Shown here piece after piece: positions 1-64,000 of a stretch of DNA of 64,000 nucleotides. Below the pieces are notes generated by a model. That model ran no database searches. It saw only the letters and a program-made list of their open reading frames with translations, and was not told where the DNA came from. This DNA is from Heliocybe sulcata. Its lineage: Eukaryota > Basidiomycota > Agaricomycetes > Gloeophyllales > Gloeophyllaceae. The translations under genes were made by a program, and so were the position numbers. How positions within the stretch are numbered: position 1 is the stretch's first letter; the number at the start of each line of letters is the position of its first letter. The stretch lies in NCBI GenBank assembly GCA_004369045.1, contig ML213520.1, forward strand, positions 186,001 to 250,000. Direction: 5' to 3'.

Positions 1-534
1 GCCTTGGTCTACGTCGAGCCGAACGCCATGCGCGAGCTGCACTGGCACACCGCAGATGGTGCGTCTCAGCCTTTCATCATAATATTAGAGACACTGTCCT
101 AAACGTTTTTATGTAGAATGGCTGTACATCGTCTCCGGCACGGGACGTGCAACAGCTTTTGCGGGCTCTGCTACCGCTCGTACGTTCGACTTCCAGGCTG
201 GCGACACCGGTGTCTTCCCCGTCTCATACGGTCACTATGTGGGTTGCCTCCTGTGCCACCTGTGATATACAGCTACTTATCTGTCGTCCTGTAGATCAAA
301 AACATGTCTCCCACGGAGCCGCTAATCTTCCTTGAACTTTTCAAGGCCCCTCAGTTTGCTGACTTCAGTGCCACGCAATGGTCAGTCCTTGCACCCATGC
401 ACTGGTCATCAGATACTAATTTCTGGCTTTGCAGGCTTGCGTTGATGCCTCAGCAAGTCGTCATCGACCTCCTGAACATATCAAGCGAAGTTATCGACAC
501 TTTCCCCAAGACCAAGCAGATCATCGTCGCGTAA
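1..534 (+). CDS. Oxalate decarboxylase, C-terminal cupin (5' end outside window)
   Basis: This is the last part of a bicupin oxalate decarboxylase, which converts oxalate to formate and CO2 and is usually secreted or wall-associated in wood-decay fungi. Three introns are visible: about 58-117, a second near 229-294, and 381-435. The spliced protein shows the metal-binding cupin motif (HWH at the start of the window, then Glu in EWLYIVSGTGR after the first intron). It also shows the second cupin motif (GDTGVFPVSYGHYIKN). The C-terminus (LALMPQQVVIDLLNIS, then a tail ending KQIIVA) fits the family. The start and the N-terminal cupin lie left of the window. Family assignment rests on the two motifs and the tail. 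A related bicupin of unknown substrate is the main alternative. Confidence 0.85.
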
Positions 535-1607
535 ACGCTCTGCGAGCTTGCGAACCACTCCTCTAGAATCTAGAGTAAATTATGCGCTTCGGGCCTCCGG
601 ATCCCGGCGCTTTGCACCTTCGCGGTATTCTTTCGCTTTATAACCGCTATCGCTACTGTTAGACAACTGCTGTCTTTTCTCTAGTATGTATTTATGGGTA
701 TACTGTATCTCTGAACATTTTAGAGGGTTTGTTGTACTACTGTAGTAAATGGCAGGTTACTTGCCCCTTGTGCAACACGACATACGTCCGGTTCTGCCCA
801 TTTGTGGTAATCCTATGCCACTGCATTCCGGTCTTGTGCCACACCAAATTAATTCGACTTCAACTTCCTCACTCTTCCCGCATGCTTTTGGTTTGGGATC
901 GTGACTCCCTGGACTCCCTGAATACCTGAGAGCACCTCCGGCCATGTTCTGAGACATCGTAAGGAAACCCCTCCATCGTAAGAATACACTTAATTGCTTA
1001 TACCCCGACGGCAAATTAACTTGGTGCCGTCCAGCTGGATCTGGAAATCTGAAACATATACGGGGCAAACGTGCGCAGCTTGTCGAGGTAAGTAACAGTT
1101 TGCAGGACCTCGTCTAATATGGAGCTGAATTTATCTACCTAATTCCTCACCTACGAACAAGATACGACATCCTTCCCAACTCGAGACTGGGAATTACACT
1201 CTCCTGTCGCAATGTTGGCCCACTATATCACCACCACTTAAGGAGCTGACCCTGTCGTCCCATGCATAACCAGATGCTCCATAAAGCAGGTGGGTATCTT
1301 GATTCTTGTCAGTCGCGAGTCGCAAACCGTAAGATGATTGAATGGCCTACATAGCCGACAAGACTTACTTCCTGGGGAAGAAGGCACGAACTATGGCCTC
1401 GGATCGACCGCGAGGGCATAACGATCAACTTTAGCGCCCAGCGATGATGTCGGTTCATTAGCCGAGACCCGTAAATAAATGGTCTTATCGAGATAATTTT
1501 GGCAGCAGCCCAGCATGCTCGCCGACTTCTTTTGCCTTCTCACATGATGTTCTTGGTCACTAGCTTATATCTCGCAGGAAGTCGCAACGGGCGCGGTGCT
1601 GGGACCC
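535..1607. other. Intergenic, no gene seen
   Basis: This stretch of about 1.07 kb separates the oxalate decarboxylase from the next plus-strand gene. The open frames in it are short, carry no recognisable motif and have no convincing splice partners. It should hold the 3' UTR of the decarboxylase and the promoter of the hydrolase-like gene. No repeat was recognised. Confidence 0.6.
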
Positions 1608-3532
1608 ATGGCTCGTCTGCATGCCCTACTCCTTGGTTCGTGCGCCTTGGCCGGCGCGCTGGCGCAGACATGGTGTGTTTCGTAGCTCTCGGGTGTCCTT
1701 GCGCTTTTGAGACGTCTTTCCTAGGTGTGGAAAGGATTACACAGTCGGGTCGCCTATCGTCCCGCCAGGCGGTGAATTCACTCTGCCTGCGACCTCGGCC
1801 GAGCCGTTGCTTGCTTTCCGTTGCGCACCAGCGATCAAACCATACCTGGAGGAGGATGCTTTCACGCCTGCCGCCATCATCGTGGACACTCCCATTACCT
1901 ACCAACAGATCAGCGGAGCCGCTCCGATCACCTTCTCGTCGGACGGCCCGCTCGGAGAGCTGGTAGTGACCGTTACGGCCAATGGGAAGTTCCTCACTAC
2001 GGGTGTCGTACCGCTGAACACGAGCAAGGCGGAGTTGCCCTTCTCGCTTGAGGGGTTGCAGACGCAGACGTCGGCGTACAATGTCTCTTGCAGTGCTACG
2101 TACTCTCCTTCTCTTGGGAAAACTCAGACTTTTCAAGCTACGACTGCCCTGTCGTATTTGCCCAGCCCTGAATCAGGCTCTGTTACGAAGATGGACCTAC
2201 GTTCGGGTAGTTTGCTCGCTAGACCTGCGAACAACCCTTCCGGACCCTATGGCTCTGTATTCGCGCTTGGGTTCTACACGAACTGGGGAGGCTACCTGGA
2301 GACCAACTATAATTTGTCGATCTTGGATGATATCGCGTCTAGAGGGTGAGTGGTACAGCATCCCCGAGTACGGCGCAGACCAGATCTTCTTGCTGCAGTT
2401 ACACTATTGTGAGTCTGATTTGTTTTCCTGGGTTATCTCTACTAATAGGTATCAGGTCCACCCCGTGCCTCCGTATGACAACTTGACCCAGCTGAGCCTC
2501 GTCATTGACCGTATGGCCGAGTTGGGTTTGTATCTCATGTACGACATGCGATGGTATGTATGAGTATCCTTCTCATCTCTTACCCTTCTAAATGTAGCAA
2601 ACGGCTCTCAGGGATTACCAGAATTTCAGCGCGGTAACCGAGCAAGTCAACATGTTCAAGAACCGCACCAACCTTCTTCTCTGGTACACAGGCGACGAGC
2701 CCGATGGTTCCGGCGACCCTCTGAACGCAACGTCCATCGCGTACGACCTGATCTACTCGCTCGACGGCTACCACCCCGTCTCCCTTGTGCTGAATTGCCA
2801 GGACTATTACTTCCCAGAGTACTCCTCCGGCGCGGATATTCTCATGCAGGATACATACCCGATCGGCATCAATGCGACGTGGTCGGTGGAATATAATACG
2901 GAGTGTACACCGGATTATGGGTGCTGTGGGTGCGATAACTGTGTGGGTGACTTCGAAGATATTTCGAACAGGATGGATGAGTTTAGGGAGAGGTTTGAGG
3001 TGCTTGGGTGGGATAGGACCAAGGCTTTGTGGACTGTTCCTCAGGCTTTCGGGGATTCCCAGTGCGTTACATTGCAATTGTCGACGTTCCTTCCCAGACA
3101 CTTAGATTTTGATCCAGGTTCTGGAATGAGGTACCCAGCGGAAAGGAGTGGATCGTCCAAAGCATCCTTGGCGTTAACCACGGAGGCTTGGGCATAGTGC
3201 CCTGGAACGCCCCCACCACCGACGACATCACCAACTCCGCAACAGTCCTCGGGAAAGCCTTGCCCACCCTCAAATCATTCATACTCTCCCCCTCAGCCAT
3301 CTCCAAGCAGTACACAGCAAACCGCGTCGATGTTGGGTTGTGGACTGTCGGCACGCAGACGCTCGTGCTGGTGACGAATCTCAATTACTTCAACACCACG
3401 CTTGATCTGGCTACGTTGTTGCCCGGGGCGCTTGGGCAAGTTACGCAGGTGTATGATAGCGGAGCGTCGTATGCGGACGGGCAGATCCAGCTGGAGTCTG
3501 TAGGGACCGGCGGGTTTGTGGTAGGATTGTAG
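1608..3532 (+). CDS. Secreted glycoside-hydrolase-like TIM-barrel protein
   Basis: The model has six exons: 1608-1672, 1725-2345, 2399-2408, 2456-2553, 2612-3061 and 3118-3532, giving 552 aa. The start (MARLHALLLGSC...ALAQ) is a clear signal peptide, so the product is secreted. A beta-rich N-terminal half precedes a barrel-like C-terminal half with LGFYTNWGGY, HPVPPYDN, LYLMYDMRW, LLLWYTGDEPDG, LVLNCQDYYF and a Cys cluster (CGCDNC). The DEP in LLWYTGDEPDG sits where an acid catalyst would in barrel hydrolases; that is inference. The architecture matches fungal proteins annotated only as glycoside hydrolase superfamily, so the substrate is unknown. The third exon is a 10-nt microexon. The alternative is one 103-nt intron (2346-2448), which also keeps frame but is about twice the usual length here. 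Confidence 0.75.
2399..2408 (+). other. 10-nt microexon of the hydrolase-like gene
   Basis: Ten bases, TTACACTATT, lie between an acceptor (CTGCAG) and a donor (GTGAGT). Spliced in, they turn GG|GTC... into RGYTIVHPVPPY, which fits the family's RGFT(I/V)VHP-type pattern as I recall it. The flanking introns become 53 and 47 nt, both normal for this region. Without it, the junction is RGYQVHP through the acceptor at 2448. Confidence 0.6.
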
Positions 3533-4113
3533 TCGGTTTACCGTGATAACTGGGGATGTCGACATAAATGTCCATTCCCACTTCGTGATACATCTTGCAG
3601 CTTCTAGTGCATTGCATATAAGTACGTTTCGTGGTGAATATCCAGGAGCTAGACTTTTATGTAGTACAATGGCTGCACTGATCGACCCATTCGGACACAA
3701 TCCTGATTATCGCAACCCGTCCCGGCGCCATAGGACCGTAAGGCCGTAATTAAATCAAAGGCCGATAACACAAAATAACAATATTTAAGCTGCGTGGGAT
3801 ATCCCGGCGCCGGCGAGACTTAATGCCTTAGCGCCTCCAGCCTTGACCACTTTCGATTATCGACATAGGCTCCGTTCAAGGTCGCAGAGGCAGATTATAT
3901 CCGGAAACGTGAGTTCTACTTGTATTATTTACGTCGCAAGACTCATGCTAGGCATTGTGCACTGTTTCTGGCCTTGTCGCACGATTACTCACCAGCCGGA
4001 TACTCCTGATCCCGTTTGGCCTCCATCGCGCGCTTTCAGCAAGCTCTACGACTCCCTTGGTCGATCTTAGGACACTCTTATCCGAGCGCTAGCGCCCGGC
4101 TGGTATCGTCATT
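3533..4113. other. Intergenic, no gene seen
   Basis: About 580 bases lie between two plus-strand genes. The open frames are short with no recognised motif. The last part should be the promoter of the NST1-like gene. No repeat was seen. Confidence 0.55.
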
Positions 4114-7100
4114 ATGGCTGCGACGAAGCAGAAAGTCAAACAACCCGCGATGCCTGGTCGGACGTTTCCCTCCTCGAATACACCGCCCTCCGCGCCCACG
4201 CCTAACAGCCCGTCGCAGGCAGTGAACGGCAAGAAGAAGAAAAAGAAGAAGGGGAAAGGGAGGAATGGCGAGGCGGACGTTGTGGCATCGCACGAAGACT
4301 ATGACTACGATGAGTCTCCATTGCCCGAGCTGGAGCCTGCGATGGGCTCGCCACGGACGGGATTATCGCCGGAACTCGAGTCAGTGCATCTGTCGACTAC
4401 GGCGTCCCTCTCCGCGTCTGCTGCTGCTGCAAGACTTAATCCGGCTGACTTCGCCCAGGCTGAGCTTGTAGCAACGGCGAACGAGCTGTATCGGAGGATG
4501 GATGCGGATCCACATGGGGGTATTCCTGAAGATGATGAGTACTGGGATTCCTTGCCGGCCCACATACGGAATTTTGTACGCTGTCCACATTCTTCTTTTG
4601 TGGCGTCTTGTAACGCGAAGGTGTAGGCTCAAGCATTGTACGCGATCGCACAGCAGATGGTCCAGTCAGGCGTCAAGAACGGTCCAACGAAAGGCTCGGC
4701 AGGGTACCCTCCTGGTGCTTACCCCGCGTCCTTTGACCCATCGATATTCTCCGATCCGGCGCTGAATTCGGTAATGGAGCAGGTGGCTGCAAGCGCTGTC
4801 CATTCTGCCGCGGATCAGCAGGCGCAGGCGCAGGCGAATGTCGTGCTGTTTGATGACTTTGGCGTTGACGAACAAGGATACGATCAGGAAGAGTACTTCA
4901 GCGAAGACGAAGTCGACGAAAACATGGACGACATGGAGGGCTTTGACCCGCGAGTAACGACACAACGGTCTCAATTCACGCTCAGCTACGAAGGGGCACA
5001 CTCAAGGCCGAACGGGGCCTACCACCGCGAAGTGCAGACAAACGGCTACGACGAATCGACAAAACGCAAGAAAAACAAAAAGAAAAAGAAGAAAAGTAAT
5101 GGAATCTCGACGCCACCTCCCGTTATGGAACCGGTTCCGGCAGTTCCGGCGCCGAATCTGGTGCCGAGGGGACCGCCACCGGCAGGGAGCCCGACAATGG
5201 CAGTGACAAATCCTCCGGCGCCTGTTTCTGCCAGTAACCCCATGCCCGCCGCGCGCACGACTGCTGGCCACCCGCCGCCGAGCTCGAGAGCGGCTGGAAA
5301 ACAGCCAATGTCCTACTCATCGTCGGCTCCGACGACGCCGAACCCGCCGCCGCAAAGTCGGACGGCGCGTGCCGCGTCAAAAGCTCCTGTCTCTGCTCAC
5401 GCGTATCCCCATAACCATCCCCATCACCACCCATCGCCGCCGTCCTCCAATGCTTCCGCGCCACAGAAACCACGTCCGCCCGCTGCTGGACAGTCCACGC
5501 CGTCTGCGAAAAGCAAGGAGGCGAACAAGATATGGAGCACGAACTCGGCGGAGGAGAGGGAGCGCATTAAGGAGTTTTGGCTAGGGCTGGGAGAGGACGA
5601 GCGGCGCAATCTCGTTAAAGTCGAGAAAGAGGCCGTGCTCAAGAAGATGAAGGAGCAGCAAAAGCACTCGTGTAGTTGTGCGGTGTGTGGGCGGAAGCGG
5701 TCTGTTCATCTCTTGCTTGGCCTGCAAATTTTTCGCTGACACCGATGGCTCGTTTTCCATGCTCTATCGACTCTTTGGATCTTATTCCTCGTTTGCATGC
5801 ACCATCACCTTGTTCGGCTATAGGAATGCCATAGAGGAAGAGCTCGAGGTACTGTACGATGCATACTACGATGAGCTAGAACAGTACGCGAATTACCAGC
5901 AGCGATACGTCTCCTCCGGCGGCACAATACCTCCTCCCCCTGGGCCGGGCCCTTTTCCAGGCAGTGTCGAACTCGATAAGAACGGCGCTGTTATCGGCGG
6001 TCCGAAATTACCGCAGCGGATCAAGAACTCTGTGCCAAACGGCCGGAAAGCCGTCAAGCCACCAGAGAGCGAGTTCGACGAGGATGACGGAGAGGAGGAG
6101 GAGTATGAAGAGGAAGAGGAATATGAGGAAGAGGAAGAAGACGATGAGGAGGACGAGGAGCAAGAGGAGGGAGATGGTGAGGAAGAGGAGGATGGGAAGG
6201 TGACACGAGGTCGGACGAATGCTGCTGGGCGCGGAAGACGGCCGAATGGGACCAAGACGGAACGGGATGGGCTCTTCACCTTTGGAGACCTTACCGTCAC
6301 AGGCATGTGGCGCAGACCTTTATGTATCTCTTGGGCTTAACTCATCCACAGGACCAGGTAACATCCTGACTGTTGCTGATGATCTCTTGAAGAACGACGG
6401 GCAAAAGTTCTTGGAGATGATGGAGCAGCTGGCTGAGCGGCGCATGCAGCGGGAAGAGGAGGCAGCTGGCGACGTGGAGGATGATAGCGAGGAGGAGGAC
6501 GATGATGATGATGGTGAGGATGATGACGAGGAGGACGAAGAGGACGATGATGACGAAGAGGAGGAGGAGGAAGTTATGACGGACGAGCAGAAGATGGAGG
6601 AGGGCAAGCGGATGTTCTCCATTTTCGCAGCGCGAATGTTCGAACAGCGAGTCCTCCAGGCGTATCGCGAGAAGGTCGCGCAGGAGCGACAGTTGCAGTT
6701 ACTTCGTGAGCTGGAGGAGGAGGAGAAGGCGCTCAAGGAGAAGGACGTCAAGAAGCAGAGCCAGAGCCAGAAGAAGAAGGCTAAGAAACAGTGCGTAATA
6801 TCTCGATCTACGTCATTGATGATCTAACACAGATGCTGTATAAGGGCTCAGAAGCAGGCAAAGGAGGAGGAGAAGGCCGCGAAGGCCGCTGAGAAGGCTG
6901 CGGAGGAGGCCACTCAGAAAGTACGGCAAGCTGCACTAGAAGAGGAGCAACGCAAGAAGCGGGACGAGGAACGTGCTCGGCGTGAGGCTGCCCGCAAGGC
7001 CGCAGAGGAGGAGAGAGCGCGGAAGGAGGAGGAACGACGTAAACGACTAGCGGAAGAAAAGGAGCGGGAAGCCGAGCGCGAACGCAAGCGCAAGGAGAAG

Positions 7101-8330
7101 GAGGACAAGCTGAAGGCTGAGCGCCGAGAGAAAGAGGAGAAGGAGCGCAAGCTTAAGCAGGAGCGCGAGGCAAAGCTGGCTGCTGATAAGGCGGCTGCTG
7201 AGGCAGCTAAGCGCGAGCGAGAAGAGAAGGAGCGCAAGGACCGGGAAGAGAGACTTGCGAAGGAGAAGGAGGAGAAAGAGAAGGCAGAGAAGGAGGCCAA
7301 GGAGCGTGCCGCACTGCAACAGCAGCAGCAACAGCAGCAGCAGCGTGCCGCAGCCAAGGCAGCCAACTCTCGCCCGCCTCCCTCGCCTCGCACTAATGGG
7401 CCCGTTGCGGGCTCGTCTCAGCCGCGGTCGCCTCCCAACAACGTCGCTCCGAAGAAGATCCTCAATAAGCCTGCGCAAGCTCCGGCCCCTCTTGTCCAGC
7501 CTCCTCGGCAGCAGCCTCAGCCTCACCAGCCGAGGCCAATCGTCGTTACCGCTTCTCAGCCTGTGACACCGATTACTGCCCACACACCGCATATCCCTCC
7601 CTCCACACCTATCTACTCTCCGGGTGGTGGTGTTATCCCTCCGCAAGCTATGTCTCCCCGAACGCCTTTTACGCCCTCGACGTCGTTTGGTGGCTTTGTA
7701 CCAGGGCCGATGCCGCCAGGACCGCCTCCGAACTTAGGCCCTTCTGCTCTGCCTCGGACATTCGGCAATGGACCTGCTTTCGATGCTCCCGTCTTCGGTC
7801 GCGGTGTGCCGCCGCCACCCATTGCTCCTCCCAGCAAGTCTGTTGGTAATCCTCTGGCGTCTCCTCCGCCTACCTTGGCGCCCGGCCCTAGTCGGCAACC
7901 TTCCAACGCGGATCCAGGACCGATAACGCGGCCTGTTGTTGCTCCGATTGCTAGACCTGCTGCATCTGGCGACGCTTCGGGTTCGGCGGGCTCGGGCTCT
8001 CCAGTATGCCGGTCACCTAGTCCTAAGGGCACTCTAGGTTCATCTGCTTTGGCCGCGGATGACGATGAGGTCGTGACTGCTCCGCCTAGGCGAGTGGTCA
8101 ATGCGCCTGTCGGCCAAGTCTGGGGCGCTACTAGTCCTCAGGATGCTGCTAGACCGCCGTGGGGTTCTCCTCCCGGTTTCGGATCCCCTCGTGCTCCCGG
8201 AGCAGCAGCTAATATGCTGTGGGCAGGGGTAAACCCTGCTCCTCCAGAGTGGCATCCGTCGGCAACAAACTTTTTTGCTAGTCCTTTCCTTCATCACGCA
8301 CCTTCATCGGCCCCACATAATGGCAGCTAG
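4114..8330 (+). CDS. NST1: NST1-like stress response protein
   Basis: Exons are 4114-4575, 4627-5699, 5824-6302, 6352-6790 and about 6833-8330, for about 1316 aa. Nst1 proteins are cytoplasmic, highly charged factors linked to salt tolerance in yeast. The order here is a Lys-rich N-terminus ([13 protein letters not shown]), the conserved block around [20 protein letters not shown], acidic tracts of Glu/Asp (about 6080-6200 and 6470-6590), then [14 protein letters not shown] very long Lys/Arg/Glu/Ala coiled coil (about 6850-7310), a poly-Gln run (7318-7342) and a Pro-rich tail follow. The intron at 6303-6351 needs a GC donor. The last acceptor could be 6832 or 6844, and both keep frame. An AATAAA lies at 8422-8427, 92 nt after the stop. 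The minus-strand Ser- and Leu-rich frames here are shadows. Confidence 0.85.
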
Positions 8331-8468
8331 CGTCTATCATTTGCATTTTCTGCATTCGCATTTTTTTTTATCGTTCGACCCTCCTGCAATACCTGCTTTG
8401 CTGCGCATGCCACTGACATGAAATAAAGGATACTCATAAAGATTCCGTAAGATATGATGAGTCCGGAG

Positions 8469-11400
8469 CTACAATAATTTACTGGACGCTGCTGGTGCAA
8501 CGCGGCTCTTGACGAACTTGATAATGTACAACGGGAGTGCGCTGATCGCCACTATAACTGCAACCTTCCATACGAATCGTACCGAAACCACGAAAGACAA
8601 ATCTGTGAAGAAAGGTCAAATGAGAGAATTGACGTGTTATAATATGCCAGACTGACCAAAATATTCCGGCAAAAAGACTATACTGACGGCGTATAATAGC
8701 AGTGTGACGATTTCGGATATAATCATGTAAAGATGCCTAAATAAAGGTGTACAACAGTCAATCGGAACAACAGTCAATCTGAGAATGGAGAACACGAACC
8801 ATGTTGTAATCTTGAGGGCAACCATTATGAGCTCGTTCAAAATAAGAGCGGTGAATGAGATTGCGACTATATTCAAGAATTCGTTCTCGAACAGGACAAG
8901 AGACATGATCATGATGGCGCCGCCTACGTGGGGAGAAGTAAATCGATAGGACGTTCACGCGGTACCACAAAATACGAACCTTGGTAGAGACTGATCATAA
9001 GCCACATAAAGAAGGTTTTATAGGATAGTACCCGTCCCTTGGGGTAGCATCAGAGTTGTGTATTTGGACTTGGAGCACAAGTCTTACCTTCGTCAGATCC
9101 TTGTAGAGCTCGGGGTACAGCAATGCCAAATCTTCGTTGACATCACGGTCGAGGACGAGAGAGAATACGGGTGCCATTGTGTAGACAGTCGCATAGCCAA
9201 CCATAAGCCACCCTTGATACAAGGCGATAGGGGCGTAGTAGAAGATGGCTGAGAACACGGCCTGCATGATAGAGATAATGAGACCGCGATGAATGACGAA
9301 TTGCGCCAGTTTGGCTGAGCGGCGATAGGAGTTGCGTCCATGCCACATCAGAAGCTTGGTGAGATGGCTGAATTGAGTAACAGAGAAGTCGGCAGCTAAT
9401 GAGGCCTGCTTTCCCTCTTTGCCGACTATCCCAACGCCTGCAGATAGAACTTAACATGTCGTCGACGTGGCAACGTTGAAACGACTCACCGACGTCAGCA
9501 GCCTGGATCATACTAACATCATTACCACCGTCCCCTATACAGCAAACTCTCTTCTTCGTGAACTGCCTTATCAAGCGTGCGACATCTGCCTTCTGCGTCG
9601 GGGAGCATCGACAGGCGACGACAGCCGAAAGCTTCGTTGCAATTTCGATAAACTCATTCTTGAACAATGTCAGGCATAACTAACAGAAACGTCAACGACA
9701 TTTGGTAATATCTCAAGAACTTGCTTACCTGCAAAGATTCACCGTCGATGATCAGACAGCAGTCCAACTTGGATTGCAGGAATTCCAACTGGTCCCGAAT
9801 TTCGTTAGACGTTTTGACTGTCGATTACTCAGGTCAGACGTCGTGTAACTTGAGATAGGAAAACACGGACGCTTGGCAACCTGATGAATATATTGATTCC
9901 TCGCGACAAGCTTCGTCGATATTGCGATACAAGTGGCGGTCTCGATCTTATCACCAGTGAGCATCCAGATCTTGATACCGGCATTCCTCAGTAGCTCCAG
10001 CGTGGATTTGACTTCGTCCTGTAATTTATCTTCGACGCCGGTCAGTCCTAGCAGCTCTAAGTCGTGCTCGAGAGTTTCAGCGACGACGGTAGCCATCGCT
10101 TCGTTGCGGCCTTCCAGTTTAATGCTAGCCTCGTGATGACGCTCCTTAAAATCAGCGTATGACTGCTCGCTCAAGCGCTTTCGCGCCATTACGAGGGTCC
10201 GTAGGCCTTCCCGAGCCATGTTACCGCATTCCTCCTCAAGCCAGTCGTTGCGCTGCACGATCTTCGCCATCACAACATCAGCACCCTTCTGGAGAAACGT
10301 GATTTCGCCAGACTGGGCGTCTCGAACGACGATGCCCATACGCTTGGATTCGGACGTGAATGGGAAGATATCCAGAACTTCGAAGTTGATCCGGGCTCCT
10401 GTAGGGGTCCGCAATTCAATCCGAGTTCGGTCCCGAAAAACAAGCGTAAGCCCAACAGATTCGGTCCACTGGACAATGGCAACTTCGTCAGGAGATGAGG
10501 CTTGATAAGTGACGGTCCCATCGTCGTTCGTAACTGGAGTAACCTACGAAACCGAGATGCAGTCAAAGGTGGTATGAACATAACTTGCGAAGTAAACGCA
10601 CGTTATGGCACAGAGCAAGGCTCAGAACGACGTCTTTCACGCGTGAAGACATGTCCCTGCAACCTCTGGTAGCCAATTGCACTCCCGTCATCATAGAACC
10701 TTGTCTCTTATGGGCTAGGATAGTTGCATTAGTCGCAGAGGCTTATCAAAGTGGGGACTACTCACCTTGATCGGGTGACGCACCAAGAGCCACCGACAGC
10801 TGATGCGCGACCTCGTCCATCGAGTCCGCGCCATACGACATGGTCCCCATGTGCAGTTTCTTCATCTCCATCTCTTCACAACGTGATTAGATTAAGGATG
10901 GCATAGAATGTCAATCGGACGTACCGTTCTGTGTCAGAGTTCCTGTCTTGTCGCTGAGGAGGTATTCAATGCGCCCGAGCTCCTCTGGAAGCGTGCTCGT
11001 TCGGACGATGGTGTTGGGGATCTCACTGTCGTGTTCGATCTGGTGAGCGTAAACGGTCTTCCCCATGTCAAGGTTTACACGAAGACTGCAACAGCAAGTG
11101 GTCAATGGCAGCCTGGCGATTCTCCACAAGAAGCAAGTACCTAATAGGTATGATTGACGAGAACAGAATCAAGAACCTGAACACGTAGATATACCATAAT
11201 CCCCGGAAGCCGTTGAGAGCTACCAAAGCCAACGACAGGGCAAAGGTTACAGCACAGAGGATCTACAATTTTATGACATTATATATCTCCCTGTTCCACA
11301 CAGACGATCGGAACAAGACTCACTTACTTTCGCAAGTCTGTTGATCTCAAGATCAAGCAAGCCCACTTTCGTTTGCGGATGACTGGTGTTCATTACAGCA

Positions 11401-12766
11401 CGGGTCTCTGGCCCTGTGTACACTACCAGACCTACAGCGGAGCCTGCAGCCAGGACCGTATTTGCCCAGAGCATATTTTCCGCTGTCAGTGGTTCCACGG
11501 TCGGCACGGGCATCATAGGGACGTCGCCACTGTCCGCAGAAATGGGCGGAGAGTTGATAGTAAATGTGCCAATAAAAGTATGGATGTCCTTGATGGGTGC
11601 GTCGGCTAAAGGACTGTCATATGCACAGCGCGGTACGAATGTGCATGCCTAACTCACCATATATCTCGGCGTCTACAGTTAATAAATCCTTGTCAGAACC
11701 CAACTTTTGACAGGCAGGAACCGCAACCCGCAACTTCCAGTCCGTCTCGCCGTCCAGCTGGTCCGTCCTGATAAAGCACGTTCCCGAGCTGTCTGATGTC
11801 CGTAACAGCACCAAGTCCGACGGCACGCGTTGATTCTTCTCCAGAACGACCAGGTCGCCGACACGCAGCGTAGAAGAGGGCACCGAGCGAGTATGCGGGC
11901 CGTTGTCTATGGGCTCCGTAGCGTCTAGAGTGAGGTACCGAGCTGAGTTGGCTTCGCGGTCGCGCAGGTAGCGCTGGTAGTCGTCGTACGCCTCCTTGCC
12001 CATTGTCACACAGAGGACGAAGGCCAACGGTGCGACATAGGTCGCGATGAAACCTGCGAATACGAAGTCAGTAATGCGTTTTGAAGTACATGTGAGTCTC
12101 GCGACCACTGACCGATCTTCAGTGCTGGAATGAATTGGGAGAGGGCTACTAGGAGGAAGTAGAGGTTGAAGAAGAACTTAAACTGCTCGTAGAATACGAT
12201 CGGTAGGAACGTGAAGGCGTTGTACTTCTGGTTGCGGACAATGTTGGAGGGATAGCGGTTCTGGAGTTTCTCTGACTCAGGATTCGTATCCATTCTATTC
12301 ATCCCCGATTGGGTTGTATACGCACCTGGCGGCCGTAGGGGTACAGTACGAGACTTGTCCTTGGAACTGGACTTGCGGAGAATCGACGTTCGCTGCTCCC
12401 GTATGACAATGAATTATGGCACAGACACACTGGCGAAGGACATGCCTGTGAAGACTGAGAGCGTGTCGAGCGTACATCCGCCTCCTCACTCCTCCTTTCT
12501 CGCTCATCCTCGCCAAGTAACGTCTCCTCTTCCTCCGGCTCGTCCACATACCTGCCCTTGCCTTTACTCTTACTTCCACCATTTCTCGAAGACGCTGTCC
12601 TGGATGCCCATGTATTCGACTGCATCTTGCCGTTTACAGAGGTATTGGTATCCTGCCTATGGGTGGTATCCGCGTGTCCGTTCGCCTCGTCCGGGTCGTT
12701 GATGCGTGAGTAGCCAGCTTTGGAGTGTTTGTTGCGTCCGAGGGTGCGCAGAGGGATCTCGGACAT
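8469..12766 (-). CDS. NEO1: P4-type ATPase, Neo1/ATP9 family (phospholipid flippase)
   Basis: This is a multi-exon minus-strand gene for a P4 ATPase, which flips phospholipids to the cytosolic leaflet of Golgi/endosome membranes. The start is at 12766 ([11 protein letters not shown]). The charged N-tail is followed by [20 protein letters not shown] and [20 protein letters not shown], a signature of the Neo1/ATP9 class rather than Drs2/Dnf. Family motifs occur in order: [10 protein letters not shown] (actuator), DKTGTLTQN (phosphorylated Asp, about 10940), [19 protein letters not shown], and [16 protein letters not shown] (hinge). The C-terminal membrane helices end ...VKSRVAP. Nothing appears broken. 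One N-terminal intron (12396-12445) is best read as GC-AG. It shares a 325-bp divergent promoter region with ASF1, and its 3' end faces NST1 139 bp away. Confidence 0.92.
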
Positions 12767-13091
12767 AGAATGGCACTAGCAGGCAGCTCACAGGTCTCTA
12801 ATGACGTATCCAGCTGCGGCCTGCGCGTCCAGCAGAAATGCCTCCGCGTCGTGCAGAACGGTGGCGGCGACGGTAAGGATAAGCGATTATTGTGCGTTAT
12901 GTATGCCGTAAGGGTTTGTTTATTAATCTATATTTGTACATATGCAGCTTGTTTGCGATATTACTTAAGTATCAATTAATGGTCTCAACTATGTCACGTG
13001 CCATCGCGCACGACGCGTCCACGGGCCACCTTCACGGCTTACGCCTGCAGCCATATTCTATTTTGCCCATACCTGCAGCTACGCTACCAAA
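12767..13091. promoter_or_regulatory. Shared NEO1/ASF1 divergent promoter with MCB and E-box
   Basis: These 325 bases separate the two divergent starts. CACGTG (E-box) lies at 12995-13000 and ACGCGT (the MluI cell-cycle box bound by MBF-type factors) at 13013-13018, 74-79 bases upstream of the ASF1 ATG. Presence of the sites is seen. Control of ASF1 at G1/S through ACGCGT is inference from yeast biology. Confidence 0.45.
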
Positions 13092-13912
13092 ATGTCCATC
13101 GTCACAATTAGGGTACGTATTAGTCCCACTCGCAGCAATAGTCGCTCGATTTGTTGTTGCAGAACGTGGAATTCCTTAACAATCCTGCACGTTTCCTGGA
13201 CCCGTATCATTTTCGCGTAACTTTCGAATGCGTCGCGCCGCTTCCAGATGGTGAGTAATCCCGACTCCAGCAAAGCTATATCCGTGGCGAGCTGACGCAT
13301 TTTCGTGCCATAAGACCTCGAGTGGCGGCTCATCTACGTGTCATCACCGGATAACGAAGAGCTCGACCAGGAGCTAGACGATTGCCTAGTTGGACCTGTT
13401 CCTGTCGGCGTGAACTCTTTCGAATTCGAGGGATCATCACCATCGCCGTCCAAGATACCGCCAGAAGACGTACTTGGTGTGGCTGCGCTGATTCTGACGG
13501 GGTCGTATAAGGAGCAAGAGTTCGTTCGCGTCGGATACTACCAGAACACGGAGTACGATAATGAGGAGATGAAGGAAAACCCGCCGAAACAGATTGTGTT
13601 TGAGCAGCTGGTGAGGGATATTAGCACGAAGCCGAGGGTGACGAGGTTTCAGATCAAATGGTGCGTCTTCGACTCCAGGGTCTTTCTGCAGTCTCCGCTG
13701 GGAGATATGTCTGTCCTCTTCCTTCCCTTCTCACTTAGCTTCTGCGTCGCCACTCCATCGTGACCTTGCTGACGGCCTTCAATAGGGACGTCTCACCACC
13801 TCAGCACGGAAATGCGTCTGCAGGCGCCGCTACCTCAGCCGCAGTACCATCCGCAAACGATCTCATGGCGGATGAAGACGACAAAACAAACGATGTACCC
13901 ATGCAGCTATAG
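13092..13912 (+). CDS. ASF1: Histone H3-H4 chaperone ASF1
   Basis: Four exons, 13092-13112, 13163-13250, 13315-13660 and 13786-13912, give 193 aa. Asf1 binds H3-H4 dimers in the nucleus and hands them to CAF-1 and HIRA during replication-coupled and independent assembly. The first exon is only 21 nt (MSIVTIR) and is missed without splicing. It is followed by [20 protein letters not shown], then [38 protein letters not shown] and [13 protein letters not shown]. The last block is VTRFQIKW. These are the Asf1 immunoglobulin-like core in order. The tail is short and acidic (MADEDD), as in other fungi. The minus-strand frame across 13079-13333 is a shadow of exons 2-3. Confidence 0.95.
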
Positions 13913-14338
13913 CTTTCGGTCAAGTTATCGCTCGCCTGATCCACGCTCTTGGTCCTTGCTGTAGATGCTAACACCTCTTGTATTACCCTAAGGAGTCCTA
14001 TTATTATATCCGATCCTCTGTAGCTTTACTGCATGCACGTCTAATGGACAATGGAATCCGTATCGAGGGCAGCTGAGCGAATTCCGATGCGATTACCCGC
14101 CATAATGGCTCGTGGACAAATTAGGTTTTCCATGATTTGTACCACGAACATGCAGAGCAAGGTTCCCGACTACCCACCTGCATCTCCTTACGCAACCTCC
14201 CTTCAGCGCTTCGAACAGGTGTTGACGATCTCAACACCGTTCATTGAGTAGGAACACCGAGGTCTTAACGAGAGAGGTAAGAGTAATCCGTCGGCGAGCC
14301 AGGACCTCCAGTTTCACCGTTATTTAGCAGAGTTCGTT
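13913..14338. other. Intergenic, no gene seen
   Basis: About 430 bases lie between ASF1 and SET5. One short frame (14051-14251) has no recognisable motif. It should hold the ASF1 3' UTR and the SET5 promoter. Confidence 0.55.
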
Positions 14339-15786
14339 ATGTCGGCGGTCGTTCCAAGCGAAGATGAACTCAAGCAGACATTGATTGCTCTCAAAAGCGA
14401 AAATACTAGTCTAGGGATCCCCAAGCTTCATGCGCTGCTTGTCGCCGGCCATCCAGACTGGACAGTCAGCGAGAAGCGAACCCGAAAGATCCTACAGAAT
14501 GAAGGCCTCACCAACGCACCTCCACCGTCGTCCAAGCAGCCCCGACTATACCCCTCCTCTCAAATTATCAAGGAACTCGATATCAGTAAATGGACGGACA
14601 AAGTCGAGGTCAAGGACTTCGGGAAGAGAAAAGGGAAGGGTCTGGTAGCTAAAGTTCCCATAGCCGAAGGAGAGGTGATATGGAAAGAGGACCCGTTTGT
14701 CTTAGCGCCCGAATGGTAACGCACTCATTCCATCCAACTCTCACCAGCAAAATGATTTCGGTAGGGGCATTTATGATCTGCAGGCCACTTCCCGCGCATG
14801 CGCATACTGTTCCACCCCTCTGACAGACAAACCCATGGCAGTCGAGTGCCCCTCGTCCATCTCTGCCGCCTACTGCCCCGCCCGCTTCTGCAACCGCCTC
14901 TGCCTCACCCGGTCGGCCATAACGCACCCCCTTCTCTGCCCCGCCCGTAACTCCGCTGCAGTGCCACTCGTGAACTTCGCCCGCCAGACGAGTTGGCAGG
15001 CGCTGCACTCCGTTGCACAGTGTACGGCGAGGCTGTTGCTCGCGTACCAGCAGAGCGAGGAGGCATTCGAGGCGGATTGGAAGGTCGTGAAGGCGCTTGC
15101 GGTGCTTGGGATGGAGGAGAGATTCGCTGATCTTGCGTACGTCCGGCAATCGCTTTAGAGCTCACTCGTTCAGGCGGTATTGATGGACCTATAGTGCCAA
15201 GGGAGTGGAGCCCGACCGCGCAATATGGAAGAAGGCCTACCAGGTATACGTACAAGCCTTTCAAGATCCACCGACTGAGTCCGCAAAGAAGAAACTCGCC
15301 AAAATACTCAAGAAGCCGCTTCGAGAGGACGTTGCAAAGGAACTATTCGAATACGACGGATTTTTACGCTCCTTAGGCCGCATGAACCTCAGTACGTCTG
15401 CCCTCCACATTCCCGCCAGTGCGTCTAATAAGTCCTGAACAGACCAAGAAACCCACGGCGGCACCTACGTCCTCCACTCTCACCTGAACCACTCCTGTCG
15501 GCCCAACATCTCCGTACGGCACCTCGACCAGCGCACTGCGCTCTCGCGAATCACGGTGATCGCAAAATCCGACATCGACGTCGGGCAGGAATTGTTTGTG
15601 AGCTACGTGGACCCGGATATGGGTTTGAAGGAGCGGCGGATCCAGCTCGCGCAGTGGGGATTTGGCGCGTGTCGGTGCGAGAGATGCCTGGACGAGGAGA
15701 AGGACTTGCCGAAGGATGAGGATAAGGGGGACTTGGATGGGTTGGTCAGTGAGTTGAAGGCTGGCTTTGGAGTGGGAGGTAGCTAG
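14339..15786 (+). CDS. SET5: SET5-like SET/MYND protein lysine methyltransferase
   Basis: Exons are 14339-14715, 14765-15136, 15195-15391 and 15443-15786, for 429 aa. Yeast Set5 methylates histone H4 lysines and belongs to the SMYD-like SET proteins. The N-terminal helical region (TLIALKSENTSLGIPKLHALL) is followed by the start of the SET domain (KGLVAKVPIAEGEVIWKEDP). The MYND-like Cys/His insert is ACAYCSTPL, YCPARFCNRLC and HPLLC. The SET core comes after it, with LNHSCRPNISV and DIDVGQELFVSYVD, and the post-SET cysteines are GACRCERC. The catalytic NHSC and the Tyr of SYVD are present, so it looks functional. It is convergent with the P450 gene. Confidence 0.9.
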
Positions 15787-16512
15787 GGAGAAAGAAATGA
15801 AGAGTGCAATCAAAGAATGCACTTTGGTGCTTTCACCATTCTAGAGACCAGCAAGACAAAGTGAGGTAAAGTTAGCCTATCAACCTCGCACAGGGTGTAG
15901 AAGACGACTTTGTCCACCAGGAGGGCGCTCGGCATCTAGTGCTAGCTGAGAACTTGGTAGCAACGGATAGTCAAGTTAAACAAGATGATATGCTTGTATG
16001 GACGCGATACTGTGGTCCTATCAGAATGTTTACCTGTCTGTATCCGCTGCTACTTACGTACCGTGACTTGAGCATGCCAGCATCAAACGGCGACCAATGC
16101 GTTGTTGCCGCTTTCCTGTATTCTCTGTTCGTCGGAGAGTCGTTCATCGGTGCAGGCCAGCAGTCATAGAAGCTGTGAGCAAGGGAGAACTTCCGATTCT
16201 TCCGACTGACCGCAGAACGCCAGGATAACTTAGCGCTCGATCATCGCTCAGTCGTCATCAAGTCCGGCGATGGTCAGCCAAGAGTATACATAATTTGAGC
16301 ATTATAACCTAACCGAGACTCACAAGGCGCAGAATCACGGCGCTGCTGTGCGCAGTATCATCCATTCGCCTCACGGTAATGAACCATAACGGCTCTATGC
16401 ATTATTCACGCACCGTAGACGAACGACACGACTGCCAGAGCGTATGTCGGCAGGATGTACGGATCACAACATCGAGGAGCAAGAAACGGAACAAGAACGC
16501 GCTTCGCTGCCG
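15787..16512. other. Intergenic between convergent SET5 and P450 genes
   Basis: About 730 bases lie between two convergent stop codons. Only one short frame (15939-16169) is open and it has no motif. No terminator-type signal or repeat could be named. Confidence 0.5.
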
Positions 16513-18503
16513 CTAGTCGGACGCTCGACGCTCGATCCGACATTTGAATGGCTTCGGATGGCTAGATGCGAGGGTCTTCAGCCGGGCCGTAATGAGCACA
16601 GAAGTCTGACGTACCTCGTTATAGTTGCCGTATATTCAACGACCGGATCAACCTCTCGACCGTGCTCGTCCAGGGCTTTCCGAATATCGAATTGTTGGAG
16701 GATAGCAGAGATATTGAAGAATAGGGTTGTAATGGCAAAATGCTCGCCTAGTGTCGACAGTCCAGTCAGTGATCGAGGGTGCGGACGGGATTTGCCCAGC
16801 CTACCTGGGCAGATACGCCGGCCAAAGCCAAACGCAAATTTGCGCGGGTCGCACTGGCGCTCCTCTGGGTTCTTTGACAAGAACCTGGTGGGGTCAAAGA
16901 CCAGCGGGTCTGGATAAAGGTCTTCGTCGCGTGCAATGGCCCTGCAGGGTATTCAGTCACAGTATCAATGGTATCAAGTATATGACGTTACCAGATATTC
17001 GCAATCACAGTACTGCCCTCGGGGATCCTATAGCCTAGATATTCGTCGTCAGCGGTAACCTTGTGCGGAAGGCCTGCGGGAAATCAGCGTATGCGCGCTA
17101 GATGAGACTATATATGCGCACCAATGGGAGCAACCGGAGAGGAACGGAGTACTTCTTGAACCACGGCGGAAACGTAAGGCAGGGAAGCCTCGTCGCCTGG
17201 ACTAGGCAACTGGTCTCTGCCTAGGACTTCGTCGATCTCAGCCTGCGCGCGCTTCTGGACCTCGGGGTGCAGAGCCATGAGTAGCACGAAACTCGATAGC
17301 GCGGAGACCGTCTAAATAGCTGGAGGTTGCATCAGGACCTTTTGGTAATGAAAAAGGGACATACGGTGTCGGCTCCGCCGGCGTACAGCGCTGCGCTGCA
17401 CCATTTTATGATATCTTCTTCTTGGGAATCGACGGTACGCCCATCCTCCGGTTGTAGGTGCTGAGAAGTGAAAGATTCGATGTACGTCCCAGAATCCTGC
17501 AAATGCAATAAATAATGCTGCAGCGGACAAGAGGACGACATTTACAATTCGCTTTTTTGCCCATTTGTGAGGCACAGACTCCACTTCACTCATACGGCCA
17601 CGATATCGCTCGGCTTCCCTTTTAAAGCGAGCACCAGGGAACCAAGTCGGTACGAAACGCACTGAGAACCGGTGAGTTATATATATATCCGGGCTCGTCA
17701 CGGCGCTTACGCAGTGGAAAAGCGTCAACCAGCCATTTCCCAGGGGCGTTGATCTCTGCCGAAAGCTGGAATGCTTCTTCCATTAGAGACACGAAGTAAT
17801 CGTCGTTTCCTTCGACCGTCCATCCGTATGCAACTTTCAGGATTATCCCCCCTGCATTCCTGACAGTCGTCATGAAGACAAACCGGAGGTACTGAGACTG
17901 ATGGACTTGGACATACCGTCTGAAATGGGCAATAAAGGGCTCGGGATCAGCAGCGAGGTTGTCCAGTAATATCTTTCTTTCATCTTGCATAATGTGAAGA
18001 TAACCTTGCGTAGAGCGCGCATTGAGGCTGCTGTTGAGCAAGCGTCTGTATGTCTTGAATCGCGGATGCTGCGCTGACATGTTGAATATGGCCATCTTTC
18101 GTCCGACCAGTTCGTTCCTCATCGTCGCTGCAGGTCTAGCCGAATAAATACTTGAACGGGCATCAAGGAGATCCGTCGCTGATCGCAGGGTATTCAACAC
18201 GACCGTCTTGCGACCGTATATCCGGAAGCATATGATTGGACTGTCTTCAAAAACGCTCGTCACATCGCAGACTTCAAGAGCACCGATTACAAGCTTACTG
18301 TAAAGCCTGCTCCAAGCGGCGAAGGTTACCCAAGGTTTCTCGCGAGGCAGCTGGTGCAAATTCCCAGATATGAGCCTTGGATTAGGACCTGGAGGAAGGG
18401 GCTGGCGTTTCCGTAGAATCAGATTGTAGGCCAGAAGACTAAGTCCCAGTAAAACAGCACAGAGCACCGATTGCGGTCCCAGAGAACCAAACGCAAAAGC
18501 CAT
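16513..18503 (-). CDS. Cytochrome P450 monooxygenase (CYP64-like class)
   Basis: This is a minus-strand gene of about ten exons. The chosen start at 18503 (MAFAFGSLGPQ) leads straight into a membrane anchor (VLCAVLLGLSLLAYNLI). An upstream in-frame ATG at 18539 is also possible. The Pro-rich hinge is PLPPGPNPRLISGN. The I-helix oxygen-binding motif AGGADT is near 17370, with the ExxR motif in QEVLRSSP near 17140. The heme-binding loop FGFGRRICPG is near 16810, with the Cys ligand present. The last exons join through two short introns to end SHPKPFKCRIERRASD. All junctions can be spliced in frame, so it looks intact. The class resembles agaricomycete P450s labelled O-methylsterigmatocystin oxidoreductase-like; the substrate is unknown. 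Confidence 0.9.
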
Positions 18504-18539
18504 TACAACTATACAAGACCTCTTTGTATCTAAAAACAA

Positions 18540-19863
18540 GCTAGCTTGATTATAGCTGCGACTTGACGCGTTGATCGCTGATGGTGTGAGAGCAACTCGT
18601 TCAGGCAGCTGGAGCAGACACGTATAACCTGTAAGAAACTATAGTGAAAGCATTGGTAAAGGCTGGTCCATTTGCAGCCTAGCATCTCGGGCACCGCGGA
18701 CTCGCTCGCGGTAATCATGTGGGCCCCGGTACCGGTGACCTGACCCCCGGCCTTTGAGCCTTAATTACTCTAGCCGGAGGGGTTTAAGTTTACGGGACGT
18801 GGATCGTGCACCGGCGAGATGTCTCACCTATTATAATTCCGTATTTGATTTGCCCAAGCCAGATATATACCGAGAGCCTCCAGGACACTTAGCCTCAAGC
18901 GATGAACTGTTTTATCGAACCTAAGTGAGAAAGTGCATACTGGCATACGAGTTGACATATCCATATGAGCATGCAGCAAGGTCTCTGGCATGAATTTCTG
19001 GTCTATTTGCTGCTATTTATTCTGTTCAGTGACTGGTATGGTAGTTAGCGCCACAGTACTGTGGCGTCGCAGTCCATTATGCATCATATATTGCTGTCTG
19101 CCTTCACTCGCATGTTTAGTTCTGTAATCCTGCACATAGCTGGGCCATAGGCATGCGCGGGACTGTCTGCATAGCTCGCTGCACCCCATTCTCTGCAATT
19201 ACCGCATTCAGTCCGGCTTCCTCGCAAGCCTTCTTTCGTCCAGTAGTACTATATAAGCGGAGCATACTTGTCTCATCACCGTTCATCAACACTAGAGGGG
19301 TCGTGAACATAGCCACTGCGAGACACTGACTAACTAGAGATGTTTCAATGCTTCTCAGGATGGAAACACGTACATTCATGCACTATGACATGAAGTTAGC
19401 AAGCCCTAAGATATGCGGTTGAGTCTATGTAACCCATTGTCGTCGCAATGAACAGCAGCACAATATGAGAGCCGCAACAGACTTGTCTGCGTGAATGCGC
19501 AGGCGCTTCTCGAGTATAGGAGATGTTCAAAGTTCAAACCGCAATCGGGCGCCAAAGCCGTGCCACAGCTTCCAAATAAGGAGCGGGCGCTTAAAGTCCG
19601 TATCCGGCAATTTCCAGACCATTCTCCTGCCTTCATGATTCCTGTACGCGCACCTCCTCAAGCGCAGTCACTTCTCGAATGTACGAGCTGCGAACGCGCG
19701 TCCCGACACGTACGCTCTCGCTGACTGATGCTATGATTGCTGAGAGCGCTCGGGGGAGTATAAAGACTAAGCATGGGGACCCATACTTTCTGTACAATTT
19801 AATACTCCACCACACTCGCACTCACACTTGACTCTTGACTTGCACTTGAATTCCTATCTGAAT
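18540..19863. other. Intergenic, no gene seen
   Basis: About 1.3 kb lie between the divergent P450 and BAG-domain genes. Open frames on both strands are short and without motifs. A TATA-like GAGTATAAAG lies near 19756-19765, about 100 bases before the BAG gene ATG. Confidence 0.5.
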
Positions 19864-22087
19864 ATGTTCTCGACATACGCTGTACCCGTATTTGATCCTT
19901 TCAACGCCCACCCACACTACCGTCGTCAACCGACCGTGCTGGACGGGATGTATCTCGCTGCCCTGGAGCAGAGGCGCCAACAAGAGGCGTACCACTAAGA
20001 GCTGGCCATACGAAGACGCCTGGAACAAGAGCGCAGAGAAGCCATCCGCCGACGCGCTGAACAGGAGAGAGTCGCGGCTATCCGCCGCCGCATGCAGATC
20101 CAGGCGCTCAGAGAGCAAGAAAGACGCGCTGCCGCGGAGGCTCGGCGTCTTGAACTGATCGAACGGCAAGAACAGGAAGAAGCCGAGGTTGCCCAAGCCA
20201 TGAAGATGATGCTGGGACAGGCGCATCCTCAGAGACAGCAGGTTAGTATCCTTGTCCGAAGTTATCGTCCGAATGACTGGCTGATTCGTTCATTGGAAAA
20301 GGCTCCGAGGCAACACCACCGTTCATACCAGCTGCCGGAAAGGCAGCATGTCCAGCGCTCATATAGCCAAGAAGGACAAGACGACGTCTTCGTAATCTTG
20401 GGGGACCTTTTAAACACGGTGTGTGGAGTACAGCAGCCAGCTACCGCTCCTGCCCCGACTCCTGTCCCCGCACCCGCTCCGAAGGACGTCAAGGGCAAAG
20501 CCAAAGCCAAAGAAGAGCCCGAACACGTCGATCTGGACCGTCAGATCGCACAGCAGCTCCAGGAACGCTACAGCCAGGAAGCCGACGAGGAAGTGTCCAG
20601 CACGATTCGCAACTTGCTGAGCTCGCTGGGCGGCGACGGTGTTGCTGGACCGTCGAAGCCGACGGAAGTATCTTCGAAGCCTAAGGAAGACGTTAAGGCG
20701 GAGGAAGGCAAGTCATTCGAGGACCGCTTGGGCGAGCGTCTTCGAGTCGAGCAGGACACCGAGATTGCCGAGACCTTGAAGAACATCTGGTCCGCGTTCA
20801 CGGGGGAGCACTTGTCCTCAGACAAGCATGTCGACGAGGCCAAAGGCAAAGGCAAGGAGAAAGCGGTAGAGCCTGAAGTCCCGGATGCTTCCGAGCAGAC
20901 CGAGAACGGAGCAGCAAAGATGCTCAGATTCTGGCACTCCCGCCAAGCTCGCGTATCGTCCCTCCGCGCCATTGGCTCTATCCAGTCCTCCCTGCACGCT
21001 CTCGAAAGGTCCTTCGTCCTTCCCGACCACCTGGACTTCCTCCCATCGTCTGACCTGGCGTACTCTTCCACCAACACGCCCGTGCGCGAGTACGAGCACG
21101 CTTTGAACGGTCTCTTGGGCAGGCTTGATGAGGTGGTGAGCGATGGAGACGAGGAGGTCAGAGGGAGACGCAAGAGCGCGGTGCAGGAGGTCGAGAAGGC
21201 GCTGGAGACGTTGAGTGGGATGGTTAGAAGTGTGTGGACGGCTACACATGGTGATGAGGTTGAGGAAACGGTGAGGATTCCTGTGGTCGATGGCCCTATG
21301 GAGAGCCAGGCGGTTCCTGCACAGGACGCGCCTGTCGCTGAAGCTAGCACGGCAGCGGGCGTTTCTCTGGAGCAGGATGCTGCCAACTCTGAGATTGCTG
21401 TGGAGGTCAAGACGTCGGAGTCCGTGGAAGTATGAGGAGCCGCAAGCCGCTGTCCAACTCCCGGAAGAGTCTAAGGCAGAGGACCCTGCTCCTGCGGAAG
21501 GCGACATTCCTTCATCAAAGATCACGGAAGAGGAGACGGTCAACTTCTCCGGCAATGTCGACGTTCTCCAGCACCGTCTTCAGGAGCCGGCTGGCGACGC
21601 CGTGCTGACTGAACAATCATCATCGGATCTACCGGAACAGTCTTCGAAGCCTGAACAACCGGAGGTTGCGTATGCGCTGGAAGTGATGGAAAGCGTCCCC
21701 GAAGTTGACGCATCTTCCGAAGCGGAGGAGCAGCCAGTTGAAGCCTCTGCCGTGTCCGTTATTGAGGAGCATGCTCACGTCGAGACGAAGGTAATAAGAG
21801 AGGACTCGGCGCAGACTGACGGTTCCTTCGACGTAGCTGGAGCAAGTACCGAATACTCCGACCACGCGCCCAAGGAAGACCTGCTCCCGGGCGAAGAGCC
21901 GAGTCAGAGCGAACTGCAGGAGCCTGCTCGTCGAACGGAGGAGGCGCAACCGCAGCTTGAAGACGTCGACACCTTCCTGCTGCCCGCGCACCACGAGGAG
22001 ACGCAGAAGCAGAGGCAGGAATCCGATGTTGAGGATTTGGTGGTGGTGAAGGAAGAGGGCAGTGACTGGTCGGAGGTGGAAGCATGA
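19864..22087 (+). CDS. BAG-domain Hsp70 co-chaperone-like protein, reading frame interrupted
   Basis: From ATG 19864 the frame reads through a Gln/Arg/Glu-rich helical region but meets TAA at 19996 (codon 45). The same frame then continues with convincing coding sequence (RRRLEQERREAIRRR...), and the next in-frame ATG is at 20092. A BAG domain, which binds the Hsp70 ATPase domain and acts as a nucleotide exchange factor, is visible around 20950-21240 (SSLRAIGSIQSSLHALERSF, REYEHALNGLLGRLDEVV, VQEVEKALETLSGMV). The frame stops at 21433-21435. A Glu-rich continuation follows in another frame to 22087, reachable by an intron starting at GTATGA (21430) with acceptors near 21475 or 21517. It may be a functional protein from 20092, a spliced product, or a gene beginning to decay. 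Confidence 0.65.
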
Positions 22088-22299
22088 GAGCGTCTGGTTT
22101 GGACTTGGGTCAACATATTTGTAACAGTATAATGAGTTCGCCGACTGGATCACTTACATTACTGTTTCTGTACTTCCAATGAATGTATTTAAATAGAACA
22201 CGAAACTTTGGCAATTGGGGTGCTGTATTTGGTTGGTTGGTGATTTAATGATGACCGTACCCTCGTGCGCAGCAGGATCCAACGAGCGGTGTAGTACGT

Positions 22300-22362
22300 G
22301 GTCGGGTCTCTTCCGTCGCGCTATTACTCCATGGTCGGTTTCTTCCGTCGCGCTATTGCTGT
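22300..22362. repeat. Short tandem repeat, two units of about 31 bp
   Basis: Two adjacent copies of GGTCGG(G)T(C)TCTTCCGTCGCGCTATT occur, the second from about 22333. They differ at a few positions. They lie in the intergenic zone downstream of the BAG gene. Confidence 0.75.
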
Positions 22363-22479
22363 ATCTTGCAAATCTTCCACGTCTTGGATCGCAGAGGCTC
22401 CTGGGATGGCTGGCAGCTGGGTCATGCGGGGAACGGAGATTGTTCAAGTGAGCTGGGTGCGCTGAATCTAAAGGCAGAG

Positions 22480-22777
22480 CGGTGTACCATTAATGACCTG
22501 GGACTGGTGATAGGTTCGCAGAGAGAGAGCAAATTACGAACATGGATATGGAGGACTCGGAAGCAGCTGGTGAGGATAGTCCTTCTCTTCTTCTCCCATA
22601 TCTTAGCTGCATCTTTCCAAGGCGTTTGATGATCCCTGCAACAACGGATGAACCTTTGCCGATATCCCTCGTAAGCATTTCGGGTTGCTATTGGGTTGCC
22701 ATGAGGTTAGCGTTCTAAAATCTGCTATTTCGTTACTCCCCGATGCGGCAAGGGTCTTGCCTAATTTGCTTGTTTCG
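22480..22777. repeat. Direct repeat, copy A (about 300 bp)
   Basis: This is the upstream copy of an imperfect direct repeat whose partner starts near 22930. Shared blocks in order include CAGCTGGTGAGGA, TTCTCTTCTTCTCCCA, CTTGCCGAT and TTGCCATGAGGTT, with GCGTTCTAAAATCT and TTTCGTTACTCCCC after them. On the minus strand both copies encode a similar short peptide with GRRREG and SSPAAS, but many differences change the amino acid. I do not call it coding. Confidence 0.8.
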
Positions 22778-22929
22778 ACGTGTCATATCTCCTCACACCG
22801 TTTGCTCGTGCACATTGGTCCATGACCGTGAGGGAAACTTATATACTTTACGGTAGGGTCAATCTTCTTCAAATACAGCGTCTTGGCGCACAGATAACCT
22901 CACGACTAGCGATCAATTTATCTGGGGAC

Positions 22930-23266
22930 GGTGTGCCATTGGCCTTGAACTGGTCATAGGTTGGCAGAAAGAGATCAAATCACAAGATGCTGCAGGGTTA
23001 TCCTTTAAAGTTGGATATGTAGGGCATGGATTTCGATGACAGCGGGGACGCAGCTGGTGAGGACATTCCTTCTCTTCTTCTCCCACAGCTTAACTGCACC
23101 TTCCAAGGGCATTTAGTAACCCCTTCAACAGCGGTTGAACCCTTGCCGATGTCCTTTGTAAGCGTTTCGGCTTGCCATTGTGTTGCCATGAGGTTGGCGT
23201 TCTAAAATCTTCCATTTCGTTACTCCCCTATGTGGCAAGGTTCTTGCCTAATTGGCTTGTTTTCAG
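22930..23266. repeat. Direct repeat, copy B (about 335 bp)
   Basis: This is the downstream copy, offset from copy A by about 450 bases. It has a short extra stretch near 22985-23020 and otherwise follows copy A block for block. Identity by eye is about 80 percent in the shared blocks, so the duplication is not very recent. Confidence 0.8.
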
Positions 23267-23668
23267 GACGCGAAGGTCGGTGAGTATTATCATCTTTAAG
23301 TTTGAGAAGCTTGATGTTCAAGATGCGGCAGCGGAACCTTTCTGAAGCCTAGTGGTGGATTCCGACGCAGTACCTGCAGCAGAATGTCTGATTGTTGGCG
23401 TCAAGAAACTATGAAGTGCGCGACACCGGGCGTGACATGAAAGATGTGCGCGTGACGAGTGAATGCCGCCTTCGCCAATCATCCCAGCGGGCTTCTGAAG
23501 CCGACCGCCGTACGACAATCACCTCGACAGCTGGGAACTTCGCGCTTTTTGCATATGCTATACCCTGTCGACGCCCATCATCCCCTTACATGCTTGGCCG
23601 ACTATAACTAATCATACCCCTCCTGACAACAGCCACTCTTTCACTTCCGACGCTCATTTCGTACTAAC

Positions 23669-26405
23669 ATGGCGGGCAGGCCACCCATTCTCCCTCTCAA
23701 CCCGCGGGCTGGGAGGCAGCAGCCGTATGACATGCAACAGGTGTCGAGCTCTACGGCCAGTCTCCTACCGCCTCCGTCCCCTACCAATTCCCATAGGTCG
23801 GACCCGCACGCTACCTTTGCTAGACCATCCTCGATCCGCTCTGTTGGCAGCAATACGTCTCTGGTGCGCAAAGCAGGCATCGCATTGCTGGAGCGTTGAT
23901 TTGAGGGATGAGTTTGCTCTATTATAGAATCAGTCCGCTTACAGCAGCATCTCCGCAACTGAGAAGGAGCTTTCTGGGACGGCGAGGTTCGTGGATCAGG
24001 TGAGCTATCACTTTCCCGTGCGGACAGCCTGGCGTCGTACGGACTTCAGCACGCCATTTTTTTCTGCATCTCGTTCGGAGCAAGTCTAAGTATCCATATT
24101 CTCAGTTCACTGCCCACTCGGATCCCAACGCGTGGTCCGCCCACCTCTTCTCCAACCAGCCCGAGAACGACGACTTCCTGCACAATCCCGACCCGCGCCG
24201 CGACCATAAATGGGACCGTGGCGGGAGCATGTTCACGGGGCGCGGGATCGCAAACCTTGGGTGTCTGTTCATCATGGCCGCCGGCCTGATCACTCTATTG
24301 TAAGTCTCATATTACGCTTGCCCGTCCCTGGACATCACCTTACACAGGATTCCTTTATTTTTTTTAGTGCGGGATATCCCCTCGCGACGTACTTCTCAAA
24401 GCACGACTTGAAGTTCTTTGGCGGGTTCAACGTAGGTGGGACGAACGCTACTGGCCAGGTCCCAAGCATGGCGGGCAACTGGGGCCTCATTGACTTGGAT
24501 ACCCCGCAAGAGGCTTATACAAAGCCTTCCTTCCGGGATGGCTCCGACTGGGCGCTTGTTTTTAGCGATGAGTTCAACGAGGACGGACGGAGCTTCTTCC
24601 CTGGAGACGACCCGTATTGGGAGGCAGTGGATCTCCACTATTGGCAGGTATGTCGGGTCTGATTTTTCTTGTAATACACTGAACTCACGCAACCCTTCGC
24701 AGACCGGTGATATGGAATGGTATCATCCCGATGCGATCACGACGAAGGACGGCGCTCTGCACGTTACAATAGCTCCCAAGGAGATCAAAGGCATGGATTA
24801 CATGGGCGGGATGATGTCGACCTGGAACAAGTTCTGCTTTACGGGCGGCTTGTTCGAGGCGTCAGTAAGCTTGCCAGGTGTGAACAATATCATTGGGCTA
24901 TGGCCTGCGGTGTGGGCTATGGGAAACCTTGGTTGGTGATATATTGCCAAATAACACAGACAGCGTCCTTAACAGAGCTTTTACAGGCCGGGCAGGCTAT
25001 GGTGCGAGTTTGGAGGGTATGGTACGTGCCGAACATGCTTAATCGCTCCTCATTGTCCAACACACGACTATGTCTAGTGGCCCTACTCCTACGACGCTTG
25101 CGACGTCGGCACCGTAGCCAATCAGTCGATCAATGGCGTCCCGGAGGCGATAAGTACGGTCGACCCCAACAACCCCGGACCGTTATCCTTCCTTCCCGGA
25201 CAGAAACTGTCGCGGTGCAGCTGCCCTGGCGAACCTCATCCGGGGCCGGTCCATTCGGATGGGACATTTGTCGGACGGAGTGCGCCGGAGATTGATATGT
25301 TTGAGGCTCAGGTACAACGATTTGACCTTTTTGGATGAGTGACTGTGTCGGCTCATGCTTTCTGGGAGATTTCTGCCTTGGTGCCAGATGGTCCGCTGCT
25401 TGGCCAAGTGTCGCAGTCTGGGCAATGGGGTGTAAGTTCGAATCAAGATCACCTGCGATCATAGTACTGACTCGTGGTGGTCTAAGCCATTCAACCACAA
25501 TTACATCGCTCGCAACTCGTCGGACGTGTTCAAAATCGCCGACCCTACGATTACGCAGCAGAACTCTTACAACGGAGGTATCTACCAGCAGGCGTCATCG
25601 GCCGTTACCCAGACGAGTAAGCCCGCTAAGTTTAGAAGGGGATGTACGCGTTTACAATTCGTGTGCAGATCAGGAATGCTACGAGGGCACTGGCGATTGT
25701 TTTGCGGTCTACGGGTTCGAGTATAAGCCTGGTGTGTATTGTGGTCTTCGGTACTGTTGGTCTAGCAGTCTGAACTAAACGTCCCTGAAGGGTTTGATGG
25801 CGCTGTGAGAATCTGCTCGTCCCGGCGAGCGCTGCTGCATACTAACAAAACATGAGCAGTATATCACTTGGATCACGAACGACGTGGAGGCCTATACCAT
25901 CGAAGCAGCAGCTATGGGCGCCGACCCTATAACTCAAATCTCTGACCGTCCTGTCCCTCAGGAGCCCATGGTGCGCATCTTTCTGCGCAGTTTGCTTCAG
26001 ATCTTTTGACGTCGTGATGTCTAGTATCTGATCATCAATTTGGGCATGTCGACGTCCTTCACCGGCTTCGTCGACACGGAGCACATTCCCTTCCCTGCCA
26101 CCATGAAGGTCGACTACGTCCGCGTGTATCAGCCGAAGGATAGCATCAATGTCGGGTGCGATCCCGAGGACTTCCCGACGCAGGCCTATATCAACCAGTG
26201 AGTCGCAACGCAGATTTATTGTGATATGCCACTAAGCGCCCACGCGCGGAAAATAGGTATATGGAAGCTGTGAGTCGTAGTGTTTATGGTGCTTTGAGAT
26301 GATTTGTCACTAACTATACGCCAGTACACGAATCCAAATCTCACAACTTGGAGGGACGACTTCAAGCAGCCCTTCCCGAAGAACAGCCTGATTGATCAAT
26401 GCTGA
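23669..26405 (+). CDS. KRE6: KRE6/SKN1-type beta-1,6-glucan synthesis protein (GH16)
   Basis: Fifteen exons can be placed, from 23669-23863 to 26325-26405, for 628 aa (or 626 if the second exon starts at 23934). Kre6/Skn1 proteins are type II membrane proteins of the ER/Golgi and plasma membrane needed for beta-1,6-glucan in the wall. A Ser/Pro-rich cytosolic tail is followed by one membrane segment (LGCLFIMAAGLITLLFAGYP). The lumenal GH16-like domain has LVFSDEFNEDGRSF, YWQTGDMEWYHPDA, PAVWAMGNLG and the catalytic EIDMFE motif. VSQSGQWGPFNHNY and MKVDYVRVYQP come after it. Exons of 35, 14 and 13 nt occur. The frame holds across all junctions. KRE6 and SKN1 cannot be told apart by eye. Confidence 0.92.
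25791..25804 (+). other. 14-nt microexon of the KRE6/SKN1 gene
   Basis: GGTTTGATGGCGCT sits between an acceptor (CTGAAG) and a donor (GTGAGA). It supplies GFDGA and joins ...EYKPG to YITWITNDVEAY in frame, which is the expected family sequence. Confidence 0.8.
26257..26269 (+). other. 13-nt microexon of the KRE6/SKN1 gene
   Basis: GTATATGGAAGCT sits between an acceptor (AAATAG) and a donor (GTGAGT). It supplies the last base of a Gln codon plus YMEA and joins YINQ to YTNPNLTTWRDDF in frame. Confidence 0.8.
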
Positions 26406-28686
26406 GCGGTCAGTGGATGCTACAAACCTCGGTGTCGATCGCGTTTTGCAGCCGGCGCTCCTGGATTGCTAGATGCACTCTGTCCATTCTTTTTCGCTTT
26501 CGATATTTAAGCTGGCTGCTCGATCAATCTAGATGTTAAATAATCTGCAGGTTGTATTTGTGTGTATGATTCGGTGGGTTCTCGTTTGGATAATACCTTT
26601 TGTGTCGCGATACCATCGTATTCCGGGGCTAACCCTGTGTATCATATATTCTGTTCTTGAGTCTTCTTCCTCAACGTGTTGGCTCCGGGGAACTCTTCGG
26701 TGGATACTCGCGGCGTGGCAGCAACTTGCAAGCTCTAGATCTGCAGATACTAGTCTCCTGCTTAACTGACTGGAAAGCCCGCCTTCGTGCGATCGACACC
26801 GAAGGTTCCCTTGGAGTCTTGGGCGTCGTTTGACACTCTGAAGGTATACTCCCTCGTGAGTCTGACGTATCATGAAGATTCGGAAAACATACAATGGGCA
26901 CAAGTAGTGTCGTCGACGCGAATACAGTAGGCATAAGTATATGGAAGAGGCAAATGCAGTGATGTAGTAGAAAATGCAATAGGTCCGTTGGATGAAGACA
27001 AGCGCACGAGCAGATAAGTAAAACAGAAAAATGCGATGATAGGAATGTGCTGGTAAGTCCTGGACACATGAGGATGCGACAGCGAAGAACGCGATGATGA
27101 CATGCAATATATGATGAATAAATGAATAGAATGATGGAGAATAATGAAGTATAATGAATTAGAATATAACGAGACAATATAAGAGCCGAAACGTCGCCGG
27201 AGAACGATTACTTGAAGACAGGACTCGGAGCGTATTGAACTTGAAGACGGGAACCGGCGGCTCTTAAAGACAGAGGGGCCACAGAGGGGCAGAGCACTGA
27301 GGCAGATAGAGGTCCGAGGTTGATAGCTAGCTCTCAGGTACAGGTTGGTCGCGCGAGCCAGTGCTGACTAGAGAAGCAGATTCCATGGAAGTCCAGATAC
27401 GGTTATTCCCAGCTTGCGATGAGTCCGTGAGGTACGTGGGGTCTTGATCAGCCGAGTCGCTAGGGATCGCACGTGCTGCGCACGATATGGAAGGCATCCA
27501 GGATATTGGCAAGAAGAGACTGGGCAGAGTGTCGCCACTATTCCTGGCTTGAACGCGTGGATAGGAAGCTTCGGTCCATGGTGCACTTGTCATCTGGATT
27601 GACAGCCGGGAAAGATATGAAACCTAGCGGCACAGTCGTCTTCGAGAATCGAGAAAGAGCCTGGTCGAGAGGATGGCCATTGACAGAGCTTCAGGGCAAA
27701 AATCCCGTGTCCAGACTTGAGGGTATAGCCAATGCAGTGCGGGTATAGACTTGAAGACGACGAAGCAGAGAGTATTCGCGTAGCGACCAAGGAGAATAAG
27801 CCCAGATGTGTCGGTAGACCAAGCTGTCAGCGGGAGACGTGAGCAGCGCCCTATTGGTAGCATAGCTGCAGGACATGCTCGGGGGATATCGCCTAGAGGT
27901 AACTTGGTGACTAGTACGCATGGCTTTGCTTCCAGCTATAGTGACGATTTGACTGCTAGACAATTATTACCAGTTCAAAGCTAAGTGCAGGAGTCATGCT
28001 TGAGGCTCTGCTTACGCCTGAGGAGGGGTACGCCTGGCGCTGTGGTTTCTGATGGCTGCTGAACCCGAGAGACTTCGAGATCCGCTGAAGGGAGGGAGAC
28101 GCCAAGAGAATCGAATTGCGACGACGTTGGCCGGCATTGATATGGCTTGAGTTATAGCAGTATCCAGAGTTAGCGGTCATTCAAAAAGGTACTTAAGCGA
28201 AGCTAGAACTTCAGTACCATCCATTGACGTACCTCCTGCAGCTTTAATACCATGAGCGACTTGCATAGCTTGGCACCCCGCTGCCGCCGCCACAGAGGGG
28301 CATTGCTTGTGTGGACGACCTTAGGAAGCCATAGCGCAAGGAGCCCCAGAGATGTGCATCTCGTCCAAACCAGCTGGGTGGATGAAGGAACGAGTGTGGC
28401 GGACGCCACCCATATAACTGGACTGGCAGCGAAAGAAGGTGCGAATGCAGTGTACGAATTGGTGGCGAAGACTGAACTCTGCAGATTGATCCGTCGGGCA
28501 GAAGTCGCTCAAGCGCTCATAATGTAACAATAAAGCGAGGCCGGCGCGCAAGGGCTGTGAGAAATACCCACTTTCGTTCAACCTTACCGACCTGTGGACG
28601 GTCGATACTTACTTGCTCTCGCCTGCTGCCTGTACATTCAGAGTCCTGGACATTCCTGCTGAACAAGCTTCCAGAGATCTGTGCGA
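26406..28686. other. Gene-poor stretch, AT-rich in part
   Basis: About 2.3 kb lie before the first kinase-like gene. The part near 26520-27180 is AT-rich with runs of ATAATGAA-like sequence. Minus-strand frames there (such as 26529-27107) are long for chance but have no family features and biased Ile/Ser/Leu/His content. No gene or mobile element could be named. Confidence 0.5.
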
Positions 28687-30057
28687 ATGAAAGCAATCCT
28701 GGACATACGGGACCACCGGGACGCGATCGACGGCAACGACGCAGTGCTCTATTTTGGCCGGGATCGTTTGCTTACTACCAGAGGACTGCAGTTTGCGTTA
28801 CGAAAAAATGGTCATAACATCATGGTTCAAATACAATACACAGGTCCACTGGACTCCGAGACTCCAGACATGTCCAGTGCTACATGGGACATGTTGACTG
28901 AGCGGGAGCTCGAAGTCGTTGTTGCGCTCGTACCCCAGATCAAATTCGGTCTCACAAACTGGGTATACATTGTGCGTGTCGAGCACAACCGTTATGAGCT
29001 TATATATAGGCACAGGCCTCCTCCGTCAATCATCAACCAAACATGGGCTCCTTTGGTCGATGCGAATGAGATCGAGGTGCACCGCTGGCTGATGTGGGAT
29101 GAGGGCGAGGGCGTTCATAACGGGAGGGATGTCAGGTTCAGATACGTCTGGTGTGACCATCCGAATGAGATTGAAGACCTCCTCTCGGAATACTATAGCA
29201 ACCGTCGGCTTCAAGACCTGGACCTCACGTTTCCCATTCTTGCTCTCATCACCCTAGAAGATAGGGTCGTCGGCTTTATGCAAGAGCGCTGGCATGGGCG
29301 GGGAATCACATATGATGACAGAGAGCTCATCTATGAGGCGGTCGCCAGGATACAGCGCGCTGGCATCCTCTTCTACCTCATCGAACCTGGTAATATCGTT
29401 ATCGTAGACGACAATAAGGTTCGGTTTGCTGCCCTCGAATGGACAATGCACCAATTCTCCTTAGATGATCCTGAGGAAGTGGAGACACTGGAGCAGGATG
29501 CGGAGATCTACCACTGGACGAGGCTGCGGGAGATTTTCGACGAGATGAGGGAATGGCCCGAAGGTGCCGGAGGCGGTCTTGTTCAGACACGGACAGACAC
29601 ATTCCTCTTCTTCCCACAGGCAATGTACAAGATACCGGACGCGTTCTGGAGTGCGATTGCACAGGGAGTGCCACACAGCTTGTTTGACGAGATGCGCAAA
29701 CTACTCCGAGAGGTCGCCGCGGAGCTAACCATCCAGTCAAAGCAAGCGGCCAAGAAAAAACGGAAGCAGAAGGCTTCGCTCATAGCAAGACCTGTGCCGT
29801 GCGATAGCGACTCCGAGGACCGTCCGCTCGTGGTCTCCGCACGCAGACCCAGCATGCTCGCCGCTCGCGGAGAGAAACTCTCCAGTAAACGAATGTCCGA
29901 GCAGACCAGATACAATTTGTGAGTTTACTGTTAATAATACCCACAACTAATGCTGAAGTCGCCATCAACTAGCTTCAAGTGCGTCGGTCGTGAACAAATG
30001 AATCAGAAGCAGGCTGCGGAAGAAGACTCGAACCGCTTCGAGGAAATTTCAGACTAA
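28687..30057 (+). CDS. Kinase-fold protein lacking catalytic residues (pseudokinase-like), copy 1
   Basis: Two exons, 28687-29918 and 29973-30057, give 438 aa ending EEISD. I do not recognise a named family. The product is clearly paralogous to the gene at 32831: both share VLYFG near the N-terminus, a TNW/Y-x-Y-(I/L)-VR block, WAPxVDxxEI, RW and GR(D/E)V. The C-terminal half matches the kinase C-lobe pattern (RELIYEAVARIQRAGILFYL, then PGNIVI and VRFAAL). Aligned to the kinase catalytic loop, His is Phe and Asp is Leu, Asn is kept, and the DFG Asp is Ala. Phosphotransfer is therefore unlikely. A basic segment (KKKRKQK) could be a nuclear signal. The kinase-fold call is inference from pattern. 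Confidence 0.7.
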
Positions 30058-32830
30058 ACTTGGGAGTGATTTGCGAGATAACTGTTGCGTCTTTTTAAAT
30101 AGATATGTTTCAGCCTTGAACGTTTCTTTTAACTGCCTCGAAGATGTTCCCGGTGTCGTGGGCTGGTGTACTTCCAATGCATTTGGATGCCCAGTTCAAA
30201 TATTCCGAACGTTGTTTTGTTTTCATACCCTCTTCTGCACTATTCCGTTGTAATCTGTAGTATACAGCTGTACTGGTCTGTCTGTGTATTTTGGTTTGCC
30301 TTGCTTGTACGTCGAGCGGGCAATATTATCATTCAATATGCCTGAAGCCTCAGGAGATCTAAGATCTCTGGCAGCCACGTGAGCTACACAGCCTCCACGC
30401 TCCGATCTCGAGCCACGCCGAAAGAAATTCGGACCTATATGGATCCATACCGCTAATATCTTATGCGAGGTACGGTCGCTACTATCCTAAATGCAATACA
30501 GAGAACCACAGTTATGTACCACGGAATTCCTCAGCTACTTCCGCCCCGAGACCATCGACTCTATTGTCTTTGCTTGGAGACGGCGTAAGGCCGGGTGTAT
30601 ATTGGTGGGCTGCGAAAGGGCTCCTGGCAACAAGGGCCCAGTGAAGACGTCAGACGAGCGACGCAACGGCCATCTTTGCATAATAACACTGCCCTCAAGC
30701 AAACGGCAGCATGTTTCTCTATTGAAGTAGAACAAGGGAACCTGCCATCATCCCGGCACGCCGTCCCGACACCCATATATTCGGTAGGAGGCGGTAGGGC
30801 GGGCTTCTGTATTACTTGTCCGCCGTCCCCGACGCCGTGCGCAGGACGGCAAAGTGGAGGCAATACAGACGGAGTGGAAGCTCTCGAGGGTGGCGTCAGC
30901 GGAGGCTCTACGGTTTGTGACCCTCCTTACCCGAGTCCTGGGCCCTGGCTCGTTCGCTCGCCATCTCGTGTGGCGTTCTTGAGTAGTTCGGACGGTTTAA
31001 GGAGAGGAGGCACTGCGAGCCACTAGTAAAGCTGGATGTACGGGGAGCCGTTTTTGCGTAGTTTTCTTCTCTCATTGCGGGAGCACCGGAAATTTGTTGC
31101 TCTCTATTAGTATATACCGCGTTTCTGCAGAAAGAAGACTTCTGCGAATTAATGTATTATAAGGGCACGAATATATATAATAAAATTATAGAAGAACGTG
31201 CAATGGCTACACGGTACTTGTTGGTATGTGAGTGCGACGATTTAGAGAATGGAGAGGTTCGATGAAGTGGTCCGTGCTGAATTGTCCGAATGAATTATAA
31301 TTGCTACAAGGATGCGCTACTATAGGAGTTGATAATGATTAGTAAGACAATTGTGAGGTAGACTACCAGCTATCGGGCATAAGTACTATACTTGGTATAC
31401 CGAAGGCGGAGGGTGGTGTACTCGATTACTTGAGAATAATATTATATGCTCCTAGGGTGAGATGGCGCCGTTGCCACTGCCGCGGCTCGTCATTAGTGCA
31501 TTTGATAGCAGAGGTGGTTTATCGCGTGTCGAATGAGGAGACCTTGGATAGCCTCCCTTCCGGCCTTCGCTTCCAGAGTGAGGCAAAGGGAAGGTATGCT
31601 CCCGGAATGAGAGCCATGCTCAGACCATGTGTAGATTTGGGTATACCCTGCGGTCATAGGCGGGCAGTGGTGTGGCGTCGACTCCTAGTCCGGAGGTCGA
31701 CTTCCAGGACCTCATTACCCCTATATGATGCTCTGGGGAGGAAATCATAATTAAGCGGTTGGTTGGGAGCAGGAGACATTAGGAGTGTTGGATATTGTAT
31801 CTCGACACCTGGAGAGAATAATGAGGAGGTTATTGTCGGTGATATGAAGTCAGATCTACAACGCGCAAAAAATGGTTAGACTAGGCGGCGTAGTGTGGGC
31901 CACGGTATGAGACACTTACGGGTCGTCCATAATGAGTGCTCGCTTTCCTCCACGACAATGGGGACATGGTCCGCGTTCCTCGATCGTGCGGGTGATCTCA
32001 TGGCGAGGACATTCGACGCCCCTCATGGCGTTGGAACACACCCGCTCGAGTCGGACCTCGCTGCCACCATGGCAAAGCCATGCTATCCTAAGATAATAGC
32101 ACATCGTCAGTACAATCTCGACACTCATAGCGGATGAAGACTCACCATTTAAACTGGCCAAGCACCATTCCTACAGGGCGAATGGGCCCGTGTTTGTACA
32201 GGAGTGGACCACAAACATCATAGCAAGCTCGTGGCGCTTGGACCTACAGTATGGCTTGAGTCAGTGGAGGGATTGGTGATCGGGATTGTCCTAACGAGCG
32301 GTCGCGTTGAATTCGTATGGATCGCTCGGGACACCCAGATTCGGGCTGTGGTTTCAGTAGTCCGCCCTTCGCCTCCATAGAGAGAAGTCGCCACCTGTAA
32401 TGATAGCATCCCGGCCAACTGATGCACGTACCATCGTTTTTGAATGACCGACTTATTCTGTAGAGCTGGCTGAAGCTGGCTGGACTGTTAACGAGTACTG
32501 CACCTTTTAAGTTTTTACCTACCCAGATCTAGCGGTCCGTACTCCGAGGGTATCTGCTCAACAGCATAACCAAGAAAATGCTGGGGAATGGTGAGACAAC
32601 TAAAGTTTCTCGAAAGCCTTCACCTGCCTGATAGGACTCTGTTGGAAGCCCACAAACCGACCACCCTGCGCGGTCACGTGCAAGGAAAGAGTAACGCTGC
32701 GGACTTGCCTTTCTTGACGTTTACTTATGGGCGCTTATGGGCGCTGGCTTCGCCGCCCGGGGAGGCAACTACGGCTGTACACGTGTAATCTGATGTCCCA
32801 TTGAGGTTTCTATCCTATGCACCATTACCG
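30058..32830. other. Gene-poor stretch between the two kinase-like genes
   Basis: About 2.8 kb. The part 31080-31440 is AT-rich. Short frames exist, such as 30595-31026 and, on the minus strand, 31916-32161. The latter has spaced Cys and His (GVECPRHEITRTIEERGPCP), a possible small zinc-binding fragment. None can be supported as a gene from sequence alone. Confidence 0.45.
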
Positions 32831-34096
32831 ATGGATGCGCCCACAAAACCATCGCCTCTCGATGTACTTTATTTCGGGGTCTGGAACGACGAAGACGGGC
32901 CTGCTCATGTATTCCGCTGCAACCAGTATGCCTTGATCATCCAGACGAGGTCGTTTTTTGGCGACCTGACCGACAACCCGACCCTGAGGTCGGAGTACAG
33001 GGACAATACCGCTTTCGACGTCGAGATCATTCAAACGATGCTCGGCAACATAGAATGGGGCCGCACCAATTACGCCTATCTCGTCCGGGAGAGCAGCGGC
33101 AGCTATCGGCTTATGTACAGGAACAAGATCCCTAGGACGATTACTTGCCATCTCTGGGCGCCGCAGGTTGATGAACGGGAGATCAACATCACTCGCTGGC
33201 TAGACCCCAAGATGTACCGGGAAGGTATATGGCGGGGTCGGGAAGTGAGCCTCACGATCATGGATTCCTGTGATCCTCGAGCGGCTAAGGAGATTGGAAA
33301 CGAGATCAATGGCGCCCGGATCCTTACCGCCCTAGGATACTCATTCGAGGTCTTGGGCATCGTTATGCGCAACGGCGCAGTGGTGGGCATCATGACGGAG
33401 CTCGTTACAGGACGAGTCGTAGAGTATCCTGATCGCGAGGCGGTATACGATGCAGTAGCCAATCTGCAGAAGCACGGCGTCATCTATCGCGGTATCAGCA
33501 AGATTAGCATTATTATGACGGATAAGGGGGTTCGCTTCGCACAACCCTCTACGGCCATCTCATTACCCGAGGATCAGATCGAGGAAATAGAGTGGTTGGC
33601 GGAGGTCTGGCACTGGAGCAAGCTGAAGGAGTTATTCGATGAACTCAAGCAAGCCCGTAATCCCATGGTTCTCCCCAGGCTCTTCATACCGTACTCCATC
33701 GTGATCCCTCGGCTCCCTTCCCTTTTCCGCGAACTCGTCCTCGATCCGGAGATCATAGCCATAGCCTCGATGGAGTACAGGTTCAAGAAGCGGCTAGATC
33801 CTTCGCGATACGCCCAGCGGCAGTGGAGCGTCGCTTTGCGAATCGCTATGAAGGAAGCTAGCAATAAGCTGGCGACAGTCTCATGGGAGACCGAGACCAT
33901 GTCCCAATACCCTCGATCAGAGTCCTCCTGCACGTTGTCTGAATCCTCAGACAGTATCTATTCCACCCTAGACAAGCCGAGAAGCATACTCCGCGCAGTA
34001 CCGCGCTCGAGAGCTACCCAAGACATAGTCTTCCATCCCTATCACCGGGCGAAGACACGTCCTAGTAGACGTTTACTTGCACCCGATATCGACTAG
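32831..34096 (+). CDS. Kinase-fold protein lacking catalytic residues (pseudokinase-like), copy 2
   Basis: This is a single open frame of 421 aa. The first ATG in frame is at 32831 (MDAPTKPSPLDVLYFG). It is a diverged paralog of the gene at 28687, with colinear blocks RTNYAYLVR, YRLMYRNKIPR, WAPQVDEREI and RGREVSL. The C-lobe-like region (GIMTELVTGR, DREAVYDAVANLQKHGVIYR, VRFAQPS) follows. At the catalytic loop the His, Asp and Asn positions are Tyr, Gly and Ser, and the DFG Asp is Gln, so it is further from an active kinase than copy 1. The C-terminus is Ser- and Arg-rich. Function is unknown. A role as a scaffold or regulator would be a guess. Confidence 0.7.
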   Translation: MDAPTKPSPLDVLYFGVWNDEDGPAHVFRCNQYALIIQTRSFFGDLTDNPTLRSEYRDNTAFDVEIIQTMLGNIEWGRTNYAYLVRESSGSYRLMYRNKIPRTITCHLWAPQVDEREINITRWLDPKMYREGIWRGREVSLTIMDSCDPRAAKEIGNEINGARILTALGYSFEVLGIVMRNGAVVGIMTELVTGRVVEYPDREAVYDAVANLQKHGVIYRGISKISIIMTDKGVRFAQPSTAISLPEDQIEEIEWLAEVWHWSKLKELFDELKQARNPMVLPRLFIPYSIVIPRLPSLFRELVLDPEIIAIASMEYRFKKRLDPSRYAQRQWSVALRIAMKEASNKLATVSWETETMSQYPRSESSCTLSESSDSIYSTLDKPRSILRAVPRSRATQDIVFHPYHRAKTRPSRRLLAPDID

Positions 34097-37000
34097 ACTA
34101 TTTATTGGTGCGTAATATCAATTGCAGTGCTCCAACCAGTTGTTTACACCGCGACGGTCTCCTGCAGTGTCTGCTTCCAATCCGGTATACCAGACGACCC
34201 TGGCCAGGTTTGGGTCCTGAGCTGAGCTCGGACCTTCAGCGACGCCTGTTACAGAACTGGTATGCATATCAAGCACCGATCAGCTCTGTAAGAGTGCGCC
34301 GTCTTGTCCAGATTTGCGTCTCATTCAATACCCTGCCATACCTCGTTACCACACCTTCGGAGTGCTGTCTGTAACTTTTATCCGCCTGCTCTTTCGCTAT
34401 GGATTTGTGCTTGTTGTCCCTTTTCCCCTCATGGTCATGTAGTTGTATTATATTTTCCTTCCGTACCCCTTGTACTTTATAGCAAGCCCGCTATACTTTA
34501 CCATTCTTGTTGGATATCTTTAGGTTCTTTTGCGGTCCTTCTGTGAGTGCTTCTATCCCATTGCTTCCGCTGGATGCGGTGCTGAGGTCGATCTTACGCA
34601 TTACAGTAGGTCGATTTGCAATTAGAGAACTTCTTCTTCTCATAGGACTGCCCGTAAGCTCGGATCCTCCTTGCACTCAATTGCGTCGGTCATTCATGGG
34701 ATTAGTCGCCCTTACTTGTGTCGCAGTGAGTAATCTAGTCTTGCTATCATAAGTTCAGGTGGTAACGACCATGAAGCAGTACTACAGTACTGCCTGCGTC
34801 CGCTGACTCGAAGACGCTCATAGCTGGTTCAGAAGAAACAGCTTCGCTCAAAGAATGGGCGATCCTACCAACGGCCTGCATCTGACACCGCTGCCCTATC
34901 AGTATGACTTTATGAGAGAAGTTGTCACTTATCAATGGTCACACTCTCAGTCTTAAGCTTGAGAATTGACCCGTAGAACTTCCGAGGTCAGGGATACTCG
35001 GAAGGAGAAGCTTCCATTATCCAGCGCCCAAGGACGGTGCAGTCAACGAAGCTGTCTGCTTCGTTTGCGTTTGTGGGTCCCGTGCCCTAGTTTGGTTATG
35101 ATTAGATGGGTGATACGTTGTCGCTTGAACGTCTGAATGGGACACTCACCTCCTCTCTCTGAATAGGCAGGTTTCGCTACTCAGCGTCTGTCGCTCCTTG
35201 CTACCGTCCGTCCCGGAGTACGTCTGACATCATTGCGTACGTGTGTCTTCGAAGCTTCACGGTTGAAGCCGCCAGACCTGCAACACGTCACATGGGACAG
35301 GTAGATGTATCATACTCAAGGGGCGCAACTGCACTCACTGCCTATGTCCTGTGCTCCTCTCTCTCGTGGAGCAGCGTTCGAGGTAGTCCAATGCAGTCAT
35401 CATCTCCGGGCCTTCTGCACCCGCCGTGATCGCGCCAGACCGACCAGCCCACCGACGTCCACCACATAGGCTTACTTTCTACCGGTGGGCGCTGCCTAGA
35501 ATCAGTCCTATATGGCGCTTTCCGGATCGTGGTGGCGCCGCGGGTCGGTGGACTGTCAGAAGGTTTCTGGGCTCCTCACTGCTCTCCTCCTCTCCGTGGC
35601 TGTGTTTGGAAACTCGAAGCCCTTCCATCGTTGTATGAAGAATCATGGATAGTATGCTGTATACTGAGGAATTCTGGGTATCAGTCGGCGGTAAGGGACA
35701 CACTTGGCGATTTCCGTGAGTTAAAACTTATTAAAGCTGTGGAGTGCTAAGATCTACGTCCTGAAATTTATTCAGGTGAATTATATGTTGAAGTTACGAT
35801 ATTCTGCACTTTCAGCGTACATTAATACGCACATTCATTCCGAAGCAAGATAGGCCTGTCAACGCTGCAGGCAAGTGAAGCGGATGTAGTCACATGTATG
35901 TAAGTATTAGCAATTGGCAGAAAGCAGTGGTGTAGTCTGAATCTCTGCAAGAACTTCAGCTCTTCCCAGTCATCTTAATCTGAACGCAGGGGAGACATGT
36001 GTGAGTGACGTCACCTAATGGTAACTCGTAACATACCCTATTAGGAAAGTGTACTATTCGACGCGACTGCTGCCAGCCTGCTGGTCATCCGTCAGTCACT
36101 GCTTCGTCTTACTTATTGGAATCCTGACCGACTTGCCAGCCGCCAGAATGCAGTATCCCAAGCTTTCATTGCATGTCGTTCGTGCTATCAATGCTATCCT
36201 GGTCTCGTGTTTTCGTCGCGTCCAATGCTATCTCATGTCTCTGTCGCTCTGTTCTTTCGCTTTCTTATCGCTTCCTGTTGCTCCTCTATCACTATACCAG
36301 GGCGGCGTTTATCGCACCGCAAGCTGGTTTTCGCGGCCGTCCGTTCCAGGTGAACACCCAGCAGCTGTGCTCTGGCTATACCCTCTCTCCTCGACTGGCA
36401 TCGACTATATACCCTACGCGCTGGTCGCTTAATTGAGCTGGACTCTCAAATCGCTTCTATTGGTGGTGCTGGACATACCAACGGACGCTTTCGCCGCCCC
36501 TGAAATTCCATCTCCAGGAGCTGCCCTCCTCAATCAACTCGGCGATCGATTGCTGCTGGCTCTCCGACCCAAAACTCGTGGAACCACTCAGTCGGCCGCA
36601 CCGGCCTCGCTCCCAGTATCAAGATGACCGGCTTCGCTATCCCGGAGATATGCGCTGTCTGTTGTACGCAGCAAGGGTGTTGCTTACCGATGTGTGTTGT
36701 CTTTGATAGAGATACTTCATTTGGTGTATTTACGAGAGAATTGTTCGTACGCTATAGCAATATACTTAGTCTACTTCTACCTGCACCTGAGATATGTGCT
36801 CTACTAGCGTGAGGTCCCCTGTGAGCTTTTGGAGATGTTGGAAAGGCATGACTGTGTCCTTCACTGTGGCGGAGTTAGAGCGGTTCCAGAAGATATCCTC
36901 GTCACCCCGGTAATTGCCGAATAGCTACCATTGGCTGTCTGTCTGAATCAATGACGAGAACTTCACTCGACTGTCAAGGTGGCGAGGCTTCAAGCGCCTT

Positions 37001-37646
37001 GGAATTTGATTCTCTTTCTCAGTGCCTCTCTGGGTCTGCTCTCGGAACTGGCTTGTCTTGCTTCGTTTGCAAGGTCATTGGTCGACAGGAATGGGCCCCT
37101 TAACTAGTTTGAAGCTCCAGATTCCCAGCAGTAGCTCTGAAACTCCGAGTGACACGGTCACGTCCAGCCTAAGCTTCAAACGCGAGTTACCAACAGTTCT
37201 GGTGCTGCGCCCACGATGATTCAGCGTGGAAGGGTGCCGCATTGCGCTCGATGTCGTGAGAGGTGGTTTAAAGATTCACTGCGTATTAGCCATGATTCAG
37301 ACAGATGCGCGCTGCTCTCTGACAACTTGAAGCTCGACCACTAGACTGCAGTACGTCCTCCCTTCGCGGTTTTGATAGCCGACGTGCTGGCTGATTTGGA
37401 AAGCAGAATATCAGAGATCTGGGATACTGAGACAACAGGCTTTCTCTCCGAGGATTGCACTATTTCCGTACTTTCGGAACTCGAGCAGTAAGTCGTCGCC
37501 TAGTAATAGTACAATGCCTTGGCCCTGAATGACATGGTAGTCTCCAGATCTGATTAATTCATCAGGAGGAAGGATTACCGCAGAGTGATCGCGACCCAGC
37601 TCTGTGCCCTCCATCGACGACCACAATTCCTCTATCTTTCCCCAGT
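34097..37646. other. Gene-poor stretch containing one dispersed repeat
   Basis: About 3.5 kb without a supported gene. Apart from the repeat at 36110-36510, it has only short frames on both strands and no recognised motif. Composition changes along it (AT-rich near 34400-34650), as in decayed accessory DNA. Confidence 0.5.
36110..36510 (+). repeat. Dispersed repeat, copy 1
   Basis: This copy of about 400 bp matches the reverse complement of 42115-42520. A run of more than 45 identical bases starts with CCAAGCTTTCATTGCATGTC. Later blocks, such as CCGTTCCAGGTGAACACCCA, CTGTGCTCTGGCTATACCCT and GACTATATACCCTA, are also shared. The frames inside it that look like Ser/Leu/Tyr-rich proteins are most likely repeat sequence. 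The family is not known to me. A solo end-repeat of a larger element or a small non-autonomous element are both possible. Confidence 0.8.
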
Positions 37647-38750
37647 ATGGCAGATTTACTTCCCGTGGAACTGGTTTCAAAAATATTCCTCCTCTCGCTG
37701 GATAGTGAGAGGTCCGTGACATCGGGTACTCCCGCTGCCCCATGGAATGCGGCCCAAGTTTGTCAATATTGGAGGAGCGTGGCTCTAGCGATGCCAGAAC
37801 TCTGGACATCCCTCTCACTGGACGTGGAGCCCGGATGTCACGGCTACCCCAAGCTGATTGCAGCATCGCTGGCCCGAGCTCAAGGACGTGACTTGTCGGT
37901 TACCCTATCATTTTCGGATGGCTGCGACACCGCGGCGTGCCTCGTATCGCTGCACGCTTATTCCGCGAATCTAAAGCAGCTCCGGATATTTGCGTCCGAC
38001 GACTGCATCCACCTCCTGAGCCTGGAAGGTTTATGCGCTCTTCAGACGCTGGACTTGACCCTCAGATGCACCGATACCATCTGGAGGGGCCTCCTGCTTA
38101 ACCCGTGGCACTCTATCACCCTCCCCACTCTGGAGCACCTCAGAGTCCGGTACGACGGGTGCTGCCGTCTCTTCCACAGTATCACCCTGCCGAAGCTTCA
38201 GTCACTGAACATCGGTAGATACGGAGACAGGAGCATACCCTTCCCGACCTCTTATAAGCCGCTCGCATCCTCGATTGCGCGGTCGGGCTGCAGTCTCCGG
38301 AGGCTTGTCATCGAGAGAATGCCCCTCGACCTCCGGGATCTGGTCGAGTGTATGAAGAGATCACCGAGTCTCACCGAGCTGTCCGTGGGAGCGGATGAGA
38401 AGGAGGACACCCAGCTTACCACCGCCGCTCTCAGATTCCTGCTCTGGGACGCCCGTGTGGTTCGCTCCGGGCGCGCTGTCCTCCCGAATTTGCGCTCTCT
38501 TACTATAATGCTCCAAGAATATGCGAAGCCTCAGGATGTAAACGATTTGCTCCGTTCACGCCTCAGTGAGGAATCGCTGGGTGCTCATCCGGCCTTAACG
38601 AAGTTACTAGACGTGAACATTACCAGGAGGATGAGCGGCGAATGGTCTGGCGCCAAGATGGAGAAATGGAGACTGTGCGACGGCACAGTCTTCAAGACGA
38701 TATACGGAGATGACAGTCAGATGTTGCACGCCGAGACTCTGGTATTCTGA
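37647..38750 (+). CDS. F-box protein with leucine-rich repeats
   Basis: This is a single open frame of 367 aa. The N-terminus (LLPVELVSKIFLLSLD, then AAQVCQYWRSVALAMPELW) is the F-box style common in mushroom genomes, where the motif is LPxElLxxIF...vCrxWrxiAlxxPxLW. F-box proteins bind Skp1 and bring substrates to SCF ubiquitin ligases. The remaining protein carries irregular Leu-rich repeats (LQTLDLTLR, LEHLRVRYD, LQSLNIGRY, LRRLVIERM, LRSLTIML), likely the substrate-binding part. The target is unknown. It lies in the accessory zone and appears intact, without introns. Confidence 0.85.
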   Translation: MADLLPVELVSKIFLLSLDSERSVTSGTPAAPWNAAQVCQYWRSVALAMPELWTSLSLDVEPGCHGYPKLIAASLARAQGRDLSVTLSFSDGCDTAACLVSLHAYSANLKQLRIFASDDCIHLLSLEGLCALQTLDLTLRCTDTIWRGLLLNPWHSITLPTLEHLRVRYDGCCRLFHSITLPKLQSLNIGRYGDRSIPFPTSYKPLASSIARSGCSLRRLVIERMPLDLRDLVECMKRSPSLTELSVGADEKEDTQLTTAALRFLLWDARVVRSGRAVLPNLRSLTIMLQEYAKPQDVNDLLRSRLSEESLGAHPALTKLLDVNITRRMSGEWSGAKMEKWRLCDGTVFKTIYGDDSQMLHAETLVF

Positions 38751-39074
38751 AGGGTTCCTTTGATTCTTTGCCGTACGGTGATTTCAGTGACTGCGGCTGG
38801 TACCGCGAATGTGTATGTAGCTATGACTCTACAGATTGACCTTCAAAAAGTGGCCTTCTGTCTCTCTAGACAGTCGCAAACCAACACGAAACGTACTACT
38901 ATCGCAAGAGCCTTTTGAGGCAAGGGCATTGCCATTTGAGGACCGAGGGCATACTTGCGCGATCTCTCGGGAGTTGCCGCAGGAAGTCCTTCGCGTACTT
39001 CGCATGGGAACTGCATCGTCGACGACGACCACGACGACGGCGGGGCCAGCAGGAACTTCACAAGAGCAAGAGCA

Positions 39075-39751
39075 ATGAACCCTCTCTTACTTATTGCCTC
39101 TCTTGTGCTGCTTTGCGGTCTTGCGTGTGGTTCTCCCTACCCTGTAGCGACCTCTGCACCCGCCGTCCGCTCTGTGCCCCTATTCGCCCGCACCGAGCAA
39201 CCCTACTTCCCGTCCGACCCGCCGAGCTGTCCTATATGTGAGGCAAACTACTCGCAGATTAGTAGCTGCGCGCAGGCGGCGCCAGTCTTGGCCAATTTCA
39301 GTATGGTCTGCTGGTCATGTATTCCTCCTACACACCGCAGAATCTGACAGAAAACTCAGATCATATTTAACCCGGGAGCTTTCGTGGACGTTATCAAATG
39401 TGCGTGCACTGACACGTTCCAGTCTGTCTTCCCTCAATGCGTCGATTGGTGCGTCCGCATTTCCCAAGTTTCTCTCCCTTTCTGACCTCAAACAGCTTCA
39501 CTCAAACGAATCAGACCGACGTCTTGAATACGCCCGATCTGCCTTCTGTGGTCTCGGGTATGAGGAACGTCTGTGCCTTAGCAAGCACGTTGTTGGGGAA
39601 CGTATCCGGAGTGGATGGCGAAACGACTCCTACCAGTAGCTCGGCTGCCCCGACAGCCACTGCTTCAAGCGCTTCACCGTCTATATCCTTGATTAACGGG
39701 AACATGCTTTTCCTGGCAATGGGTCTCCTGGGATTAGTGTTCATGGCCTAA
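39075..39751 (+). CDS. Small secreted cysteine-containing protein, probably GPI-anchored
   Basis: Three exons, 39075-39305, 39360-39448 and 39496-39751, give 191 aa. MNPLLLIASLVLLCGLACGS is a clear signal peptide. The mature part has paired cysteines (PPSCPICEANYSQISSC, then VIKCACTDTFQ and QCVDCFTQTNQT). It ends in a Ser/Thr/Ala-rich linker and a hydrophobic tail (MLFLAMGLLGLVFMA), the layout of a GPI-anchored wall or membrane protein. The pattern resembles small secreted proteins common in Agaricomycetes. No function is known to me. The first intron could be placed slightly differently, but only the phase-0 pair 39306-39359 keeps the frame. Confidence 0.8.
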
Positions 39752-40439
39752 CTGCAGGAGGTCTGGAAATGATTGCATTCTCGTTGCGGCCTCTTGTTCC
39801 GCCTCCTCGGCGTCTCGTATTTATTGATATCTATAATGACCGTCATGATACTGATGACCTTCATGATGATTACGACTTGTCTTCTACTGCGTCGTTTTCT
39901 CATTTTTGACTCTTAATAATTGGGGTTGGATAAAATATATTTGCGTTTCGATCATTAGTACTTAGTCCTGAAACCGATACTCCTGAGCTTGTTACTCGTC
40001 TGCTTCATCAGCTGCACCCATCAGCTGCACCCTCTACAAACTCTGGCGATCTCTAGTACTGTGCGACACTCTGAATCACTTGCCTTTGGAAGTAGACGAT
40101 TGCTGTGAGTCTTGTAAATCATGGCAAATTGCCTCGTTCTGCTTGCTTGCCACCCTCCAACTTCCGCCATCTGGTAGTCTCCTGCGGTAACTGGCGATCT
40201 CGCTGAGCTGGCTACACTTAATGAATCTGCTGAGACTCTGGCGAAATGGTCGCTCCCAGCGGTCGACTGACCCTCACGCTGGCGAAAGCACAGTACCGAG
40301 TCTTTGTGGGTCCCTGATAGAGATCATTATCCGCTATATTAGGACGACATGAACATGCACAGCGTCGCATCTTTCTCGCCTGCCGCCGCCGACAGAAGAG
40401 AGCGTCCAGGTAGGGCCCATAGGAGTCCCATATTTCGCC
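39752..40439. other. Intergenic, no gene seen
   Basis: About 690 bases before the first Nudix gene. Minus-strand frames at 40218-40529 overlap the Nudix start and are shadows. No repeat was recognised. Confidence 0.5.
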
Positions 40440-41297
40440 ATGTCGTCCGCCAGAATCCCCAGCGCAGCGTCCACGCGTCGCAGGCAGACCGCGCCGCTTG
40501 CAGACCCCCGAGCTCCCAAGTTCTCTCATTCCTCGTCCCCCGCAGTACCGGACAGCCTGTGGTACGCGTCTGACTTCGTGATCGGCGCCGGGATGGTTAT
40601 CATCCAGCCGTCAACCCGCAAGATCGTGGTCGTCTACGACGGGAGCAGCGAGAGGTGGTTTCTGCCGAAGGGAAGGAAGGATGTCGGAGAGAGTATTGAA
40701 GAGGCGGCGTTGAGGGAGGCGTATGAAGAGGTATGCATACACCTTAGTGTGTGTTTTGCGTTGCAATGTGATTGACGCCACACGCAGTCTGGGTATAGAG
40801 CGCAGTTCCTGCCACTGCTTACTGCCAGCAGAGCCCCCGCTCCTGGATCGCGCTTAAACAGGTCAGCAAATACCGAGCCCATATATGTGGGTACCAAGTA
40901 TTTCGGCCCTCGATACCGGGGCGACCACGGCGGAGAGTACCTCACGTTCTGGTATGTGGGGTGTATCGACAACGATGCAGTGAGTACAACCGATCCTGTT
41001 GCCTAGGTGCGTATAAGTAATCACTGAGTATGCCTGCAGGTGCGAGAAGAAAGGACTGGCATGTCAGACGAGCAGGAGTACGTCGGGCACCTGCTGACGC
41101 CACAGCAAGCTATTGACCGACTGAGTGAAACCCAAGCTCAAGTCGTTCGTGTGGCGTGGGCGCTATTCTTGGGTACCTACGGAAACCCGCAGGAGCAAGC
41201 AAGGCAGGGCCGTTCCTCTTCAGACGCGCGAACTCGGTCTCAATCATTGGACTCTCAATCTCGGAAAGATAAGCTCGCCACTGCCGCCGTCTCCTGA
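40440..41297 (+). CDS. Nudix hydrolase, copy 1
   Basis: Exons 40440-40730, 40788-40979 and 41040-41297 give 246 aa. Nudix enzymes cleave nucleoside diphosphates linked to another group. The Nudix box is rebuilt across the first intron: GRKDVGESIEEAALREAYEE joins SGY, matching GX5EX7REUXEEXGU with all catalytic Glu present. The surrounding strands (AGMVIIQPS, WFLPKGRKD) fit a diphosphoinositol polyphosphate or diadenosine polyphosphate hydrolase-like class, but the substrate is a guess. A long paralog lies at 48197 with the same intron positions. The C-terminus is a charged Ser/Arg-rich tail. Confidence 0.88.
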
Positions 41298-44022
41298 CAG
41301 CTGCGTCCTGTACGCTCTGGACCTCTGCGCAGCGACATACTGTCCTTATTCCAAGCGGCGGCTTCTGGGCGGGGCGCCTCATTCCCGCTGCCCTCCGGAC
41401 TCGCGTGCACGGGCAATCAGTAGATACCGATCGAAACGAAACAAGAAATCCATTTACAGCGGACTGCTAGTAGCATTATGCCGGCTAAGGCTCGCTGTGT
41501 ATCACGGACTGCACTATCATATTAGTATTCAGGATCTTGCCGCGTCCGCCATACCCTCCTCAAATCCCAAACCTAAACCTCAAGTCAAAGTACATCTGAA
41601 CGCGACGATGGCGAGTTTACGGGTAAGCGGATATGGTCATCATAAAGGGCCGAAGCTAGTCGGACGTACCGAGAAAATCAATCAGATTTTAAGGCTCCTG
41701 GCGTCCGCCTCCTGCTTGATATCAACGGGGTTCTGATCATCGTCTCAGTCGGGCAGGAAATGCTCGCTTCACGCAATGCGGAAATGGCTTCTAATGCCCC
41801 TCTGAGACCGGAATATCAACTTATCTCTTTTCAAACTCTTCAAACTGAACACAAGCCAACAAAGGGCATAGCATCCAACGCGCAGCGAAAGTAGACTAAG
41901 ACTTGTATTGTTATAGTATACATGTACTTGAGAAAGCACAGCAAGCGATGGCTAGTCTCGGAGCTACATGAGAATACTGAGCGCAAGGTCAGCGGACGGC
42001 AGACAGGAGCTTTCACTGGATGTGCGCGAGCGGCAATCAATGCCGAGTCGCTGAGGAGCGCAGCTTTTTGAGAACGTCCAGCGTCCGAAGAACTTGTCTA
42101 CGAAGAACTTGTCTAATGCGGAACTGGCCGCGGAGAATCCGTTGGCATGTCCAGCATCTCCAACGAAAGCAAAACTTTAGAGTCCGGCTCGATCAGGCGA
42201 CCGGTGCATAGGGTATATAGTCAATGCCAGGCGAAGAGAGAGGGTATAGCCAGAGCACAGCTGCTGGGTGTTCACCTGGAACGGATGGCCGCGAGAACCA
42301 GCTTGCGGTTAGGGTAGGCGCTGCCCGGGTATAATGACAGCGCAGAAAGTAGAAAGCGATAAGAAAGCGGAAGTACAGAGCGGCAGAGACACCAGAGCCA
42401 GATAGCATTGGACGTGACGAAAACACCAGACCAGGATAGCATTGATAGCACGAACGACATGCAATGAAAGCTTGGAACCCAGATAGCATCGATAGAGCGA
42501 AAAGCAGAGGGCAGATCTCGGAAGAAAAGAGCGGACGGGCGTATGAATGGGTCGAAGCCGGGCCGACCAACGAGTGTCTTGTCAATCAGTGTGACAGAGT
42601 GGCCCAGTAAGGACAGGACGGTCTGGACGGAAGTTCCATCGGCCAAAAAAGCAGAGTTTGAAGATGCAAGGAGTGGATGGGCATTTTGTGTTTCGAGACC
42701 GCCTCGACGAAGGAGCGTGCTTCCAGACAGATGGACCAGTAACGACAGGACGGCCGGCGGTACCATCCTCAATTACTAGTGATCATTATTTACCTATACA
42801 TCCTTAACGGGAAGAACATGCAGATCTTCAGGGCCGTCTGGGACGACGACTACTACGATGATGACGATATCAAGAACATAGGCGCGGTTAGTATAGGTTG
42901 ACGACGACGTACAAAGATTGCGCGGGTGTCATTTGCCGTGCAGACGCCCTTGCGGTCCCTGTGCTCGTAGAGACATTTACTGCCGGGGCAGGGAGCTGTT
43001 TCCCCGGCGATGTACCACCAGCCACAGCGACGCTTGACTCGCCCTGCCAGGCGGGACAGGATTAGTCTCCAGTACTGATACTATATGAGGACGTAACTTA
43101 CTTTCCTTCATCGATTCCGGTGTGACAAGTACTAGGTCAACTTTGACGGAGGGACAGTCACTGGTAGCGGTGAATAAATCCAAACCGTCGAACCGTGAAT
43201 CGAAACTGGCCCACCAGAAAGTGCTGCAAACATGCCTCTTAGGCTGCTAGACTTGCGAAGCAGGCGGCGGGACCAGACAACTTGCCACAAACACGTCTCT
43301 CTAGATCGCACAACCTCTATCTTGCCGGGACGATGATCATAGACGAACCCATAATTGGATACCGACTCAAGACGGGTCCAGGGTACTCTCGTGATGCACC
43401 GGATATGCTTGCGGTCCTGAAGTTATTCTGGCTATCTTATCTGGAAGCAATAGAGGCGTTGCTGTAAGGCTCTTCATTTCGGACTCACTGTTCGTCCAGG
43501 CCGCACTAGGTTGCTATCCTCGTATTTATGGCGTACCGCTTGCCTCTGCTCCGGAGAGCTTATGCCTATTACACTCGCATTGAGTCATCGCGATAGTATG
43601 TCGCATCTTCGCCATAGCATGGATAATGAAGATCTGGCCTCAAGTTCTGCTCCTTGACGCTCTTCGACTTCGGATCCTGTCCTATGATGCGGGAGAGTTC
43701 CGCCCTTGATCTCCGTTTGGTATGCCGCCGCTACGCGGCAGGGCTATGGCTAGTTCATTCAGTAAGGACGAGGTCATGTTGGTACAGGACAGTGAGCGTC
43801 TGACCGCGAAAGGATTTGGGTAGACTGGAAAGGATGAACGGCGTGTTTCAGAGAAACGCCCCTCGGACGGATCATGCATGGCTCGGCAGTTTTCCTGTTT
43901 TGTGCAATTTCATAGGCATTTAAGTACGCCGAGGACCCTTATTCTTACCCCACTACCTACCTTGAGGAGCCTGCTCAAGTCAGTCTTCCTGTCCGAGTAA
44001 CTGACCGACGAGCTATACGACA
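41298..44022. other. Gene-poor stretch containing one dispersed repeat
   Basis: About 2.7 kb. The frame at 41125-41736 overlaps the Nudix gene in another frame and has no family features. Around 43640-43790 two short stretches (LDALRLRILSYDAGEF and LDLRLVCRRYAAGLW) in different frames resemble an F-box helix. This is too little to call a gene. Otherwise only the repeat at 42115-42520 is recognised. Confidence 0.45.
42115..42520 (-). repeat. Dispersed repeat, copy 2 (inverted)
   Basis: This is the reverse-complement partner of the copy at 36110-36510, with about 90 percent identity by eye in the core. Within it the motif CAATGCTATC(C)TGG recurs about three times at 45-60 base spacing. The pair flanks the F-box, small secreted protein and first Nudix genes. 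Confidence 0.8.
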
Positions 44023-46103
<2,081 letters not shown>

Positions 46104-46321
46104 CGATGCAACGGTCACGCGGAGCATGCTGATCTAGGGACAGGATACACGACCATGTACACTATGACATCTACATCCGTATGTTGGCGCGTAATACATT
46201 ATTGATGTACGCCAATACGACGAGTAAACCCGAAGGAACATACAAAAAGCATATAAACAAACTAAGGTATGTATACAGGATAGTACAGAAGTAGGTACCG
46301 CAGAAGGGAGAGAAGGACAAA

Positions 46322-47880
46322 TCATCGGATTATGCTCTGCTGCTGCATAATATTCTCCTTCTCTTCCTTGGGCGCCGGGCTCCATATCTTCCACAGCTTC
46401 ATGTTCTCCTCCTTCGGGCACACCGTAAAGATCTGCGTACCATCTGGGCTGAGAACGCCCATCGCAATCGGGTTCGCGTGCGACTTGGTGCTGATGAGCC
46501 GGCTATATGACGGATACCGGAAGACAGTGACTGAGTTGGACATGGGCGAAACGACAGGGACCGGTTTGCCACGGGTACTGGTAGCGGGCTGCTTCCACGA
46601 GTAGCCGTGCGTGCTCAGGAGCTCCTTGCAGTGTGGAGACCAGATGAGGGAGGTAACGGAGGTGTCGTAGGCGAGGGTGTGGGAGGGCTCGGGGTGGGGA
46701 ACGGCGGAGCCAGTGAGGGACTTGAAGCTCCAGATTTTGATCATGCCTTCGGGGTAGGTGCTGCCTGTCGCAAGAACATCGGTGTTCCACGGGCACCATG
46801 CAAGAGCCTGGAGAATGGAGATTAATGAGGAGTGGTGGGTGAGAGGTCACTACGCTCACCTTGACAGGTGCGTCATGTTTCATCTTTGCGAGCGGCGTAC
46901 CCTCAAACGTGCCGTGGCCTTTGCGGTAGTCCCACAGGTTGACGTGGCCGTCCTCGTCGCTTGTCGCGAGGTACTTCCAGTCTGTGCTCCATTTGAGCCC
47001 ATGAACCTTTCCAAAGTGGGCGGTGATCCTGCCGACCGGATCGGACGCCCGAGCGTCGTACAGAGTGACGGCCCCGGTGCCCGAGCCAACGGCCACGACA
47101 TGTCCGTTCCAGGCTGCCGCACCGACCCAGCCGGGAGACCACCAGCGACGGATAGGCCGATCCCGTCCGAGGTTCCATAACTCTACAAGCCCAGATGCCG
47201 TACCAGCAGCCAGCGTGTTTTCTTCATGACGGTCGGCCCATTCCACCATATTATACTGTCCATATGGTTGCAAAACAGAGCCAAGTTTCGAAACGACGCG
47301 GGTGTTGAGATCCTGACAGAAGATGTCCTCCTCGCATGCCACCGCCAAGACGTTCTTGTATGACCATGTCAGGGAGTAGGCGAATAGATCTTGGCTGATA
47401 CCAGACCCGTCGAGGGCGAGCACAGCCTGCCGTTGACTGATAAGGTTCGAGACGGCGGAGGTGGCAGGGATTGTGACGGGCGTGTAGGACATCTCTGTGG
47501 GATGGGACTTGAGAGGTCTGAGAGGAGTGGCATCGCGTTCTTTCGGTTTCTTGTCAAAGGACAAAGTATTCTCTCCTTTCAGTCCGAAGAAGTTCACGTA
47601 TCTCTGGGTCCGAGGACTGATGTTGAGAGGTACTGCGACGTCGGGGCGCACCGCTATAAACCGGTCAGACTGTAAGAAGGCATGAGAGACGTCAGTAGAG
47701 CACAGGAACCATGCCACACACCAAGCTTGTCCCTCTCTGCACATTCTCCACGGCACCTCTCTCCTCTTCTGGTAAAGACACCGCCGGAATCCCTGACAGC
47801 CTACGACGTTTAGCAGAGCATTCTGCCGACGGAAGAGGAGAACTATAGCGCGGCCTTTTGGTAGGTGTCTTGAATTCCAT
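46322..47880 (-). CDS. APC/C activator of the Cdc20/Fizzy family (AMA1-like)
   Basis: Three minus-strand exons (47880-47722, 47669-46860, 46807-46322) give 484 aa. Cdc20/Cdh1/Ama1 proteins recruit substrates to the anaphase-promoting complex. The short basic N-tail (MEFKTPTKRPRYS) is followed by a C-box-like DRFIAVRP (consensus DRFIPxR). A seven-bladed WD40 propeller comes next (LTWSYKNVLAVAC, QYNMVEWADRHEE, LWNLGRDRPIRRWWSPG, GKVHGLKWSTDWKYLATSDE). The protein ends in Ile-Arg, the IR tail that docks on the APC/C. The N-terminal region is shorter than in Cdc20 and the C-box Pro is Ala. A divergent, perhaps meiotic (AMA1-type), activator is therefore likely. It shares a 316-bp divergent promoter with the second Nudix gene. 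Confidence 0.82.
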
Positions 47881-48196
47881 CGTTGTCCTCAGCTCCGTTA
47901 CGGATGATTTGCGAGCGCAATGATGGCGAGAGGAAAGCTAGCAGGTAAAGTGCAAGGTAATTAATGCCACAGCAAGTGCGTCGCCGTCAGTGCCAGCCGC
48001 GTTCACATCACATGACTGAATTGGCACGTGAGTCTCGGCTAGAAACATCTACATCCACGCCACTAGCCACAACTTCGTGGGTCCTCCCCAGAGTAACTTT
48101 TTATGCGCTGTCTCGGATATAGGGTCTGACAACCGAACTGCTGGAGACGGATACGCCGCTCGGTAAAGATCTTCCAACCTCGGTGTATGCTACTCC
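47881..48196. promoter_or_regulatory. Divergent promoter between APC/C activator and Nudix copy 2
   Basis: These 316 bases separate two divergent starts. One CACGTG E-box lies at 48025-48030. No TATA element was recognised. Confidence 0.4.
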
Positions 48197-49065
48197 ATGC
48201 TCCCGGTTAGAAATCCTTTTGCACGGCGCCGACCCGCCCAGCCACCTGCTCAACCTCATGCAACCATTGCGCCTCCTACGTTCTCACATTACTCTACTCC
48301 GGCAGTGCCCAACAGCCTCTGGTTTGCCTCGGACTTCCTACTGGGTGCCGGCATGGTAGTCATCCAGCCATCCACACAAAGGATCGTTCTTATCCACGAT
48401 GGATCAACTGGTCTTTGGATCCTACCTAAAGGGAGGAAAGATATTGGGGAGAGTTTAGAGCAGGCGGCGCTCAGGGAAGCGTATGAAGAGGTACGCACAA
48501 GCTAACTGCTAATTTGCCTGGCATCAGGATGTATGATACTATTGTTCTGCTTCGAAAGACTGGGTATAGATCCCAGTTCCTCCCACTTTTGAGCGGTAGC
48601 AGAGCCCCTGCCCCAGGATCCCTCCGTAATGCCGAGGCAACTACTGAACCGATCTACGTCTCTACTATCCGGTTCGGACGTGAGTATGGAGGCCATGGCG
48701 GAGAGTATCTCACATTCTGGTATGTAGGATATATTGACGAAGACGCGGTCAGTCTCTTATGCTTTGACTCGTTTCCAAAGTGCCGTAAGTCTTATAGTCG
48801 AATGTTGGCGCAGGTGCGAGAAGAAAACACGGGCATGATAGACGAGAAGCAATACGTTAGCCATCTGTTGACGCCTCAGCAGGCACTAGAAAGGCTCGGC
48901 GATGCAACAATTGAAGCACAAATTCTGCAGATGGCCTGGCACTTGTTCGGGCTCACGTACCTGTCATCGACCGAGGATGGTCAAGCTGATCAAGAGCCTT
49001 CGCCTCCGAAGGCAACAGCATCTGCTAGCTCTCAAGGACACAGGAACAGAAGGCAGGGGGCATGA
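48197..49065 (+). CDS. Nudix hydrolase, copy 2
   Basis: Exons 48197-48490, 48559-48747 and 48814-49065 give 244 aa. The Nudix box is intact across the first intron: GRKDIGESLEQAALREAYEE plus TGY. It is paralogous to the gene at 40440 over almost the whole length. Shared blocks include the (A/T)PAVP(D/N)SLW(Y/F)ASDF motif, LPKGRKD, SRAPAPGS, TEPIYV, HGGEYLTFWYVG, and REE-TGM with HLLTPQQA. The introns fall at the same two positions, so the pair arose by DNA duplication, not by copying of mRNA. Substrate is unknown. Confidence 0.88.
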
Positions 49066-49563
49066 TATTATATTGTACGTCTCCGCAATTCTTTTGTACC
49101 CTTAGGATTTGTCTCCGGCTGGAATGTACGATATAGGCTCTGGAGTACATGTAGCGCGCCCGGGAATCAGCTATACAATGAAAAGTACGTCGAGGACGAT
49201 TGAACGGTGAAAGAGACCGGTCACTTTTTTTGCCTTCAATGCGCAGTCAGACGCAGTCTCGCATAATATAGTCGTCCTTTTTGAGGGACACTTATTTTGC
49301 TCGTATGCGGGCACAAGTCCTTTCGTGTAGTATGTGCAGAACTGCGTGTTGCCAGTCTGCAGTGGGCGCCTTGGTAAGATTCCAGACTCGAGCTGTTGAT
49401 GAAAGGTTTGAACAGAGCCCAACTGCGCTTCGTACATCATACAATCCCGAGTTTCCCACAGTCAGAACGGCCAGCTGCCAAACCACTTCGTCCTCCTTCA
49501 ATATTCTTTGAAGCTTCGTGCAACTACTCGGCCTTCACTTGCTAGCTCTTTCTTGCATGTGTG
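49066..49563. other. Intergenic, no gene seen
   Basis: About 500 bases between the second Nudix gene and the F-box gene. Overlapping frames on both strands (49281-49511) have no motif. It should hold one 3' UTR and one promoter. Confidence 0.5.
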
Positions 49564-51248
49564 ATGCCGTTCTCTCTGGATACTCTTCACGATGATGTAC
49601 TTGTCTATCTTTTCGGCTTCTTGGCGGTTCCAGATATCTTGGGTATGCGACAGGCAAGTATAAACCATGAGCTATGCATTATATTTGCTCATCAGGTTGG
49701 TCATAGACGTGCCGCCGCCTAAGGATGATTTCTCTCATGCGAACCGTCTGGCTTACTGAATGCAACACCGTCAAGAGCCAAGGATTCCCGTTCCCTGAGA
49801 AGGCGCTAGCAGCTATGGACATGCCTGAGTTGGAGCGCAGAGCTCGTCGAGCTTACCAACTGGGCAACAAATGGTCTAGTCTGGATCATATGGCACCACG
49901 AGCAACTTGTGTATTCGAAGCTAATCCTGGTAACCCTATCATGAATTTGCGGTTCCTGCCGCGCTCGGATGGCAAATGGATCGTTACGGTATCTCAAGGG
50001 ATATGGTCTGTGCTGGCTTTCTGGCACATGAATGCAGACGAGCCAGGTAGTATTATCAAAGTGGCCGAATGGACACGGAAAGGCACCTTCTTCCATGCCT
50101 TCGTGGTGAATCAGGATCCCGATTCCGAGGCTACTGTAGCCGTTTCCGTCTCTCTGTCGCAGGTACGACATAGGATAATTGCCTAGTGGTCAATTAATAA
50201 TCTATGTATGCGACTTTAGCAACGTACAGATCACCAGATAGACATTCTTCAGCTGCGCCACAACGTCTATAATGGACTGTCGTCTTTAAGACTAGTGACG
50301 TCCATTGAGACCTCTCACCTACCAGTTACTCTGCGAGGTGGTATCCTGGCGATGAGTGATCGAGCCGACGAAACCAGGATACTAAACTGGAGGGATGGCA
50401 GTGAATCCGTCCTACATGATAAGGAGGAAGCCGATCTGACATCGTGGCAAGTAAATTTAGTCCTTTACACTCTTCTGATTACGACATCAACAAAATATTA
50501 GTACAACAGATGTCTTCAAGTTGTGTTCGCACACGAGAGTATCCTCGTGATTAGAGCTCGCTCTGTGAATATGTTCCCTGAGCCCGTCCTGCTAAAGGCG
50601 GAGGGCATCCGGGTCTACGATCCCGTAGCCACGTACTCATTCGGGTGGATCGATGCGGTGGCGGTCAATGTGGTGCATACGCCGCCAGGATACCGAGACC
50701 AAACCGATATATCAACAGGCAGTCCGCTCCGACCACTCTCAATCCTCTTGCGAGAAGATGGTGACGACCCCTGGGCACCGGATGCCTGCTCAGTTTCACT
50801 GTTCGAACTTCTTCCCAACCCGACCTATGTTTCTATTCACTCCGAGCAAGGTCGAATCTCCCCAGGCCAGTCCCCCTACATCTTTCCGCCTGTTCACAAG
50901 CACCGCGTACGCTCCATCAGAGGCTATCTCCGCTGCAATAGTCTGTTCCTCGGCAAGTTCGGAACCGCCCTCTGGATACAGCCGCGCGAGCCGGGGCACT
51001 TAGGCTTGACAGCGTTGGAGCTGCATAGCCAGGACGCCCAAGTAGCGGGACCGGCTGCCGCGAACGAGTCCTTAATGACGACAGTCTTCCCTGGTCCTCT
51101 GCTCTCCGCAGATAGGGTACATATGATTTTAAATAAGAAACTATGGACCAACGAGCTGAGGTACTGGGCCTCAATGGACTACGACGAGGAGAATGGAGTT
51201 ATTGCTCTTGGGAACAATCATGGAGATGTTACGGTTCTGGAGCTCTGA
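49564..51248 (+). CDS. F-box protein of the mushroom beta-propeller-like type
   Basis: Exons 49564-49653, 49707-50162, 50220-50450 and 50502-51248 give 507 aa. The F-box is split by the first intron: SLDTLHDDVLVYLFGFL and DILGMRQ join TCRRLRMISLMRTVW. That junction needs a GC donor (CAG|GCAAGT). The remainder carries repeated strands of a propeller-like kind (LRFLPRSDGKWIVTVSQGIW, CLQVVFAHESILVIRARSV, WASMDYDEENGVIALGNNHG). This matches a large family of agaricomycete F-box proteins I recall with the same exon starts. The product would be an SCF ubiquitin ligase adaptor; the target is unknown. It appears intact. Confidence 0.85.
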
Positions 51249-51869
51249 GCAAGAACAATAATCTATCGCGCAGACTCTACGATATGACGCATAGTCCGGG
51301 ATGACTGCACAAGATAATCACGAACATAGTCACTTGCATGTATATATAGGTACAAACGGGCGAACAAGTGTGCCCTCATACACAGTTGGATCGTCTCTCA
51401 AGTTCATACTACACTCCTCTCCCCGGTCGGCTTGGACTACGGTACAATACACAGTATCTTCGGAGATTTCGGTCCAGATTGATTGGGCTTGAGCATTTTT
51501 CTCGCTGGTTGCGATCGACGCCATACTCGTACTTGCTGCAATGACGAACTGTTCGGCGAGCTGAGGGCAGGAAACACCTCCGCTTGACGGATGCAGTGCA
51601 GGTGAGCCTGTGACTAAGGCGCGCTTGTTGTCTTATACTATCATATGCGAAGCGATATACTTTGCACCGCGACGCAGACAATCATATACATTAATAATGC
51701 GAGAGTCACCTCACCGTGCTCATGAAATCCAGGAACAAGAACAAGGTCGCATCTGTTATTTCGATCTTGTCGGCCATCTTGAAATTCACCGGGATCATTG
51801 CGTCATAACTCCGGTTTCTAAGGATCCTCCCACCTGGTCTCTCCTGGTCTCCTCTGGGTACGGTCCTCC
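51249..51869. other. Intergenic, no gene seen
   Basis: About 620 bases between the F-box gene and the palmitoyltransferase. Frames in 51301-51700 are short and unrecognised. Confidence 0.5.
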
Positions 51870-54103
51870 ATGGCAGGCGACGCAGGCTCCCAACCGCAAT
51901 TTGACCAACACTCATGCTGCGGCGTCGTTGAAGAGGCAGCGTACCGCGCTCACCAACGGCGAGAGGAAAGACAGAAGCAGTCATGGATTGTCCGCAAACT
52001 CGCTGTCGGCATCGCAATAGGCATCCTCGCGTACACGACCTACGTGTACATCGGGCGGTTTTGCGTGCCAATGATTAGAAAGGATGCGGGAGCGCTGGGG
52101 AGTCGGGCTATGGGAAGTGAGTCGTACGTCGGTTGCAGCGGGGAGGCGCGACTAACGAAAGATAGTCGGATTCCTGGTTGTTTTCTGCGTAATTGCTATG
52201 ATGACTTATTGGTCGTATCTTAAGGTGAGTTTGGCTTGGAATCTGAGGTTAATTTGCTAAGACATGCATAGATCATCCTCACTCCGCCCGGTTTCGCCAA
52301 AGACGTAGGTTGGCTGTCCCGGTTGGCCCTGAAGCTCACGAATCCTGATTGTACTGCGCCCTCAGCACGTCTCGAAGTCACCCGAGCCCAATCCCTCCAG
52401 AACAGCTCGATTTGACGATTCCTGGGAGGAAGGCATGGGCGGTTATCAGTACGAGGGCATAACGTATCCTGAGAACGACCCTTCTCAATCCAATCCACCA
52501 CCTTCTACTGCGACCGGCTCGACAGCAGTAGCTCAACCAACGGCCGAGAAGCACACTGAGTCCTTGCGGAATGAACACGCGGACTCTTCTCAAAACGCCG
52601 CCTCAGCCGACCCGAACGCAGGCAATCTCGACTCTATACCTCCGGTCGGCTTAGTGAAAGCAGCGGTCGACCCCTCCGTCGAATCTGCTGCCCCCGCTCA
52701 ACCTCCCTCTCCCCAACCACGTTCTTCTTTTCAATCCCGTCCTGAGCAGCCACCCCGCACGAAATCCGAGAATACTCCTGCACGTGTCCCGCCAACTAGG
52801 AGACCGCCGACGACGCCCGTGCTCCTCCCCGAGTGTCGGTATTGTTATAAGGATGGGTTTGTGAAACCGCTGAGGACGCATCATTGTCGGTCGTGTGGGA
52901 CTGTGAGTTGGTTCATTCTCTTCGGGGACAGGGTGGGAGGCTGATGCGCAGGTAGTGTGTATTGAGGTTTGATCATCATTGCCCATGTAAGTTATTCAGA
53001 GTGTTGGGAAGTGGAGATGGGTGCTAATGAAGAGTAGGGATTGGGCAGTGTGTCGGTGCGAGGAATCATAAAGTACGTTTTTGTCTCCTCCCACCTAGTA
53101 CTAATTTAACTCGTGCTCGGTATCTGCAGTTCTTCTACATCTTCTGCGAATGGGGGGCCCTCCTCTGCATATGGTTATTTGCGACGCTGTTGGCTCGGAA
53201 TGTAAGCCCGGGCAGCGACTCCCCCGACGGCCAACAAATTGCTGTAATTGCATTGTACGTTTCCCCTGTCTCCAAAATTCCTATGAGGGTCTGAGACCTT
53301 TTCCTCCCTTTCCTCTTTCCACCACGCATATATGAACGCCCATTCTCGCCACACATAAACGACCGCCATATCCCTCACGCATGCACCACACCTACCTCAA
53401 ATCATGTCCATGCCATACACGCACATTAGGGCGGGCCTTTTCATGTTGTTCACGCTGACGATGATCGCGAGCCATACGCGGCTTATTATGTACAACCAGA
53501 CGACGGTGGAGCATTTGGGAGTGCAGAGGATGAAGGAGAGGGAGAGGGCAGTGTTGGGAAATTATTTTGGGTGGTGGCAGTTTGGGTGAGCATATCTTCC
53601 GCCGCTTTTGCGTCCTTCGTTACCCTCTTTGCCCCTCTTTCGCCCTTCATCCTTATTGGTGTTATGTGGATGTTCTTGCTGACTGGTCTCGCGTTCTACG
53701 TGGATACTCGTCAGGGAGAAGCGAAGAACACGCAAACAGTGGGACGAAGAGTGGGGAGCCCTGGGGCAAGAGGGGAATCTTTGGTGGCTAGGGAGTTGTA
53801 GGGCGAATTGGGAGAGTGTCATGGGGGGGAGTGTGGTGGGGTGGTTTTGTGAGTGCTGACTCTTGACTTTCTGCTTTCGGTGGAGGGGAGAGGGGCGGGG
53901 GAGTATTGAGTGAGAGTGGTTGTATGCTACGGATTTTTGTTATGTGTTTGATGTGGCATGTCTACGTTTACTGACGTTGACCGGGCATTGCAGTGCCGAT
54001 TGGGAGATCTCCGATGGATGGGCTGGAGTTTAGGACGAATCCGAGGTTTGACGAAAGGGGGGTCTGGAGGCCGAGGAGGGAGTGGCCGGAGGGGTTGAGG
54101 TAG
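51870..54103 (+). CDS. DHHC-type protein S-palmitoyltransferase (PFA3-like)
   Basis: Ten exons (51870-52116 to 53994-54103) give 488 aa. DHHC enzymes attach palmitate to cysteines of membrane proteins. Two N-terminal membrane helices (KLAVGIAIGILAYTTYVYIG and GFLVVFCVIAMMTYWSYL) are followed by a long Pro/Ser-rich cytosolic loop. The zinc-binding Cys-rich domain is split over four exons: CRYCYKDGFVKPLRTHHCRS, CGT, CVLRFDHHCPW, then IGQCVGARNHK. The catalytic DHHC is intact. Two more helices follow (IFCEWGALLCIWLFATLLA, AGLFMLFTLTMIASH). The TTxE-like NQTTVEHLG motif and a C-terminal NPRFDERGVW tail fit the family. The long loop before the DHHC domain is larger than in yeast Pfa3. Confidence 0.9.
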
Positions 54104-54790
54104 CGACTGGTGAGCTGGGTGATTTTACCCGGTTCGTGCGAGATTGCTGATGAAACGAATATACTAGGGAAGTGGGTTGATGGATACAATGGACATGATT
54201 TGACGATCGTATACGAGACACGATATCTGCTCAGGATGGACATTGGTATGGTATTTGTGTAAAAATGTTTTTGCTTGTCGCGCATGTTGCTATGATCAAT
54301 GGATAGCTCACCTTGCATCTTTCATGGATAGCATATTAGCACGCTGGTTTCGCCTGAGCGTTCCGTCGCCGGTGTAGGGTTTCTCCTCTCACTTTCGAAA
54401 TGGATGCGTTCCATAGTACAGCTCAATGCTTCCTCGGATGTCACTCGGTATAAGCGATCCGTATCCACTCTAGTGAGTCTTTTTGGGCATGCCACCATCT
54501 ACGCTGCGCACGAATGATGATGAAGTGGCTTCATTTCAGGTAGGCTTCCTTACTTTATTCTGACCTATGTGGCACTATTCTAGGCACAAGGCCATAGAGG
54601 AACGTGGCGCGTCCTGTGTTTCATATCTTGTGCCACATATCACTCCAATGCGCGTCGCCATGTCGCCACCTTGTCCGGCCAAAGGTGGCTGTGTCACTTT
54701 GTTCTGACTTGTGGCACCCTATATAAGCCCTCCGTATCTCCAGCCTTTAAGCCTTTAAGTCCCCAAAGGCGCCTGCTCCCTCCTGGCAGA
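54104..54790. promoter_or_regulatory. Intergenic with TATA box for the downstream F-box gene
   Basis: About 690 bases. TATATAAG at 54720-54727 lies about 65 bases upstream of the split start codon of the next gene, a plausible TATA element. No gene was seen in the rest. Confidence 0.5.
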
Positions 54791-56386
54791 ATGTAAGTTG
54801 CCGTTGGCGTTCACAACATGCAGATACTAATCACGATGTGCCTTAGGGAACCTGGAATCCTGGACATCCCAGGACACGGCGATGATATGCGCTACGAGAA
54901 TGACGAGCTCAGACTGCGTTATATTCCTGATAACCCTCGAAAGAACTCTACCATCCCCATCCCACCTGCCACAGTCAACTATATATTTCGGTTAAATGAG
55001 GACGTCATGCGTCTCATCTTCCTCTTGTTGCTCCCAGGGCTGTTTGTTCGTCCTGACAAGAAAGCAGCTCCTCTGCTGGTCTGCCACGTGTGCCATAGGT
55101 GGCGCGAAATTGCCCTTGGGACGGCGGGTCTTTGGTCCTCCCTCTCTCTGATCATGACACGGCAACCCTCTGCATACCGGCCTATTCTGCGCTCATGGCT
55201 CGGCCGGGCTGCACAGAGGGATCTTACCGTCACTCTGGCACGCCGCGACCCCGAGCCCCGCAAGCAGCGGCTCGGAAAGATTCTATGGGCGCTTACGCCT
55301 TTCGCTCCGTATCTTGAATGTGTCCGCATACTCTGCGATGTGTATGACGCTGATTCTCTCAAGATCCTCTCCAAGTGGCGTCTGAATCGACTGCGAAAGC
55401 TGGTTTTGTGTGCCCAGAGCCGGCCTGAACAGGAGACGTGGGTCAGCGATCTAGGCTTCCTACACCGTATAGAAGCCCCTCGCTTCCAGGAATTTTCGAT
55501 GAGGGCATGCTTCCCTATGCTGATTGGACTCGATTGGATTCAACTGCCGACACAGCTGACACGGCTCTCGACATCGGCAAGGTTTAGGGACCTTGTCACG
55601 CTTGAGGAGTTCCCCAACTTGCAGGCTCTCCACTTCTATTGCGACTTGAAGGCTTGGGACAGCCACTTGGGGCCTGCAACCGTCACTTTGCGTTCTCTGC
55701 GAGAACTCAGTCTTGCATGTTCTTCTTACTCGAATCGAGCTGCCGATCTGCTGGCCCGCCTCTGCCTGCCGGAGCTGCGCGTACTCGAAATCCGGTGTTG
55801 TATTGAGTGGCCTGATACACTGGAACTGGAAGCGAGGGACTTTAGTCATCCTTCTGAGGAGAAGCACCCTATTACCAGAATGATACAACGGTCCCGCTGC
55901 TCTCTGCAACAGCTGTATGTGGATCTCCGATTTGCCTGCGAAGACGATGTTGTGGCCGCGTTCGAGGTTATGCCGGAGCTGGCCAGACTTTCCGTGTCGA
56001 CCCCTGTTCTCGTATTTTCTCCTGACCATGTCAGCCGCGAGGAGTATATGCGTCGGGTCTCGTCGCCTACCAGAAGACTCTTTGAAGCCCTCACCTGGGA
56101 CGCCGGTCAGCCGCATGCTCTCCTCCTTCCTAGGTTGCGGTACCTGTCCATAGGGGGCTATCGCAAGGAAGTATGGGATGAGTGTATCCAGACCATGGTT
56201 GATTCAAGGATTTGCGGCGCTTCAGATCAGTCCCGGGCTGGCGAGCTGCCTACGGCACTTTCGTATCTGTACATCAATAGACAGGTCTTTTTATGGACAA
56301 ATCTCGGTGATGAACAGGAGGAAGAAGTTTGGTGCCTGACCGACGGTGCAGTCGAGAGCTATAAGGACCGCTATCGATGCCCGTGA
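54791..56386 (+). CDS. F-box/leucine-rich protein with intron-split start codon
   Basis: The best model has exon 1 ending AT at 54791-54792, a 54-nt intron (54793-54846, GTAAGT...CCTTAG, with a TACTAAT branch-like site), and exon 2 from G54847. Splicing creates ATGGAACCTGG, so the start codon itself is assembled by splicing, for 513 aa (MEPGILDIPGHG...). The alternative is ATG 54818, inside that intron, or the internal ATG at 54887. The F-box follows (LNEDVMRLIFLLLL, then LLVCHVCHRWREIALGTAGLW). Leu-rich repeats come next (LRKLVLC, LQALHFYCD, LRELSLACSS, LRVLEIRCC, LRYLSIGGY). The protein should be an SCF adaptor with unknown target. Confidence 0.85.
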
Positions 56387-56875
56387 ACTGTAACACTTAT
56401 AATAATGTCTTGCTTACGCGTTTACTGATTGGGCTCATTGATACTGGCTCCTCCGTTTCTACCTGTAAAGAGCTCGGACAATGATCCATGCTGGTATGCT
56501 CCGCTTCTGAAGTGTACAGCTGCAGCAGCGAAAGCGTTGCCTCTGGTGAGGAAAGTCGTGTCACCCCGGCCGCCCGCGCATAGACGAGATCTCAAATATC
56601 AGGCCCGACAGCATCGTATGCTTGCATTTATAAGTTTGCAGTGCTGAACGGCATACGTATGCGATAGAGTTGGCTTGGAAGGAGATCGGCGCACCGTGTT
56701 ATTGCTTGACATGAGTACGGGCGCCTGGAGGCTCTCCAGAAATAATATCTTGTGTGGCAGAGGAAGATGGGTTGTACCGGAGGTCTAGTGACCGTGAGAA
56801 CTCCGGCCCATACCGCCATACCGGCGTGAGTGCGGCTATCGCGTGCATTTCTTGTTCTACGCCTACGCGCACACA
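56387..56875. other. Intergenic, no gene seen
   Basis: About 490 bases between the F-box gene and MPP6. Frames here are short or antisense and without motifs. Confidence 0.5.
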
Positions 56876-57648
56876 ATGTCGGGGAAGACCTTGAGCAATG
56901 GCACGCTCGGCTTGCGGTTCATGCAGAGGGCAAAGCTCGCTCAGCAAGCCGACGCTGATAAAGCCGCAGTGAAGGACGAGTCGCAGTGGGAGATCGCGAG
57001 CGCGGGGAGGGAGGCCTACGCGTCGTATGTGATACACTATTCTGATATATACGCAAGACTCTCAGTATTCAATGTCGATTGTCGATGTCTCAGGTCAGAG
57101 GTGACGTATGAAGCCTCGTATCTTCCCTTTCTTTTCCCGACGGCTGGTGGAGGTGCGTCCGCAGAGGTGAAAGGTCGTCGCAGGTTCGCCGCGGGAGGGC
57201 AGGAGGTTGCAGAAGACGAAGAGGCAAGTACCGTCCCTTTGCTAATAGTAATAAGACCCCGTTTCACGAGGGTACCTCACAGCCCCCCGAACCTGCCTTG
57301 CCTGCCGACGACAAACCGCGGGAGTGGTCGAAATCGAAGCGGCCGGCGACGATATCGGGCTCGGGTACGGTGTCCAGGCTGCAGAAGGATACCAAGGCGA
57401 ATGGGAATAATGCGAGGACGGCGAAGGCGGTGATTCACGAGACCGCGGCGGTTGGGACGGATCTGCGAGCGGCGCGGGCCGCGCCTAACGTGTTTCTCAA
57501 GCCTTCCGGGGTGGACGAACCGGCAGCTCCTCCAAAACCTGACGTTGGCGCGCTTTCTCAGGGTGCTAAGAGGACGCTCGATAGCGGTGGCGACGGAGCT
57601 GGCCGGCCTGCTGAGAAGAAGAGACGCAAGAAGAGAAAGGACGTCTGA
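56876..57648 (+). CDS. MPP6: MPP6-like nuclear exosome cofactor
   Basis: Exons 56876-57024, 57094-57223 and 57283-57648 give 214 aa. Mpp6 is a small basic RNA-binding protein that helps tether Mtr4 to the nuclear RNA exosome in rRNA processing. The N-terminal LSNGTLGLRFMQRAKLA is the family signature (LSxxxLxMKFMQRA). The middle has YEASYLPFLF, then an acidic run (VAEDEE) and REWSKSKRP. The very basic end (KKRRKKRKDV) suits nuclear RNA binding. The second intron (57224-57282) has a GC donor (GAG|GCAAGT), needed to join AEDEE with PPEPALPADDKP. Confidence 0.8.
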
Positions 57649-60600
57649 CTAGCTTTGGCTTGCCGGCATCTTACAAGTCGTAACGTAACTCGTCTAGCCT
57701 GCGCGGTCAAGCACCTCGTTCTCAAGGAAGACGGCCGGTTGCTCGAACCGTGTGTTCACGCGCCATCTCGTCGGGCTCCTCCACTCAGCGTCCTGTCCCA
57801 GCCAATGGACGCTGGGTTTCTGGCAGCTTGGAGGAGCTGTCGCGGAGACGGGACGGTTTGGTACCCACAGTTAACGCATTCCGATCTCAGCGAATCGCGG
57901 CCAGTACGGTTCCTGGGGACCCACAGCGGGGAGGACGCGATATGTCACTATTTCATCCGAGGACGCATATGTCACGTTAGGTTCAGGATGGCATAACCTC
58001 TCGTATGTATGTTGTAACGCGATCGAGTTATGTAACTTTGGCGTATGGTGATACGTCTTCTCTTCTTATGCACTCGGAGCTACATAGTGACTGGGAATAC
58101 AGATAGGAAGTCTTATCTGCAGCGTTCATTGGTCTCCTGCTTGTTAGTGCCGGGGGTGAGGTCACTTTTGATTCAATTGAGTGGAAGTCGACTTCGTTCG
58201 GATGTGTCGTTTGTCCTGAGCCGCTTCGTGATGAGAGGCTCTGCTTCCCGGAGAAGAGAACGAATAGTAGAGAGGCGGAGCTCCGTCTGCGATCGGGCGC
58301 CCACAACGTTGTCCAAGGCACAATACCCACCGAATGTGTGTGTCAGTGCGAGTTCTTTGAGGTAACTGTCGGGGCGGCTACTTGGAGGCTATCAGGTGCA
58401 TGTATGCCCGACGGTTCACCAGGATCGATATTGTAGTTCATTACCGCTGAATGGAACGAAGCGTATATGCCCTGAGCAGACGGATCGTGGCAAGTCACAC
58501 GGATATCCGAGGGTTTGAGAGGGTCGGCGTCTTGATATATGGGGTTAGCGCGCGGGTATCGGGCTACTTTGTCAATTATCGCAGGGAAGGTGCTCACTTT
58601 CACTAGTCACTTGTCGCGTATACGTATGTCAGTCAGCGCCATCTGCGAATCCACGTCGCGCGGTGTGTGGGTGTACGTATTCTCGAGTTGACAGAATCAG
58701 TGAGGTGTGCTGAGTGGTGTCGATCGGATCCGCCTTCGCCCTGGGTCGCCGAGAAGGGAGGGTTGGCCACTGTTCGGTGCGCGGCGCTGGGAGATCCGTG
58801 GAGGTGCTGGCGCCGCGGAGAGGGTAGGATCAATCGAGGCACTGACCAATGACAGGACCACGAGCTAGCTGGGACCTGCACGCGAACGCCGGGATGGCTC
58901 GATAACGCGCCTAGGCTCTGCAGCTTCCCAGATCGTGATGCAGTGCCGCGCATGCCATACACCAGATAGGACTTGGCTGTAAGTATCGGTATCAGCAGGG
59001 AGTCGCTGTACTCCGCGGGACGCTGCGGACCGGGACCCGGCAGGGCTATAATAGTGCGGGCAGAGTATAGGTAGCGCTATGGCACAATCCGTAGGTGGTA
59101 TTTGGAGCGCGATTCTTCCCATGGAGGCCCTGTGGAAGAGACCCCAAAGTGCAGCAGGGTCTACGAAGCAGGAAGTCCAGCTCTTCGTCGAGAAGAGGCG
59201 AACCCAAACTGAACTCAAATCCCGATAAAGCGCTGCCTGTCCTAGCACGCCGAATCCAGAGCGGATCGTCGAGCATCGTGGGTCCAGGGACCGCCAGCAG
59301 GAACATCCACACCAATTCTCGAGATACCGCCGAGCTCCAGGGCCGGAACCGGTCAGGACCATACTGGGCCCGCATAATGAACTGCTTCTGTGGCGACGCC
59401 GAGCCCGTCAATACAGCCCAGAGGCCTCATGGATGATCTCCCGCGGTGCTGTGGGACAGGAGAGAGATTGTGCGACTGGTAGAGGAAAGAGAGGCGGCGG
59501 TTTAAGAGCGACTAGGAACGGCCGTTCGGTGGGCGATCCTCGAGATCCAGAGGCGCCTCACGGCGTGGAGTGGGACGGCGGATATAGGGCGCCTCCATTC
59601 CCAGAGCCAGTTCTGTCGGTGGCATACTGTTCGGTGCGTATAGTAAGTGGACCACAGCGCCTGCAGTAGGTCCCACCGCTCCCGCTCCGGCACCGAAAGC
59701 CAGCGGTACGGTCTGATGGTGTGTATAAGCGGATCGTCAGGGCCGTAGCCACGCAAAAGGCGAGGATAGATACCTGCAAGACCACCGCTCTCGTCGGCAA
59801 CCCTATCTGCCGTCGGCTGGAGGCCTCGACCCCCTAGCTGAAGGTTCCTAGATGGCCTTCTCGCGAGGGTAGCACGGTGCATCGGCGAGACGTCAGATCG
59901 CGATAGCAGACCGTTCCCATACGCCAGGCCCGCTGTATGTTCGGCGCGAAATCGCGAAAACTAGGGCTGGTGCTGCGTTGATATATGTGATGGCGGGCAG
60001 ATATGCAATGACGCAGGGGACTCTAGATTGTGCGGTGATCGCCCCAGTCCGGGATGTGTGCGCCTTGATTGAGTACCCGAAGCGACTAAAGAAAGCACCC
60101 ATCATGAAGCGTACCCGTCAAAGCCCGATCGTGATTCATCGCGCCGAACCGGGCAACGCGGACAGGAATGACACTCGGCATCGCCCGTGCTGGGATCAAA
60201 ACTCTGTCCGACTCGATGTCATGTCCGCGCATGCGATTACGGATATCGGGGCTTTCTCGTCGCCAAGCGCCTCGCCGGATCTACCACCGACACCGGAGTG
60301 CCTGCCACGAGGCCCGGCAATGACCAGCCTATTCATGCTACGGTGCTTCCCCGGAGAATGCGCACACTTGACAGCTTGGAGTTTCAAACTGATTGACCGG
60401 TGACTCCGACGTATGACGGCAAATTTGAGGGCCTGGGAAGCGAGTAACCACCGCCGGATTCTGCTTCCGTCGCTGCACACAAAAGGAAATCAATGTCCAA
60501 AACCGAATGTGGTCGTGGAATGCAGGCTAGTCTCCCAAACAAGCAATACGTGGTTTCCTGTGTCGATCAGCGGCAGAGGTGTCCTCGGGCCAGGAACAAA

Positions 60601-61000
60601 CAGAGCATGCAATGCCTGTCTCGCGAGACGCCCACCGACGTCTTCGGGATTACACTGGCACGGGGAGCACGACCGGGATGCCGGCTACTACGTTGGACGA
60701 GCGTCGCCATGAGGCTGGTGTATCAGGGATCACGTATACTATGCGGTGTTTAGCGAGCCTTTGACCCGGCCTCTCAGGGATCTTGATGCATTGTCCCAGG
60801 GTGGCACGTAATCCCATCTTCGGACGCAGAACCCATGCCGGGAATAGCCTGCCATCTTGCGCGAATCCACGGAGGCGATATACTGTATTAATACCCTGCC
60901 CGCACAGCTTCTCTCCCATCCCATCTTGTGACGATCTGTCCTCGACATATAAGGCCCTTCTCTCCATCCCATTGACGTGCGCCTGCCCCGCTATATAACA
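57649..61000. other. Gene-poor stretch, possibly with decayed coding sequence
   Basis: About 3.35 kb. GC-rich short frames overlap on both strands. On the minus strand, 59950-59400 has a hydrophobic stretch (VVLQVSILAFCVATALTIRLY) and a Trp-rich stretch (YRWLSVPERERWDLLQALW) in different frames near splice-like signals. That could be a degraded or poorly readable membrane-protein gene. Nothing can be named. The last 60 bases hold a TATA-like ATATAAGG at 60947-60954, about 50 bases before the next ATG. Confidence 0.4.
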
Positions 61001-61831
61001 ATGTCCTACCACCTGCGCCCCGTCTCCGACACGTCGCCCAGCGCATCGCCCTCTCCACCGCGAGACCACAGGCCCCCGTCCTCCGGCTCCACCACCGCCA
61101 AATCATCCACCACCCTCCCCTCGCAGCCCTCGTCCGCCACGAGCCCAGCCAGCATCATCCCCAGCACCGCCCGCCCCCGCCGCCCGCTCTCCCCCAGCTC
61201 TCTCCGAGGTACCCCATTCCTCATACATCTTCTATTCTATTATCGCTGACACGCGCTGTCCATGCCAGACGTCGACCTCACGAGCACCACGCCCATGACG
61301 CCGAGGGTCTACCCGCCCCCGCCGACGGGGCACCAGCTCATGTCGCTCTTCCCGCCGCCGCCCCCTCCTTTCATGGAGTCCACCTCGGGGTACTTCCAGC
61401 GGCAGGAGCGCGCGTTCTTCGCGCAGAAGGGCGAGGAGATTATACGCGTCCGGATCGAGCTCGATCTGGATAGAGAGGGCATGGAGGTCGATCGTAAGGG
61501 GAAGGAGAAGGAGAGGTATGTGCAGCTGCCGGGGCCGTGGCCTGCTGCGTACCCGCATCCCCATCCCCATGGCCACTTGTCGCGTCTCCCGAACCCGAAT
61601 CCGAACGCGCCGCCGCCGCCGACGCTGCACCCCCCGCGCGCGTTCGCGCAGGAAGTCGCGGTGTTGCCGGTGCAGGCGCAGCATCCGCCGCCGCCGGTCC
61701 AGGTGCAGGTCCCGTCTGTGCACAGCAGCCCGCGCCAGAGCCATGACGACGACGAGGCGTGGCGGCGGCCGATTCCGCACAATGAGCGCAGGAGGGCTGG
61801 GAAGCATACCAAGCGCGTGATTGTCAAGTAG
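61001..61831 (+). CDS. Proline-rich hypothetical protein
   Basis: Two exons, 61001-61208 and 61269-61831, give 256 aa. The product is not recognised. The N-terminus (MSYHLRPVSDTSPSASPSPP) and the first 70 residues are Ser/Pro/Thr-rich and disordered. A short ordered-looking block follows (SGYFQRQERAFFAQKGEEI, then RVRIELDLDREGMEVDRKGK). A Pro/His-rich stretch and a basic tail (RRRAGKHTKRVIVK) close the protein. The intron restores frame at D of DVDLTSTTP. Composition bias makes the coding call less sure, but both exons stay open and a TATA-like site lies upstream. Confidence 0.6.
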
Positions 61832-64000
61832 TGTTCGTGGGTGCGAGAAGCATATCAAAGGTACATGGTGGGATCCGGTGTCTACGTTCGTGCTGTAATA
61901 TTCCTGTCTGCGTGATTTGTACATACATACATACATACGTACGGTTCTTTTCGTCGTAATCTGATCCTTGCATGCTGTTACGGCACATCGGGGGACATGG
62001 ACACGCTGTAGTCCAAGCAACTAATGCAGATCCGCGGTGTACGATGGGTGTATTATTCTGATCGTGATCGAGCCGGGGCCGGCATTCTCCTTGGGCGAGA
62101 AGATCTACTTGGGAGATATACTTCCGTTTTTGAAGGGGGGCGTCGCGGATCTAGGATGGGTCTCGGTGAATTGTCCCGCTGCCTGCCCTCGTAGACCTTT
62201 TGGAGTCCGAGTCTGCGTCTGACCTGGGCCTGTCCTTTGATCAGTTGGGTGAAGCTTTGAAGGCTGAGCGCTGGCTTCTCGGTGGTTTTAGCAGGCACGG
62301 TGGACGACGAATTTGAAGGAAGCGAGTGTGCGATGCGATAGGAAACGGAAGCCCTCCTTTGTCCACCGAGAGATGGATATGGATCAGTGGTCTCGGAGGC
62401 TTTCAGGGCCTCATGCATCTTGGCAATTCGGATAAAACGTAGGTACCCGTTGAGTTGCATGCAGGACCTCTGAGATGAAAGCGCCACTCGGCAGGGACGT
62501 GCGGGTCGGTTATGACAATCCGAATCTGAGGTGCGTGGTGGCTTCATCTGCACCCGTGCGGGGGACTATGCCCAAGCAGGTGTACTGAGAGAATGATGTG
62601 AGGTTTAATCGCCGGGGTGATCCCGCTGGCAACTGGCGACGAGTGTGACGGTGGGAATCACGCGCACGTCGGATCGCTTGATCACAACTTGTGGTTGACA
62701 GATTTAATCTGTTGTGTCAGGCATCACATTTGTGTCCGGTCAGGCCCCGGCTATTAGAGATTAAAGGGGGGAGGTGCGAGTGCGTACGGTGGATGAATGG
62801 AATGATGGGCGTGCGCGATCATGTTTCGGCGTCAGCGTGATGCGCTCTACACGACAGTTGGAGGGGTCCTCATTCATCACAGCGGCCCGGGGAGTGACTC
62901 ATCGGTAGGAGCTCGGAGCTTCTCCTGTCATTGTTTCCTCACAGACCGTGCGGCAAAGCCGGAGATTTAGGAAGACGGTCGACGAGGGGCGGGAGATTTG
63001 GGTGTGTCGCTGTCAGGCTTCTGTTGGATGAGTCAGCTGCAAACTTTGCTTGTGGGGGAAGGGGTGGTATATATAACGCAGGTCGAGGTGTATGCCCTGA
63101 GGAGAGGTTATTGGATGTGGTGTGTGCCGACGGCAGGTAGTGTGGTGTCATGTGGCGTGGGGTGATGATCACGGGACCAGTTTGTACCGCGTTAATTAGC
63201 CGTGTCACGAGAGCGCGTCTGACGCGTCGATACATACAGCATATTCATAACGGAGACATCCAAGATCGCTATTCACAGAAGTGGAAGAGATGTGTGGGGC
63301 TTTGAATGTTCGCAATGTGTAAGCTGGGGACAGAAGGCGTTTTATTGCATGCAGCGCCTCCCCGTGAGGTCTTTGTAAGCAGACAATTCCGAGCGTAACT
63401 GGAACCGAGGTTCGAGCAATGGTGTTTGCTTTGACATCCGTAGCAATCGGAGAGTTCACTGTGATATGCATCTAAAAGGGGCGCCTAAGGGTATGTCAAG
63501 CTATCCTGGCAACTGGTACTTGTACTTCGGCTGCTCATATGTCAGCATGCCAGAAATGACTCTGGACGAACGGGACCATGATGCTGCGGCGTTATAATGA
63601 AAGCCTCCAGGTCGCCCGCTCGCGATTGTCCTTTTGACTACTGAGCATAAGTTCTACAGCCTACATGTTTGAGTTAACATGAGTCCCCAGTGACGCTCAG
63701 CTACACACGGGTAACACGGCTCGGCATTTGCCGAAGGGACGCGCCGGCACAGCCGCTGCCGCGATTATCGCTGGACCGTCAAGCTCAAACACAACTTACA
63801 CTGGCGAAACCAAAAGTGTCAGCTCCCCTCTCTCCATCCTTCCTGCCGATCTTTACGGCCTTACTCTGCGTCCTCAGCTCTATCCTATTCTTCATCCTAT
63901 ACCGCACTTATACCATGGTCAGTTGTCATTTGATGGGGTGATTGCGATGCATGCCTGAACGATCGCTTCATGGTCCGTAATGAAATTTCGATGGAATGCA
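61832..64000. other. Intergenic to window end, no supported gene
   Basis: About 2.2 kb. The minus-strand frame 62053-62553 (with SLQSFTQLIKGQAQVRRRL) is the only one with coding-like composition, and it has no family I know. The frame at 63690-63941 near the right edge could be a first exon with a hydrophobic segment (IFTALLCVLSSILFFILY), but this cannot be judged without the sequence beyond. Confidence 0.4.
61921..61938. repeat. ACAT microsatellite
   Basis: Four and a half ACAT units lie just downstream of the proline-rich gene. Confidence 0.85.

Follow-up and report, generated by a model that had tools for sequence, protein, structure and literature searches.

The window analyzed here is a 64,000-nucleotide stretch of the Heliocybe sulcata genome (GenBank assembly GCA_004369045.1, contig ML213520.1, positions 186,001 to 250,000). 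On its forward strand it carries two uninterrupted open reading frames (ORFs), encoding related proteins of 411 and 421 aa that we refer to as copy 1 and copy 2 (Table 1). The frames run 1233 and 1263 nt without interruption up to their stops; of 500 first-order Markov sequences simulated for each gene, none stayed open in the single frame read for more than 289 codons (copy 1) or 212 codons (copy 2). BLASTP aligns the two proteins with 100 of 309 residues identical (32%, E = 2e-39), which identifies them as paralogs. A previous sequence-only reading of this DNA had described two paralogous genes 2.8 kb apart, each open over more than 1.2 kb, and this description holds, with a measured gap of 2,908 bp. 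It had also placed the genes in a gene-poor zone, which is plausible: between 26.3 and 37.4 kb of the window, none of the other stop-to-stop ORFs listed (minimum length, 130 aa) is longer than 209 aa, and the Pfam searches in the window covered 10 ORFs chosen among the other genes and the flanks. By sequence, both proteins consist of an N-terminal conserved region of ∼100 residues, a short kinase-like domain in which the αC Glu and the hydrophobic, αE and post-DFG pattern are retained, and a basic, Ser-rich tail. Copy 1 residues 301–344 are identical to copy 2 at 9 of 40 aligned positions.

Table 1. Features of the two genes, in window coordinates. L007 is a canonical Pkinase-domain ORF of the same genome.
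Feature	Position	Strand	Evidence
Copy 1 gene	28687..29922	+	ORF; paralog at E 2e-39; codon log-odds 0.124
Copy 1 N-terminal conserved region, residues 20–118	28744..29040	+	27/96 identical to copy 2
Copy 1 kinase-like region, residues 119–300	29041..29586	+	64/171 identical to copy 2; pair profile matches kinases
Copy 1 Arg152 at VAIK Lys position	29140..29142	+	Profile alignments to L007 and PAK6
Copy 1 Glu168 at αC Glu position	29188..29190	+	Profile alignments to L007 and PAK6
Copy 1 catalytic-loop equivalent FYLIEPGN, residues 229–236	29371..29394	+	Profile alignments
Copy 1 DFG equivalent ALE, residues 249–251	29431..29439	+	Profile alignments
Copy 1 conserved post-DFG block (αF-like), residues 260–287	29464..29547	+	14/25 identical to copy 2
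Copy 1 C-terminal Lys/Arg/Ser-rich tail, residues 345–411	29719..29919	+	Sequence; 14/60 identical to copy 2
Copy 2 gene	32831..34096	+	ORF; codon log-odds 0.114
Copy 2 N-terminal conserved region, residues 12–107	32864..33151	+	Paralog alignment
Copy 2 kinase-like region, residues 108–290	33152..33700	+	Pair-profile searches; paralog alignment
Copy 2 Thr142 at VAIK Lys position	33254..33256	+	Profile and paralog alignments
Copy 2 Glu158 at αC Glu position	33302..33304	+	Profile and paralog alignments
Copy 2 catalytic-loop equivalent YRGISKIS, residues 219–226	33485..33508	+	Profile alignments
Copy 2 DFG equivalent QPS, residues 238–240	33542..33550	+	Profile alignments
Copy 2 conserved post-DFG block (αF-like), residues 248–272	33572..33646	+	Paralog alignment
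Copy 2 C-terminal Ser/Arg-rich tail, residues 346–421	33866..34093	+	Sequence

Several other features of the window deserve mention. A 217-nt direct repeat lies at 22559–22775 and 23046–23262 (start-to-start distance, 487), the second copy being 85% identical. Downstream of the gene pair, a repeat of ∼330 bp at 36157–36485 has an inverted copy at 42138–42475 (85% identical) and another outside the window at C18:262512–262844 (87% identical); with weaker pieces at C17:274715 and C18:264038, this repeat is nearly confined to the window's contig. Among the other ORFs of the window, those at 19999–21432, 37554–38747, 17625–18638, and 46506–47888 match BAG domain, F-box-like, P450, and CDC20/Fizzy WD40 models, respectively. 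The BAG match is above the cut-off; the other three, including CDC20/Fizzy WD40 at E 1.9e-33, are below the curated cut-offs.

The in-frame codon log-odds of both copies (Table 1) exceed 0.077, the mean of the training set (33 further long ORFs from this genome, taken without curation), and in three intergenic stretches the values in all frames run from −0.026 to 0.030. Over 267 codons, the two copies agree at 0.506, 0.569, and 0.337 of first, second, and third codon positions, where composition by itself would give 0.263, 0.258, and 0.272. The NG86 method gives a dN of 0.75 and a saturated dS of 2.65, and the LWL85 and YN00 methods returned no estimate on the saturated codons. Thus, the protein sequence has been kept while the silent sites were nearly randomized. 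As judged from this comparison of the paralogs, both genes are probably under constraint, in keeping with the earlier proposal that the frames are maintained.

At the level of single sequences, the affinity of these proteins is hard to recognize. Neither whole protein has a Pfam match at E ≤ 10, neither matches the Pkinase_fungal model (PF17667) at the same threshold, and a Pfam search of four subregions gave no kinase family. With the two subregions of copy 2, DUF6712 came up at E 0.22 and 0.08, which does not reach the cut-off of that model. In Pfam and NCBIfam together, no model matches either copy convincingly; a YlbF-family match (E 0.082) is taken as chance. Searches of the PDB sequences with each protein alone (E ≤ 10) returned two rows per copy and no kinase. 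For copy 1 these were Spt5, aligned to the N-terminal region at E 0.011, and an odorant receptor (E 1.6); for copy 2 they were enoyl-CoA hydratase (E 0.13) and plakophilin (E 0.47). We take all four as chance matches. In E-value, the Spt5 row comes close to the best kinase row obtained with the pair profile described below.

Single-copy matches are therefore weak, and it is the profile built from both copies that aligns with the protein kinase superfamily in the correct register. When the paired kinase-like halves were searched against all PDB sequences, each of the 11 rows at E ≤ 10 was a protein kinase (six AAK1, two PAK6, one PAK4, and two bacterial effector kinases), these redundant rows representing about three to four families. 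The best row, PAK6 at E 0.0076, has an alignment that spans β3 to the DFG position. With the full-length pair profile, six of eight rows were kinases (best E, 0.076). Residues 20–118 of copy 1 gave no signal against kinases (score 9.7). An internal duplication of the N-lobe, considered from the strand order of a low-confidence model, scored 11.1, a value reached by 83 of 150 shuffles, and is not supported. In viral and in bacterial/archaeal contigs, which are not fungal collections, 72 and 148 pattern matches were found, none of them confirmed.

We also compared the pair with the rest of its 31.6-Mb source genome, using six-frame searches that score the best candidates exon by exon and that very diverged relatives could escape. 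Each whole protein found only copies 1 and 2 at E ≤ 1, as did residues 12–135 of copy 2 at E ≤ 10. No third copy emerged at E ≤ 10 with either kinase-like region; the one extra match, to the copy 1 region, was the catalytic loop of a canonical kinase-like ORF on contig C2 (E 0.4). A degraded third copy within the window was likewise rejected, since the best other match among the tblastn matches listed for copy 1 had an E of 0.3 and was antisense to copy 2. The C2 ORF belongs to a set of seven short canonical kinase-like ORFs, here called cousins, to which a search with the APH model led: six on C23 and one on C2 (C23:311768–350501 and C2:1306120–1306749, including L042, L043, L045, L046, L048, and L050). 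All seven keep HxD, the Asn, and DFD, one of them with HND for HRD, and the two that were scanned gave Pkinase scores of 31.6 and 32.5 against a cut-off of 31.7.

Aligned by hhalign with the seven cousins, the pair scores 29.5 (P 0.0024), its loops falling on their catalytic loop and DFD. None of 300 column shuffles reaches this score (their highest value is 23.0), and with the pair reversed it falls to 12.6. Restricted to the kinase-like region, the comparison gives 31.0 with the cousins, the best value among the groups compared, 26.1 with L007, and 20.6 (z 4.4) with the C-lobes of FunK1 kinases at 8 of 10 loci; in each case none of 200 shuffles does as well. Taken singly, copies 1 and 2 score 25.9 and 20.6 with the cousins, whereas ORFs that lack a kinase motif score up to 19.4 and column-shuffled pairs up to 24.2, so that the match convinces only when both copies are combined in one profile. 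The decoys were 54 ORFs of 250–900 aa from 52 loci (45 of the 54 listed). All 21 that score at least 20 either contain HxD or had been retrieved for matching kinase or APH models, a separation that is one-sided because some kinase-family ORFs scored lower. Against other kinase-like groups, with 60 shuffles each, the pair gave z values of 1.3 (six APH-type ORFs), 2.5 (five clustered APH-type ORFs on C15/C25), 0.6 (L034/L037), 2.8 (L033), and 4.0 (L047). Given the values of 1.3 and 2.5 and the missing Pfam match, affinity to the APH phosphotransferases (PF01636) is not supported.

The genome as a whole yields 149 Pkinase matches at E ≤ 0.001 and 119 Pkinase_fungal matches at E ≤ 1, totals that include many exon pieces and are not gene counts. 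One APH-type ORF (L052, C15:746800–748800) reads HANLHVGN and TNWEG at the places where its neighboring relatives show HxD and DWEG, and thus appears to be a further catalytically degraded member. On contigs C10/C38 and C42/C50, in each case a large and a small contig, the kinase-family matches have equal or near-equal E-values, which suggests haplotig duplicates in the assembly.

Pairwise and profile alignments put F229-Y230-L231 of copy 1 and Y219-R220-G221 of copy 2 at the HRD motif, so that its Asp is replaced by Leu and Gly, and A249-L250-E251 and Q238-P239-S240 at DFG. The Asn of the catalytic loop is kept as N236 in copy 1 and is S226 in copy 2. All these substitutions had been read correctly from the letters in the previous description. 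Two further positions were absent from it: the VAIK Lys is gone from both copies (R152 and T142), and the αC Glu is kept in both (E168 and E158). Neither copy thus has the VAIK Lys, HRD Asp, and DFG Asp that mark an active kinase. A kinase homolog that has lost one or more of the catalytic motifs counts as a pseudokinase, and here all three motifs are lost from both copies. Established kinase chemistry predicts that proteins lacking the Lys and both Asp residues do not bind Mg-ATP productively or transfer phosphate. On this ground we infer that neither copy positions Mg-ATP or transfers phosphate.

Conservation between the copies is unevenly distributed over the kinase-like region. Identity is low at the dead catalytic loop (2/11) and DFG position (1/4), and also at β3 (3/11) and αC (5/20). 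It is higher in the hinge/αE segment (12/26) and the post-DFG stretch (14/25), and it is also high in β7–β8 (6/12), which adjoins the dead loop. Such a pattern is what a domain serving as a binding surface would show, although over such short blocks it is only suggestive.

Structure prediction carries little information in either direction. With only two sequences per run, the AlphaFold models reached pLDDT values of 35.5 and 34.0, too poor to confirm or refute a bilobal kinase fold; their low-confidence order of strands and helices is compatible with a kinase and was given no weight. A Foldseek search with the poor copy 1 model gave no credible match (best E 0.0074, rmsd 21). Among the best 50 of 734 matches, the recognized kinase rows were chains of the kinase SteC, at E 0.18–0.47.

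Taken together, these observations make it likely that the two genes arose by tandem duplication, have since diverged, and form a two-member family of pseudokinases, proteins with the protein kinase fold but without catalytic activity, which may work as protein-binding scaffolds or decoys. Of the earlier pseudokinase proposal, the parts that concern kinase-like paralogs without catalytic residues and their maintained frames are supported, and the structural models are too poor to speak for or against the fold. Each product might act as a protein-binding scaffold or as an allosteric or decoy partner, with the kinase-like domain as its docking surface. The hinge/αE and post-DFG segments, and not the dead catalytic loop, are best kept between the copies. 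This mechanism draws on what is generally known of pseudokinases, and we propose it for each copy only tentatively. That the partner could be an active kinase from the genome's large kinase-like repertoire is a guess.

Other explanations must be weighed against the pseudokinase reading. The two genes might represent a non-kinase family in which a helix and a short strand-loop-strand pattern mimic a C-lobe by chance, as the missing Pfam match, the absence of kinases from the single-protein PDB searches, the weak individual E-values, and the poor structural models would allow. However, chance does not readily account for a pair-profile PDB search that returns only kinases, in correct register in the five alignments listed, nor for three kinase groups of the genome that score above all 200 shuffles; moreover, the PAK6 and L007 alignments take in β3 and αC besides the C-lobe. 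We regard a chance mimic as quite improbable. If kinase homology is granted, the genes could still be relics of a kinase-like family drifting neutrally toward pseudogenes. The loss of all three catalytic motifs, the recovery of only two copies in the genome searches, and the scarcity of other long ORFs nearby would fit such a history. Yet a neutrally drifting frame should have collected about 19 stops (411 × 3/64, an estimate that assumes a third-position identity near saturation, at 0.337), and both frames are open. The agreement at codon positions 1 and 2, far above random, and the codon log-odds above the training mean also speak for maintained genes, and neutral drift appears very improbable.

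Conversely, the proteins might be enzymes after all, kinase-fold proteins that perform an atypical reaction such as nucleotide transfer or that rely on substitute residues elsewhere in the domain. Kinase-fold enzymes with atypical activity are known, both copies keep the αC Glu, and copy 1 keeps the loop Asn. Both Asp residues and the VAIK Lys are nevertheless lost from both copies, with different replacements in each, and a conserved new active site is disfavored because the catalytic loop and DFG position are less alike between the copies than the region overall. An atypical enzyme is accordingly very improbable as well. Within the pseudokinase reading, a more far-reaching version would make the pair part of an unnamed, fungus-specific pseudokinase family without nucleotide binding, equipped with a new N-terminal domain, whose diverged tandem copies dock to or decoy the expanded kinase-like families; this version seems rather unlikely. 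Nothing in the data goes beyond the known concept of a pseudokinase, exemplified here by two proteins that match no Pfam model.

Kinome surveys that rely on motifs and Pfam models easily overlook proteins as degraded as this pair. If orthologs exist, the two genes would offer a clean case for asking what keeps selection acting on a fully dead kinase fold in a fungus rich in kinase-like genes; otherwise they are probably just another pair of orphan genes. The proposal that the proteins form an undescribed family is supported so far only by the lack of a convincing Pfam or NCBIfam model and by the literature on basidiomycete and Agaricomycetes pseudokinases, FunK1, and kinomes: no such family appears among the matches listed, in sources available in part and in a scope that leaves out most subscription journals.

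Fungal kinase-like proteins of several kinds provide points of comparison. Many TKL kinases have been predicted in Laccaria (PMC2838846). In the available parts of the respective articles, a pseudokinase domain is discussed for GCN2 (PMC12394161), and MLKL and fungal HELL domains in kinase and pseudokinase proteins are treated (PMC12881547). The pair resembles PUK1 of Fusarium graminearum in being described as pseudokinase genes of a filamentous fungus, a likeness of description and not of compared sequences. As the accessible part of that study has it, PUK1 plays a role in sexual reproduction and its kinase domain contains two stop codons that RNA editing changes (PMC4817773). The frames of the pair, by contrast, are both open. 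The FunK1 or Pkinase_fungal kinases (PF17667) are likewise fungal, have many matches in this genome, and share a weak C-lobe similarity with the pair (z 4.4), but in the eight FunK1 C-lobes examined, HRD or HGD is accompanied by a D-x-D motif. With the protein kinase domain proper (PF00069, represented by PAK6 and L007), the pair shares the αC Glu and the order and register of β3, αC, αE, catalytic loop, and β7–β8; it differs in lacking the Lys, the HRD Asp, the DFG Asp, any Pfam match, and, by eye, an APE motif, and in possessing the extra N-terminal region. The seven cousins, with open frames of ∼170–210 aa, retain the HxD, Asn, and DFD that set them apart from the pair, and copies 1 and 2 are 28% and 26% identical to them over 57 aligned columns. 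The two groups share a similarly short distance from the DFG position to the aligned Trp or Tyr that follows it: 25 residues in L046, compared with 26 and 22 in the pair.
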